The notes under the pieces are model-generated. The model saw only the letters and a program-made list of their open reading frames with translations. It was not told where the DNA came from and ran no database searches. Position numbers and translations under genes: made by a program. A DNA stretch of 60,000 nucleotides from positions 4,983,001 through 5,043,000 of the forward strand of contig NC_087073.1 of NCBI RefSeq assembly GCF_026151205.1, in the 5' to 3' direction. This stretch comes from Bolinopsis microptera. Its lineage: Eukaryota; Ctenophora; Tentaculata; Lobata; Bolinopsidae. Below are positions 1 to 60,000 of the stretch, one piece after another. Each line of letters begins with the position of its first letter. The stretch's first letter is position 1.

Positions 1-129
1 TTAAATTGTCCGATTTTCCCCCCAAAATTGACAAGAATTTCCTTAATTTTGTTGATATTATATTATTTATAAACACATTATTGGAACGAATTTGATTTAA
101 AGCACCAAATTAACACCTTTCCATTTCAG

Positions 130-1206
130 CCTCCTACATGGACGATGCTTCTATTCGGAAACCTGTCAGATCTAAAGCAGGTTCGTGGTCTCGGTTTAGG
201 TTGCTATCTGGCGGACGGCGGTTATTATTTGTTTTTAGGTGTGATTCGTCACGTGTCTACGAGCCTATCAATGTTTTCGCGTGTATCAGGCTTTGCATCT
301 GGTTAAATACCTTATCAATATGACTTGTTCACGTTACAGGCTACTGGCCCCGTCTTTGAGTAATCTCCATCTCCACTATGCGCTTCAATTAAATATGGCC
401 CTATTCATTGTAATCTCACTAATTAGCCTAATCAGCATGTACTAATTAGCCTGCCCGTTTGTAGATGACGGGGTGGAAGTATCATGGAACAAGTATAAGA
501 GTGTTCGTCTTGCTCACGCAGGTGAATTGTTACCTTCATATTATCTTGAATCTAGTGGAGATGGAGTTTAAATTTAAGAAAGCATCGGCATTAAATAAAT
601 CACTTAAAATTGTTGAAATTAATAGGTTTAATAGCTTACATTTAAAGCTTACATTTACATTATAGCACACATCTCTAACTTATCTCCGTTGCCAGGCATG
701 AGGAGCAAATGGTCAGAAGATGAGGAAGACAAGGTTAAAATATCAGCGGGAAATGGAGCTAAGAAACGTTCTGATAGCAACACCCAGGAGTTCCCTTATC
801 CAAACGCTGTTGAACCGAAAGACGGTAAAAATTGTTATTTTTATATGCTTGTTGAGATTTATTTGCATGTTTGTAAAAATCAGTTTTGCGCTTTGAATCA
901 AGTCTGTAGTACGAGCATTCATGAAAAGGCCAAGCATTGTATTCGTTAAACCGCAAGCTCTCCATGAAGAAGTTTGTAACTGTATTTTTATTCCAATTAT
1001 TTATAACAGTTATTGCTTACTAGCATAGTTAAACTGTAGACTGTAGACGCCTGTCAAATTAATGTTATCGGCAGCAATAAACGTCGGTAATGGCGGGAAA
1101 GTAAGAAATTTGTTTTGACACGTGACGTCCTACATTCATAATCTTTTCAGGAAAATCAGATGCCTTACTGACAGAGTATAACAGTCCTAAAATAGATTTC
1201 TCTTGA
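130..1206 (+). CDS. 3' end of a multi-exon gene, four exons (partial at left edge)
   Basis: I read four exons: 130-180, 465-521, 696-824 and 1151-1206, ending in TGA. Each follows a pyrimidine-rich AG acceptor (for example the one ending at 1150). Donors follow at 181, 522 and 825; the first (GTTCGT) is weak. Every internal exon starts and ends in phase 1, so the frame is kept throughout. The visible 97 or so residues are hydrophilic and acidic/basic (SYMDDASIRK, then DDGVEVSWNK, then GMRSKWSEDEED, then GKSDALLTEYNSPKIDFS at the C-terminus). They show no membrane segment or catalytic motif. A run of symmetric phase-1 exons ending in a polar tail would fit the cytoplasmic tail of a receptor or adhesion protein, but that is inference. 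The start and main body lie outside the window. The product is not recognised. Confidence 0.6.
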
Positions 1207-2943
1207 CGAAGAATTCAGTTCTAAGGATTTCATCACAAGAGCAAGACTCGACCAACAGTGGAATGCGTCACAGACTTTTTATTTATTTCTATTTCGTCGG
1301 AAGCTGAACAATTTGTGGAATGTCACGAATTTTTGACAGAATTTATTGTTTGAAGCTGCGAGAACATATTTGTAACATCCACAATTCCACACTTAATACA
1401 CATTAAATAGGAGACTTCTGCTCCGATTGTTTTGCGCCGTTAAAGTTAAACTTCAATCAACGATTGATTTTCGCTTGTTTTGGTTAAAAGGGGATAGTTG
1501 TAACTTCTTCTTACTTTGACCGTTGATTTAAAAGGGTATCTTATTAATTTATACATGTTTAACTAAATTATTACTATAGCTACCAACACCAAGACATCGT
1601 CGTGTTTTTGAATTTTGTGTTCACGTTAACCCCTGCCGTTACTACATATAAATATAATATGCGTATGAGTAATGAGATTCGATGAATTTTAGTGGATTTC
1701 GATCCATTGAGACGTTTACTCTTTAATTATCTCCTTCGCACCACTCCTATAGTATTACCTTGAATGATAATTGTAATTTGGAAGCGAGATTTTTCATTTT
1801 ATCAAACTTTTTAATTCTCGATTTTCTTTTGTCAATGTCTTATCGTGGGAGCTGTTCACTTTAATTCACACCGTTAAGGATTTGGCACGAAAAAACGAAC
1901 TTTTACAGTTTCATTCCTTGTGAAATGTGAAGAACTCAATTTAAAAAACGTTTACAAATGCTGTAAGTAAACTATTAAGAGACAATAAAGAATCAAATTT
2001 ACAAAAACTGACCGCATTTTGCGTTCTTCGACTTAAACTTAAAGTCATACATAGAACTAGACGAATCATGTGATAGACGTTTAAAAAGTTCTACAAATTG
2101 GTCAATTTCTATTGCTGTAAAAGTACACGTGTGCTGTAATAGTACACGTGTGCTTCAACAGTCGTACAGTGCATGTGTGACGATAATTGGCGGGTTTTAA
2201 AACATGAGATGAAGATGTTGAGAGGCATAAAAACTATAAACGCTGTTGGCCCATAAAAACTCATGCTTCATAGTCATTAAAAATTCACGAAAGCTATGGC
2301 AATTTTTGTCCAAGTTTTACAACTGTCCCATTTATCGTCAATAATATCAGTATCACTGATAATACCCCTCCATACTCGAGCGTGCTAAATCACTCTACAG
2401 TCGATCTTCGAAATTGTTCTAAAAGGGTCCCCGACAGTTGAAACCAACTTCAATAGATTTATTTTCGGACGCTGATTCCGAATCACCCCCCATGACTAAG
2501 GGTTAAAATGCTCCCCTGACGAGATATTAGCGAAAAACTGTTTTGATCACGTGATATGACCGTATAAGGAAGTTAGTCTAATTTCTCGATAGGGTTAGGG
2601 TTTCAGCATATGCTTTTGTTAAGGTCAAGGATTGGGTTAGGGTTAGGGTTGGGATCAGATTAAAGGGTTAGGGTTTCGAATACTAATAGTCGTTCAGGAC
2701 CAGCTAGAGAACGGGTTGAAAAAGTCAGGTGACAGTCGAGTGTAGAGTGATTAATCATCATCCCTCCATACTGCCTCTGGCAAGCCAAAGTTCGTATACC
2801 AGTAGCAATAGTATAGTATAGCCACGATCACTGATTGTCGGTATTTCCTGTAGGATTATTCGGGACAACTACAACATTCCCGGCATAACCTGTGTGCATA
2901 TTCAATCTTATTCTGTCATAAGTACATTATCAGGTGCTAAAGT
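1207..2943. other. intergenic, repeat-bearing
   Basis: No supported gene. It holds a doublet of a 14-base unit containing CACGTG (about 2123-2155) and one copy of a dispersed repeat with TTAGGG-like tracts (2460-2680). Confidence 0.5.
2460..2680 (+). repeat. dispersed repeat family 1, copy 1, with TTAGGG-like tract
   Basis: The block starting GGACGCTGATTC and continuing with GAATCACCCC matches a second copy at 31942-32135, in the same order and ending in GGGTTAGGGTT-type sequence in both. A shorter match is seen at 54800-54845. The telomere-like motif sits in the 3' half of each long copy. This looks like an old dispersed repeat, not a telomere. Confidence 0.6.
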
Positions 2944-5011
2944 TCAAATGTTGGGTAATTGGTGGCCTGGAGGATGTTTCAGTTTATCCACCTTCATGAA
3001 AAGTTTACAAACCCTTTGTTCCACCATGATATCCCTGGCAGTATTTGCCATACTCAACCGTCTGTGTTCCTCAGGGTAAGGTTCAGTGACCGTGTTATTT
3101 CTGTTTTGTCTCAGGACGGACCAGAACCCGTTCTTTATAACACTGGTGTTGATACGATGTGAGGACCTGGGGTGACGGCCCGCTGACCTACTCATCTTGC
3201 TTGAGGAAATGTCGCCTCTCTTGTCGGACACTGTGCTGCAACTGCTGGCTCCAGCTGACCCTGGCTTTGGTCTGAGTTTCCCTGAAAAGGGTCTGTACAG
3301 TTCCTCCTCTTCGGACTCTGAGTCGGAGTGCAGTGAGTTTGATTCTATGGACATTTTGTTGAGCCGTTTGCCAAGCCATGCGTCCTTGATGTGAGGTGAT
3401 TTCCTGAGTTTTGTTGGCCTGGGTCGCTTGTTCCTCATGTCATTGTCAGCCGAACTCTGGAGTGCACTGGACGGAGCTGACCGGATCCTGAAATGAAGTT
3501 TTGTTAAAAACTTGGAAAGCTTTGGGAAAAGGGGTTCATGAAATTGTGTCTTAAGCATGAGCAGAAGTCAAATAAAATTGAAATAAATCTGGCATTTAAA
3601 ACCTTCTTAATTGTCTAATATTAATTTCGACACATTTTCCATAAATATAATTTACACTACTAAATATTACTCATTATTGCAAAATTTATCAACGGCAGCT
3701 ATAGAAATACTCCAGAACAACCGGACTTTTGAATTTGGTAGTTTTTTATAGTATAAACATAGCCTGCAAGTGGAAATAATGTTCCACTAAACGAAGTATT
3801 TTGTAACCCGCTTAAAAATTCCGTTGACTGAAACAGAGATAATCCGTAATACTTGGCTGTTAGAGATGATAAAAATGCGAACCATTGGCATATTATGCAC
3901 TAATTGCAGTTGCACTTGCTGAACCCTCGAGAATACGTATATTCAGCTTCAGAATTCAGAGCCCAAAAGTGCACAATTTATGATTTATAAAATCTACGTA
4001 CAAGTTTTTTTGTATTATTTCCAAATTTCCAAGCATCCTAATAGAGCAAACAATTTGTTTTTGATGGCACAATAAAAAATCAAACGCTTATTAATTCAGC
4101 AACAACGAATAAACGAGGCTAACACTTACAGCTAATAATCCATAAAAGTGTGCTTCAACAATAAAGATAACATAAAAAGAGTAAAAGTTCGTTTCACGTT
4201 TCCATACAATTTAAAATTGATAAAATACGATCGTCCACATAGTATTTCACTTTTATTTCACGCACGTATCTCACAGAGATTTATAAAAAACGTAAATATT
4301 ACGTTTCTCTCTCCTTAGTTACCTGGTAATTGCTCTACATTTGGTCATCGCTGATTGGTTGACGTTTCTAGTTCCTTCTGGAGACAGCTTTCTCTGCTCA
4401 TCGTGCAGAACACTCGTGGTTTTGTAGTCTAGGATAAAACCCATAGCCTCTTTGTATCTGATAACAAAGGGGCGTTTAAATTTATGTCCACTGATCACAG
4501 AAAAGGGGTCTGGAAGTGGTTGGGAAAAGGAAAATGTTAAGTATCGGGACAGTAGACCCTTGAAACTTTATGTCTGTAAATGGTAAAAAAGTAAATTTCC
4601 AGTTTTGAAATTGAGGGATCATTTACTTTACTCGCCTTCTGTCAAGATGATTCATCTCCTTATCATTCTCTTTAGGATTCCTTGTCTTGATGAACTCTTT
4701 CTCTCGGTTAATCGAAATCTGTACTCGTTTGTTCTAAGAAAATTGTACAATTTATAAGTCTGTCACTGGTTTAAAAAAATCTAATCTCCATCTTGATTAG
4801 AGAATCAACCTGTTAATTCCCAAAATGATCCCATCCACAAACCCATTAAAAGCTAACCCCTTACTTGGTTATTGAGGTAGGTAAGTTTTCTTTCCAGAAG
4901 TTTTTCCTCCTTCCTGTTGCTGAACCTCGCTCCTCGCCTGCTATCATCTAACTCTCTGAGTCTCACGCCTGTTCCTGACCTGTGGTCTACCACTGTGCCG
5001 TGTGAAGACAT
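2944..5011 (-). CDS. four-exon gene for a 321-residue charged, low-complexity protein of unknown function
   Basis: Minus-strand exons are 5011-4865 (ATG, MSSHGTVVDH), 4733-4627, 4490-4323 and 3487-2944 (stop). Phases match at all three junctions: 0, then 2 (AA+T), then 2 (AG+G). The third exon reads KFKRPFVIRYKEAMGFILDY and the last opens with IRSAPSSALQSS. The N-terminal 85 residues are rich in E, K and R and could form a coiled coil (NRKEEKLLERKLTYLNNQ). The middle is basic. The last exon has an acidic Ser/Glu patch (SDSESEEEELY), a Ser-rich stretch, and a better-ordered C-terminus (SMANTARDIMVEQRV, CKLFMKVDKL). No signal peptide, membrane segment or catalytic motif is seen. I do not recognise the family. 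The start is the first ATG after a possible AG acceptor just upstream, so a 5' untranslated exon is possible. Confidence 0.72.
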
Positions 5012-5079
5012 CCTGGTAACAACAACTATGCAGTGTAATATTGGTATGGTGGTATCAATGGGACCTGATATTAAATACA

Positions 5080-8000
5080 CATAATATTAATATGTAATAG
5101 AACTTTGACCACATTAAGTTATATGTTTAAGTTGGAGCCGTAGTATGTGACCACTAAAAATTGCACATGCGCTGATCTGAGCATGTTTTGAAAATTCAAA
5201 GCTATGACCGATCAAAGCGGATGTAATGATAAAATAATCTGACCAGCAACGGTTTTTAATGGAGCTGTCGAAGAAAACATCATTTAAAACCTATATATTT
5301 TAAACCTTGAAGTATGAGTCAACAGATTTTGCTTCAAGTTCATAAGCAACATTATAAAATACCGCAAATTCAGGTGTCGAGGTATCATCAAAGTGTGTAA
5401 TTGATATCACAGCAGCTGCAAGGATTGCATCACAACAAAATTAGCAATTCATTAGAATTGTGCTACTGTCAACTATATATTATATATGTTTCCTTTTGCA
5501 TTTGACCTCATAAAATTTGCAATTGACAACAATAAATGTTATGCAGAAATTGCATAACATCATATTCATGTTATGCTGACTAAAAGTAAACGGAATCTGA
5601 TGACGTTATTTGTGTGTTGTGATGACATTGACAAAGCAAACGGCAAATAATTGCAAGAAATCGCAGAGGACACAACACAAAGTCAGAAAGATCATTTCCA
5701 CAGAAAGAGTCGTGATCCCTCGTAAAACCACCGCATCTGTGACCACCAACAATTTTAATCTTTCATTGCTTTAAATTCATGGCACCTCAAGAACGCATAG
5801 TGGTCAAAAGATTGGATATTCATATTGCTATCAACGTTTATGGCGGTCAACTATAAAACGGCAGAACGAATAATTTTAGTAGGCACATCATTTAAATTAT
5901 AGACAAAAATCGTTTAACTTTTGTTTACTGTCTGGCTCGACAAAGCAATTGAAAGTGGATCAAAGTTCGGCGGTAATATTATCAAAACTAAACTATCCCT
6001 CCTTTTTTATAAAACAATCCCTCCTTGTTACTCCTAACCTAGTTCACAGAATTTAAATTCGTCGGAAAACAGCCAAACCATTTTCGTGACTAATAATAAT
6101 GCGGAGCAATACGTCTGAATACGATCTGAGGTTTTGCATTAGATTGACTCAGCAATTTCTGGTTGACTAAATCGGCAACATGACCGCTGAGTTACGACCG
6201 CTGAGTTGGTAAACTCAGACAACCACAGACCACTCACAAGCTGGTCACTGACACTACTGCGTCATGGAAACGAACTTGCAGAGTGCTGTCTGTTTGGTTA
6301 CCATGGCGATATGTTAAGTAACCATGGTGGTCATACTAATAGGTCCTTGCTAAATGTTTATTTTTCCCGTAAAAACTTTCATTAGTTGATTGGATGGAGG
6401 GACTGTGTTTACTATAACTAAGCCAGTTTGTAACGTCACCACCACAATCGTCACCTAGTTTTGTTACTATAGAGATACAGAAACTGATTAAATTTTTGAG
6501 GATTTCACACGGTACGTCATAGACATAACAACGAGTCTTGGTTATAATCATATGGACCAAGTTGCACCGTGCTTCGCTTCATTGTATCTCACAATTTGAC
6601 GACTATTGGTTGCGTCATCAGTATGATTTTATACTCAGGATTAGCGGTACGACGTATTTACTTTAAGTTAAATATATTTAAGTATTATTCATGGCCATGC
6701 CGAAGACATAAGTAAGGACTAAGAATGACGAAGAGTCAGGAGGCCCAACTGCATACCAACCTTGGAATTATAAATATAAGTATAACATCGCAGTGCCAGT
6801 TGATCAGTATACAAAATTACTAGAGAAGTCCTAGTCCCTGACTAATTGTAATTCAAGTCAACTCCTCAAATAGGACTACAGTCTGATGCTGATATTATAT
6901 CTCTAATTATTTTATGTGAACATTTTAAGATTTACTTTAGTACAGTTAGATCAGAGTAAATAATATCTGAATTCTGACATGACTCATTCTATGTTTTTGT
7001 TTTTAAGTCGTTCCATAAATATTGTTGGTGAAACTTAAAAGGATAAACAACTTTTTCTGTTATAAAACATATGCTTGTTATATCAAGACTAAACAAATTC
7101 AGTTAAAACTAAAATGACGTGATCGTTTATTTCACACCCGAAATTCACAAACATCCGAGCTAAAAACAAACACGTAACAAAGCATGAAAGTACAGCATGA
7201 AAGTACACCTGAACTGTGAAGCTACCACTACCAGCAATTAGCAAACTTCTTGTTCGTCATTTAAAAAATCATTAAAATATTTTAAACGTTGCACGTGCCA
7301 GGTCTCAAGCATCTCAGAAAAGAAAGACGACTAGTAAAACGTGCTTCAACTGCAGACTCCTCAAGCTTCTACGTCACGTGACCTCTTCTAGAGTGTTGAG
7401 CCGCCTTTCATATCAACAGAGCATAATAATCCAAAATGGTAACATGTTATTTCGTGAATTTCGTCGTGCGCCTCATCGTATAGGTTGGAATCAAATGAAA
7501 ACTTGAAACTGCAGTGGATGATTTTGTTTAATTTATCAAGGTGTGTTATTTTTAATAATCAATGATATTATCTAAAGTCAAACACCAGATTCAATGTCTG
7601 TGATGTCGAGTGAACATTGCATGTAACAAGCACTGCATTGAAATAACTATATTTAACTGTGAACAATTATATAAAACTAGCAGGAACCTGTCTAACCCTA
7701 AACTACTAAAGTGCAGTGGTACCAAGAGACAACAATATTTATTTATTTTGCGATTTTGATACCACTTTGGGGTTTAAATTTTGGGACCTAACGTTTTTGT
7801 TCCTTGGTAAGTTTTCATTTCTTCATAGTTAGCACCTAAAGTCCTACTTTCCAGGTAGTTGGGGGGCTGGTTGTGATCGCCTACATTGGCATCATCAGGC
7901 TTTATTTACATAAACATTCAACATTCAACATCACTATCACTATATTCAAAGGTAACAATATAAAAGTAGATCTAGATGACCGACGCGACAACAGAGTTTG

Positions 8001-8680
8001 GTACAATGCATTATTTAGCCAAACGTGTTTGTACAATTGAAGAGACGACGAGATTAACGAGAAGGTATATTATTGATTATAGATCAGGGCCACCGTAAGC
8101 AGGCAGCAACCAATACAATCGACCCCCTCCACAACTACCACAGACGTGAGCCACAAGACGTGGCTGCTGAAGTATTGATTACTAACTGCGCGCAGCACAC
8201 GTGCACTTACTAGTAGTCTGTTCACGTGACTCAACTGATTTGTAATTCTACTAATTTCATGTCACCTGACCAGCTACTTTGTTATAGTTATACTTATAGA
8301 AACGCCACGTTTACTTGTTACTAGCTGTCATCCCCGATATGTGTATGTGCATATTGTGCAGAGCTATTGAAAATTCTTCAATCTTCATGAGTAACCTTTA
8401 TTTTTGGCGAAAGTTTGGCAACTGAAAAGTGATAGACAAGAATGAAAAGGTTGTTAAACTTTAAATTAAATGCAATATTAATGAATTTCAAAATTAAATA
8501 TTCGTGAATTGAAACTTTTCGCAATTCAGTGGCCATCACCTCTCCTCATTTTTCTTCTCTTCCCTCAATTATTCTGATTCTTAACTCTCATAATTATGCC
8601 TTCTGGACGAGTAGAACTTGAAGGTGATAGGCCACATGTCATTATTTTTGTCGTAGAGTTAGCAGTTTTTTTTCAAACTT
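5080..8680. other. intergenic, no gene seen
   Basis: AT-rich sequence with short shadow ORFs only. CACGTG-type sites occur near 7375 and 8225. A direct duplication containing GCATGAAAGTACA lies near 7184-7206. Confidence 0.4.
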
Positions 8681-8687
8681 TTGGTAG

Positions 8688-9176
8688 TCATGACACCGAC
8701 ATGGACATATCCATACCCCTCTGTCCGAACTTGTCGCTGAAGATGTTCTGAAACTCGATGTCAATATCTTCTCTGTCACTCTTAGTCTTGATCTTTCTTG
8801 GTCTTCTTTGCCTCGGGACGACGCGTTTCTTCTTTCCTTTCTTCCCTTTCTTGTTGTCCCTGCAAATCCGTTGGTTCACATTTCAGGGTAAGGGGTACCA
8901 AACTCCTAAGATATTCTAACGAATTCAAAGCAAATAAGAAGAAAAAATGTACCACTTTTTTGCATCTACTCACTTGCAAACACAGTAAATTCCGATAAAG
9001 ATGAGGATGAATGCCCCCAGAAGAATGTAATACACGTAATGAGTAAGAATATTTCGGATAACTTGTTGATCCGTTAACTGCTCGGTAACTGTTTTCTGGC
9101 TGATGGTGACGATATCTTTATTAGGTGGTTCGGCTGCTAACTCCTCGTATTCTTGGAGTGACCGGTATATTCTCAT
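8688..9176 (-). CDS. small single-pass membrane protein, 124 residues, two exons
   Basis: Exon 1 is 9176-8974 (ATG, MRIYRSLQEYEE) with a GTGAGT donor. Exon 2 is 8859-8688 after the acceptor ATTTGCAG. The junction is phase 2 (AA+G = Lys). Residues 1-45 are polar. About 46-66 form one strongly hydrophobic helix (YVYYILLGAFILIFIGIYCV), followed at once by a dense basic cluster (KDNKKGKKGKKKR) and an acidic/polar C-terminus ending MSMSVS. With no signal peptide and positive residues after the helix, the basic tail is probably cytosolic. That suggests a type III or signal-anchor protein with the polar N-terminus outside, although a tail-anchor-like placement is not excluded. The family is not recognised. 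Confidence 0.7.
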
Positions 9177-9199
9177 GGTCTGAGGATAGCTTCTGGTTA

Positions 9200-9911
9200 A
9201 AGTGATGCAAGATGGTGGATTTGGAATGTTTTATATTTATCAAACTAAAAGTAAATCTTAAAATCCTGTGAATGTTCGTTTATTGTTGATAGTTAAGGTA
9301 ACCGGTCAGAATCGCCAAGCCGGCAATAAACTTTGAAGTTTCATGCTCCATTACTTTTTGAAAATCACCGATCCAAAATGTGAAAATGCACAGCTGCCTT
9401 CTGGATAAATAAACTGACCGTCGAAAACTCAAAAAAACAGGATTTACCAAAAGAAACAGCTAATTTAATAACTATGGAATGAGAAGTAACATGACTCAAG
9501 AAACGTAAAACTAGAGAGTAGACTAGAAGGAAGAGAATTTGTCGCTGAAGCGATAAAAGTGCTTCCTATAGATATATTAATATTATACACGAATACAACA
9601 CGCCTGAAATTAGAGATGATCTCGTTGTAGGAAAGTAAACACGCGTCTAAGTAATTGTTAAGGTTGCAAAAATGCAGCAAAATATTCATAGGTTAATGAT
9701 AATGCATGTTCTAGATTTATAAGTCACGGTGACTAATCGGCTGCTAATTTAAAACAGGAACTTCAAATCTTAAAGAAAGGTGTAAGACTGAGATGCATAA
9801 TTTTTTACAATTCTGAATTCCTCAATTAGGACTATAGCACACTACGAAACCTTCAGGATCACACACAAAATGAACAATAGAAGTAATAGCATACCTAAAC
9901 GGACTGGAGAG

Positions 9912-9951
<40 letters not shown>

Positions 9952-10479
9952 ACACCGTACAATGTAATGCTATAAGAACTCCAGCTGCTAGATCTAAGGG
10001 AGGATCATGTTACATACGAACCCGCTGTCACGAACACACACATATATATGATACTCCATTATTAGTTATTACACCCCTAACAATGGTTGTGATAGGATCC
10101 TGTTTCAGCTGCTGTCTCTCGCCCGTCCAATTCCATTTCTGATCGACCACGTCTCATCTGATCAGGACATTGGCAAAACGAGACTCCTTATTGTTCCTGA
10201 AACGGGATCTATATGTTAGTGTGATCATGTTGCTAAAAGTAAAACGGGTTCTAATTCTATGAATAACTCATAAAAAACGGGTCCTTTGTACAATATTGCA
10301 CTCTTGGTCTTCTTCATGACTAATGTGAACAGTAACACTTTTCGGGATCACTGTGCTTGAAGTGCACCCTAGTGCTCACACTGTGCTCAGTGCACACTGT
10401 ACACTATACCTACAGTAATTACAGGTACCGGATATTTTGCCCCTTTACATTACGAATATCTTAATCTTTTATCTTACAG
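9200..10479. other. intergenic with a TC microsatellite
   Basis: No supported gene. A pure (TC)n tract of about 36 bases runs from 9914 to 9949. Confidence 0.5.
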
Positions 10480-10716
10480 TGCACATTTGCTGACAATATA
10501 CGCAGCGACCGGTATGTTTCCACAGTATTAAGCGACATCGCAGCTGTATGTAATACCTTGTCCGTTCAAAACAGCATCAACCGTCAGAACTGACATTTTA
10601 CTGTTACTGGCAAGATCGAAAGTACCCTCGACAATCTTAAAGTCGTACCTCCTGACCAGACTAACTGTGCCATTTGCACTTGTATTGGTTCGTCAAGAGT
10701 TCTATATAATTTATAG
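10480..10716 (+). pseudogene. possible exon remnant, one in-frame stop
   Basis: Directly after an acceptor-like TTATCTTACAG there are 79 codons in one frame, broken only by TGA at 10591-10593 and closed by TAG at 10714. The reading (CTFADNIRSDRYVSTVLSDI, then TVTGKIESTLDNLK, then NCAICTCIGSS) looks protein-like and has a clustered Cys-x2-Cys-x-Cys. No neighbouring exons were found. It may be a decayed exon or chance. The family is not recognised. Confidence 0.3.
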
Positions 10717-11199
10717 CCCCAAGTAAATTTAGCTGCACTTGGATACTTGTAAGGACGGTAACCGTGATCTGATGTTAAATATCCGTACCGTTACACTGTG
10801 TCGATTCTCCGTATTTGTTTGAGGCTCCACTCTAGCTAAAACTAAAACTAAACGAAGAAGGAAAAACACATTTTCAAGCAAACAAGGTAGGGATATTATA
10901 CAGGGCCTGTAGACCAGTTACGACACGAGAGTTTTACGAGGTCTGAGTTCTGACTCTGAGTCACTGACTTGACGACAGTCCAATTGTTTTAAGAGTGATT
11001 CATGGTGAAGCTTTAAGAATTGCATTAAACTTTAATCACAATATTAATCATGCAGTTTCAATCACAACGACCGGAATCCGGATTCGGTCTTATTCTAGGA
11101 ATATTTTTGGGTTATCGTGTCATGCGCGAATTGGAGTATGGACCATGGAATGATAACTACAGTTGCAGCTAATTGAACAATTAAGAGACAGTACTTTTA

Positions 11200-12120
11200 G
11201 GGACGTCGGGGTAAATATACCGACATAATGGTAAATATATTAACGGCTGTTCGGAACGGTGCCAGTAAATATCACCTTTAGCGGGGTGTTAGTTTTTTAG
11301 AACTTTATGGCCATGGTTTAAATTATTTTGAAACCTGATCAGAAGGACCGAGATGAAATAAAACGTGTGACTGCAAATCAATACCGTTGGGAATACAGAA
11401 AAAAAAATTCTTAATAATAGAATAGAAATGTTTTTGGTCGTCATAAACAGAAACAGTACTCAAATTAAAGTAAAAAAGCGTTCTTCTTTGGAGGTTAATA
11501 GAAATATAATTGACTGGAGCTGGTTGAGTCTTGTAACGAATCTCAGTTCAGTAACGGACTGAATAAATATCAAAGCAACCCTAGTTTTAAAGCACTCCAG
11601 CTAGTCCGTGGAAACCTGAACATCTTCACCGCCCAAAACTTGGGACTTTTGTTATCAACTTATAGTGTTTTATCTTAATTGCCTTAAGTTTTTTTGATAA
11701 CATGCATAAAACGTAGTACCAAAAACGTTACATTAACCTTTAACAGCTAACTCATTTCCAACGTTGGTGATGTATAAAGGTTTAATAAACTTGTAAACAA
11801 CGTTACAAACCCAAGGCCAACGTTGCAAAGTGTAAATTCCAACCTTAATACAACGTTTATCCAACGAGCTTTGCCGGCTGGGAATTGCAGGTGCAAAATT
11901 AGGGGGCTAATGGACGATGGCTTGCGAAGTGCAAAAAATATGAATTATGCATTAGTCCGACTGACTATTACATGAACTTGAATTAAACTTAAGCCTCTTC
12001 AGGGAGAATAGCCTTGGCGAAGGTTCACACTAGTACCTCGCATGTTGGATATAAAGAAGCAATCTCACGACTTGAAAAGTTGAGTCCAGAAAATTGTCTT
12101 GTCCTGGTGGGTGATTTATC
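11200..12120 (-). pseudogene. decayed copy D of the duplicated secreted-protein gene
   Basis: On the minus strand, 12120-11320 matches the upstream region of copies A, B and C, including the block around 11990-12040 that corresponds to GGCTATTCTCCCTGAAG in copy B. The start-codon region is at 11314, but the reading beyond it has diverged and stops quickly. A short match to exon 2 (GCACCGTTCCG on the minus strand) remains near 11250. No open reading survives. Confidence 0.6.
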
Positions 12121-12512
12121 AATAACGATAGCACAGCTGTTAGTGTTATCTAAATTAATATTTATTTAATATTGCTCCGTTTCCACACAGTCTACATATG
12201 TTTCACTTTTTATTCAATCCTTTATCGATTAAGATAAGAAATAAAACTCGGAAAGTTTCTAAGTTGTTCCTACAGGAAACAAACAAAATTTAATATCCAT
12301 TATTTTATAATTATAAACCATTTTAAATTATTTTTAATCATTCAATGTTTGAAAATTCATAAATTTATCAAACCGTGTGCCAAATAAATCCCGAAACCGC
12401 AGGCTTTAAAATGAAATTTAACGTTCGGTTTAATAAATAAACAGATCTTAAAGAAGTCGGAAAATCGTAAACGTCCCATTAATAGACATTATGTTCATCT
12501 GTGAAAATGTTT

Positions 12513-13726
12513 CTATCCATGAAATCCATTCATGACTCCAATCACAAAGTCGTCATCATCAGCGTAACACATCATGTCACCCCCGCCGAAGGGTCTCACA
12601 AAACCACCAACTGCCCTCTTTCCCGGGTATCCTGCTTCCCATTTGTCGATCCTGTAGTGTATGGTGAAGTACTTGTCTACGGAAGCCTCTTTCGTAGGGA
12701 ACTGGATAGCTCCGAAAAGCTCTGGGCAGCTTGATGATGCGTGGCTTTCGATATTCCAAGTGACTGCGAAGGAGCCTACTACCCTGAAATATAATTTCAT
12801 TTTAAGAGACGATTGTATTTGTACATGTAATGAATCGAAGTTCTGTCAACGAATAATTAGGTGATAAAAATGTGTAAAAATTGAGATGAAAAGAACGGTT
12901 AATTACAGGACCATTGGACCAATTTGAGACCCAATACTTACTCCGATGTTGAGATGAAAGACGCTCTTAGTAAAACGTTGGCTTCCACATCCAGGGACAT
13001 CTATGTAGAAATCTTCAGCACCTTAGAGTTAGAGGGGCCGAGAGTTTCATGTCAGTCATTATATTTATTATAAAATCTTCGTTTATTTTGGAAGATGGAA
13101 TGCAGGAGCAAGGTCTACGAATAAATGTAATTTAAAAAAATAGATAGATATTTAATAAATGAAAAAACCTGCTACTTCAAGTAGCATGTTTTCAATTTTG
13201 CAGATATTTTAACGTATTACCTCGAAGTGCACTGACGTGAAGTCCACCGGGTGCAACCTGGAAGAGGTTTGTTATTCCAATGTATACTGAATCAGCCAAG
13301 AAGAACTGGAGGTTCCCCTGTAAGAACATGCCCGTATACTGGGGTGTGCTCCCCCAGGCAATGTTCATGGTCGGTTGGAAGTTCTCCCCCATGCGGTACG
13401 CCAGATCGGAACGGTGCCAGTAAATACCATCTTTGTTGGCAGTGTCGGTGAAGCTGAAGATTTTATATTTAGTTTTTTATGTGTTAGCTCGCGTAATCTT
13501 AAAATTTGGCACACCAAAATAAACTTGGTACTCAAAATAAAATTAACACTGTTAATAGTGGAAAATTTTGTTAATCGCTTTATTGATATTATTTTAAAAT
13601 TTCGTCGCCCTAAAGAAAAAGAAGCTACTTTGCACTGGACCTAGGTGTGAACCAGCTGGTTGAAGCTTGAGAGATCCCCAGGAGCAATGTCACCAGAGCT
13701 ATCAGTCGAATACAACTTATTGCCAT
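12513..13726 (-). pseudogene. copy A of the secreted-protein gene, frameshifted at the start of exon 4
   Basis: Exons on the minus strand are 13726-13641, 13453-13221, 13021-12942 and 12783-12513, each at the same boundary as copy B. Exons 1-3 have the same lengths as in B (86, 233 and 80) and are open. Exon 1 encodes the same signal peptide (MAISCIRLIALVTLLLG). Exon 4 has one extra base near 12774 (AGGCTCC against AGGTCC in B). When joined in phase 0 it is read out of frame and stops at 12577-12579. The homologous frame downstream of the insertion is still open to a TAG at 12513-12515 and nearly identical to B, so the lesion is recent. An alternative splice site restoring the frame was not found. 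Its upstream region, to about 14300, resembles that of B. Confidence 0.7.
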
Positions 13727-14299
13727 GGTTTAGATTATTTTGAAACCTGATCAGAAGGACCGAGGTGAGATAAGACGTGTGGTTACAATAACGTTGGGAA
13801 TAAAGAACTAAATCTTAATAATCGAATAGAAATGTTTTTGCGGTCGTTATAAACAGCAAAAGTACTTAAATTAAAGAAAAAAAGCGTCCTCTTTTTTAGG
13901 TTAATAGAAATATTGTTGATTGGAGCTGGTTGAGTCTTGTAACAAATCTCAGCTCAGTAACGGACTGAATAAATATCAGAGCAACCTTAGTTTTAAAGCA
14001 CTCCAGCTAGTCCGTGGAAACCTGTGTGGTACATCTTCACCGCCCAAAATTTGGTACTTTCTTCGTCGACTAGTGTGTTATCTTAATTACATTGCAGGTG
14101 AGAAATTAGGGAGGCTAATGGACAATGGCGTGCAAAATGCAGATAATACATAATTATGGTTACATTAGTCCCACTATGACATGAACTTAAATTAAACTTC
14201 AACTCCTTCAGGGAGAATAGCCTTTGCAAAGGTTTTATTCGCAGTACCTCGTTTGTTGGTTATAAAGAAGCAATCTCACGAGTGGAGTCCAGAAAATTC

Positions 14300-15088
14300 G
14301 TTTAAAATATAATTGTTTTTCCCTGATGGAAACAGCTGTTATCTTTATTAACTTAACAAATTCTGCGCAGGTAATTAAAATTATAGCACTGCAAAAATAT
14401 TTTTACCAAGATGAATTAATTCCGAAATTTGAAATGGCATTATTTCAAATATTATGTTATACGTATTCAACGATCTCAATTTAAAATTCGAACAATTATC
14501 TTCGGATATTTGTATTACAATAATTAGGCATGAATTTCCAAACATCGCGATCGGTTAAAATTTCCTGCTCAACATCTCAGCAATTATTGTAATGTAAATT
14601 GGCACTCTCATCGTCCAAAATAATTATCTAAACATCTGCGGTCGTAAAATAATTGAAATTTAATCACCGAAATCGACCCTTCCTTGCATTTTGTCTCTAC
14701 AGCTCAAGCTTTACTATTTACTGTCTATACTAGTATGCTAATTATCTCAAGATGTGTGTTTGTGTATTCGTTCGTTCGCGTGTAATTTCTGAACGGCTTA
14801 ATGAAGAAAACAGTAAGAGTTACGGGGCTGGTTTTTTCGGTATAGTGCCAACAAAACTCTGACCAAGCCAATTGATTGAGGTTTTTTAAATCAGCCGGTG
14901 GTAAGTGGTTTAATTGATCATTTTGTGACCCAAATGTGATACTAAAGTGTCTCACGCACTCTCGCTCTCTCCCACTCTAGGCTCTCTCTGCCCCCCCCCC
15001 CCCCCCCCCATACATAACAGATTTGCGATAAAATTATGTAATTTGTCAGTGGACCTCAAGATTGGCTATCAAATATTACTATAAGATA
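14300..15088. other. left part of the central spacer of the inverted gene cluster
   Basis: AT-rich upstream sequence of copy A, with no further gene. A run of 19 C lies at 14991-15009. Confidence 0.4.
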
Positions 15089-15090
15089 TA

Positions 15091-16066
15091 CAGGGTGAGT
15101 TGAAAATAGTGTGTGGAAAGTAAATGGCTCTAATTTTTTTGACAAATGAAATTTCCACTTAATTTTTGCATATTTAGGTAATGAAAATATATACTTTTTA
15201 TAATAATACAATTAAAATACTTAATAATTAATAATTTGCTCAACCCATCGTCCTTTATTAGTAGGACATATTGATAACGTGTAAGACAATTGTCTATAGC
15301 CGACTTGACTGTATTATGGGGGCAGGGGGGTCTTCATGGAAATTTTCTCAAAATCTACTTTTTAGTCAGTTGTTTCTGATAGAGGGGAGTTATATCTATC
15401 AGATGCTTTTGATGCCGTGGAAAAATATCGTTCCTAGCCGAAATTATTGCCGGTCAAAGGTCAGCGCGTGTGTGGTAATTGTATTGCGCGAGCGATTTTT
15501 GATCGCGTGCCCTGAAAATCGAGTCTAAAAATCTATTTTCTCCTACATTTTTTGAGCAATCACCCTGAAACTTTCAGTATATGTTCTAAGGATCATTTAG
15601 AAGAGATGAGCCAGACAGAATTTTGAGATAGGCCTTTAAAAAAATTTTATTCGATTTTGAAAATCTTGGACCTCGTTTTTTGATGATTTTTTGAGGTCCA
15701 CGATTTTCAAAATCGAATAAAAATTTTTAAAAGACCTATCTCAAAATTTTGTCTTGCTCATCTCTTTTAAATGATCCCTAGAACATATCCTGAAAGTTTC
15801 AGGGTGATTGCTTTAAAAATGTAGGAGAATATAGATTTTTAGACTCGATTTTCAGGGCACACGATTTGAGAACCCCATTAGGACGAATTTAAGATTTTTT
15901 GGAAAACTGCCAAAAATCAACCAAATTATGAGTTAGAATCAAATGAGAGGCAAAAATGAAATATGTAAAGTTTATGAACTGATAGCAATTCACCTTTCAA
16001 AATTTGCTCCTTCATAAAAAAAATGATCGATTTTTACTTTCCACACACTATTTTCAACTCACCCTG
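15091..16066. mobile_element. 976-bp TA-flanked inverted-repeat (foldback, MITE-like) DNA element
   Basis: The first 34 bases, starting CAGGGTGAGTTGAAAATAG (15091-15124), recur as the reverse complement at 16033-16066. TA lies directly outside both ends (15089-15090 and 16067-16068). The CAGGGTG start next to TA is typical of Tc1/mariner-type ends. Inside, 15507-15674 and 15693-15860 form a second, imperfect inverted repeat of about 168 bp around an 18-base loop. There is no transposase ORF, so it is a non-autonomous or internally rearranged element. Confidence 0.75.
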
Positions 16067-16068
16067 TA

Positions 16069-18600
16069 TTTGGTTTATCAGCTCTGTATAAGTTGATGAA
16101 TAATAATCTTAACCATAATTTGTGGTGTCTTTAAGCTCTATGATAAACTCTTGCTACCTCCGAGTAGTGACTAGGGACAGTGTTTTCAGTGTGTATTATA
16201 TTGTGCTATGGAGTTCTCAAATTCTACATAATTCTCAGATTCGTGTGAACAATGAGCATGTTCAGAGAACATGGATCTATTTCAAATAATGGGTCAAATC
16301 ACGGCAGTTTCTGTGTGCAATTTGAGTCACGTGCCATCATTCAGCAGTCACGTGTTTCTCATTATGTCACGTGACTCTTAGCTGGAAAGGAATGCAGTGA
16401 GGCGAGGTTGTATGTACAATGGGTTCAATAATCAATATCTCCAAATAAGTGATAATGGAGGAATTTTAATTTCTTTGCTCTCTAATGTAAGTCTTTAGGG
16501 CACCGAATTATTTGTGACACTCGCTAAATGACTTGTCGAATTATCGAACGCTATTAGTCCTCAGAAACCCTATTAAAGAAGCTAAAACTACGTTGTTTAA
16601 TCGGTTCTACAGTTAATTGTCTGCAATCTGTCGTTATACGAGCAGTGGGTTACCCAGGTGGTAGTTCAGAAAGATATAGCGTCTAAACCATCAATAATCA
16701 ATATACCATGATTACGTACCCGTATTTGGTACATTGATCAAAAGCCACCCTACCACCAGCCAAATGATTGGTAGAATGTAACTATTGTTTTGGTGCAGTT
16801 GGTGCAAGTTTATTTAATGATAAATTAATCAATTTTAATAGCACTAAAGATTTAGCACGAACGATTTACTTAAGTATTATTGAAAATAAATGAGTTTCAG
16901 AAATTACTTTAGATTAAAGTTAAGTCTAACAATATAATAGTGTCACTATTCTCTCATAATATCCTGACCAACTCATTCACACTGTTCAGATGTTTCTCCA
17001 TACTGCTCACAGTACTTTTCCTAATGACAGAGGAGAAGCGCTCTAGCCTTCATAAATCGTAAAAGTCTATTTTCTAAGATTGAAAGACATACGAAATCAG
17101 CCAAGTTGACGCCCCCAAAATTAGAAAACTCCGATGTTGGATATTTCGGGAGGTCAGGGCAGCAGTGAAGCTTGAAAATTTGGGGTCTAGGTCTGATGCT
17201 GGTAGTCAAATGATTCGTATCATTCGATAAGTGATGGGATTATGTGAGGTGTTAGTGCTATCCGCACGTACTACTCGTCCATTAACAGTACTCCTAGGTC
17301 GTGTGGCTGGCGACACCAGGCCGGCTACAACACCTCCAGCCACTCTGTGCTGGCTCCAACCATCCTCCCCTGGCTCCTCCCCTGGCTCCTGCCATCTCTA
17401 CTCAGTAGCCAGGGATGCTCGGACACGACACACTCCAGTGAGGTGGACCATATGTCTACTTGAGCCAATAAGAGTAGATCTCCAACGAGAAACAGCCAAT
17501 AAGAACAGAGGTAGGGGGACAGATGACCAATAGGAACCAGTTGCTGTTTGAGAATAGGTGCATGCTGGGAACTTTACTGGGCCGCTGTTATTCAACTGTT
17601 TCACACAAATCAAATCAAGTGTAATCATTAATGAAATCGAAGTATTAGCCTTAAATATGATTTGGAGCACGTTCTATTGCGATTGGAGCTTTTCCAGGCC
17701 TCGAGCCGGAGTTCTCTAGTTGGTATTAACTTTATCAGATTCGTTAGCGTTATTATATTTGGCACAATTCGTTAGACATGTTGGTGCCGGCAAGTGATTA
17801 ACAACCGAGTTTTTGCTGGTTAACTAGCAGCCTCAAATGTGGAATGACATTGAATAGAGAGGATTATTGGATCAGCCAGGAGAGAAGTGAGGAAATGAAT
17901 GTGCTTGAAATATGCTGTTTGATTGATTGGTTTATCTTTGAACCTACTGAGTTATGATGACGACATGGCTTCAGTACGAAGTCAAACTGATCATAAAATC
18001 CATGGATAATAATAGAAGTCGTAACTTTACTGGCCCTACGCTGAAGAGCAAGGTAGCAGCTAAACCGCTTCGGAGTTTTATATTAGCCTAATTGCTAGAG
18101 CTGTAATTGCTAGAGCTGTAATTGCAGAGAAGAATTCACTGGTTTGGAAACGCTGAAGTTCCAATACCATATAATTATAATAAGTGCTAGGAAAGCCCAG
18201 TCCCGATTAAAGTGAGGTACATGGTAGACTGACTACGCTGACACGCTGGTTTTACAGGTAAATATCAACATGTATTATTGAGGAGTTATTTATAGGGTCT
18301 CAAGTCTCAACTTCAAAATTTTTTTGATTTTTTGATTTGTATTCCATCCGTGACCTGAACCAGAAAAGCTGTGCTTCCCTACTAAATGTGGAATCGCTCA
18401 ATCCAATCCCTCATTGACTCAAACAGGAGTGCTACCTGGGGACCTCAGGTTTTTCTGTTCATAAATTGAAGATGCGGCGGAATGACAAGCTGAGCGCCGC
18501 CCAGTAAACAGGAGTGGTATTACAGAACTTGAAAGAATGATGGATCAAAAAGAGAATAGTGGAGAGAATACGTATAAAATATTTGGATAATTTCAAATTT
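16069..18600. other. right part of the cluster spacer; no supported gene
   Basis: Contents seen: CACGTG sites near 16330-16370, three CCAAT motifs at 17465, 17495 and 17527, a direct duplication of a unit containing GCTAGAGCTGTAATT near 18095-18125, and a dispersed repeat copy at 18474-18513. Open frames at 17231-17533 and 17398-17670 overlap on opposite strands and have no coding signs. Confidence 0.4.
18474..18513 (-). repeat. dispersed repeat family 3 (GGCGGCGCTCAGC), copy 1
   Basis: The reverse complement reads GGGCGGCGCTCAGCTTGTC followed by ATTCCGCCG, and the match continues to TTTATGAACA. Related plus-strand copies are at 54149-54230 and, more diverged, 55240-55290. Confidence 0.55.
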
Positions 18601-19984
18601 CGGAATTAATTCATCTTATTCTTGGTAAAAATATTGCTATGATTCTGATAACCTGTGTTGAATTTGTTGAGTTAATCAAGATAACAGCTGTGCTATCATT
18701 TGTACTGATCAATCAGGAAAAAACAAGATGTACCACACGGACTAGCTGGGGTGCTTTAAGCCAACAAATTATATATTAAACGAATTTTCTGGACTCCACT
18801 CGTGAGATCATTGCTCCTTTATAACCAACATGCGAGGTACTGTGAAACTGAACCTTCGCCAAGGCTATTCTCCCTAAAGAGGCTTAAGTTTAATTCAAGT
18901 TCATGTAATATTGTAATAGTCAGTCGGACAAATGCTATCATATTTTCTGCATTTCGCACCCCATTGTCCATTAGCCCCCTAATTTCTCACCTGCAATGTA
19001 ATTAAGATAACACACTAATCGACGAAGAAAGTACCAAGTTTTGGGCGGTGAAGATGTACCACACAGGTTTTCACGGACTAGCCGGGGTGCCTTGAGCCAA
19101 AGGTTGCCTTAATATTGATTAAGTCTGTTACTGAACTGAGAATCGTTACAAGACAAAAAACATTTCTATTCTATAATTAAAAGTTTTTTCCCTTCACATC
19201 CTGCAGTATTGTAGCCACACGTCTTATCTCACCTCGGTCCTTCTGATCAGGTTTCAAAATAATCTAAACCATGGCAATAAGTTGTATTCGCCTGACACTA
19301 ATTATTAATAAAACAATTATTTATTTTTACGCCACTACCAAACAATTTTAATAATAACTAAATCAGTGGAGGCTTGAGGAGGTTTCAAGTGTCGAAGGCC
19401 ACTGCTTAACTTTGGATTTGAGAGTGACCTGTGCTTAAACTGTCTCAACCATCCACTACGTCAATATACTTATTATATTTATATAGAAAATTTGGGAATA
19501 TAATAATCTGAAATAATTCTAAAATTACTTATTGGTTTAATTTGGTGACACAGGAGAGCCTGCAGTCGAGTTTTAGTTTAGAATTTGATATCAAGTTTTA
19601 AATAGGTTGACCATGTTTCATGGCAGAGAGATATCATGTGTGCACTGTGCATAGCCGTTCGTTGACAAAACTTCGATTCATATACAATCGTCTCCATGAT
19701 ACTAAAATGAAATTATATTTAAGGGCAGTCGGTCCTTCGCAGTCACTTGGAATTTTGAAAGCCACGCATCATCAAGCTGCCCAGAGCTATTCGGAGCTAT
19801 CCAGTTCCCTACGAAAGAGGCTTACGTAGACAAGTACTTCACCATACACTACAGGATCGACAAATGGGAAGCAGGATACCCGGGAAAGAGGGCAGTTGGT
19901 GGTTTTGTGAGACCCTTCGGCGGGGGTGACATGATGTGTTACGCTGATGATGACGACTTCGTGATTGGAGTCATGACAGAGTAG
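18600..19984 (+). pseudogene. copy C of the secreted-protein gene, exons 2-3 lost
   Basis: The upstream region and the start of exon 1 (ATG at 19271, MAISCIRL) match copy B, but similarity stops near 19300. After about 300 unrelated bases, similarity resumes before exon 4. Exon 4 (19724-19984) follows AAG in place of CAG at the acceptor. It is open for 86 codons in the correct frame, with a changed C-terminus (VMTE). Exon 4 is therefore intact and exons 2-3 are missing. It is most likely non-functional. Confidence 0.65.
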
Positions 19985-20039
19985 AAACATTTTCACAGAT
20001 GAACATAATGTCTATTAATGGGACGTTTACGATTTTCCG

Positions 20040-20848
20040 ACTTCTTTAAGATCTGTTTATTCATGGCTAATTATTGTAATAAAAATATCCGAAGATTGTT
20101 CGAATTCTAAAATGAGATCGTTGAATACGTATAGCATAATATTTGAAATAATTCCGTTTCAAATTTCGGAATTAATTCATATTGGTAAAAATATTTTTGC
20201 AGTGCTATAATTTTAATTACCTGCGCAGAATTTGTTAAGTTAATAAAGATAACAGCTGTTTCCATCAGGGAAAAACAATTATATTTTAAACAAATTTTCT
20301 GGACTTCACTCGTGAGACTGCTTCTTTATAACCAACAAACGAGGTACTGCGAATAGAACCTTTGCCAAGGCTATTCTCCCTGAAGGAGTTGAAGTTTAAT
20401 TTAAGTTCATGTCATAGTGGGACTAATGTAATCATATTTTCTGTATTTGCACGCCATTGTCCATTAGCCCCCTAATTTCTCACCTGCAATGTAATTAAGA
20501 TAACACACTAATCGACGAAGAAAGTACCAAGTTTTGGGCGGTGAAGATGTACCACACAGGTTTTCACGGACTAGCCGGGTGCTTTAAAACTAGGGTTGCT
20601 CTGATATTTATTCAGTCTGTTACTGAGTCGAGTTTCGTTACAAGACTCAGCCAGTCAACTTTATTTCTATTAACCTCAAAAAGGAGGACTCTTTTTTACT
20701 TTAATTTGAGTACTTTTTCTGTTTATAACGACCAAAAACATTTCTATTCGATTATTAAAAGATTTTGTACTTTATTCCCAACGTTATTGTAGCCACACAT
20801 CTTATCTCAGCTCGGTCCTTCTGATCAGGTCCCAAAATAATCTAAACC
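20040..20848 (+). promoter_or_regulatory. upstream region of copy B, shared by all cluster copies
   Basis: This stretch is repeated upstream of copies A (minus, to about 14300), C (about 18600-19270) and D (minus, to about 12120). A TATA-like TTTATAACC lies near 20328. Just before the ATG is a conserved block containing CGGTCCTTCTGATCAGG. The transcription start is not placed; an untranslated exon or intron is possible because the TATA-like site is some 500 bases from the ATG. Confidence 0.4.
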
Positions 20849-22060
20849 ATGGCAATAAGTTGTATTCGACTGATAGCTCTGGTGACATTGCTTCTGGGGA
20901 TCTCTCAAGCTTCAACCAGCTGGTTCACACCTAGGTCCAGTACAAACTAGCTTCTTTTTCTTTAGGGCGACGAAAATTTAAAATAATATCAATAAAGCGA
21001 TTAAACAAAATTTTCCACTATCAACAGTGTTAATTTTATTTTGAGTACCAAGTTTATTTTGGTGTGCCAAATTTGAAGATTACGTGAGCTAACACATAAA
21101 AAACTAAATATAAAATCTTCAGCTTCACCGACACTGCCAGCAAAGATGGTATTTACTGGCACCGTTCCGATCTGGCGTACCGCATGGGGGAGAACTTCCA
21201 ACCGACCATGAACATTGCCTGGGGGAGCACACCCCAGTATACGGGCATGTTCTTACAGGGGAACCTCCAGTTCTTCACGGCTGATTTAGTATACATTGGA
21301 ATAACAAACCTCTTCCAGGTTTCACCCGGTGGACTTCACGTCAGTGCACTTCGAGGTAATACGTTAAAATATCTGCAAAATTGAAAACATGCTACTTGAA
21401 GTAGCGGGTTTTTTCATTTATTAAATATCTATCTATTTTTTCAATTACATTTATTCATAGACCTTGCTCCTGCATTCCATCTTCCAAAATAAACGAAGAT
21501 TTGATAATAAATATAATGACTGACATGAAACTCTCGGCCCCTCTAAGGTGCTGAAGATTTCTACATAGATGTCCCTGGATGTGGAAGCCAACGTTTTACT
21601 AAAAGCGTCTTTCATCTCAACATCGGAGTAAGTATTGGGTCTCAAATTGGTCCAATGGTCCTGTAATTAACCGTTCTTTTCATCTCAATTTTTACACATT
21701 TTTATCACCTAATTATTTGTTGACAGAACTTCGATTCATTACATGTACAAATACAATCGTCTCTTAAAAAGTTAAAATGAAATTATATTTCAGGGTGGTA
21801 GGTCCTTCGCAGTCACTTGGAATATCGAAAGCCACGCATCATCAAGCTGCCCAGAGCTTTTCGGAGCTATCCAGTTCCCTACGAAAGAGGCTTACGTAGA
21901 CAAGTACTTCACCATACACTACAGGATCGACAAATGGGAAGCAGGATACCCGGGAAAGAGGGCAGTTGGTGGTTTTGTGAGACCCTTCGGCGGGGGTGAC
22001 ATGATGTGTTACGCTGATGATGACGACTTCGTGATTGGAGTCATGAATGGATTTTATTGA
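20849..22060 (+). CDS. intact copy B: secreted protein of 221 residues, four exons, family not recognised
   Basis: Exons are 20849-20934, 21123-21355, 21548-21627 and 21794-22060, with phases 2, 1 and 0 at the junctions (666 coding bases, stop TGA). The N-terminus MAISCIRLIALVTLLLGISQ is a clear signal peptide, cleaved around Ala21-Ser22. The mature part is rich in aromatics and Gly: YWHRSDLAYRMGENF and YTGMFLQGNLQFF in exon 2, DVPGCGSQRF in exon 3, TWNIESHASSSCPELFGA and KWEAGYPGKRAVGGFV in exon 4, then an acidic YADDDDF near the end. Only three Cys are seen in the mature chain. No membrane segment follows the signal, so it is probably secreted. The first donor (CTAG|GTCCAG) is weak but conserved in copy A. 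Position and splice structure are shared with copies A, C and D. No function is assigned. Confidence 0.8.
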
Positions 22061-22460
22061 TAGAAACATTTTCACAGATGAACATAATGTCTATTAATAT
22101 TTAATGGGACGTTTACGATTTTCCGACTTCTTTAAGATCTGTTTATTAATCAAACCGAACGTTAAATTTCGTTTTAAAGCCTGCGGTTTCGGGATTTTGA
22201 AACTTGATTTGGCACACGGTTGATCAGATTATGAATTTTCAAAAATCGAATGATTAAAATTGTTTATAAAATCATGCATCATGGATATTACATTTTGTTT
22301 GTTACCTGTAGGAACAACTTAGAAACTTTCCGAGTTTTATTTCTTATCTTAATCGATGAAGGTTTGAATAATAAGTGAACCATATATGTTAACTGTGTAC
22401 GGAGCAATATTAAATCAATATTTGTGCCAGAAAATTCTGGTTAGCTCTACTCAATGATCA
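22061..22460. other. 3' flank of copy B
   Basis: Similar to the 3' flank of copy A (12120-12512, opposite strand), which extends the duplicated unit past the stop codon. No gene. Confidence 0.45.
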
Positions 22461-22471
22461 ATCAAACATTT

Positions 22472-24892
22472 TAACACCACAGTACCAACCACAGTACCAA
22501 CCACAGTACCCACCACAGTACCAACTACAGTACCCACAACAGTACCCACTACAGTACCCACCACAGTATCCACCACAGTACCCACAACAGTACCCACCAC
22601 AGTACCCACCACAGTACCCACAACAGTACCCACTACAGTACCCACCACAGTATCCACCACAGTACCAACCACAGTATCCACCACAGTACCAACCACAGTA
22701 CCAACTACAGTACCCACTACAGTACCCACCACAGTATCCACCACAGTATCCACCACAGTACCAACCACAGTACCAACTACAGTACCCACTACAGTACCCA
22801 CCACAGTATCCACCACAGTACCAACCACAGTATCCACCACAGTACCAACCACAGTATCCACCACAGTACCAACCACAGTACCCACCACAGTATCCACCAC
22901 AGTACCAACCACAGTACCAACTACAGTACCCACTACAGTACCCACCACAGTATCCACCACAGTACCCACCACAGTACCCACCACAGTACCAACTACAGTA
23001 TCCACCACAGTACCCACCACAGTACCCACCACAGTACCAACTACAGTACCCACTACAGTACCCACTACAGTACCAACTACAGTACCCACCACAGTACCAA
23101 CTACAGTAACCACCACAGTACCCACCACAGTACCAACTACAGTACCCACCACAGTGCCCACCACAGTATCCACCACAGTACCAACTACAGTACCCACTAC
23201 AGTACCCACTACAGTACCAACTACAGTACCCACCACAGTACCAACCACAGTATCCACCACAGTACCAACCACAGTACCCACCACAGTACCCACCACAGTA
23301 CCCACCACAGTACCCACCACAGTACCCACCACAGTGCCCACCACAGAACCAACTACAGTACCCACAACAGTACCCACCACAGTACCCACCACAGTACCAA
23401 CTACAGTACCCACAACAGTACCCACCACAGTACCCACCACAGTACCAACTACAGTACCCACCACAGTACCAACTACAGTACCCACAACAGTACCCACTAC
23501 AGTACCCACCACAGTATCCACCACAGTACCAACCACAGTACCCACCACAGTATCCACCACAGTACCAACCACAGTACCCACCACAGTATCCACCACAGTA
23601 CCAACCACAGTACCAACTACAGTACCCACTACAGTACCCACTACAGTACCAACCACAGTACCCACTACAGTACCCACAACAGTACCCACCACAGTACCAA
23701 CCACAGTACCAACCACAGTACCCACCACAGTACCCACCACAGTACCAACTACAGTAACCACAACAGTACCCACCACAGTACCAACTACAGTAACCACAAC
23801 AGTACCCACCACAGTACCCACCACAGTATCCACCACAGTACCAACCACAGTACCCACCACAGTACCCACCACAGTACCCACCACAGTACCCACCACAGTA
23901 CCCACCACAGTACCCACCACAGTGCCCACCACAGTACCAACTACAGTATCCACCACAGTACCAACCACAGTACCCACCACAGTGCCCACCACAGTACCCA
24001 CCACAGTACCCACCACAGTACCCACTACAGTACCCACCACAGTACCCACCACAGTACCCACCACAGTATCCACCACAGTACCAACCACAGTACCCACCAC
24101 AGTATCCACCACAGTACCAACCACAGTACCAACTACAGTACCCACTACAGTACCCACCACAGTATCCACCACAGTACCCACCACAGTACCCACCACAGTA
24201 CCCACCACAGTACCAACTACAGTACCCACCACAGTACCCACCACAGTACCCACCACAGTACCAACTACAGTACCCACTACAGTACCCACCACAGTATCCA
24301 CCACAGTACCAACCACAGTACCCACCACAGTACCCACCACAGTACCCACCACAGTACCCACCACAGTGCCCACCACAGTACCAACTACAGTACCCACAAC
24401 AGTACCCACTACAGTACCCACCACAGTATCCACCACAGTACCAACCACAGTACCCACCACAGTATCTACCACAGTACCAACCACAGTACCCACCACAGTA
24501 TCCACCACAGTACCAACCACAGTACCAACTACAGTACCCACTACAGTACCCACCACAGTATCCACCACAGTACCCACCACAGTACCCACCACAGTACCCA
24601 CCACAGTACCAACTACAGTACCCACCACAGTACCCACCACAGTACCAACTACAGTACCCACTACAGTACCCACTACAGTACCCACCACAGTATCCACCAC
24701 AGTACCCACCACAGTACCCACTACAGTACCCACCACAGTACCCACCACAGTACCCACCACAGTACCAACCACAGTACCCACCACAGTACCCACCACAGTA
24801 CCCACCACAGTACCCACCACAGTACCCACCATAGTACCCACTACAGTACCCACTACAGTACCCACCACAGTACCAACCACAGTACCCACCAC
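22472..24892. repeat. 2.4-kb minisatellite, 12-bp unit CCCACCACAGTA, about 200 copies
   Basis: Units differ mainly at two or three positions (CCCACC, CCAACC, TCCACC, CCAACT), and blocks of variants recur, giving higher-order structure. Because the unit is a multiple of three and one frame on each strand lacks stops, there is an open plus frame from about 22459 to 25031 (Pro-Thr-Thr-Val repeats, then about 47 non-repeat residues) and an open minus frame from 24892 to 22451 (Gly-Thr-Val-Val). The plus frame has no ATG before the array and no signal peptide. A mucin-like coding exon cannot be excluded, but non-coding satellite is simpler. Confidence 0.85.
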
Positions 24893-24921
24893 GAGGATAC
24901 CTCTATCTCATTCTCCCATGT

Positions 24922-25671
24922 CACGTGACAGTGAGTCCCCACGTCTCCTAGTCTGTGCTGAGAAGAGTTCTCACAATTACCACCAGGTCCCTAGCTGGTC
25001 TAGCTGGTTCACTGACTCCACACCAACATAATTGTAGTTGTTAGTCAGTTTACTGGTCCTGATTAGCCATCACGGACAAGAGTGCTCTCCCAGCCCCCAG
25101 CCAACGGGACCAATCTGACCGCTTGTCCGAGAAGAAAACCACCACGTGACCCACAACGTGCGAACCACGTGGAGAATACAAACAGCTGCACTTGAATAAA
25201 CCTTGCTCATTTGTAAAGAAAAGCGTTCCCCTCAGCACCTGTTACTCTCATTAGGGAGCTGATTAACGATCGCCTAATCCCCGATTAGAGCTATTTAATA
25301 AACCTTGCCCGCTAAGCCTGTGATTGGTGCTTTGAACAATAAAACTCCGAGGACAGAGGGACCCCAGGGGCTCTCTAACCAGCCAACATTTAATAACTTA
25401 GCAGAGCACTTTACTGAGTAATTACTACGCAGTTTGTATTTAGACGTCACGTGGGGGAGCCCCGCATTGTGGCGGTGATTGAAGTGCACTGTCACGTGAT
25501 CGTTTCGAGACCACGTGACCCGCAATCAACTCCCACGTGGGCAATGTGCACGTTCCTAAAGACCCGCTCTGTGGTGATTGGCTCCTCCTAAAGGCCAGCC
25601 TCACACTGATTGGTTGCCCCGGGACTTGTAATAAGTGCTAATGGAGATTGATTTCGGAGTAAGTCCACGTG
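24922..25671. promoter_or_regulatory. promoter-like stretch with eight CACGTG E-boxes
   Basis: CACGTG occurs at 24922, 25143, 25166, 25448, 25493, 25512, 25534 and 25666. ATTGG/CCAAT-type motifs lie near 25322, 25576 and 25610. The stretch is more GC-rich than its surroundings. No gene start was found next to it, so the target is unknown. E-boxes of this kind are bound by bHLH-zipper factors of the USF, MITF and Myc classes. Confidence 0.45.
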
Positions 25672-28600
25672 GTTGGAGGTCACGAGGTCATGGTAAGGGT
25701 CTCGTGACGGAGCCAGCCGGCGGGGAGGGAGAGCAGATCAGAATACTAACTCACTTTACACATGCCATCGTACGTTTCCTGCAGCTTTCGATATAGATGT
25801 GCTGTCGTGTGCTTTCCGTAACCAAATAAACATGTCAGGATATGGTTGCATGGGTTCCACCTATTAAATTACAATAACATTGTCCGCATCTGCTTTCTGC
25901 TTATCAAAAACCCTGTCTTGTGCTCTTTCTGTTTCACTTAACGCTCCCTTCTTTGCTTCACATAACATAGTTGACCCCTCCTTTAAATTGATAGAACCTA
26001 TCAGAACCTGTCTTGTGTTTCCTCTTACACGTAGACGCCATGTCGTGCGAACTGCGAAGGCATGCCACTCGGAAACTGTTTTTAATATCATGTTCTCAGC
26101 ATGGGACGACACGATCAGGCATGTGTTTCCTTATCATGCACGTGCACAAAATGACAGCTATTGTTTGCACGTGTATATATTGTGCACTGTCAGCTTCTTC
26201 CTGATTTGGCACGTGCACTCCTAAACGCTTGCTTTCTCAATTATGACATGTTCCTTCTAACATCATCTTTACAGTTCTCTGTTCTTAGATTGTACCTTGA
26301 TATCTTAGTGGGACTGTCCCCCAGTTTGTCTGTCTGTCTAGATATTTCTCAATTCTCACCCTTTGGTTGTTGGTTAAGGGTCTACCAATCGTCAGCCTGC
26401 ATGTCTGCCTGCATGTCCGACTGACTATCCATTCGACTATCTGCCTGCCCTCCAATGATCCACTTGCCTCACTGCCTATACAGATCTGTCTGTGTCTGCG
26501 TCTTTATCTATGTTTCCGCCTACTTGTACCTTTACCCGCCTGTTTGCCATTCGTCCAGTGTTCCAGTTTGTTTGTCTGTTTGTTTGTCTGTTTGTCTGTC
26601 CGTCTGTTAGTGTTTGGCTGCCTGTTTGTCTGTCTATTTGTGGCTGCACAACAAATTCTGATGTTTGATTTTTCAGTGACCAACGGACTACGGAACGGTT
26701 ACACAGCGCACTCACAGACTGGCCAGGAAAACAGAATAAGTTGCCGTTGTTATCAGCAGTGAAGATGAGTAGTTTCTAGTAGTGAGGAGAACGACGATTA
26801 CGCTTCAGTGCGAGTTTATGCTACGATGATTAGTGATTACAATCAGTTGGAATTAAATGAGACGATTATCGAATGAGACGGTTATTTAAATGAGACGTTT
26901 TTTTTTCTGGGCAAATGTAGAACAAATTAGATATCGGTTTACGTTTGTATAATCTTCAGAGTTTAGATACTTTAAAGCTTTTTTAGTACAAATTTTATGA
27001 TTTTTCTAAGGAAAATTAACAGTATACTTCAACTTTGTTTATTCTATAAATTCTGTTACATTTAATGTTCAGTGTTAATTTTGATTGATGATGATAGTTA
27101 TTATATTTGGATGCCGAAAGAAAAGAATTTTATTTTTGTCAAGTCTAAGAGAGAAAAATCCAGTAGTAATGCTTATAACCATGGCCAAGACAACACTTTT
27201 GTTATATTTGTCAGACTTAAGTCGAACATCAAAATAGTACTTAAAAGCAGAACGAGTAATGCATAGTATCAATGGGATAGGTCTGGACAAATGTTTGAGC
27301 ACGTGCCAAATAACTTCAAATTCAAATTTCGAGATGATCCAAATGCATAAGGTATGTAACAACACTTCCCAGACAACACAAGTTATGAATAAAAAGTGAT
27401 GATCACGTAAATCTGATAGATAAGGGTTTTGAGGTTTGTGAGATGTTGGGGTATAATGTAGGGGTATCCGTAAAGGTTTTGGGTTATCAGAAGTGGTCGT
27501 GCGATCACGTGCCTGCCTATAAGTATAACGCGACACTGACAGCGATTGATCTTAAATATGTTTCTGTCGGGGCCGCGCGTTTCAGGCCATGCAAGTGCAA
27601 CGTCACGCGTGTTATCTGGCTGGAGTGATTCATCATATATGATCATCCATAAATTTTAGGGTTAGAATTAGGGTTCAACTTGGCTGTTAATAATACTAAT
27701 AGACTGAACTGGCGCGAGCTACTTAATTTTTCGCCAATATTTGTACTCATGTCTGTCTGTTAATAGTAGATGATAGAATATAGTCATATAGAACTAGAAG
27801 GACATCCTGGCCCTGCGTAGGGGTTTAATTTTATCTTTATACAGTTACACACGATGGGTGATATTTTGCGCCTACTTTATACGCCTTTCCTTGCACTGGG
27901 CCGCGGCTAAGGTCTACCACAGGGATGGTTCATGGTAGCTATGCCAGTATAGTGTCCAATGAACCTCAACCACACAAAGGAAGAATTGAGATTAAAAAAC
28001 CAAACAATGATATCTACAAGTACAGTAATACTAATAGTAATATGATATGGGGGTCAGGCATCGAGCAGCATATCTAGTCTCAGTTCTTCCTGAACTGAAA
28101 CAAGGAGGGAAGGGGGACTGCCTCTCTACTGTGCACTGAAGTAAGCCTTACGCTTGCATGCTATATATGAAGTGTACTACCCTAAAAAACCCTAAACCAC
28201 GAGAAACGATAAAATAATCAATACTACTAAATACAAGTCCGGTTTTATAAGCACCACATTATTATTATCATTGGGCACACCACTACCAGGACCCATCTAT
28301 CAACCAATGCCTCGGATCTGGATAACATGACTTGATGTGCATTGTGCAACGGTCTACGCCTTACATCTACAGTAGGTCTTTCCGGACAGTCAAACTTTAA
28401 TGCAAGCGATCGCATTGAATGTGGTAAACTCATAGAATTAGAGGCAGTCCAGCTTGTGCAGTTTTAGAGTCAAATCATGATCGATGAAAAATTTTTAAAT
28501 CGCGACGCCAATTGCTTATTTTTTAGTTACTAGTTGATACGTTACTTTGCGTCCAAATTTGACGGAAATCCCCGTTATCGACATCGTAACACTTTTTGAT

Positions 28601-28870
28601 GCACTTTAAGTTTAAGCACGATATTGATAACATGCAGTTTGGTTTTACCATGAAAACACTGTCTTAGTAAAGTCATGACAGTGAAACGTACTGATATTGA
28701 TAGTTTTAAAGTAAACCTTTCTTTCCTGAGGCTTGAAGTTGCACCTTTTCAAAAATGTGCACTTAAGCCTAAGGTGGAGGTCAACCACAGGGAACTATCT
28801 GCAACATAAACTCAGTTCATTTGTCAGACGCTGCCTGACCCATTATCACCTCGTATAGCCGGGCCGGAGA
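25672..28870. other. intergenic, no supported gene
   Basis: Many overlapping frames on both strands but none with coding character. A degenerate (TGTC/TGTT)n tract lies at about 26560-26640. GCACGTGCAC-type sites occur near 26140-26215. Confidence 0.4.
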
Positions 28871-28875
28871 AGAGG

Positions 28876-29577
28876 GTACATACCGTACTGTACCGTACTG
28901 TACCGTACTGTACCGTACAGTACGGTACGGTACCGTACCGTACTGTACCGTACTGTACCGTACTGTACCGTACTGTACCGTACTGTACCGTACTGTACCG
29001 TACTGTACCGTACTGTACCGTACTGTACCGTACCGTACTGTACCGTACTGTACCGTACCGTACCGTACCGTACCGTACCGTACCGTACCGTACCGTACCG
29101 TACCGTACCGTACTGTACCGTACCGTACTGTACCGTACTGTACCGTACTGTACCGTACTGTACCGTACTGTACCGTACTGTACCGTACTGTACCGTACTG
29201 TACCGTACTGTACCGTACTGTACCGTACTGTACCGTACTGTACCGTACTGTACTGTACCGTACTGTACCGTACTGTACCGTACTGTACCGTACTGTACCG
29301 TACTGTACCGTAATGTACCGTACTGTACCGTACTGTACCGTACTGTACCGTACTGTACCGTACTGTACCGTACTGTACCGTACTGTACCGTACTGTACCG
29401 TACTGTACCGTACTGTACCGTACTGTACCGTACTGTACCGTACTGTACCGTACTGTACCGTACTGTACCGTACTGTACCGTACTGTACCGTACTGTACCG
29501 TACTGTACCGTACTGTACCGTACTGTACCGTACTGTACCGTACTGTACCGTACTGTACCGTACTGTACCGTACTGTT
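28876..29577. repeat. 0.7-kb tandem array of TACCG/TACTG pentamers
   Basis: Most of the array is the decamer TACCGTACTG; blocks of pure TACCG occur near 29055-29112. At about 28915-28932 the strand switches (CAGTACGGTACGG), making local palindromes. GTACAT and CATACCGTAC motifs sit at both edges. The long open frames in it are by-products of the repeat. Confidence 0.85.
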
Positions 29578-29589
29578 GTACATACCGTA

Positions 29590-31110
29590 CAACAGTTCAT
29601 GAGTTTATGTTACGGTATGAAAAATGTATGTCACGACACTGAACACTTTTATTGGAAAAGTATGACCAGGAATAGTCATCATCATTAATTTCACTTTTCA
29701 GCAGAGCCAAAATTAACCTTGGTGTTTTAAGTTTAACTTAAGCTAGTTCACAAGTTCAACTCACATGAGCGTGCGAATAATCTGGATGGGCATGTGGAGG
29801 TCAGCACGCTGAGTCAAGTTTAACTGACGGTCCACATTGACAATATTTTCTTTGTGAGATTCCGAGTTTCCATGGTTAGCTCTGACATATCTTTTAATTG
29901 ACTTAAACTTGCACTCGATTGTGTAAAAAACGTCAATAAATTGGCATGGCATGAGCTGAGGTGTAAAGAGGTGCTTTGAGCGGCGTTACTTTTAAGTAGA
30001 CTAAAAGCCTGTTATAAATTTACCTGGACGTCTGTAATTACGTGGACGGATGTGACCAAATCGTTTCAAATACCATGGAAATGATAAACAACCACAAGCA
30101 GATTAATGACCTAAATACGGGTAGCGATTAAACGGGCGGTGCCATTGCTTCAGCATTTGTGAGCGCCTTCAGCTCCGCCGAGGGGCGGAAAGTTGGCGGT
30201 ATGTTCGTGACGTAGGTTAGGGGTGAGGTTATGGTGGCAGCGTAGTAAATGCCGTGGTAGCATATAGTGGCGTCGATATAGTTACTGCTAAACCTGTGAA
30301 ACGCATCGATAACCATTTTAAATCTAACAATTATCAAAAACTCGTCCATGTCATCATGTCAGTTATGCAGTTAATAACTTCGTAGTTTTCCCTGCTCCTT
30401 GAAGTAAATTAAACCCCTATGCTAAACTCTATGTTATACGTATTGCGTGTTTATTTGCAAAAAATTGGTCCCTTCATTTGATAGCGTGACGGTCACCACA
30501 TAACCCATATGGAGGTCGCCGCATGAACATTGGTTGGCTGCCTTCACAATTACAAAAAACGCATGCTGATCACTATATGAATTGCATGGCAGTCACTATG
30601 ACCAAACATGCCACATGGCAAACATCATGATGACCACTATATTATATTTATATTGATCACTACATCAACCGTATCGCTGACCATACGCTTTTCAACACAA
30701 ATGGATGAAATAATTCTGCTCCAATCACGATTCAGGCAAATTCTCTTAGTCTTAAAGGTAAAATACGTTCACTTTTATTGTATCTGTTCCGGGTCTTCCT
30801 TCGTTCTTCATAAAAACCCATTCAAATATCAGTTCAAGTACGAATTTTGAATACAATCTTCTAATTCTATTTGTTGGGCGTGGAAATATGAAATATAAGT
30901 AACTTCAGTTTGATCCATTTTATAAGCTAAAATCCAAAACTAAAACCCTTAAAACGTCCGATCACCAAATAATAATTAAAGGATCATAAGGATATCTGCG
31001 CACTCTGGAGATCGGTAACCACTTCGACAATTACAGCTATGTACATTGTACAGTCTGTTATAAGTATAATCATTAATTAAAACTTACATCGTAATGATGT
31101 TGAAATTTTA
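29590..31110. other. intergenic, no gene seen
   Basis: No coding or repeat signal that I can support. Confidence 0.35.
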
Positions 31111-31113
31111 TTC

Positions 31114-31202
31114 GCATGCGTGAGGGAACCGGAAATTGAAAAGATATAATTATGATCATTAATTTATTATGTTTTTTCAATTTCCGGTTCCCTCACGCAT
31201 GC
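31114..31202. repeat. 89-bp hairpin with perfect 29-bp arms
   Basis: Arms are 31114-31142 and 31174-31202, beginning GCATGCGTGAGGGAACCGG, with an AT-rich loop of 31 bases. It has the size and shape of a short foldback element, but no target duplication is obvious. Confidence 0.7.
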
Positions 31203-31941
31203 AACTAAGCGTACTTCTGCAATCTGCAGGTTCCAACTTGGCACTCGTCAGTGCGTTTCAGTGCTTCCACTAAGTTCCAGTACCCTTGCTTATAGTCATA
31301 CTGCACTGGTTAGATTGATTCTTGTTAGGTATGTGATAATGTATGCTTGCAGATTTTACTCTTTCCTGAGTACACACCTTATCAACCGCCAAAAAACCAA
31401 AAAAACATGCTGATTGCTAATTGCTTAATGAGAGCAATTAAAAAAGACAGGAAACGACACAAGGAACGTGAGAAACATGATTTTTGAACTGTCTTTTCTT
31501 CTGCAGAAGTTAAATCTTGGTTAAGTCCACAGCATGGAATTAAAAACTAAATGATGTATTAAAATTATTGACGAAATAGCCTGTTCAAATGTTTGCCTGT
31601 TTGGTTAAATTGACCGCTGATCTTTGAAAAGATGGCCACTAAGCAGCAATGAGAACGTAAACTTATATATATATATATGTTAGCTTTTTTTAATTTTTTT
31701 AATAGTCGACAGAAATTGTGACCGGAAATCCATAAATTAGGGAACTGTTCAAAATACACACGCACGCAAATATTAGAAAATAGTTTAAAATATTAAATGG
31801 ACGAGATATGTTTACTGATTGTATCTTCCGTTAATAAAACACTTATACGATGTCATATACATTATACAGGTACATAATTTGCCTGGTGGAAAATGTTAGG
31901 TCATATCCTATGTGGCCATTTATTTGCATCAATTGTTATCG

Positions 31942-32135
31942 ATGTATTTTTGGACGCTGATTCTGAATCACCCCAATGACGTAGGGTAAAAATGCCTTCC
32001 TGAGGAGTTATAATAGGCAAAAAACTGGTTTGGTCTCGTGACAGGCTAGTAAAACGCAAATTCGATTGTTTAGGGCTAGGGTTGTGGTTAAGGTTATAGT
32101 TAGCTTCGGGGTTGGGGTTCCGGTTAGGGTTTATG
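31942..32135 (+). repeat. dispersed repeat family 1, copy 2
   Basis: It begins GGACGCTGATTCTGAATCAC and matches 2460-2680 in order, again ending in TTAGGG-like sequence. Confidence 0.6.
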
Positions 32136-32523
32136 TAAAACTGTTTTTTTTCGGCTACAAAACCGTCACGTGACACTCTGTGGGCTAGCGAAATGATATG
32201 AGCCAATTGCTATAATAATTAATATGTAGTTTAATGATATTGATAATACGGTGAAATCACGCGCCAGCAATTTCAAATTTTTCATAGTTACATTGTAACA
32301 TTATTTTATTTAAGTCAGTTTATCTATGTCCATGTCAATAATGATTTTTGTTCGTTGTTTCAGTATTTATTACTCTTATAGTGAGGATTTTCTATCGTCT
32401 TGTAAAAAAGAAGCTAAACATTTAATCGAGCTACTTAATTTGTACCATTGAATTTAACCTGGCTTGTGCTCAGTTTATGTTTCGGAGCAATTAAAGATTG
32501 TACTTGACTTCTAACATAAATTT

Positions 32524-32630
32524 AACGGGTGATACTCGTAAAATATTTGTTCCAATTATATCAGGACCGTCGACGAGTCCAACTCGGCGCGCGTCCTGGT
32601 AGTGGTATTATAGGTTGTAAACCTACAAAC
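32524..32630 (+). repeat. dispersed repeat family 2, copy 1
   Basis: It shares GGTGATACTCGTA, then GTCCAACTCGGCGCG and CGTCCTGGTAG, then the small hairpin TAGGTTGTAAACCTA with 54367-54440. The spacing differs by internal insertions here. Confidence 0.6.
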
Positions 32631-32848
32631 ATAAATATATTGCTTATGGACGCGTTTTTAAGTCTTGTTGCCATCCGAAATTCTGCGTAAATTGCGGCTT
32701 TGGTTGTAATGTATAACTATAACATATAATCCTCGGGTCATGTCAAAAATTTAACATTATTACCATTTTGAGAAGCAGAAAACGGCGAAAAAGTTACAAC
32801 AATATGTTGTCTGTGGCCAAGAATTAAAAAGATTTCTATAAAAAGATA

Positions 32849-32916
32849 ATGTCAAATATCGACGATCCTAAAGCTCTAAAGTCTACACTCTACATAGGCA
32901 AGATTAAAACTAAAAG
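32849..32916 (+). CDS. possible alternative first exon (low support)
   Basis: An ATG opens 22 codons (MSNIDDPKALKSTLYIGKIK) and ends at a strong donor (AAAAG|GTAAGT) in phase 2. It cannot join the next acceptor at 33136 in the signal-peptide frame, but it fits the phase of the exon at 33603. If used, it would give a form of the neighbouring protein without signal peptide. It may equally be chance or an upstream ORF in the leader. Confidence 0.25.
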
Positions 32917-33139
32917 GTAAGTTGAAATGTCTGTCAAATCTATTAGGATCGCGATCGAGTGTGAACGTTAAATTAACTGTACCAACCATTATAATTCAGT
33001 TACCTACTTCTCACAGTGCAGAAACCAAAGGAAAATATCGCAAAAAATTCCCCCATCTTTCGCCATTATCCATGCCGAAAAATGAAAATTTCCGCTGTTT
33101 TTGCCAATTATAGCGATAACTTCACCCTTCTTTCTAGCA

Positions 33140-34026
33140 ATGCAGGGCGCAACGAGACATACAAGTACCACTCTGCTACTGTTCACAGTGCTCCTGCCAG
33201 CTGCCCTGACAGACTACACTCCTCACAAACTTGAGTACTGCCAGAACTTCGTGGAGCTCAAGAGACGAGGGATTGATCGTGTCAACATGTGCCCGGGAGT
33301 TAACAGGATCTGCTGTGCTCACTGGGTTACCGGCGCTAAACCACATAATGGAAGGTACAAGAACTCGACCGTAAGATTTCAGAAAATCACTTTGACTTTA
33401 GTCTCAAGTTCCGACATTACCGTATAAACTGGTGGCCCTCTCTTCATCGCTTGTCCCTTAAAATTTCAACATGTAATTACCACTCTACATTCTACAATCT
33501 TTCATCACTCAAAATATCAAAACTTGATTATAAGACTGATCACTTAAAAACACTCTACTGCGCGCGCTTCTGACTCATTTCCTCACCCCCTCCCGTCCCC
33601 AGTGCGGTAGGTGAAGATCATAAGATGGATGTGAAAGCGTACTGCTGCAACGATGACACGAAGTGCTGCCGTGGTAAGTGCTGTAATAAAGACTCCTACT
33701 GCTGCAGCCAGCACTCTCTCGAGCTCGACGCCCCGCACGTCTGCTGTCCCTCCAGCAGTCACTGCTGCAACAATTCCCGCGGAGAGATGGTCTGCTGTCC
33801 GGAGTTGGTCAAACAGATATGGATTGTTATTGCTATTATATTGTTGGTTTATACTGCTGCTAAGATTTCAAGGGCTCTGAAGGTGTATTGTAATATGGTC
33901 CCGTTTGAGGATGACAATATAAAGCTTTTAGATGAAGATGAAGTTAGGAAAATGAAATATTGTTTCTTTGGGTGTGATACTCAAGCTTTGAAACAGGGTA
34001 AATATGATAAGATTTTGTCACTTTGA
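33140..34026 (+). CDS. cysteine-rich type I membrane protein, two exons, about 213 residues
   Basis: Exon 1 is 33140-33354 and exon 2 is 33603-34026 (stop TGA), joined in phase 2 (AG+T = Ser). The ATG at 33140 lies just after an acceptor-like TTCTTTCTAG, so an upstream untranslated exon is likely. The N-terminus has a signal peptide (hydrophobic core TTLLLFTVLLPAAL). The ectodomain is packed with paired cysteines: MCPGVNRICCAH in exon 1, then in exon 2 YCCNDDTKCCRGKCC, KDSYCCSQH, HVCCPSSSHCC and MVCCPE. A single hydrophobic helix follows (IWIVIAIILLVYTAA), then a cytosolic tail of about 55 residues with acidic LLDEDE. The repeating Cys-Cys spacing suggests a small disulfide-rich domain on the cell surface. 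I do not assign a family. Confidence 0.78.
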
Positions 34027-35621
34027 TTGATGACAGAAAAATATGGGGATTTGGTTGGTGTCGTTTACTTACAAATAACTGTTTCATAGCATATATTCGG
34101 TTGTATGTATTGGTATAAATTAGATATCACTATATTGATGATTATCAAATTATGTATTTTAGTTTTGCTTTCAATAGATCACAATGCTGGCAAGCATTAC
34201 CGTCGCCCTTATATTCACAACACTATTTACCCCCTATACGATTATATCCCCTTTATTGTTTTCCAGGCATTAAGACTCATCGAAAGTAGTTCAGCAGGTA
34301 CATTTAAGTTCAAAACATTCTAATTCAATGTTGAAGATGACAGGAATAAGAAATAGTTGTATGGAGGTTTTTAAGAAATTTGCGCAAAATACGCGCCAGC
34401 ATGTTATACGAAATTAGGTAAAAAACCCAAAATCGCCATATTCAGGTGCCTTAAAAACCATGTTAAAATTGAGTTAGAGATCTGAAACTTTGCAGGGCGT
34501 CTAGACCTTGTCCAAATCGACTGTAAAAAAAATGTCATGTTTCAGGAGTATCGGGAAGTGGGTTTTCTGGAACCCCTGTTTTACAACAGATTGTCGTGAA
34601 GATATATATGTATGTATAGACGCTTTTTGCAGTCAATTGTAGCCTACATTTAAGTGTCCGTAGATTCAAAAGTATAAACGATACAGTCATTTCGAACCAC
34701 AGGTTTTAAAGATAATTGTTTAAGCTTTAGTTTACATTGTATTGAAAAATAATTTAACGTCATCATCATCACTTGATGACGTCATCAAGTTAAGTGTTTT
34801 TAAAACTTGACTTTTGACAAAGTAACAACTTTTTTAATCGATTTTACACTATTAAGGAGTAATTTTACTCAAAATCTGAGGACATTTTCATCTTAGATAA
34901 TTGTTCAAGCATTCCGAAAATCTACCGGAATAGTTTCCTACCTTGCTCCTTCATAAAGATATTTGCTATTGAAGTTAGTGCTTTTTTGAAGAATAATTTT
35001 ATAAAAACACAAAAGTTGTGAATTAGTATTCTCTGGTGTTGGGCCATCCCTTGGGTTGTGGAGCTCAATTTTGCTTCTTAAAGGTGTAAATTGTGTTATA
35101 GGCTAGTTTTAAAGTTAAAAATCGAAAAGTTGCACACGTGGGGACACGCCCAAATTCATTTAAAATCGCTAAAATCGCTAAAAATTTTGATTTTCACGAT
35201 TTTTATCAACTTTGGAGTCCCGCTGTGATCCAAGTTCTTTTTGAAATCTTCTGAAACTTTGCATGCTTATCAAACTATATATTAAATACCACTATGCAAA
35301 AATTTACGGTGATTCAATATTGTATGCGCACGCGACGTCCGCTCAAAGTTTGCACGTGCGAAAGGTGAGAAATTTGCTCATTCGTGATTTCGAATATATT
35401 CTGCTTTCCACGATATTTAAATGGCATTATATATGAATTTAATGCCAACTTGAATGAGTAAAAAGTGCCATATTCAGTCGGTTATCGACAGAAATACCTA
35501 ACTAAACACAAGGAAACGTTTTCAAAGGCAGAATTTCGAAATCGTCGAAATTACCTCCTTGTTAATGAAGTTTCGACTAGCTGTGTAAATTATCCTGACA
35601 TTATAATCAAAAAGAGATGAT
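34027..35621. other. intergenic; contains a 20-bp CRE-like palindrome
   Basis: 34771-34790 is a perfect palindrome, ACTTGATGACGTCATCAAGT, centred on TGACGTCA. No gene is supported here. Confidence 0.5.
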
Positions 35622-35950
35622 ATTTGACCAAAACCCATAATCATGGGTAGAGTGTACCGCTGCCAGTGTCTCTCTTTTCCAAACAAAAGGAAATGATATT
35701 AATTTGAGGAACAGTCCGCTAATGCAAATTGATACCGAGAATGAAATCGGTCGCTCGCTTTTTCCATTCGATCACGGCTTACGAATTGTAATAAAGCTTA
35801 TTGATTTGAAAAAGCGAGCGACCGATTTCATTCTCGGTATCAATTTGCATTAGCGGACTGTTCCTCAAATTAATATCATTTCCTTTTGTTTGGAAAAGAG
35901 AGACACTGGCAGCGGTACACTCTACCCATGATTATGGGTTTTGGTCAAAT
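35622..35950. repeat. perfect 143-bp inverted repeat with 43-base loop
   Basis: 35622-35764 and 35808-35950 are exact reverse complements by eye. No ORF and no clear target duplication. Perfect identity implies a recent foldback insertion, active gene conversion, or an assembly foldback. Confidence 0.8.
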
Positions 35951-38900
35951 TATGACATAAGTATTACTTGATCTTTTAAATCTAATTGCTGTCATAAAAT
36001 GTAAATTAGTACGACGATAAATATTCCAATATTAACAGTCTAAAATATGTAAACAATGTCAGCCCTGTATGCTCAGGAGAGTGTTACTACTTTTGATATC
36101 TCAGTATCTGTGAACCATGCAGAATTGTAGCCTTCTTAGTCCAAATGGTACGACGAAGAAAAATCTCGGTAATATTTAAGCTGAAACCATTCTATGAGTA
36201 GGCTACACAGAGGTGTAACAAAGGGCCCCTACCCGCTGATCTGTTATGCGGGGGGGGTCTATGTTCTAGAATTTCAGGCCTCTTTGTACGAGAAACGGTT
36301 CAATTTGACTGACTTTTTACTATGTAATATCACGCCCAACTTAGCGTTCGGTCGAAGCTGGAAAAAATTATTGGGTGGGTACCAAAAAACTGACTGGCCG
36401 GGGGGGGGGGGGCAAAAAAATACCTGACTTTTAAACAATATCTTAGGTCGCTCTTTTCTACATACTGTATATAAAGTATGAATTCTGTGTAAAAAAGTTA
36501 ATACAAAATATTTCATTCTTTACTTAAAAAGTTTCTTACCATTTTCAGTTAAGCTGGAACATTCTGTGAAAAATAGACTTTTTACCTGAATAATACCATA
36601 AAGTTCGCAGACTAGTTTATTATTCAATGCATATCTTCGCAATTCTGTTCTACTGAATCTAGTTTTCTAACAAACATTTACATTCCTAGATTTTTAATTT
36701 TATTACTATCTGGATATCAACAACAACCAACATAATGGTGACCAACTGACCACTGACCATAACCCTGATGATTGTTAAATAATTGAATTTGTGGAAACGG
36801 CGGTTGGTTATGAAAATAACACATAATTTGGTGCTTTCCATGAACTGTCTCTGGACACCCATAGGCTAAAACTGTTAACACAGTGCGAGGTGTGGTAGTC
36901 AGAAATATGATAATAAACGTGACAAATCTTTTGAGCGGTATATTATAATTACTTCAAATTTAGCACAGAGAGCAGGAACAAAACCTCGGGGTCTTGGGAT
37001 GGTCAGAGTAATTGTGATTTAATTGAATCTCACAGTAAAGAATGAACGTATTTAGGCCCCTGAGGTGTTGTTAAATTAGCAGCACTAGAATTATTATGAT
37101 ATTGAGACTAGGAGCCCTCTAAAGTCAACTACTCTAGAAATGAGCAGGTATGGGGGCTGCCAAGCCTGAGGGAGAGGGAATGGAGCTGCACTCAGCACTG
37201 CAGTCCTGATTCCATTACAAGTGCACAGGACCTGCCCCCAGGCCCATTGGAAATCAAATTTCATGACATTAAAATTAGTTGTTTGTATCTGGGCTACCTG
37301 GTGTTCGGTAAGTCTCATGAGTCCGATCTCCCGCTGGCGGGCGGACCTTTTGCTGACTGCTCTAAACCCAACTAATCAACCACTTGTCCCGATCTCACAG
37401 CCGAGCCGCCTCTTTTGCTAAAATAACAAACGTGTCCCCCTTTCACAGCACATATCCTTGATTGGATGAACGGTTTCGGTAAAATCAAAGCCACGGCTGA
37501 TACAACTCTCCCAAGTAAACATGGTTAAATTAGTATGATGAATTAAAATGTCCTTTTCTCAAGTAGGTAGCCGGTAGCTAAATCTCATTTGTGGCGGGGC
37601 CGATCCCCGGAATACCCAGCACAATAACTTTAGGGCATCATGGAGAGCAGCCTGCCCTGCATCATTACTCCCAGCAACTCGTAATTGATGAAATTGAAGT
37701 TAGGTCACTACCCAAATTTCTATTCATGCTAAACGTTTAGAGGGAGAGCTGGTGAGTGAGAGAGAGCGGGAGGAGGAGGAGTTTGAAACAGAGTGAGTGA
37801 GAGCTGAGTAGGCATCAGGCAATTAGTGAGCATCCTCCCCACTCGGCTAGCACCTCAGTCGCCCCTGAGGGAGCTGTCAGAACCATTAGGAGTAGAACTC
37901 TCCCACAGGGCTAGAATCCATGAATACACATTCTGAGTGAGTGAACAGTCAACCAGGTGAGAGGAGGAAGTGCTACAGAGTATCCAGCCCTGACAAACAA
38001 TAGATCAGTAATCATTACCATGGAAACGTGCCCAGTAATTGTTTGAGAGCACTTGTTCTGGAGCCGTATCGTGGGATCTGGGGCCACCTGACAGGAGCCA
38101 ACTCCCACAGTTCCCGACCTGCCCCCACTACCTGACCACCGGACTGATTTTTAGCCGTACGTCCCCCCCCCCCCCCCCCCCCGCGTCCTCCTCCTTCTTA
38201 CGTATCTCTCTTCTGACAACAGGTCTCCTCTCCTTTTTCTTCGTCACCTTTTAATCCTATTTTTCCAGTTCACACACATACACTTTCTCAACACCTTGAT
38301 TCTCCTCCTTCAATTCTGCTTCCCAAAATTTCCCCATCTTTTTAATTCTAGCGGGACGCTCTTCTCTTCTCTACCGCCAACTAACTTTAAGGAAAACTAA
38401 ACTTGGTTACTTGGCACACGAAACCGAATAAGATTTTAAAACAGCACTTGTACCTATCAATGGTGGTTGAGTTTATTCTTGAAATCATCTCACAATCAGA
38501 TTTCCTTCGAGACTAATCTCAGAACGAAATGTTCACAACTTGTTGAATATTCCGTAGGTCGCGACGTCTGGCAAGAGAAAGATGAGTACCCCAAACTGTG
38601 ATGTGAGTACGGGTTGAAGAGAGGTGTAGTGAATGTTCAGAGAAAAAATAATGGGTCAGACGAGTGATTCAGTGGTGCTGACTGGCACCTTTAACAAAAT
38701 ATGTGTAGTGTGTACCACTGGCTCGTGTAGAGTTGGCCACATTTTATTTATACTTTTATAATGTACTTTCAAGGAAAAAAGTAAAGCAGGTTAGCGAGGC
38801 GGTATTGCTTGTTAGACTTAGAGCCACCCATATTTACTCTCATCATCACCAAAAACTTTAAACTTCGATCTGACATTAAGAAACAGTCAATAATTACTAA

Positions 38901-39404
38901 ATTCACCAGTCTGCCTCAATATTACCGTAGCAACTACCAAGTGGCAAAGTCTGATAAAAATCACATTTATTCAGAAAAAGGAAACTCTATTACTCTAAGA
39001 GTTTCAGCCATCAAGGAGCCCAATTTTGAAAATTTGTCGCCGGAATTGACGCCTTATTTACAGACCACCCCCACTGCCTCTTGCACAAACCACTCTCTGA
39101 TCAAAGACACCTCGCCCACAGACCAGTCACTACATCTTCGGCGATTATACTCGAATTAAACGGGGATGGAAATAAACAGTAGATAAATTTCAAGATAACG
39201 CACTGATAGTTTCAGTGTTTCACGGAATTCTCTTATCAGCAAATTATCATAGGGTCTGACTTCCTAGATTTGAGAGATAAACCCAGCTTATTTTCGCTAG
39301 ATTTATTTGTAGGCATATACTCATTTTTAAATTTAGGTTTTGGCAACTGTTACAACTTTCTCTGTTCACTGCTCAGATTTCTATTTGTGCTCCGATTCGT
39401 AAAG
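35951..39404. other. intergenic, no supported gene
   Basis: G and C homopolymers at about 36400-36412 and 38163-38182 (20 C). An open frame at 38809-39159 after an acceptor-like TTAGACTTAG ends in TAA, with AATAAA close behind (about 39171). It could be a terminal exon, but no partner was found. Confidence 0.35.
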
Positions 39405-39414
39405 ATGACCAAAG
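39405..39414 (+). CDS. possible distal first coding exon of the C2H2 gene
   Basis: ATGACCAAAG is followed by the strong donor GTGAGT in phase 1. This fits the exon at 43165 and would give MTKEKRFLC. It competes with the proximal first exon at 42384. Confidence 0.3.
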
Positions 39415-40399
39415 GTGAGTTAGCCTTACATTTTCGGCTTGACTTCCAAATATAAAACAAGGCTATCAGGTTATAAGGAAAACTGTTCGAGTAAGCTTTC
39501 ATTTTTTGCTAATACATTTTCATACCCACAACCACTTTACTAGTACCGAAAGGTCAGAAAAATTGGTCTTTAAATATTTAAGGAGGAAGTTTATAGTCAG
39601 TAGGTACTTTGTTCAGGCGCAAATAGCGCCTCACCTAATTTAGAATGACTCTGCCAATTTTAATTTTAATCCAATCCTATGATCAAATTACGGGCAAATT
39701 AAATTAAGGCTCGAACCTGAACACGATATTCCAGACGAACATCGACAATCGACTTTCGTCTACACTTTTACAGCATTAGTCCTGAAAAGATATTATTATA
39801 GAGAGAAATTACATAGGAATAAAATCTGTTTCGGACATAAAACAGGGTGGCCCGAAAGTCATTGTGCACTTGCGTAGTCCTTGGCTCGAGAACAAATTCA
39901 ATTGAACTATCCAAATGCCATATTCCCAAGTTACCTCCCACTCCTTTTGCTGATGTAATTCTGGGTTTCAGCCCATACCACTGTAATCTTGCGTGATACA
40001 ATCGTTTAGGGAGAAAAAGCACAATAGCGTCAGTCGAATCGAGCGTTTCTGAAAACAAAGAACTTGTGAGAATTCTGATATCGACCTTCACAGAAACTGA
40101 AAGAATTCCAACAATTTTCTTTGGCTTATTTTCATGATACAATCGGAAGTGAAATATGGGTAGGTGCTGCTTTTCATTGTAATACATTGCTAAGGAACTA
40201 GTGGTCAGACTTTAGCTGAAGTGCCTTAGTTTGGTTCGTTAGTTAGCGACAGACTGCCGAGTTAAGGCACTTTGTGTCTGCACAAAGACCGACACACAAC
40301 CGTCTTCACGTCAACGGAAATTATTACTCCCACTATGTCCACAAATTACGGCACTTCTTCGGAAAATGAACTTAGAATTAATAGCTTTCCCCTGGAAAG

Positions 40400-42200
40400 C
40401 TGGGGCCCAAAAACCGTGCCTTTTAGGGGTTTACTGCTGTAATCTTTTTATTTAAAAAACCCTCTGAAATTTTGCCCTTTCGTGCCCTTTTGGGGAAATT
40501 TATTTTTAGGTGAAGTTTTTGCAGGAAAATTCGAAATTTTTTCCGAAAAACGGTTTTTTCGAAAAAACTGGCTAATGAACAAAACACCATCCATATGAAC
40601 ATCTATTGCGAGGGAGAGAAACACTAAACAGAAAAAATCGGAATGAGAGCGCAGTTTGAGGAGCGGGGTGAACGAGAGGACCAATACGAGCCGCTTTTGG
40701 GAAAGAGTACACCCTATCACGCATTTCGAAAGCAGCAGTATCGAGTAGACATTGCGTACTTCTCACGTGAGCGCCTTTCCCCAACCCCTTTAATTCCCCA
40801 AACTCCCTTTCCCTCTTTGGACAGCATTCCAGTGTCCCTTTTTACCTGAAAGTTACAACTGACAAACGTTTAACGACCACGGGCGCCCAGTCCTACTCCC
40901 CCGTGACATCTTTAAAACTTTTTTTGGGGAAAACCGGGGCCCACCCTGACTTTATTTTCTTACTTGAACATTTTAAGATCGTTTCTTGTCGACTTTTGCC
41001 CTTAAAAATTTGTAAACATCCCGGAAACAAAAGGGTATACGACACTTTTTGAAATGAACATTTTCCCCTAAAAAATCCAAAGGAAAAGGTACACATCTCT
41101 ACTTTAAATTTTTTAAAAGTTATTTCACAATGCACCAACACACATCAATATCAATACAGCTATATTTTACTGCAGTACCCGCATGATTCAGCGAGGCTTT
41201 TACTGTACCGATTTCAAAATAAAACCTTATTTTTTGTACAAACTTCAGCCTTATGCAAAGTGACAAAAAATGAATAAGCTAAATACAAATTATTTAATCG
41301 TATGCCTGCAGCAAGGCAACAACTACAACTTCAACTTAATCTTTGCGATCATACGTGCATCAGCAAATATTTTCTTCTTTGATCCAATATTTTTTATCAG
41401 GCCTTGCAACATTTTGCTTCAGCTAATAGTAACTTCACATCCTTCCTAATTCCCAACCTTATTTGTAATTTTAATCCCCAATATCTGCTTTAAAAAAGCT
41501 AACGCCTGCAAATTTTCAAATACAATTTTCTCTAAACAATCTTTCCAATCCTAGAAATGTGTCAGAAAAATATGTTTATACAGATCCATGTTAAGTTTGA
41601 ATGCAGAAGTCTTCTAAACTTCCAATTTTATTTATAACGGCTATCATCTGAATTTTCCAGCTCAACCTATCATAGGAATAAATTCTACAAATAATCTCCT
41701 AAACACAGCAGCAATTTTAAAGCAAGTAAATAATAATTTTTAAAATTTCAAATTGTGGAAACCTCGTTTTTTCGGGCCAAAAAATTTTTCAGGGTTTTTT
41801 AAAAGGTTTCTCATCTCAAAAAATTTTTCCCTCCCCTTTTTAATTTAAAATTTCCCAAATCAGAATCCCTGAAAATAAATTCAATTTTCCTTTGTTTTTT
41901 AAAAACTTTAAAAATGATATGCGAACCATAACACGGCGGTTTTAAAAAAATTTTGAAACCCTTTCTTTGAGCCCAAAAATTTAAATATTTCATACTAAAA
42001 AAATTTTTTCCAAGGGTTTTTTAAATGAATCAAAAAATTTTTTGGAAAGGGAAATTGGCCCAAAAAAAGGAAACCTTTTGGGACCCTGCGCCCTTTTGCC
42101 AATTCTATATTAAAATTCGAGTACATTTTAAACTGTTCAATACTGATTTTTTAAAAATTCATATTTCCTGGCTTATTTTTTAAATATATTTAACCCCATT
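40400..42200. other. odd homopolymer-rich stretch, possible low-quality sequence
   Basis: About 40430-41110 and 41750-42120 are unusually full of runs such as TTTTTT, AAAAAA, CCCC and GGGG in close alternation, unlike the flanks. This resembles poor base calling. No gene is supported. Confidence 0.4.
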
Positions 42201-42383
42201 TTAAAACTTAGGCCTGAAAAATTTAGTCACGATCGAGGACAAAAACTGTGGAGGGAACAGTGGCAGTGAATAAAATAGCGCCCTTAGGCTAGCGAATAGG
42301 TATTCCCGCCATTGACCATCATGCGCTAGTTTGCTCAATTTTCTCCACCTTTGTTTAAAACGCTTCGATCTCTCGTGTATGCT

Positions 42384-45300
42384 ATGATTTTAGGTGAGTT
42401 TTGTTGATTTCTGCTGGGCCGTCCCACTCGAATGTTTCACGGTAAATTCTGCAACTGCAAGGCAGGAAAATGGGCCCAAATCGCTTGTCGTTTGAAAATA
42501 GGCAAATTTGTCTGTCTTCTGGCCATAATCAAATTTAAAATTGTTGACCCAATATAAGCCATCTTTCCCAATTAAAAGAAAAATTATGCCAGTTGGGAAT
42601 ATGGGCCTTATTTGTTTGTAATTCGACAATTAGCAATTTTACCGGGTTTTTGTAGACATGATATTTTCAATTGTTTCGATATTAGCTAAATTTTTGGCGG
42701 TCTTAGTGATACTGAGAGAATTTGAACTAGGAGCTTAATTCTAGGTGTTTCTAAAATTTTCCTTCAAGTTGCAGCGATAAATTTTTCGAATGTACGCAGA
42801 ATTTATTTGAAAGATAGTTGATTCATTATTTGTGCCACGAAATCTACAAAAATTAAGCCAGGAGTGTTGATAAGATCATAATTTGCCCAATTAAAATAAA
42901 TTTAAATATTATCAAAATTATTCAAAATTTTAACCTGATAGCAAATTATGATTCAACGTAATTTATAAAAAGAATGCAAAAAATATTTCCAGCCATAGGA
43001 TAAGATTTTTCATCCTCACACCTAGCTTTATGCACAATCCATCTCAATCACACATAAAATTGTGATATATTTCAGTTGCTTGATTTTTGTCTTCCTCGCT
43101 CCAGTCTGACATTTCCCCCAATTTTGACACCTAGTGACCGTATTATAATATTATCCTGTTTCAGAAAAACGTTTCCTGTGTAACGTGTGCTGCAAACAGT
43201 TCCAGCACAAAGGAAATCTAAACTCTCACATGAGGTCGCACACTGGGGAACGTCCTTACAGTTGCGATGTTTGCGAGAAAAGGTTCTCAACTTCTGGAAT
43301 ACTCAAAACACACATGAGGACACACACCGGGGAGAAACCTTATCTCTGCGATACTTGCGGCAAACGCTTCTCTCACATCGGCATTCTTAAGGTGAGATTT
43401 TGTCTTGTCACCGAGCATTTGTTATAGTTGATTTATTTTCTTATAATTTTTTTGATTTTTAGTCTAGTCGTTCGCCCTTTGTTTTTTGTTCTGCTCGAAT
43501 TTGCAATCTTTTTGCTTTGGTTTCCTCGAAATGAGTGTAGATTATTATTCGCTTCCCTGGACACTCTTACATATTGATATCTGCTCTCCCGAAAATAGTA
43601 GCAATTTGCTTTTGGATTTACTTGGCTTAAAATAGGCAAATTTATCAGATTGAATTTCCTACTTTGTTGATTTGCTTTGCTTGAAATTGGGAACATTATT
43701 TATTTACCATTTGATTCAGATATCTGCCATATCACCTTAAAACATGGCACAAATAATATCCTGGAGGGGGATTATTTAAAACATAAAAGTGATTCAAAAA
43801 GTTTGTTTAGCAGGAGCTTTCAAAATTCATTTGTAAATCGTCTTTAGCTGTATCGCCGTAATTATTCCTTGAATTTTCTCACGAAATTTTATTTTAAATT
43901 TCGGCAACGGCTTTGAATATACTGAATCACACATTTGGCTTAAATTTCATTTTCTGTTCTTTTTCGTTCATATCTTTTTTATTTACAGTTGCTGGAGGTA
44001 AATTTGTATTTACTCAGCATGATATTTATCAGCGTAGCCCTCAGAAGTTTTGACAATTTTTTTGTACGGCCCAGTTTGCTTATCCCTATTTTTCGTTCCG
44101 ATATTTTATTTTTAAATATTTTCTAACGTAGTGTTCATTTTCAGAATCACATGCTGACACACTCTGGTGAGCGACCACACAGATGCCCGATACCAGACTG
44201 CGGTAAAGACTACAGCCGGGCTGCTAACCTCAAAATCCACATGAGATCACACACAGGTCAGTTTTTAGCCTAGCCTCCCTAATTTTAGCGTCAAAATTTC
44301 TCGGTGACGACTCCTCGCACGCCATGTGCTGAAAATATGAACTTTGTTGCGATTTTGCGGAGGAGTTTACGCGGGAACCCTTAGGGCGAGTCGTTTGTAC
44401 TCAGGGTCAATTCTTCGCTCATTAAGAAGTCTCTAAATAACTGCTCCGGGGTTGAGCGGTCATTGCATCCACGAATAGTAATTCTATTAGGTCAGCACAT
44501 CAGTTCAACCTGCTCTGTTCCTTTCAACGCGCCAAAACTCGCACATTTTATTTACCAAATATTTTTTCAGGTGAACGTCCATTCCGATGTGAATACCCGA
44601 AGTGTGACTGGACTTTCGTATCGAATGCTGATCTGAAAGTGCACATGAGAACACATTCAGGAGCTAAATCCTTCACCTGTAACGTGGAGAACTGCAAGAA
44701 AGAGTTCCTTTACAACCAGGACCTCAAAAACCATATCCTCTCGCACAAAGAAATCAATATGTAAGTATTGCGCACTGATTTATTGCGCCTCGCAACCTAG
44801 TCACGTACGGTTTTATTTTCCGTTTTTGTAAAGATAGTTTATATATTTTTAAAACAGTGTTTATTTGATCATTTTCAATCAATTCATTATTAAACAAGCG
44901 CCGATTTGTCATAATATCCCGACTAAACAGCCATTATCTTCAGGTCTATAACCGATGACTGCAACTTCCCAAGACCCCCAGATTATCAAAACTATACCCG
45001 AAAGAGCTGCCAACTACGACTGGATTTCGCTTGAAAGTAAGTTCTAAAACTAAACTAGTCCATTGAAACTCAGTAATTTAATAATATGCCCAATTTTCAA
45101 CAGAAAGAAAAGAACCCCATTGTTCTATGTAAGACTTTCGTAAATCTTAATATTGTAAAAGAAATGTACGTTCTGATCCGATTTCTAACCAATCACTATC
45201 TTCAGGTGAATTCAAGAAGATTGAATCCTTTGGAGACTGTCAGAAATCCCACTCTGGACTAAAACCCTACTCCTGTTCGATCTGCTCTCACAGCTTCTCG

Positions 45301-46218
45301 ACACTGTCGAAACTGAAGCAGCACATTAAAGAGCACGACACAGTGAGCGAAACCCGACCTTACAAATGCACTGACTGCTCCAGAAAGTTCTCTCAGCCCC
45401 GCAACATTCACAGACACATGGTGCTGTCTCACGGCAAGCCGGAGACTACTGGACCCTTCACTTTAGCTCTGATGTCACCGGAGAGGATACCCTTCACTGA
45501 CAAGAACTGTCAAGGAGAGCGAGGCAGGAAGCGACCACTGGAAGAGCTCCATAAGTCTGCCTTCACCCCGGTCGCCAAGTCTCCCAATACTTCTCCTGAC
45601 GGAAAGCTGACCCCACCCGCCAAGGTGTGTCGTAATGGTAACCCCACCAAACTGTTCATCACCAACGTGAAGAGTCTGCGAGAGGAGAACCCGTTCCCAG
45701 ACATCACACCACTTGACTCACCGGACTCCGGAAAACTAAAGATAAAAGAAGAGAAGAAGTCGCCCCGTCACCACCCCTACACCAAACCTTCTCCAACGAA
45801 GACCAGTTCTAGACAACCCCCTAGACTGGCTCCTAAACCTCCGCAATACGCCATAGTGCAGGCTGTAAACCTCCCTACTCTACACGCCTTCAATGTCAAG
45901 ATAGAGAGACAAACCAGCTCTCCTCCAGCAGCAGTAACCAGCGCCCCACATGTAGCAGTCCCAAAGTCTCGACCAGTAACCAGCTCACACACAGCAGTCT
46001 CCACTGCCCAACCCTCTCCTCCAGCCAGGATTCACACTCCGGAGACCCTGCATTCGATCACAATGGTGGATCAGATCAGGTACGCCGCTGTGATGACGTC
46101 ATTCGACCACTTAGTGCAAGGGTATCTAGCTCACAGGACCTACCAGTCTCTAAAGTGCTTCTACAAGTGCCTGACGACTGCTAAACAGTCCGTGGAGTTA
46201 GGGACAATGCCATGGTGA
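42384..46218 (+). CDS. C2H2 zinc-finger transcription factor, eight fingers, with a frame break in exon 5
   Basis: Exons are 42384-42393 (ATG ATT TTA G, GTGAGT donor, in-frame stop upstream), 43165-43391, 44145-44256, 44571-44760, 44944-45036 and 45206-46218. Fingers in order: [54 protein letters not shown], then after a spacer CSICSHSF and CTDCSRKF. Fingers 1-6 are joined by TGER/TGEK-type linkers (SGAKS before finger 6), and fingers 4-6 have the four-residue Cys-Cys spacing. The remaining 260 or so residues are Pro/Ser/Lys-rich and probably disordered, ending in a helical piece ([17 protein letters not shown]). It is expected to bind DNA in the nucleus. Exon 5 read on from exon 4 hits TGA at 45032; the frame needed for exon 6 is one base away, and the C5 run at 44975-44979 is the likely switch point. 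AATAAA lies near 46391 and 46804. Finger architecture recalls metal-response or ZXD-type factors, but that is a guess. Confidence 0.75.
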
Positions 46219-48125
46219 GTGCAACACATACCTGTACCACTTGCTACAGTGGTTACAACGACAATGTGATCAACAGCTGATGAGACGAGATGTGCTAGTC
46301 CTGCCCTGTCTGCAGCACAGGTTACTCAACACGAAGAAAGAAGATTGAAGAAAGAAGACACAATTTGAAGAAAAGAAGAGAAGAAAGTAAAGAATAAAGC
46401 TGATATGTTTATACGCAATTTACCACCGTTTTGTACCATGATATTTTATGAAAGAGCACATGTTTTGTACTCTGATATTACGTACTCGGGTTTATTGGAC
46501 ACTCATCATTTGTTTTATACATTTTTATTCGGGCGGATCGCTTCAAGAGCTATATTGTACATATTAATTATCATTTATTATACTCCTTTTTAATTTATCA
46601 ACAAAATATTCGAATTGTCTTTCTCTTGTTACAGACCCTGAACACTCCAAACTGTCTGAAGTAAAACGCCCAACTCAAATTCAAGTGTGATATAATAGAC
46701 CAAGCAAAAAGTTCCCCGCAAAATATGTCTTCATAATGAGCCCTTATCTGATAACGTGCCCTTATATCTTAATTCCTCTGCATTGTCTAACAAAATTTCT
46801 CCCAATAAAACCTTCATGTCAGTACAATCTTTACTGTTGCAAACAAACATTCTCCCACAATCACCCAGAAGACCAATGTCTCGAGAGTTTCTGATTTTGC
46901 CCTAAATTTAAGAAATAAGAAGGAATCCTCCAGTCTGACAACACTGCAGTGATGATGGATCGTCTAAATATTACGTAATATAATTGGCAGAGAGTTAGGA
47001 AATGCTTACACCATGAGTGTTATTTCTACATAAGATATGTGTAAAGTGGCTGAGGGAGTTTGAGTTTAATGTGGACAAATTCTGGCTTACGCAATGACAG
47101 ATTCATAATGCTCCTAAAACTGTGACAAAAATTGGACCAACCGTACCCAATATTGGAATAAACTATAAAAATAAGGAACCTACAAAACGGTCAAACTAAC
47201 TCCTTCTGATGCCCGTAACTTGCTACACCGCTGCCCAATTATAAATTTTATGGAGGTTACCCGATTTCCCAAAATTTACTCCTTTTTTGGTTCATCGTTC
47301 CTACTATCACGCTCTTTGTAAAATTGGACTAAATCGTCATCCATATGAGAAAGAAAGAACATCCTTAAAGATATCAGATAGTATCGTGTATGTTCCTCTT
47401 ACAGAACACTATTTACACTGAAAGAAGGTTCTGTCTTCTACCATCACGGACAAAAACTGATAGTTGTAATATTCCTTAAAAATTGGTTTGAATAACTCGT
47501 GCGTTCATAAAATCTACAACGCGCGCCATTTTATTTTCTCGTGCGCGCGGTGATATGTACTTTTATAATTTCGCGTTTTCCAAAAATGTCTGTAGAACGT
47601 GTAGCTTCAGAGGGTGTATTCTCGATCACTGCCCATGTCCGTAGTTTCGAACTGTCGTCTGTCGTGGTTAAAAGTAGATGAACTATGAAAGTTGGACCAT
47701 GTTACAACGTTACATAGTAAGTACTGGTCCTATACTTATTTCGTTTATAGAAATCAGCATCCGAAGACAGCTGACAGCTCCAACCAGAATGGGATGGAAT
47801 ATGGATAGTCAGGAGACTGCTTACTACTAAATCTAGATTTAAAGGCATTATTGAACAAAACTGTGTGGATTGCATCTGGGATCTGATTTTTCACATACTC
47901 CTGTTTAAATTGAACCCATTTAGAAGTGTGACGAAGAGTGAAGATTGTTACTGGCAACTTACCAGAAACACTTTATATGAGTCACCTTGTTCTTTGAAGG
48001 AATGTTCTAGAGATGATCTGCTCAACAAGGGGCTGCCCCGCCATGACTGTCCTGTTGTAATCCCTGGTTGGGTTATTAGCTGTTAGTTAGAACAAATTAC
48101 TTATACGGGTGTCTTTTACTTATTT
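46219..48125. other. 3' untranslated and intergenic sequence
   Basis: Purine-rich GAAGAAAGAAGA tract at about 46334-46390, then AATAAA signals. No further gene is supported. Confidence 0.4.
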
Positions 48126-48189
48126 TTAGTAATTCAAAGATTTCCCCCCCCCCCCCCCCCCCCCCCCTTAGTAATTCAAAGATTTCCCC
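48126..48189. repeat. 22-bp direct repeats flanking a run of 24 C
   Basis: 48126-48147 and 48168-48189 share TTAGTAATTCAAAGATTTCC and the following CC, with a C-run at 48144-48167 between them. This is a slippage or duplication scar. Confidence 0.7.
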
Positions 48190-48204
48190 TAAGTTGCTCA
48201 TATC

Positions 48205-49305
48205 AATAGGTGGTAAGAATGTAAGAACTACGAACTTAGTTAATCAACTAAAAAGTTTCTAATTCACTGACATAACATTAATGCGATGACGGACTCTATT
48301 TACGTATTTTACATACTTGTTGAATTCTGGGTTTTCACTTTGAATTACTCCTTGTATTTTGATTTGTGAATATCTTCGAGATAGAGAGCCGGGTGGCTCG
48401 CTAGTTGAGACTGGACCAGACTGGCTGATAACGTCTACAACTACAGTTTCTGTTCTGGTATTTATAACGGCAGGAGGGCAGGGCAATGCTAGATAGCTTA
48501 CATCCAATAGTCCAATAGAGTGACTGTTTAAAAATGCTTAAGTCTCAGAGCGACTCATAACGTCTCACAAGGGCTCATATCGGCTTACAAAGGCTTATAT
48601 CGTCTCAAAGTTAATACTTTGCTAAATTACAGTGAGCACGTGGTGTTGAGCAGCTGTTACCATGCTGCAATATACTACGTCCGGGTTTCCGAATATTCTA
48701 GAAGGTTATGGATATTCTATGAGTACGCTTATATAGCTTCACAACTCAACTTATACATTCGTAACAGTTGATTAACATAACATAAGTTTGTATTATGTAT
48801 ATTACATGTTGTTAAATGTTTATTTTGGTGTTGAATGAGAGCGAGGCTCTGTTCTCTTTTACTAATTGTTTTACTAGCTACAATCCGCTTTCAATTCATT
48901 AATTTCTTCAGTTTTTTTCCGTATATTACCACATCTTTAAGTTAATGATATTAAGTTTAATCTTATTAACTTAAGAAGATTTTTACAATTTTAGCGTAAC
49001 ATTGTCAAGCTATGTATTAGTTGCATTAGTGTAGTGATATTTCTTAATTGATTTACTTTTACGTAACTTAGCAAATGTATTCAAAGAATTTTCTTTAAGT
49101 TGTAGAATCCCGCACCAAAGTTTAGCCGTGATTCAACTTTTTAAACTATAAGCAAATTAACAAGGATCAAATTGATAGGCGGTAACAACTTAACAATGTA
49201 AGAACTATGAACTTAGTTAATCAATTCAATAGTTTCTAACTCCCTGACAGTTCATTATACTAATGTAATGACAGACTCTATTTACACATTTTACATATTC
49301 AACTC
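48205..49305 (+). repeat. pair of direct repeats of about 130 bp, 970 bp apart
   Basis: 48205-48330 and 49178-49305 share GTAAGAACTA, GAACTTAGTTAATCAA and GACTCTATTTAC in order, diverged by substitutions and small indels. They could be remnants of terminal repeats of an old element, or a plain duplication. Confidence 0.5.
48541..48610 (+). repeat. seven decamers in strict 10-bp register
   Basis: Consecutive 10-base blocks carry CT(C/T)A at the same place in each block, with other positions variable. A TATA-like TTATATAG lies near 48729, about 120 bases on. It resembles the array at 55961-56070 read on the other strand. Confidence 0.55.
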
Positions 49306-50218
49306 ATACATTCTTAACTTAGTTTATATAATATGTCATGATGTTATGTTTATAATGGGCAATATTCATAACAATTCAATCAATGTAACATTGAATCACT
49401 ATAAATGTAAATGCTGTAATTTGAGCTGTTTATTATGTTAGTTTATATTTTATAACCGGTTTATTATGTTTGAGTCACTTCCGCGTTGGCTGCCTTAATT
49501 GTACAATGTATCTTATTTGGCTAGCTCTTGTTTTATCAGTCATTAACTTTACCTTTCCTATAAATTGAAAACTTCTAGTTATCAAGAAATCAATCCAAAT
49601 CAATCCAGTTTGAAATTTTATTAGACATAATATTTATATCGTGAGACTTAGATTGAGTACGATAATCTTAAGACCTTGTAGATTCAGTAACTAAATTAAA
49701 CGAAGACGGGCGATCGCCGATCAGTTTGATCATTGTTTTAGTCGCACTACTAGAAAGTGACATTGTTGTATTACATTTGCATCTGTAGGACATCATACTA
49801 GAAACCCAAGTGTGATCAGTGACACTGCTACAAACAGAACTGCAGTTCTATAATACCGCTAATACTAACTTTGGTTTATTAATTCACTCTCCTCACTCCT
49901 GGAGACCTGGATATTGTTGTCTGACTTGTGTAATGCACATAACAAAAATTTACTACACTCTAAGTTCATATCCGCCTATGCTTTCGTTTTTCCGATTTTG
50001 ATAACATGTCACCAGCCCTTAAGACAGATTATCAACTCTCAATTTTAACCACTCTCAGAAGCTTACCGTCAAGTTGGCTCCTTACCATGAGAATCTTTGT
50101 TAATATAATATGTTATAATATGTTAATATATGTTTTTATTAATCTAGCATCAAAAAATAATGTATTAGCATAATATATTGGTTATATATTGTTGGTTAGC
50201 TGACATCTAAAGTTTTTA
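49306..50218. other. intergenic, upstream of the helicase pseudogene
   Basis: Very AT-rich, with TATA-like stretches near 50100-50200. No gene. Confidence 0.4.
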
Positions 50219-52362
50219 ATGTACACAAAATTAAGGGCGAATATGGATGATCTTGAACAGAAAGGAGAGGAGATATTTAATACCTACTGTTCTTCAAGTG
50301 ATAAAAGTCCAGTGATGCTACCAAGAGCACCAAAGCAGAAGTATCCTGATATTTTTCCAGAGGATGACCAACCAGGAAGTAATATTCAAAATCGCATAAT
50401 CCAACAAGCAAATTATGAAGCCGAAGTTGTTGTCTATAGGGTGCTGGAAAACGTGAATGAAAATATAATAGTACTTCACAATTTCGAATATACGCACCAC
50501 CTATACAGATTATGTGACAAAACTCATGAAAGAAAAGGATGTGATTTATGCAAGAAGAGAGCAAACGCTATACATGGTGAATGTGATTTCTTGATAGTAT
50601 GTGGGAATAGTTTTGTCATAATTGAAGTTTAAAATGTGTCTCCAAACAACAGTCCTGAAGTCAATCAGGAAGGAAGATTAAGTGGTTCTTTCCGTAACTC
50701 CCTTGAACAGAGACACAAAATTGAGAAACTGATAAAGGCTATCGACAAAGACGCCAATGTTCAGCAATTCACTGCTTTTCCTTCTTGTAGCAATATATAT
50801 AAAGAACACTTCCACGCCACTGATGCTGAAATCGAGACTATGATATTCAAAGAAATCCTTGCTGATAATGACACTTTTAGTGCTTGGTGGAAGGAAAATG
50901 TAAGTTCCCCCGCTGAGACTAGAGGCAGGCCACTAAAATGCCATTTCAAAACTAGAAATGTATTACTTGCTATATGGGCTTCGGAGATCCAAGGAAAGAA
51001 AAAATCGGACGTGAACACACTGAAGTGTAGTTTAGCAGCAACAATTCATGACATTGATAAAGGGCTCAAAAGGGGGAAAATCACCTTCCTCTCTAGGAGA
51101 CTTGATCAGAACCCTGGAGTTATTGAAGCTCCTCCTGTTATAAAAAAGTATTTGGAAGTTGAACATCTCAATGAACAGCAATATGATGCATTCATTTCAG
51201 CTGAGAAACTGTTGTGGATACATGGGCCTGCTGGGACAGGTAAAACTATTATCGTGTGTGGAAAAATGATACAATTAGTGGCACAATCTGCTGAGGACTG
51301 CAAAGCTGTAGTATTTAAGTTCAGTGGGGCAGGAAATAACTCACAGCTTTATCAAACTGCTTTAGTGGAATTACAGAAGGACAATGTAGAAATGAGGTAT
51401 GACTATGAAGTTATACAAGCAGAACGAACACAACCAGCACCATCAAAGATTTCCTATACAATATTAAAGAAAATAAAGGACAACAAAGTGATCGTTATAG
51501 AGATAATAGGGATGGTTCGTTTGAAATGGTTAACAGACATACTAAGTAGACTTAAAGAGCTAAAATCTAACAAATGTCATTTCTTCCTGGACGATGTTCA
51601 AAGTGTTCTGGGATTTAATACCTGCGATGTATCAACTGAGTTTATGAGCGCTGTGGTAGATTTATCCAGAGATAAGTTTTCCATTTGGCTATCCTGTGAC
51701 ATTGCAAAAAGTTGGAACTATCTTCAACCAGAAAATGTTTCTGATTCAGCCAATCTTCTTACTCAGCAGCCCCTGAATCAGCAAATATATCTTACTATGA
51801 ATCTAAGAAATACTCGTAATTTATCACATATCCTATCAGTAATCAGGAATGAATATATTGAAGTAAAATCAGAAAATCGTGAGATTCTCAATGTCCTGCT
51901 ACCTATACAAACTTATGGTCATTACATCCATGGACCAAAAACTGTCATTCATATTTTGAAAGAATATATAATAGCTATGATAACATAGTCGATATCTTTA
52001 GTAGAGAGTTAGCTAAATTAGATTCATGTTTGGATATTGGTATCGTGCATAGATATCTTAGTAGTAAATTAGAACAAGGAATAAGAAGTGCTATAGAACG
52101 ACTGTCTTCCAACAGTAATATTGTCATGTGTGAGTGTGAGTGTAGCTATTCAGCTGAATGGCCAGTGGTCATAGTTTTATACAAATTACGGAGATATGAT
52201 GGCGAGAAGGACTTGACAGGATTATATTCAGCAATAGCAAGGGCACGTGTTTACTGCTCAATCATTTTGTACCTGGATAATGATATGAAATGGGAAGATC
52301 TTGTGCACACAAATACATTGTCCCAGAAACTGAGGAATTTGGCTAAAATCAGCATCACATGA
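50219..52362 (+). pseudogene. intronless NERD nuclease / superfamily 1 helicase gene, disabled by one nonsense codon and one frameshift
   Basis: The first segment, 50219-50632, encodes 137 residues. An N-terminal piece is followed by a PD-(D/E)xK-type nuclease core: Glu in YEAEVVVYRVLE, Asp in GECDFLIV, then IIEV. TAA follows at 50630-50632, in the codon where the motif Lys is expected. The same frame reopens at once (NVSPNNSPEV) and runs to 51988 with a Walker A (IHGPAGTGKT) and a Walker B-like HFFLDDVQ. The helicase C-terminal part continues at about 51965-52362 in another frame (YDNIVDIFSRELAKLD, then EWPVVIVLYKL and LYSAIARARVYCSIILYL, matching late UvrD-family motifs). Full length would be about 710 residues. 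No introns are seen, although nearby genes are split, so retroposition or transfer is possible. A start at 50243 (MDDLEQKGEE) is an alternative. Such nuclease-helicase fusions act on nucleic acids; the role in animals is unclear. Confidence 0.8.
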
Positions 52363-52900
52363 TAATCCTAAACTAAAGTATATGAATGAGAAAATGTACA
52401 TTTCTTATATTTAATAATTTCGGTTTGTTCATAATATAAAGCACGGTATTTTTAATGTTCTAAGTTCCTAATACTCGCCAAAGATGGTTCCTCTATAGTC
52501 AGTCGTAGGAGAAGAGAAAGCTTAACAACAAATTAGGGTTGCTGCATTTTGTTTTAATTTTAGTAGGTCCTAGTATTTATCCCTATTGTCTTGAAGTTTT
52601 AACAGAACTCTCCTTAAATTATTTTAATGCAGTCATTCAGATAAGTTTTATACCAGGACACTTCAACAAAGTTCAACCAGGGCAATTACTCTGCCCACAA
52701 TAAGGGGCCATAATTGTTTCAATTATGTAACTGTATAGAATTATTATTATTATTACCTAACTTGCTAGTCTCTTATCTTGCTTGCTATCTTGCTTGCTTC
52801 TCTCTGTGTCAAGTTCATAATTTCTTTTATGCCCACCATTTATCTGTGATAGAGGGTTGTTATTAAACGATAAAGAAGAACCCCAAAAGATACTAGCACT
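52363..52900. other. 3' flank of the helicase pseudogene
   Basis: AT-rich, with no poly(A) tail or clear target duplication. A short ATT repeat lies near 52740-52755. Confidence 0.4.
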
Positions 52901-52904
52901 GAGT

Positions 52905-54112
52905 AACAGTTACATACATGTTACATGGTAAGGTCTCCTCCTAGTCGTTGGAGTGGCCTGCATCACACACATCGCGTTGGCGGCGTAACATATGTCTCCA
53001 CTGTACTCGGTTGGTAGCCAAAGCTTCTGTCGTGTTGTTGTCGATGTTTTCAACACCTGTAAACTTAGCAGCATCTTCGAGTACGCAGGACTTCCAGTTC
53101 TTACGGGGTCTGCCCCTTGACCTCTTTCCATAATTTGGCTTCCAGTTCAACAGAAACCTTGGTAGTCTGGCATTCTAACTTCATGTCCATACCAACGTAA
53201 CCTGGCAGCACTGATGAAAGTCTCGACTGACTTGATGCCAGCCCTCCTAAGAACTTCTTCGTTGGTCACATGAAAGAACCATTTAATCCTAAGGATCCTT
53301 CTCAAGGAGGTTTGATGGAAAACCTCGAAGCGTTTCATCTGCTTTTTGGTGGTGTTCCAGACTTCAGCTCCATACAACAAGATGGTGAGGACAGCAGCCC
53401 TATAGATCCTGATCTTGGTTGGAGTCTTTATAGTTCTGCTATTCCAAATGTTCCAGAGCTGATGAAAGGCGCCATTAGCCTTCTGGATACGGACATCCAG
53501 GTCTCTGTTGATTGTCCCATCCCCACTGATAGTTGCACCCAGGTAGACAAAGTTGCTAACCTGCTCGACGGGTTCACCCTCAACCGACAGCTCAATACAA
53601 TCATCCTTGATGAAAGGTCGCTGGGAGGCGCACTTGCTTACAGCCATGCATTGGGTCTTCTTTGCATTTATTCTGAGCCCAGCGTAGGAGCTGTAATGAA
53701 CTAATAGATCAGTTGACTCCTGTAGGCCTTCCCCTGAGTTGTCCATAATAGCCATGTCATCAGCATAATCGGTGTCCAAAATGACCTTTTCCTCGACCGT
53801 CTTCGTCTCTTTCTGCAGCACTGCGCCTTGACTGATGATCTTGTTGGTCTCAGCCAGAAATGCAGAAAAGTTTAGGCAGAAATTAAAGACAGGAGGTGCT
53901 TGAATGTCGCCCTGACCTGTGCCTGAGTTAACATCAAACCAGTCTGTCAGCTCCCCATTAACCCTCACGGCACTCATGGTACCCCCAAAATATGACTGAA
54001 ATATTCTGACATATTTTTCAGGCAGCCCATAGTGTCTCATACTGCACCAAATAAAGTCCCTTCTGATAGAATCGAACGCTGCCTTGAAATAGACAAAATT
54101 AATGTAAAGAGT
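52905..54112 (-). mobile_element. truncated, frameshifted non-LTR retrotransposon (reverse transcriptase 3' part)
   Basis: The minus strand reads from about 54112. Motif A region is NFVYFKAAFDSIRRDF. Then come MRHYGLPEKYV, a thumb-side NSGTGQGDIQAPPVFNF, the active-site block DTDYADDMAI, GLRINAKKTQCM, FVYLGATISGDG, LLYGAEVWNT, and the late-domain pair LRRILRIKWFFHV and ARLRWYGHEVRMPD. The frame breaks near 53150; the conserved tail (NYGKRSRGRPRKNW) continues in another frame to about 52910. The 5' half, including the endonuclease, is missing. In motif A the usual Asp of VDF is Tyr, so this copy is dead. It belongs to the broad RTE/L2/CR1-like group with C-terminal RLRWYGH and GRPRKNW motifs. 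The exact clade is not fixed. Confidence 0.8.
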
Positions 54113-54148
54113 AACAGTAAAACGAATAAATACTAGACAATTAGTTAC

Positions 54149-54230
54149 AGGGCGGCGCTCAGCCTGTCATTCCGCCGAATCCCTATTCCGCCGATTCTCT
54201 ATTCTCTATTCTATGTTTATGAACATAATA
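54149..54230 (+). repeat. dispersed repeat family 3, copy 2
   Basis: GGCGGCGCTCAGCCTGTCAT, then a tandem TATTCCGCCGAT-like stretch, ending TTTATGAACA as in the copy at 18474. A diverged third copy is at 55240-55290. Confidence 0.55.
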
Positions 54231-54366
54231 ATATAAAAGCCTGGGGTCTAGTAGCCTTTAGTCCCCAGGTAATTAGTTTGGTTAATAGTTAAATAGTATT
54301 TAATAGTTTCAATTTCTGGATTGACATTCACCTAACCATGTGCCTTTGCGTACTGCAAGTATGATT

Positions 54367-54440
54367 AACAGGTGATACTCGTATAATATCTGTTCCAACA
54401 GTCCAACTCGGCGCGTCCTGGTAGGTTGTAAACCTACAAC
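54367..54440 (+). repeat. dispersed repeat family 2, copy 2
   Basis: GGTGATACTCGTATAATATC, GTCCAACTCGGCGCG and GTAGGTTGTAAACCTAC, as at 32524-32630 but without the internal insertions. Confidence 0.6.
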
Positions 54441-55950
54441 AAGTACGAGGGCTCTGGTTAATGGTTATAGCAAGCTAGGCCAGCGTGCTCTTAAGTTTAT
54501 TGCACACGTGACGCATTCCAGCTTCAGATAACAATTCAGCCAATCAGAGTACATGAATTTGCAAAATTAAAGTTGCGAGCTTTCATTTGGCCCAAAATGA
54601 GACTTTTCGCAATAGCTCAAAATCTACATTGTACATAATTTCACATTTCCCCCTGGAGGGGAAGTTATTTTTAGGAAGCGAACATTTTGCAAAAAAACCA
54701 GAATTAGAAGTCTCCCTCTTTTTTACTTTTATTTCGGAGATATAATAATAATATATGATATATGCCCGACCCAGTCAGTAAGGTTTCTTGGGATATCGAC
54801 TTAATATTTAACGCTGAATCTGAATCACCCTGCATGGCGGGTTTGGAGTTGGCTTAATTAAATAAATGTTTCCATGATGAGTTTGAGAAAATCATCGCTG
54901 TGCTGAACTAGACTGTCCTTACTGGGCGGCGCACTACTGGGCCGCACCGCGCATCAAATAATTCTTCTCTCAACCACAATTCTTCCGTAAATCGGCGAGA
55001 TGCACCACTGGTTGCTCTAACTAAAGCCCTCTCGCTTGCAGTACGCGTAGACACATGGCTATGTGAACACCACTGGGCCTCGCCGAGCTAGAAATGAGAA
55101 AAGATTGACATCGTGAATTAAGGCGACGCTCAGCTTGACGGATGTTACTCGTCTAAATTTCTTCGAAGTAGCGCGCGCCGCTTTCTTCTCGAAATGCCCG
55201 ACGGCACGAGCTACGAAGTAGCGCGCGCCGGGCCAGATCATTAACAATGGTCAACGCTCAGCCTGTCATGATCCGCCTAATCTCTATTTTATGATTTCGA
55301 GTAACATGGGGAGGGGGTTATTCTGTATTCCGAATATTCGTCCGATCGAAAATACATCGAGTCAAATCGCGGTTTCAACTGTCGGTGGCCTTTTTACATT
55401 TTATAACAATCTCGAAGATCGACTGTGGAGTGATTTATTACTTGCTCTAACCACAGCCCTCTCGCTTGCAGTAGCGCGCGACCACCGAAACAAGCGCGTC
55501 ACGCAGTACGCGTATACGTTTGACGTTACACATGGCTATGTGAAATTTAGCACGCTCGTGCGAGAAGCATTATTGAATGTGCGGGGCCCAGTAACAAGCT
55601 TTTGTTTATGCCTAACCATGGGCTTTCGCGCCACTGTAAAGGGAGTAATAGACGCGCGCACAACACCCTCAGCCAACAGCCAACAGCGCAACAGCAAATA
55701 GACACAACACACCGCCAGTCATCAAAGGACGGGCGAATATGTAAATGCAAGATTTACACAAATCAGAATCAATCAGGGATAATATTCTTCATTGAATTTA
55801 ACATCAGCTGTCGTGAGGAGTACATAGACAGCGCGCGCGCTCAACAGTGCAAATGCCAACCACTGACCTCAAGCCGCTTAAGTCGTTATAGAAGCTCTTT
55901 AAATGAATCATATCCGCACAAAGTATCAATAACGTACGGTCGTTATCGCT
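54441..55950. other. intergenic with repeats; no recognised gene
   Basis: A short family 1 match lies at 54800-54845. CG-rich GCGCGCGCC blocks lie near 55171-55180, 55222-55230 and 55832-55840. A plus-strand frame at 55291-55701 (135 codons) has no domain or splice support. Confidence 0.35.
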
Positions 55951-55960
55951 AATAGCGACT

Positions 55961-56070
55961 ATGGCTCGCAATGGCTGTCTATGGAAGGCAATGGACGACT
56001 ATGAGCTACAATGGGTAGCTATGGTGTGCTATGGACGACTATGGATCGCTTTGGCTTACTATGGGTTATC
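55961..56070 (+). repeat. eleven decamers in strict 10-bp register (ATGGNNNNCT)
   Basis: Eleven consecutive 10-base blocks begin ATGG (nine exact, one ATGA, one TTGG), and many end in CT or CA. The middle four bases vary. The array ends 55 bases before a TATA box. Confidence 0.75.
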
Positions 56071-56124
56071 ACGAGGGCAAACGTCATGGATAAATTGGTG
56101 TAAAACGGGTCAGGTGACAAGGCC

Positions 56125-56740
56125 TATAAAAGAACGAGAACAAGACGCCGGAGTGCGTTTAGTTTGGTTTAGTGTCACCGATCATAGGGGTGCGCCTCAG
56201 TAACCTTGAACAGCCTTTGGATAGCCATGTACCCCGAGACACCAACCGGATAGCCACCCTTAACCCTTCATACTTCTATACTTATAGCATTCGTGCTACA
56301 CGTGAGATACCGCACAAGAGGTGTGGTATCGAGCAGGACTAGTAGTTAAACTTAAATGTGTTTTAGTAGCTTACTTTAGATCGATAGACTCTTGTCTGGA
56401 GATATTATGTATCTTGTCGTTATATTCCAACTACCTCTGAATCGTATCTATTTATTCATTCAAATATTGTATATATCCGTTTTAGCTTTAGTTTAGTTTA
56501 TTCAAGCGTATTCCTTGTTCCTACTCCCCACGGCTATGTTGAGCCTAGATTGTTATATACTGTGTATCGCACACTGAGCTGGGAATTGTGGCCTAAGAGT
56601 CATTGTGAACATATACAGTCCTGATTATTCATAAGTGCATAACTTCACACGTAGAGTTAGCCTCCAGTCGTAGGGACTCGAGGCCGTAAGCGTAGTCAGG
56701 GTGCAGGTGTGAAAGGGGCGGGCACGAACGCTACCTTACA
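56125..56740 (+). promoter_or_regulatory. TATA-box promoter, possibly the U3/R/U5 part of an LTR
   Basis: TATAAAAG at 56125-56132 is a strong TATA box, putting the start near 56155. No ORF follows for more than 1 kb. The sequence up to CTACCTTACA (56740), followed by TGGTCCCTCGATGATACC (56744-56761), has the look of an LTR end and a primer-binding site beginning TGG. No matching second LTR lies within the window and no gag/pol is visible, so the LTR reading is tentative. A plain cellular promoter remains possible. Confidence 0.35.
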
Positions 56741-57508
56741 GAATGGTCCCTCGATGATACCAGCTCAGGAGCGTAAGCTCACAGTTGTGGGAGAGGGGAG
56801 GAAGTGAATCACGCGCTTAGATTAAATAACTATTGTGGAAACGACAAGCGCGTCAGAAAAATAGAATTGGCTCAACCAAAATTTGAGTCAATTAAACGCT
56901 CTCAATAAGTCCTGTTCGGGGGTACTACAAAACGATCGCGTTCAGGAGGGTTGAGAGCACCATTCAATTAAAACCAGCGCAGGCCCTCCGTGGTTCTTTA
57001 ATGCCTAAATTGTTAACTAGGGATAATGTTAGCTTAGGATTATGTTAACTTAGCCTAAGAGTAACTTTAACCATGAGCACGGCAGTGTCAAAACAAGTTA
57101 AATAAGTCAGCCAGGGGAGCCAGAACGGCTATTTCGTTCGCTCCTCTAATAATATTAATAATATAAAAAAGAACACTCAGTCAGAGTGAATTTAAACTTA
57201 AAGATAATTTTACATTTTAACACGTTATTCCGACGAAAAGTTTTTTTTAACTACGTGAAACACGTGCCTAATCGTGGCACAATCATGTAATTATAATTTT
57301 GTCGATTCGAACCCTCGTCGCGGACCCAACTCAGCACGTGAGTACCAAACGCTGTTTTTGTTGCGGAAAAATTGCTGAATTGAGAATTTATTGGGGCACT
57401 CTTTTTGAAATGAAAGGAAGGGAAGGAACCGCGGGAAGATAGGAAAGCCATTCGGGAAGGAGCTAGAGGGATTAGCAACAAACAAATTGAATAGGGGGTG
57501 GGTGTGGA

Positions 57509-57574
57509 CAGGAATTAAACAAGAATTAAACAGGAATTAAACAGGAATTAAACAGGAATTAAACAGGAATTAAA
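57509..57574 (+). repeat. six tandem copies of an 11-base unit
   Basis: Unit CAGGAATTAAA, with one variant CAAGAATTAAA in second place. Confidence 0.8.
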
Positions 57575-57686
57575 AAACAAAAGCCGAATGAAAGTATGAA
57601 AATTAAAATCGTAAAATTTAACCGTGTTACAGTATCACGAAGTGGAAATAAAATCAGATATAATAACTTAAATGCTAATAAAAATT

Positions 57687-58283
57687 TCACCAAAAAGGCA
57701 TAGCGTTGTTACCAGGGGGAGGAGTCGCTAAAGTTCCGTTACGGAAAACTACTGGAGAAACACTGGGATAGGTAAAAACGGTAGTACCAGTGTTCACGTT
57801 ATTACCAATGTTAGCAGGCGGTCGGTTCAACCGATTCAGAGAACGTAGGCGGCGACGAACTTTCTCCCGAATGCATTCCACGTCCACCATACGAGGGTTA
57901 ATACATTCGAGTTGATTGAGTAAGAATAAACAGAATGAGTCTGATAAAATGCGGCCTTTGCAATGTGTGTCGACAAGATGATAAAACGTTTTAGTGAAAG
58001 GAGAGTCGGGCTGTAGTCTTTTAGGCAATTGACTAGACGGAAATCGGGGTTTACGTTTCCGGGGTATAGGGGTAGAAGTAGAGGGGGAGGAACCAGTCTG
58101 AGTACTTTGTGAGTTCGTCGCCGACGTGGGGAAGATGTGACTTGTTAGATCAAATAGGAGGGTAGAAACATCAGGGGACAGAGGCGGAGGGGTACCAGTA
58201 CCACAGGAGGGCGGTGGGGCACCAGGTCCGGTTTGTTGAGTCATATCACTTGTAAATAGAGGAGTATTCCGATTCGTAGCCAT
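57687..58283 (-). CDS. unrecognised ORF, 198 residues, proline-rich then helical
   Basis: The ATG at 58283 sits in an ideal context (ACCATGG). Residues 1-90 are rich in Pro, Ser, Thr and Gly, with a basic IPRKRKPRF that could be a nuclear signal. About 95-150 look helical and basic (FYHLVDTHCKGRILSDSFC, then CIREKVRRRLRSLNRLN). The tail is Asn/Gly/Pro-rich and ends MPFW. There is no membrane segment. It faces away from the plus-strand ORF at 58586, with 302 bases between the two starts, so a shared promoter is possible. It is not recognised. It may be part of a mobile element with the two ORFs to its right. Confidence 0.5.
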   Translation of the reverse strand: MATNRNTPLFTSDMTQQTGPGAPPPSCGTGTPPPLSPDVSTLLFDLTSHIFPTSATNSQSTQTGSSPSTSTPIPRKRKPRFPSSQLPKRLQPDSPFTKTFYHLVDTHCKGRILSDSFCLFLLNQLECINPRMVDVECIREKVRRRLRSLNRLNRPPANIGNNVNTGTTVFTYPSVSPVVFRNGTLATPPPGNNAMPFW

Positions 58284-58585
58284 GGTAAGGTTGAATTGCG
58301 CCAAAAGAACGTCATTAGTACTGAGGTAATTAGAGTAGGGTCAAGAGGAGTGAAAAATCGATCTCCCACAACTTTCATACTTTACACAAATTAGTAAGTA
58401 ATAAGCTATGGTCGTCGACGGAAAACAAAATATATCAAAACCGAGTAAACGCAAAATTTACAGTATTAGTAAGGCTCATAGTAGTTAAGACAAAATTCAA
58501 AAGTCTGCAAATTTTTAGTATAACCAATAACTAAAGATTATAAAGCACAAGTCACTCACGAACTACGCCCTTAGTGATAGTCAAA

Positions 58586-58996
58586 ATGACGAGCAGTGAA
58601 AGAGCTAGAAGTAGTCGAGTACAAAGTCCAAACCGCCAAAAACCGTCAAGTTCATCAACTCGTTCTAAGGCAGCGGAAGAAAATGAAATTCAGGTACAGC
58701 AACTCAAAAGTGAGTATTGCAAACAAGTTGTAATGGGCCATCAAAACAAAATCCTGAAGAACCAACTAAAGAGGCTAGTAAAGTCGAAGCGGAAACTGAT
58801 CTCAGCAAACAGTAGGATGGCAGCAAACCTGTTGGAAAACTCGATAGCCCATGACCTGGCAGCGTTGGGAGTAAGAGGACCTGGAGCAACAAGTGACTGT
58901 GCTAGGAGGATTGCGAGAAAAGCTTTTCGAGCGATGGAGTCGCTGGTGGATTGCCATTTGAGAGCGGTGGAGGACCTAGTGTGTGTTTCAAGTTAG
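58586..58996 (+). CDS. unrecognised ORF, 136 residues, basic coiled-coil-like
   Basis: The start is the ATG at 58586 (MTSSERARSS). The first 35 residues are Ser/Arg/Lys-rich. About 36-85 are a long charged helix (EENEIQVQQLKSEYCKQVV, then KNQLKRLVKSKRKLISANSR). The C-terminal third has a compact helical look (ARRIARKAFRAMESLVDCH). The basic N-terminus plus helices would suit a nucleic-acid-binding or oligomerising protein; this is inference. It is paired divergently with the ORF at 57687-58283. Confidence 0.5.
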   Translation: MTSSERARSSRVQSPNRQKPSSSSTRSKAAEENEIQVQQLKSEYCKQVVMGHQNKILKNQLKRLVKSKRKLISANSRMAANLLENSIAHDLAALGVRGPGATSDCARRIARKAFRAMESLVDCHLRAVEDLVCVSS

Positions 58997-59518
58997 GAAC
59001 CTGAATTCATGGATTCATTTCTGGACTTAAGACTGAAAAGAAAATTGTGACAGTAGAAATGTAAATAACTCACTGTACTTTAAGTTAAACTTAAGCTAGC
59101 AATAGTATCAGTAAAGTTTAAAGAATATAGTCGGAGAACAGACCTAAAATGAGTGTTTTCAAAATGTTAGTAATGCGAAGTTGCATTAGACTTTTCAAGT
59201 TGCACGAGACTTTTCAAAATAGTGTTTAGTCACCCTATGTTTTAGTTGAAATTGACTCTGTTCATTACTCACTTACATTATGTGTTAGCACTTTTTGTGG
59301 TTACTGCAAACAAAACCAAAAGAATTATAGAGCAAAGTTATGTCATTCCTCATTTTATTATTGTGGGCCCCTTGATTGAACACCAACCATTGAATAATTG
59401 TGTCAGTACCTAACCTGTATATTCTTTGAACCATTAGTATTACTCACTGCTAGAAGTGACCATAAATAATTAAGGTAAATAACTTCGACTTCATATTAAT
59501 CTATTTTTTTCAGCAATC
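58997..59518. other. non-coding, ends in a strong splice acceptor
   Basis: CTATTTTTTTCAG ends at 59513, five bases before an ATG. This suggests the ORF at 59519 is in a spliced transcript whose leader lies upstream. Confidence 0.45.
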
Positions 59519-60000
59519 ATGGCAAGTCTTTTTTTCGATTCGCAGATAGAAGCTCACCCGAAGGCATTGGACTTCGATATATTCGACAGTGACAGTGAGT
59601 CCGAAGAGAAACAAGGAAAGGAAAAGAAGAGGAAAAAGGTGCACGACTGCTTTGCAGAGAATTGCATAGAAGAGACCACGGGCCTAGCCTCAACTGATGA
59701 AAGGACTATTGTAGTCAGCCTGCCGACGTGCGGGGAGCACCATTCACTGGGGAACAGCCTTCTACACCTACTTGCAGCGGAAATAGAGGGATTTCACGCA
59801 CAGACACGACTACCCTTCTTCAAGCGGTGGAATCCGGATAACCTAAGACAAGAGGAGATCCCGCCTGACATGGAACACCGCTATCTAAGAGCCCGACTGG
59901 AAAGTCTACAGCTGATTACCGATCTGTGTCAGTACCTGTTAGATCAGGATTTGGACGACAGAAGAACAGAAAGACGTATTTGGGAGATCAAAGTTGCAGC
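59519..60000 (+). CDS. unrecognised ORF, at least 160 residues, runs off the right edge
   Basis: The ATG at 59519 opens MASLFFDSQIEAHPKALDF. An acidic-then-basic patch follows (DSDSESEE, KEKKRKK), then a possible metal-binding set: CFAENC, then about 23 residues later CGEHH. The rest is a helical, charged region (LLHLLAAEIEGFHAQTRL, then YLRARLESLQLITDLCQYLL). It has no stop before the window ends. It does not look like a standard gag or reverse transcriptase. The Cys/His set and the basic patch suggest nucleic-acid binding, but no family is assigned. Confidence 0.5.
   Translation, partial: MASLFFDSQIEAHPKALDFDIFDSDSESEEKQGKEKKRKKVHDCFAENCIEETTGLASTDERTIVVSLPTCGEHHSLGNSLLHLLAAEIEGFHAQTRLPFFKRWNPDNLRQEEIPPDMEHRYLRARLESLQLITDLCQYLLDQDLDDRRTERRIWEIKVA

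What the first reader, a model, noticed from the sequence alone, without database searches (positions are those of the whole stretch)
50219..52362. Nonsense codon sits exactly on the catalytic lysine of a NERD nuclease-helicase
The nuclease core reads GECDFLIV, then IIEV, then TAA at 50630-50632, and continues in the same frame with NVSPNN. PD-(D/E)xK nucleases need Lys right after this E-x, so one base change (AAA to TAA) both removes the catalytic residue and ends the protein. The downstream helicase stays open for 450 codons in the same frame, so the stop may be young, may permit readthrough, or may leave a separately translated helicase. A second lesion, a frameshift near 51965-51985, argues for a pseudogene. 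The fusion resembles prokaryotic nuclease-helicase immunity proteins, and its intronless form in a split-gene genome raises retroposition or transfer.
Basis: partly seen in the sequence, partly recalled or inferred. Interest (0 to 1): 0.75.

Follow-up and report, generated by a model that had tools for sequence, protein, structure and literature searches.

The report
Broken copy of diversifying nuclease-helicase family
The flagged gene is a recently broken member of a large family of nuclease-helicase genes in what is probably a comb jelly; intact relatives keep the DNA-cutting part nearly unchanged while the helicase part changes unusually fast, as immune genes do.

Summary
The frame reads GECDFLIV...VIIEV, then TAA at 50630-50632, then stays open for 451 codons; a frameshift follows near 51955-51985. 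In 48 intact paralogues aligned, Lys is invariant at that site (1 of 4 further long members has Ser). The locus is most likely a young pseudogene.

The assembly matches published figures for the ctenophore Bolinopsis microptera. It holds roughly 116 NERD/helicase loci over all 13 chromosomes, 72 with open frames of 690 aa or more. Single-exon coding is normal for the family (and for some other large genes here), not a sign that this copy was retroposed.

In six of six clades of intact paralogues, site models detect positive selection in the helicase half (LRT 19-57) and none in the nuclease half (LRT 0-3.7). The AlphaFold model is confident (pLDDT 84); its best PDB match is human SLFN11, followed by Upf1, SLFN14 and Dna2. 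One paralogue carries C-terminal ankyrin repeats.

Best reading: a fast-evolving, probably immune family with a conserved nuclease effector and a hypervariable helicase sensor. It resembles Schlafens and bacterial nuclease-helicase defences, without proven membership in either. Immune function is inferred.

The parts
50243..50629 (+). N-terminal piece: NERD (PD-(D/E)xK type) nuclease up to the EV before the missing Lys
   Evidence: aligned to 48 intact paralogues
50630..50632 (+). TAA nonsense codon at the position of the catalytic Lys
   Evidence: Lys in 48 of 48 aligned paralogues
50633..51985 (+). rest of nuclease domain, linker and first part of the SF1 helicase, open in the same frame for 451 codons
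51224..51247 (+). Walker A, GPAGTGKT
   Evidence: read; aligned
51590..51601 (+). Walker B / motif II, DDVQ
   Evidence: read; DD in 48 of 48 paralogues
51707..51709 (+). motif III position with Lys where 48 of 48 paralogues have Gln: a further departure from the family
51955..51985 (+). zone of the frameshift (second lesion)
   Evidence: frames, alignment
51986..52362 (+). C-terminal part of the helicase in a shifted frame (open 51883-52362), with motif VI-like ARARV at 52237-52251

Best explanation
The locus is a recently inactivated member of a large gene family of single-polypeptide nuclease-helicases in a ctenophore, most likely Bolinopsis microptera. Shown: architecture, family size (roughly), conserved catalytic residues, lesions, and selection pattern. 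Inferred: an intact member works as a cell-autonomous guard against foreign nucleic acid. The C-terminal SF1 ATPase/helicase recognises a fast-evolving target (viral or mobile-element nucleoprotein, or a viral inhibitor), and ATP-driven rearrangement lets the N-terminal NERD nuclease cut. The family grows and dies by duplication, and this copy is one of its dead members, losing the nuclease and everything downstream at once. Breakdown: broken family member in this assembly 0.9; positive selection in the helicase half 0.85; immune-type function 0.5.
For: Lys and both Walker B Asp in 48 of 48 intact paralogues, Walker A Lys in 47 of 48. About 116 loci, 72 with open frames >=690 aa, all 13 chromosomes, nine in one cluster at C13:8.01-8.06 Mb. 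M1a/M2a by half and clade c1-c6, several starts: helicase half LRT 57.4, 46.9, 55.5, 21.9, 50.6, 19.1; nuclease half 0.9, 1.2, 1.3, 3.7, 0.3, 0.0 (alike). Null simulations of c1 and c4 whole genes: 20 of 20 LRT <=1.5. Model-free: in 8 young pairs sharing no member pN/pS is 0.47 in the N-half and 1.52 in the C-half (Fisher p 1.4e-5 for the C-half). Sites with posterior >0.9: 74 of 1350 C-half codons against 10 of 1574 N-half codons; 12 positions, 11 of them in the C-half, recur in two or more of five clades. AlphaFold pLDDT 83.8, pTM 0.88; Foldseek best hit SLFN11 7.8e-13, then Upf1, SLFN14, Dna2. PADLOC RTasNERD-Hel, NERD+UvrD and Nhi models match 13, 21 and 21 of 47 members. NERD-helicase-ankyrin paralogue L099 (Ank_2 4.4e-44).
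Against: No expression, infection or biochemical data. Pooled over 14 pairs of all ages the C-half ratio is only 1.00; averaged omega over the C-half is above 1 in 4 of 6 clades, significantly in 1. Gene conversion among paralogues was not modelled and can inflate site tests; the site-model code is my own. L099 lacks the Lys, so not every open member is an active nuclease. No full-length prokaryotic or viral relative was found with the profile. PADLOC matches also include many GajB helicase models, so part of the likeness is generic SF1. The species name rests on matching assembly figures.
Confidence: 0.6

Rival explanations
1. Assembly or sequencing errors: the gene is intact and both lesions are artefacts of this assembly.
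For: Two lesions only in about 2.1 kb; other conserved residues mostly kept (4 of 71 near-invariant columns differ, against 0-7 in intact members). No reads were available.
Against: Two independent lesions of different kinds would be needed, plus a changed motif III residue that none of the 48 aligned paralogues has. Other broken copies occur in the family (8 of 116 loci have stops inside matches).
Confidence: 0.1
2. A retroposed processed pseudogene of one family member.
For: Single-exon coding region; a LINE-like reverse transcriptase remnant lies about 0.8 kb downstream at 53147-54166.
Against: Many intact paralogues are single-exon too. No direct repeat bounding the gene and no terminal inverted repeat was found. 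Its best-scoring paralogue is only 44% identical over the helicase piece, partial matches up to 50%, so no recent parent copy was seen among the candidates scored.
Confidence: 0.05
3. The family is the cargo or replication gene of a mobile element rather than a host immune gene; diversification reflects escape from host silencing.
For: Dispersed over 13 chromosomes in 92 groups at 50 kb spacing; long single ORFs; in 5 of 11 close pairs homology ends within 300 bases past the ORF.
Against: No common boundary in those 11 pairs; in 6 homology runs to (within 15 bases of) the end of the short piece fetched. Constraint on the nuclease with positive selection only in the helicase half in 6 of 6 clades; ankyrin fusion; acceptor-like sites upstream of the ATG.
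Confidence: 0.12
4. Relaxed constraint, not positive selection, in the helicase half, with site tests inflated by gene conversion.
For: Pooled C-half ratio 1.00 over 14 pairs, with C-half pS 0.133 against 0.122 in the N-half; conversion not modelled.
Against: Catalytic helicase motifs kept; M2a beats M1a, which already allows neutral sites, in 6 of 6 C-halves and 0 of 6 N-halves on trees made from each half alone; c6 has three members and so one topology; in the 8 young pairs pS is not raised in the C-half (0.071 against 0.089).
Confidence: 0.13
5. A working truncated nuclease fragment plus separately started helicase, or stop readthrough.
For: 451 open codons after the stop.
Against: The second piece is also cut by a frameshift and has a changed motif III; the first piece lacks the catalytic Lys.
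Confidence: 0.03

Closest known systems
Prokaryotic NERD-helicases, incl. PADLOC RTasNERD-Hel (DRT-associated) and the NERD+UvrD candidate model
   Same: NERD nuclease followed by an SF1 helicase in one chain; RTasNERD-Hel matches L050 in two stretches, 3.7e-11; the bacterial protein L087 aligns over 340 helicase columns.
   Different: Low-scoring matches only; hhalign to L087 covers the helicase, not the nuclease; the animal family has an MLPRAP-type N-terminal motif and a CxxC before the catalytic Asp (consensus); no reverse-transcriptase partner was looked for across the family.
Group III Schlafens (SLFN11, SLFN14)
   Same: Nuclease plus C-terminal SF1 helicase in an animal; SLFN11 is the best Foldseek hit of the whole model; PF09848 SLFN-g3_helicase matches 5 of 47 members; [quoted passage not shown]
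   Different: Nuclease is NERD, not the Schlafen core; SWADL motif in 0 of 48; TM-score of the whole-length match only 0.33.
Nhi, a single-gene bacterial nuclease-helicase defence
   Same: Single-gene nuclease-helicase (PMC12904381, passages); PADLOC Nhi model matches 21 of 47 members.
   Different: In the three members whose ranges I saw, the best stretch is only the Walker A region; no nuclease similarity shown.
Hachiman HamAB
   Same: Idea of a sensor helicase restraining an effector nuclease (PMC12278908, passages).
   Different: Two proteins and an SF2 helicase; used here only as a mechanistic analogue.

Membership tests
NERD domain (PF08378) | Match to the Pfam profile above its cut-off | tested here: met
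   91 matches in the genome, all over the cut-off; 43 of 47 A1 members at E<=1e-3. The window's own first piece alone scores 14.3 of 22.1 bits.
PD-(D/E)xK nuclease | Catalytic Asp, then Glu-x-Lys | tested here: met
   E and K in 48 of 48, D in 47 of 48 intact paralogues; the window copy lacks the K; L099 has Ser. Activity not tested.
SF1 helicase / ATPase | Walker A, Walker B, motif III D..Q, motif IV R, motif VI R | tested here: met
   Each in 47 or 48 of 48 paralogues; fold matched by Foldseek to Upf1, Dna2 and PcrA (1qhg) structures.
Schlafen | Schlafen core domain | tested here: not met
   None of the 17 Pfam families matched by A1 members at E<=1e-3 is a Schlafen core.
Schlafen | SWADL motif in the linker | tested here: not met
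   0 of 48; motif definition from PMC8875196 (passages).
Schlafen group III | C-terminal SF1 helicase of the SLFN-g3 type | tested here: inconclusive
   PF09848 in 5 of 47 and 2 places in the genome; best structural hit SLFN11; generic SF1 kinship not excluded.
RTasNERD-Hel (DRT) | Profile match over nuclease and helicase | tested here: inconclusive
   Two stretches in L001, L005 and L050; 13 of 47 members at E<=1e-3; no curated cut-off is given.
RTasNERD-Hel (DRT) | Association with a defence reverse transcriptase | not tested
   Neighbourhoods of paralogues were not surveyed; the RT near the window gene looks like a LINE remnant (by eye).
Nhi | Similarity beyond the Walker A region, including the nuclease | tested here: inconclusive
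   Only the Walker A region in L001, L005 and L050; ranges in the other matching members were not shown.
Anti-viral or anti-element immune effector | Protects against or is induced by infection | not testable with these tools
   No expression or infection data.

The most novel reading that the evidence does not exclude
Ctenophores hold an undescribed immune gene family of around a hundred or more nuclease-helicases in which a fixed NERD nuclease is aimed by a hypervariable SF1 helicase under recurrent positive selection. It would be an animal counterpart, by common descent or convergence, of bacterial NERD-helicase defence and of vertebrate Schlafens, with at least one member extended by ankyrin repeats in the manner of NLR-type receptors.
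Probability: 0.45. Interest if true: 0.85.

Novelty: new variant of a known kind. Interest (0 to 1): 0.62.

Why it matters
[quoted passage not shown] A published survey of ctenophore immune domains (TIR, NACHT, SRCR, C-type lectin) does not mention NERD in its main text (PMC11797021: 'NERD' and 'PF08378' 0 times; 'nuclease' 0 times; supplements not seen). A large family whose nuclease is held constant while its helicase is driven to change is a strong candidate for a front-line cell-autonomous defence. It would also give a natural experiment on which surface of a nuclease-helicase meets the enemy.

Tried and rejected
Relatives in prokaryotes and viruses: the GTDB contig scan gave three loci, two of which I read (L084, L085); both were unrelated P-loop proteins. 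A profile search of 398 genomes of one phylum, with at most two candidates scored per genome in the rows shown, gave 16 with matches; 16 of the 18 match rows lie in the Walker A region (profile 308-391), and of the loci I read (L087-L097) only L087, which came, is a NERD-helicase by eye. The viral contig scan found none. By sequence, the PDB profile search found only PhoH, PcrA and AddA at E 0.001-0.07. The glutamate-receptor route to naming the species settled nothing, as the rows do not name organisms; it served instead as a control for single-exon genes.

Retroposition or mobile element: no terminal repeats bounding the window gene; no common boundary among 11 close pairs. Flanks fetched were short, so this is weak.

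Age of the lesions: 326 of 6345 possible single changes in the pieces give a stop, so at neutral divergence 0.05 one stop or fewer has probability 0.028. This assumes neutral decay since inactivation and ignores the frameshift.

Selection: codons near gaps were removed; clades cover 27 of the 48 intact members, chosen as close groups on the tree; c5 was not run but was run by halves. L052 was left out of A1 (47 of 48), for no recorded reason. IQ-TREE omega parsing failed and was redone; one search failed and was redone. Because M1a had one start, one search repeated it with four starts; the result stood. The earlier unguarded pooling gave higher C-half ratios (to 2.33) and is superseded.

Full report
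What is there. From the ATG at 50243 the frame runs through a NERD-type nuclease core to VIIEV, meets TAA at 50630-50632, and stays open for 451 codons; the last part of the helicase lies in another frame, so a frameshift falls near 51955-51985. Pfam finds a P-loop in the second piece (NPHP3_N 5.6e-07, UvrD 7.5e-04) and only a sub-threshold NERD in the first.

Where it is. The window is C2:4983001-5043000 of an assembly of 264.65 Mb in 232 contigs. The 13 contigs C1-C13, whose lengths came, are 15.2-26.2 Mb and sum to about 258 Mb. Published figures for the ctenophore Bolinopsis microptera are 265 Mb, 13 chromosomes, largest 26.2 Mb, N50 20.8 Mb, GC 38.5% (PMC11797021 Table 1, passages seen). 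Here C1 is 26,206,493 bases, the contig at the N50 point is C11 with 20,825,282, and the window GC is 39.3%. That paper gives 346 scaffolds against 232 contigs here. I take the species as B. microptera, by inference.

The family. NERD matches 91 places. The window's helicase piece gives 98 match rows, its own included, with 94 of 268 candidates scored. Merged by position they make 116 loci on all 13 chromosomes: 68 seen by both searches, 23 by NERD only, 25 by helicase only; 72 have an open frame of 690 aa or more and 8 have stops inside a match. The count is rough: some broken genes may be counted twice, and unscored candidates are missing. I fetched 60 loci from the rows; 48 of 60 have an open frame of 690 aa or more within the piece fetched. 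In those 48 the catalytic Glu, Val and Lys are invariant, as are Walker B Asp-Asp and motif III Asp and Gln; Walker A Lys is in 47. Of four further long members, three keep the Lys and one (L099) has Ser there; L099 also carries C-terminal ankyrin repeats, and L100 has a second, degenerate NERD-like half.

The window copy. It is a lone deep branch, 44% identical to its best-scoring paralogue over the helicase piece. Apart from the stop it departs from 4 of 71 near-invariant columns, within the 0-7 range of intact members, but one is motif III Gln, found in all 48. With one nonsense codon in about 2.1 kb, neutral decay beyond about 0.05 substitutions per site is unlikely (probability 0.028). 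The lesions are therefore young compared with the branch.

Single-exon form. It is common in the family. In the same genome 10 of 32 glutamate-receptor ligand-binding matches also sit in single ORFs over 900 aa. An acceptor-like site within 60 bases upstream of the ATG is present in 16 of 34 paralogues that could be scored (crude pattern, no chance control). In the L021 clade it is conserved, about 20 bases before the ATG. It could serve a 5' UTR intron or spliced-leader addition (that ctenophores trans-splice is recalled, not looked up).

Selection. In 14 pairs of intact paralogues sharing no member, with codons next to gaps removed, pN/pS is 0.40 in residues 1-362 (nuclease, linker, Walker A; Fisher p 5.9e-41) and 1.00 in 363-700; in the 8 youngest pairs it is 0.47 and 1.52 (p 1.4e-5 for the latter). 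Averaged omega per clade is 0.30-0.70 in the N-half and 0.81-1.49 in the C-half, the latter significantly above 1 in 1 of 6 clades. Site models, fitted with my own M1a/M2a code on trees made from each half alone, favour a class with omega above 1 in the C-half of 6 of 6 clades (LRT 19.1-57.4, two degrees of freedom) and in the N-half of 0 of 6 (LRT 0-3.7) (several starts; alike). Twenty null simulations of whole genes of two clades gave LRT of at most 1.5. Sites with posterior above 0.9 (naive empirical Bayes, five clades) number 74 of 1350 C-half codons and 10 of 1574 N-half codons; in the C-half they are commoner in loops (44 of 540) than in helices (23 of 531) or strands (7 of 279). Position 649 is picked in 4 of 5 clades and 503 in 3 of 5. 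Gene conversion was not modelled. In the young pairs pS is not raised in the C-half (0.071 against 0.089), which speaks against import from distant paralogues; over all 14 pairs it is 0.133 against 0.122.

Structure and kin. AlphaFold of L050 with A1 has pLDDT 83.8 and pTM 0.88. Foldseek's best PDB match is SLFN11 (7.8e-13, 743 columns, TM 0.33), followed by Upf1, SLFN14 and Dna2; among viral models the top named hits are helicases of giant viruses. Pfam's SLFN-g3 helicase matches 5 of 47 members, NERD 43 of 47. PADLOC models of defence nuclease-helicases match many members, best RTasNERD-Hel at 3.7e-11, but several GajB helicase models also match. A bacterial NERD-helicase (L087, from the genome that also holds L084, titled Pseudomonas oryzihabitans) aligns over 340 helicase columns. 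No close full-length relative turned up in the bacterial and viral scans made, so a recent transfer is not supported; other animals could not be searched.

How it most likely works. Shown: conserved nuclease and ATPase residues; selection signal in the helicase half alone. Inferred: the helicase half is the sensor, or the surface attacked by an opponent, and the nuclease the effector, as in Hachiman, where HamB is the sensor helicase and HamA the effector nuclease (PMC12278908, passages). The flagged locus is a dead member in a family with turnover.

Print. Searches for NERD with ctenophore (0 papers), nuclease-related domain with metazoa, NERD domain with helicase and expansion, and two of NERD, Mnemiopsis and nuclease-related (11 papers, 6 listed) showed no paper on such a family in the listings. 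The library holds open-licence PMC papers only.

Noticed in passing
L099 (C7:17768400-17772000), ORF 742-3600 +: NERD-helicase fused to C-terminal ankyrin repeats (Ank_2 4.4e-44), with Ser at the catalytic Lys position: perhaps a sensor that has lost its nuclease.
   Followed up: partly
L100 (C6:660200-663800), minus strand: A family member with two NERD-like halves in tandem, the first degenerate at the active site (by eye; Pfam calls only the second).
   Followed up: partly
L102 (C7:1986900-1990500), minus strand: A family member with a hydrophobic N-terminal segment and a repetitive insert before Walker A (by eye).
   Followed up: no
53147-54166 (-): LINE-like reverse transcriptase remnant about 0.8 kb downstream of the gene, opposite strand (by eye).
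   Followed up: no
22414-25031 and 28810-29642: Two long tandem-repeat tracts open in several frames (Thr-Val-Pro-type and Tyr-Arg-Thr-Val-type), not evidence of genes.
   Followed up: no
45151-46218 (+) and 33574-34026 (+): An ORF with C2H2-like zinc-finger motifs and a Cys-rich granulin-like ORF (named by eye, not by search).
   Followed up: no
upstream of the ATG in L021, L022, L025, L026, L028, L038: Conserved ttcatttcag just 5' of the start codon, a possible acceptor for a 5' UTR intron or for a spliced leader.
   Followed up: partly
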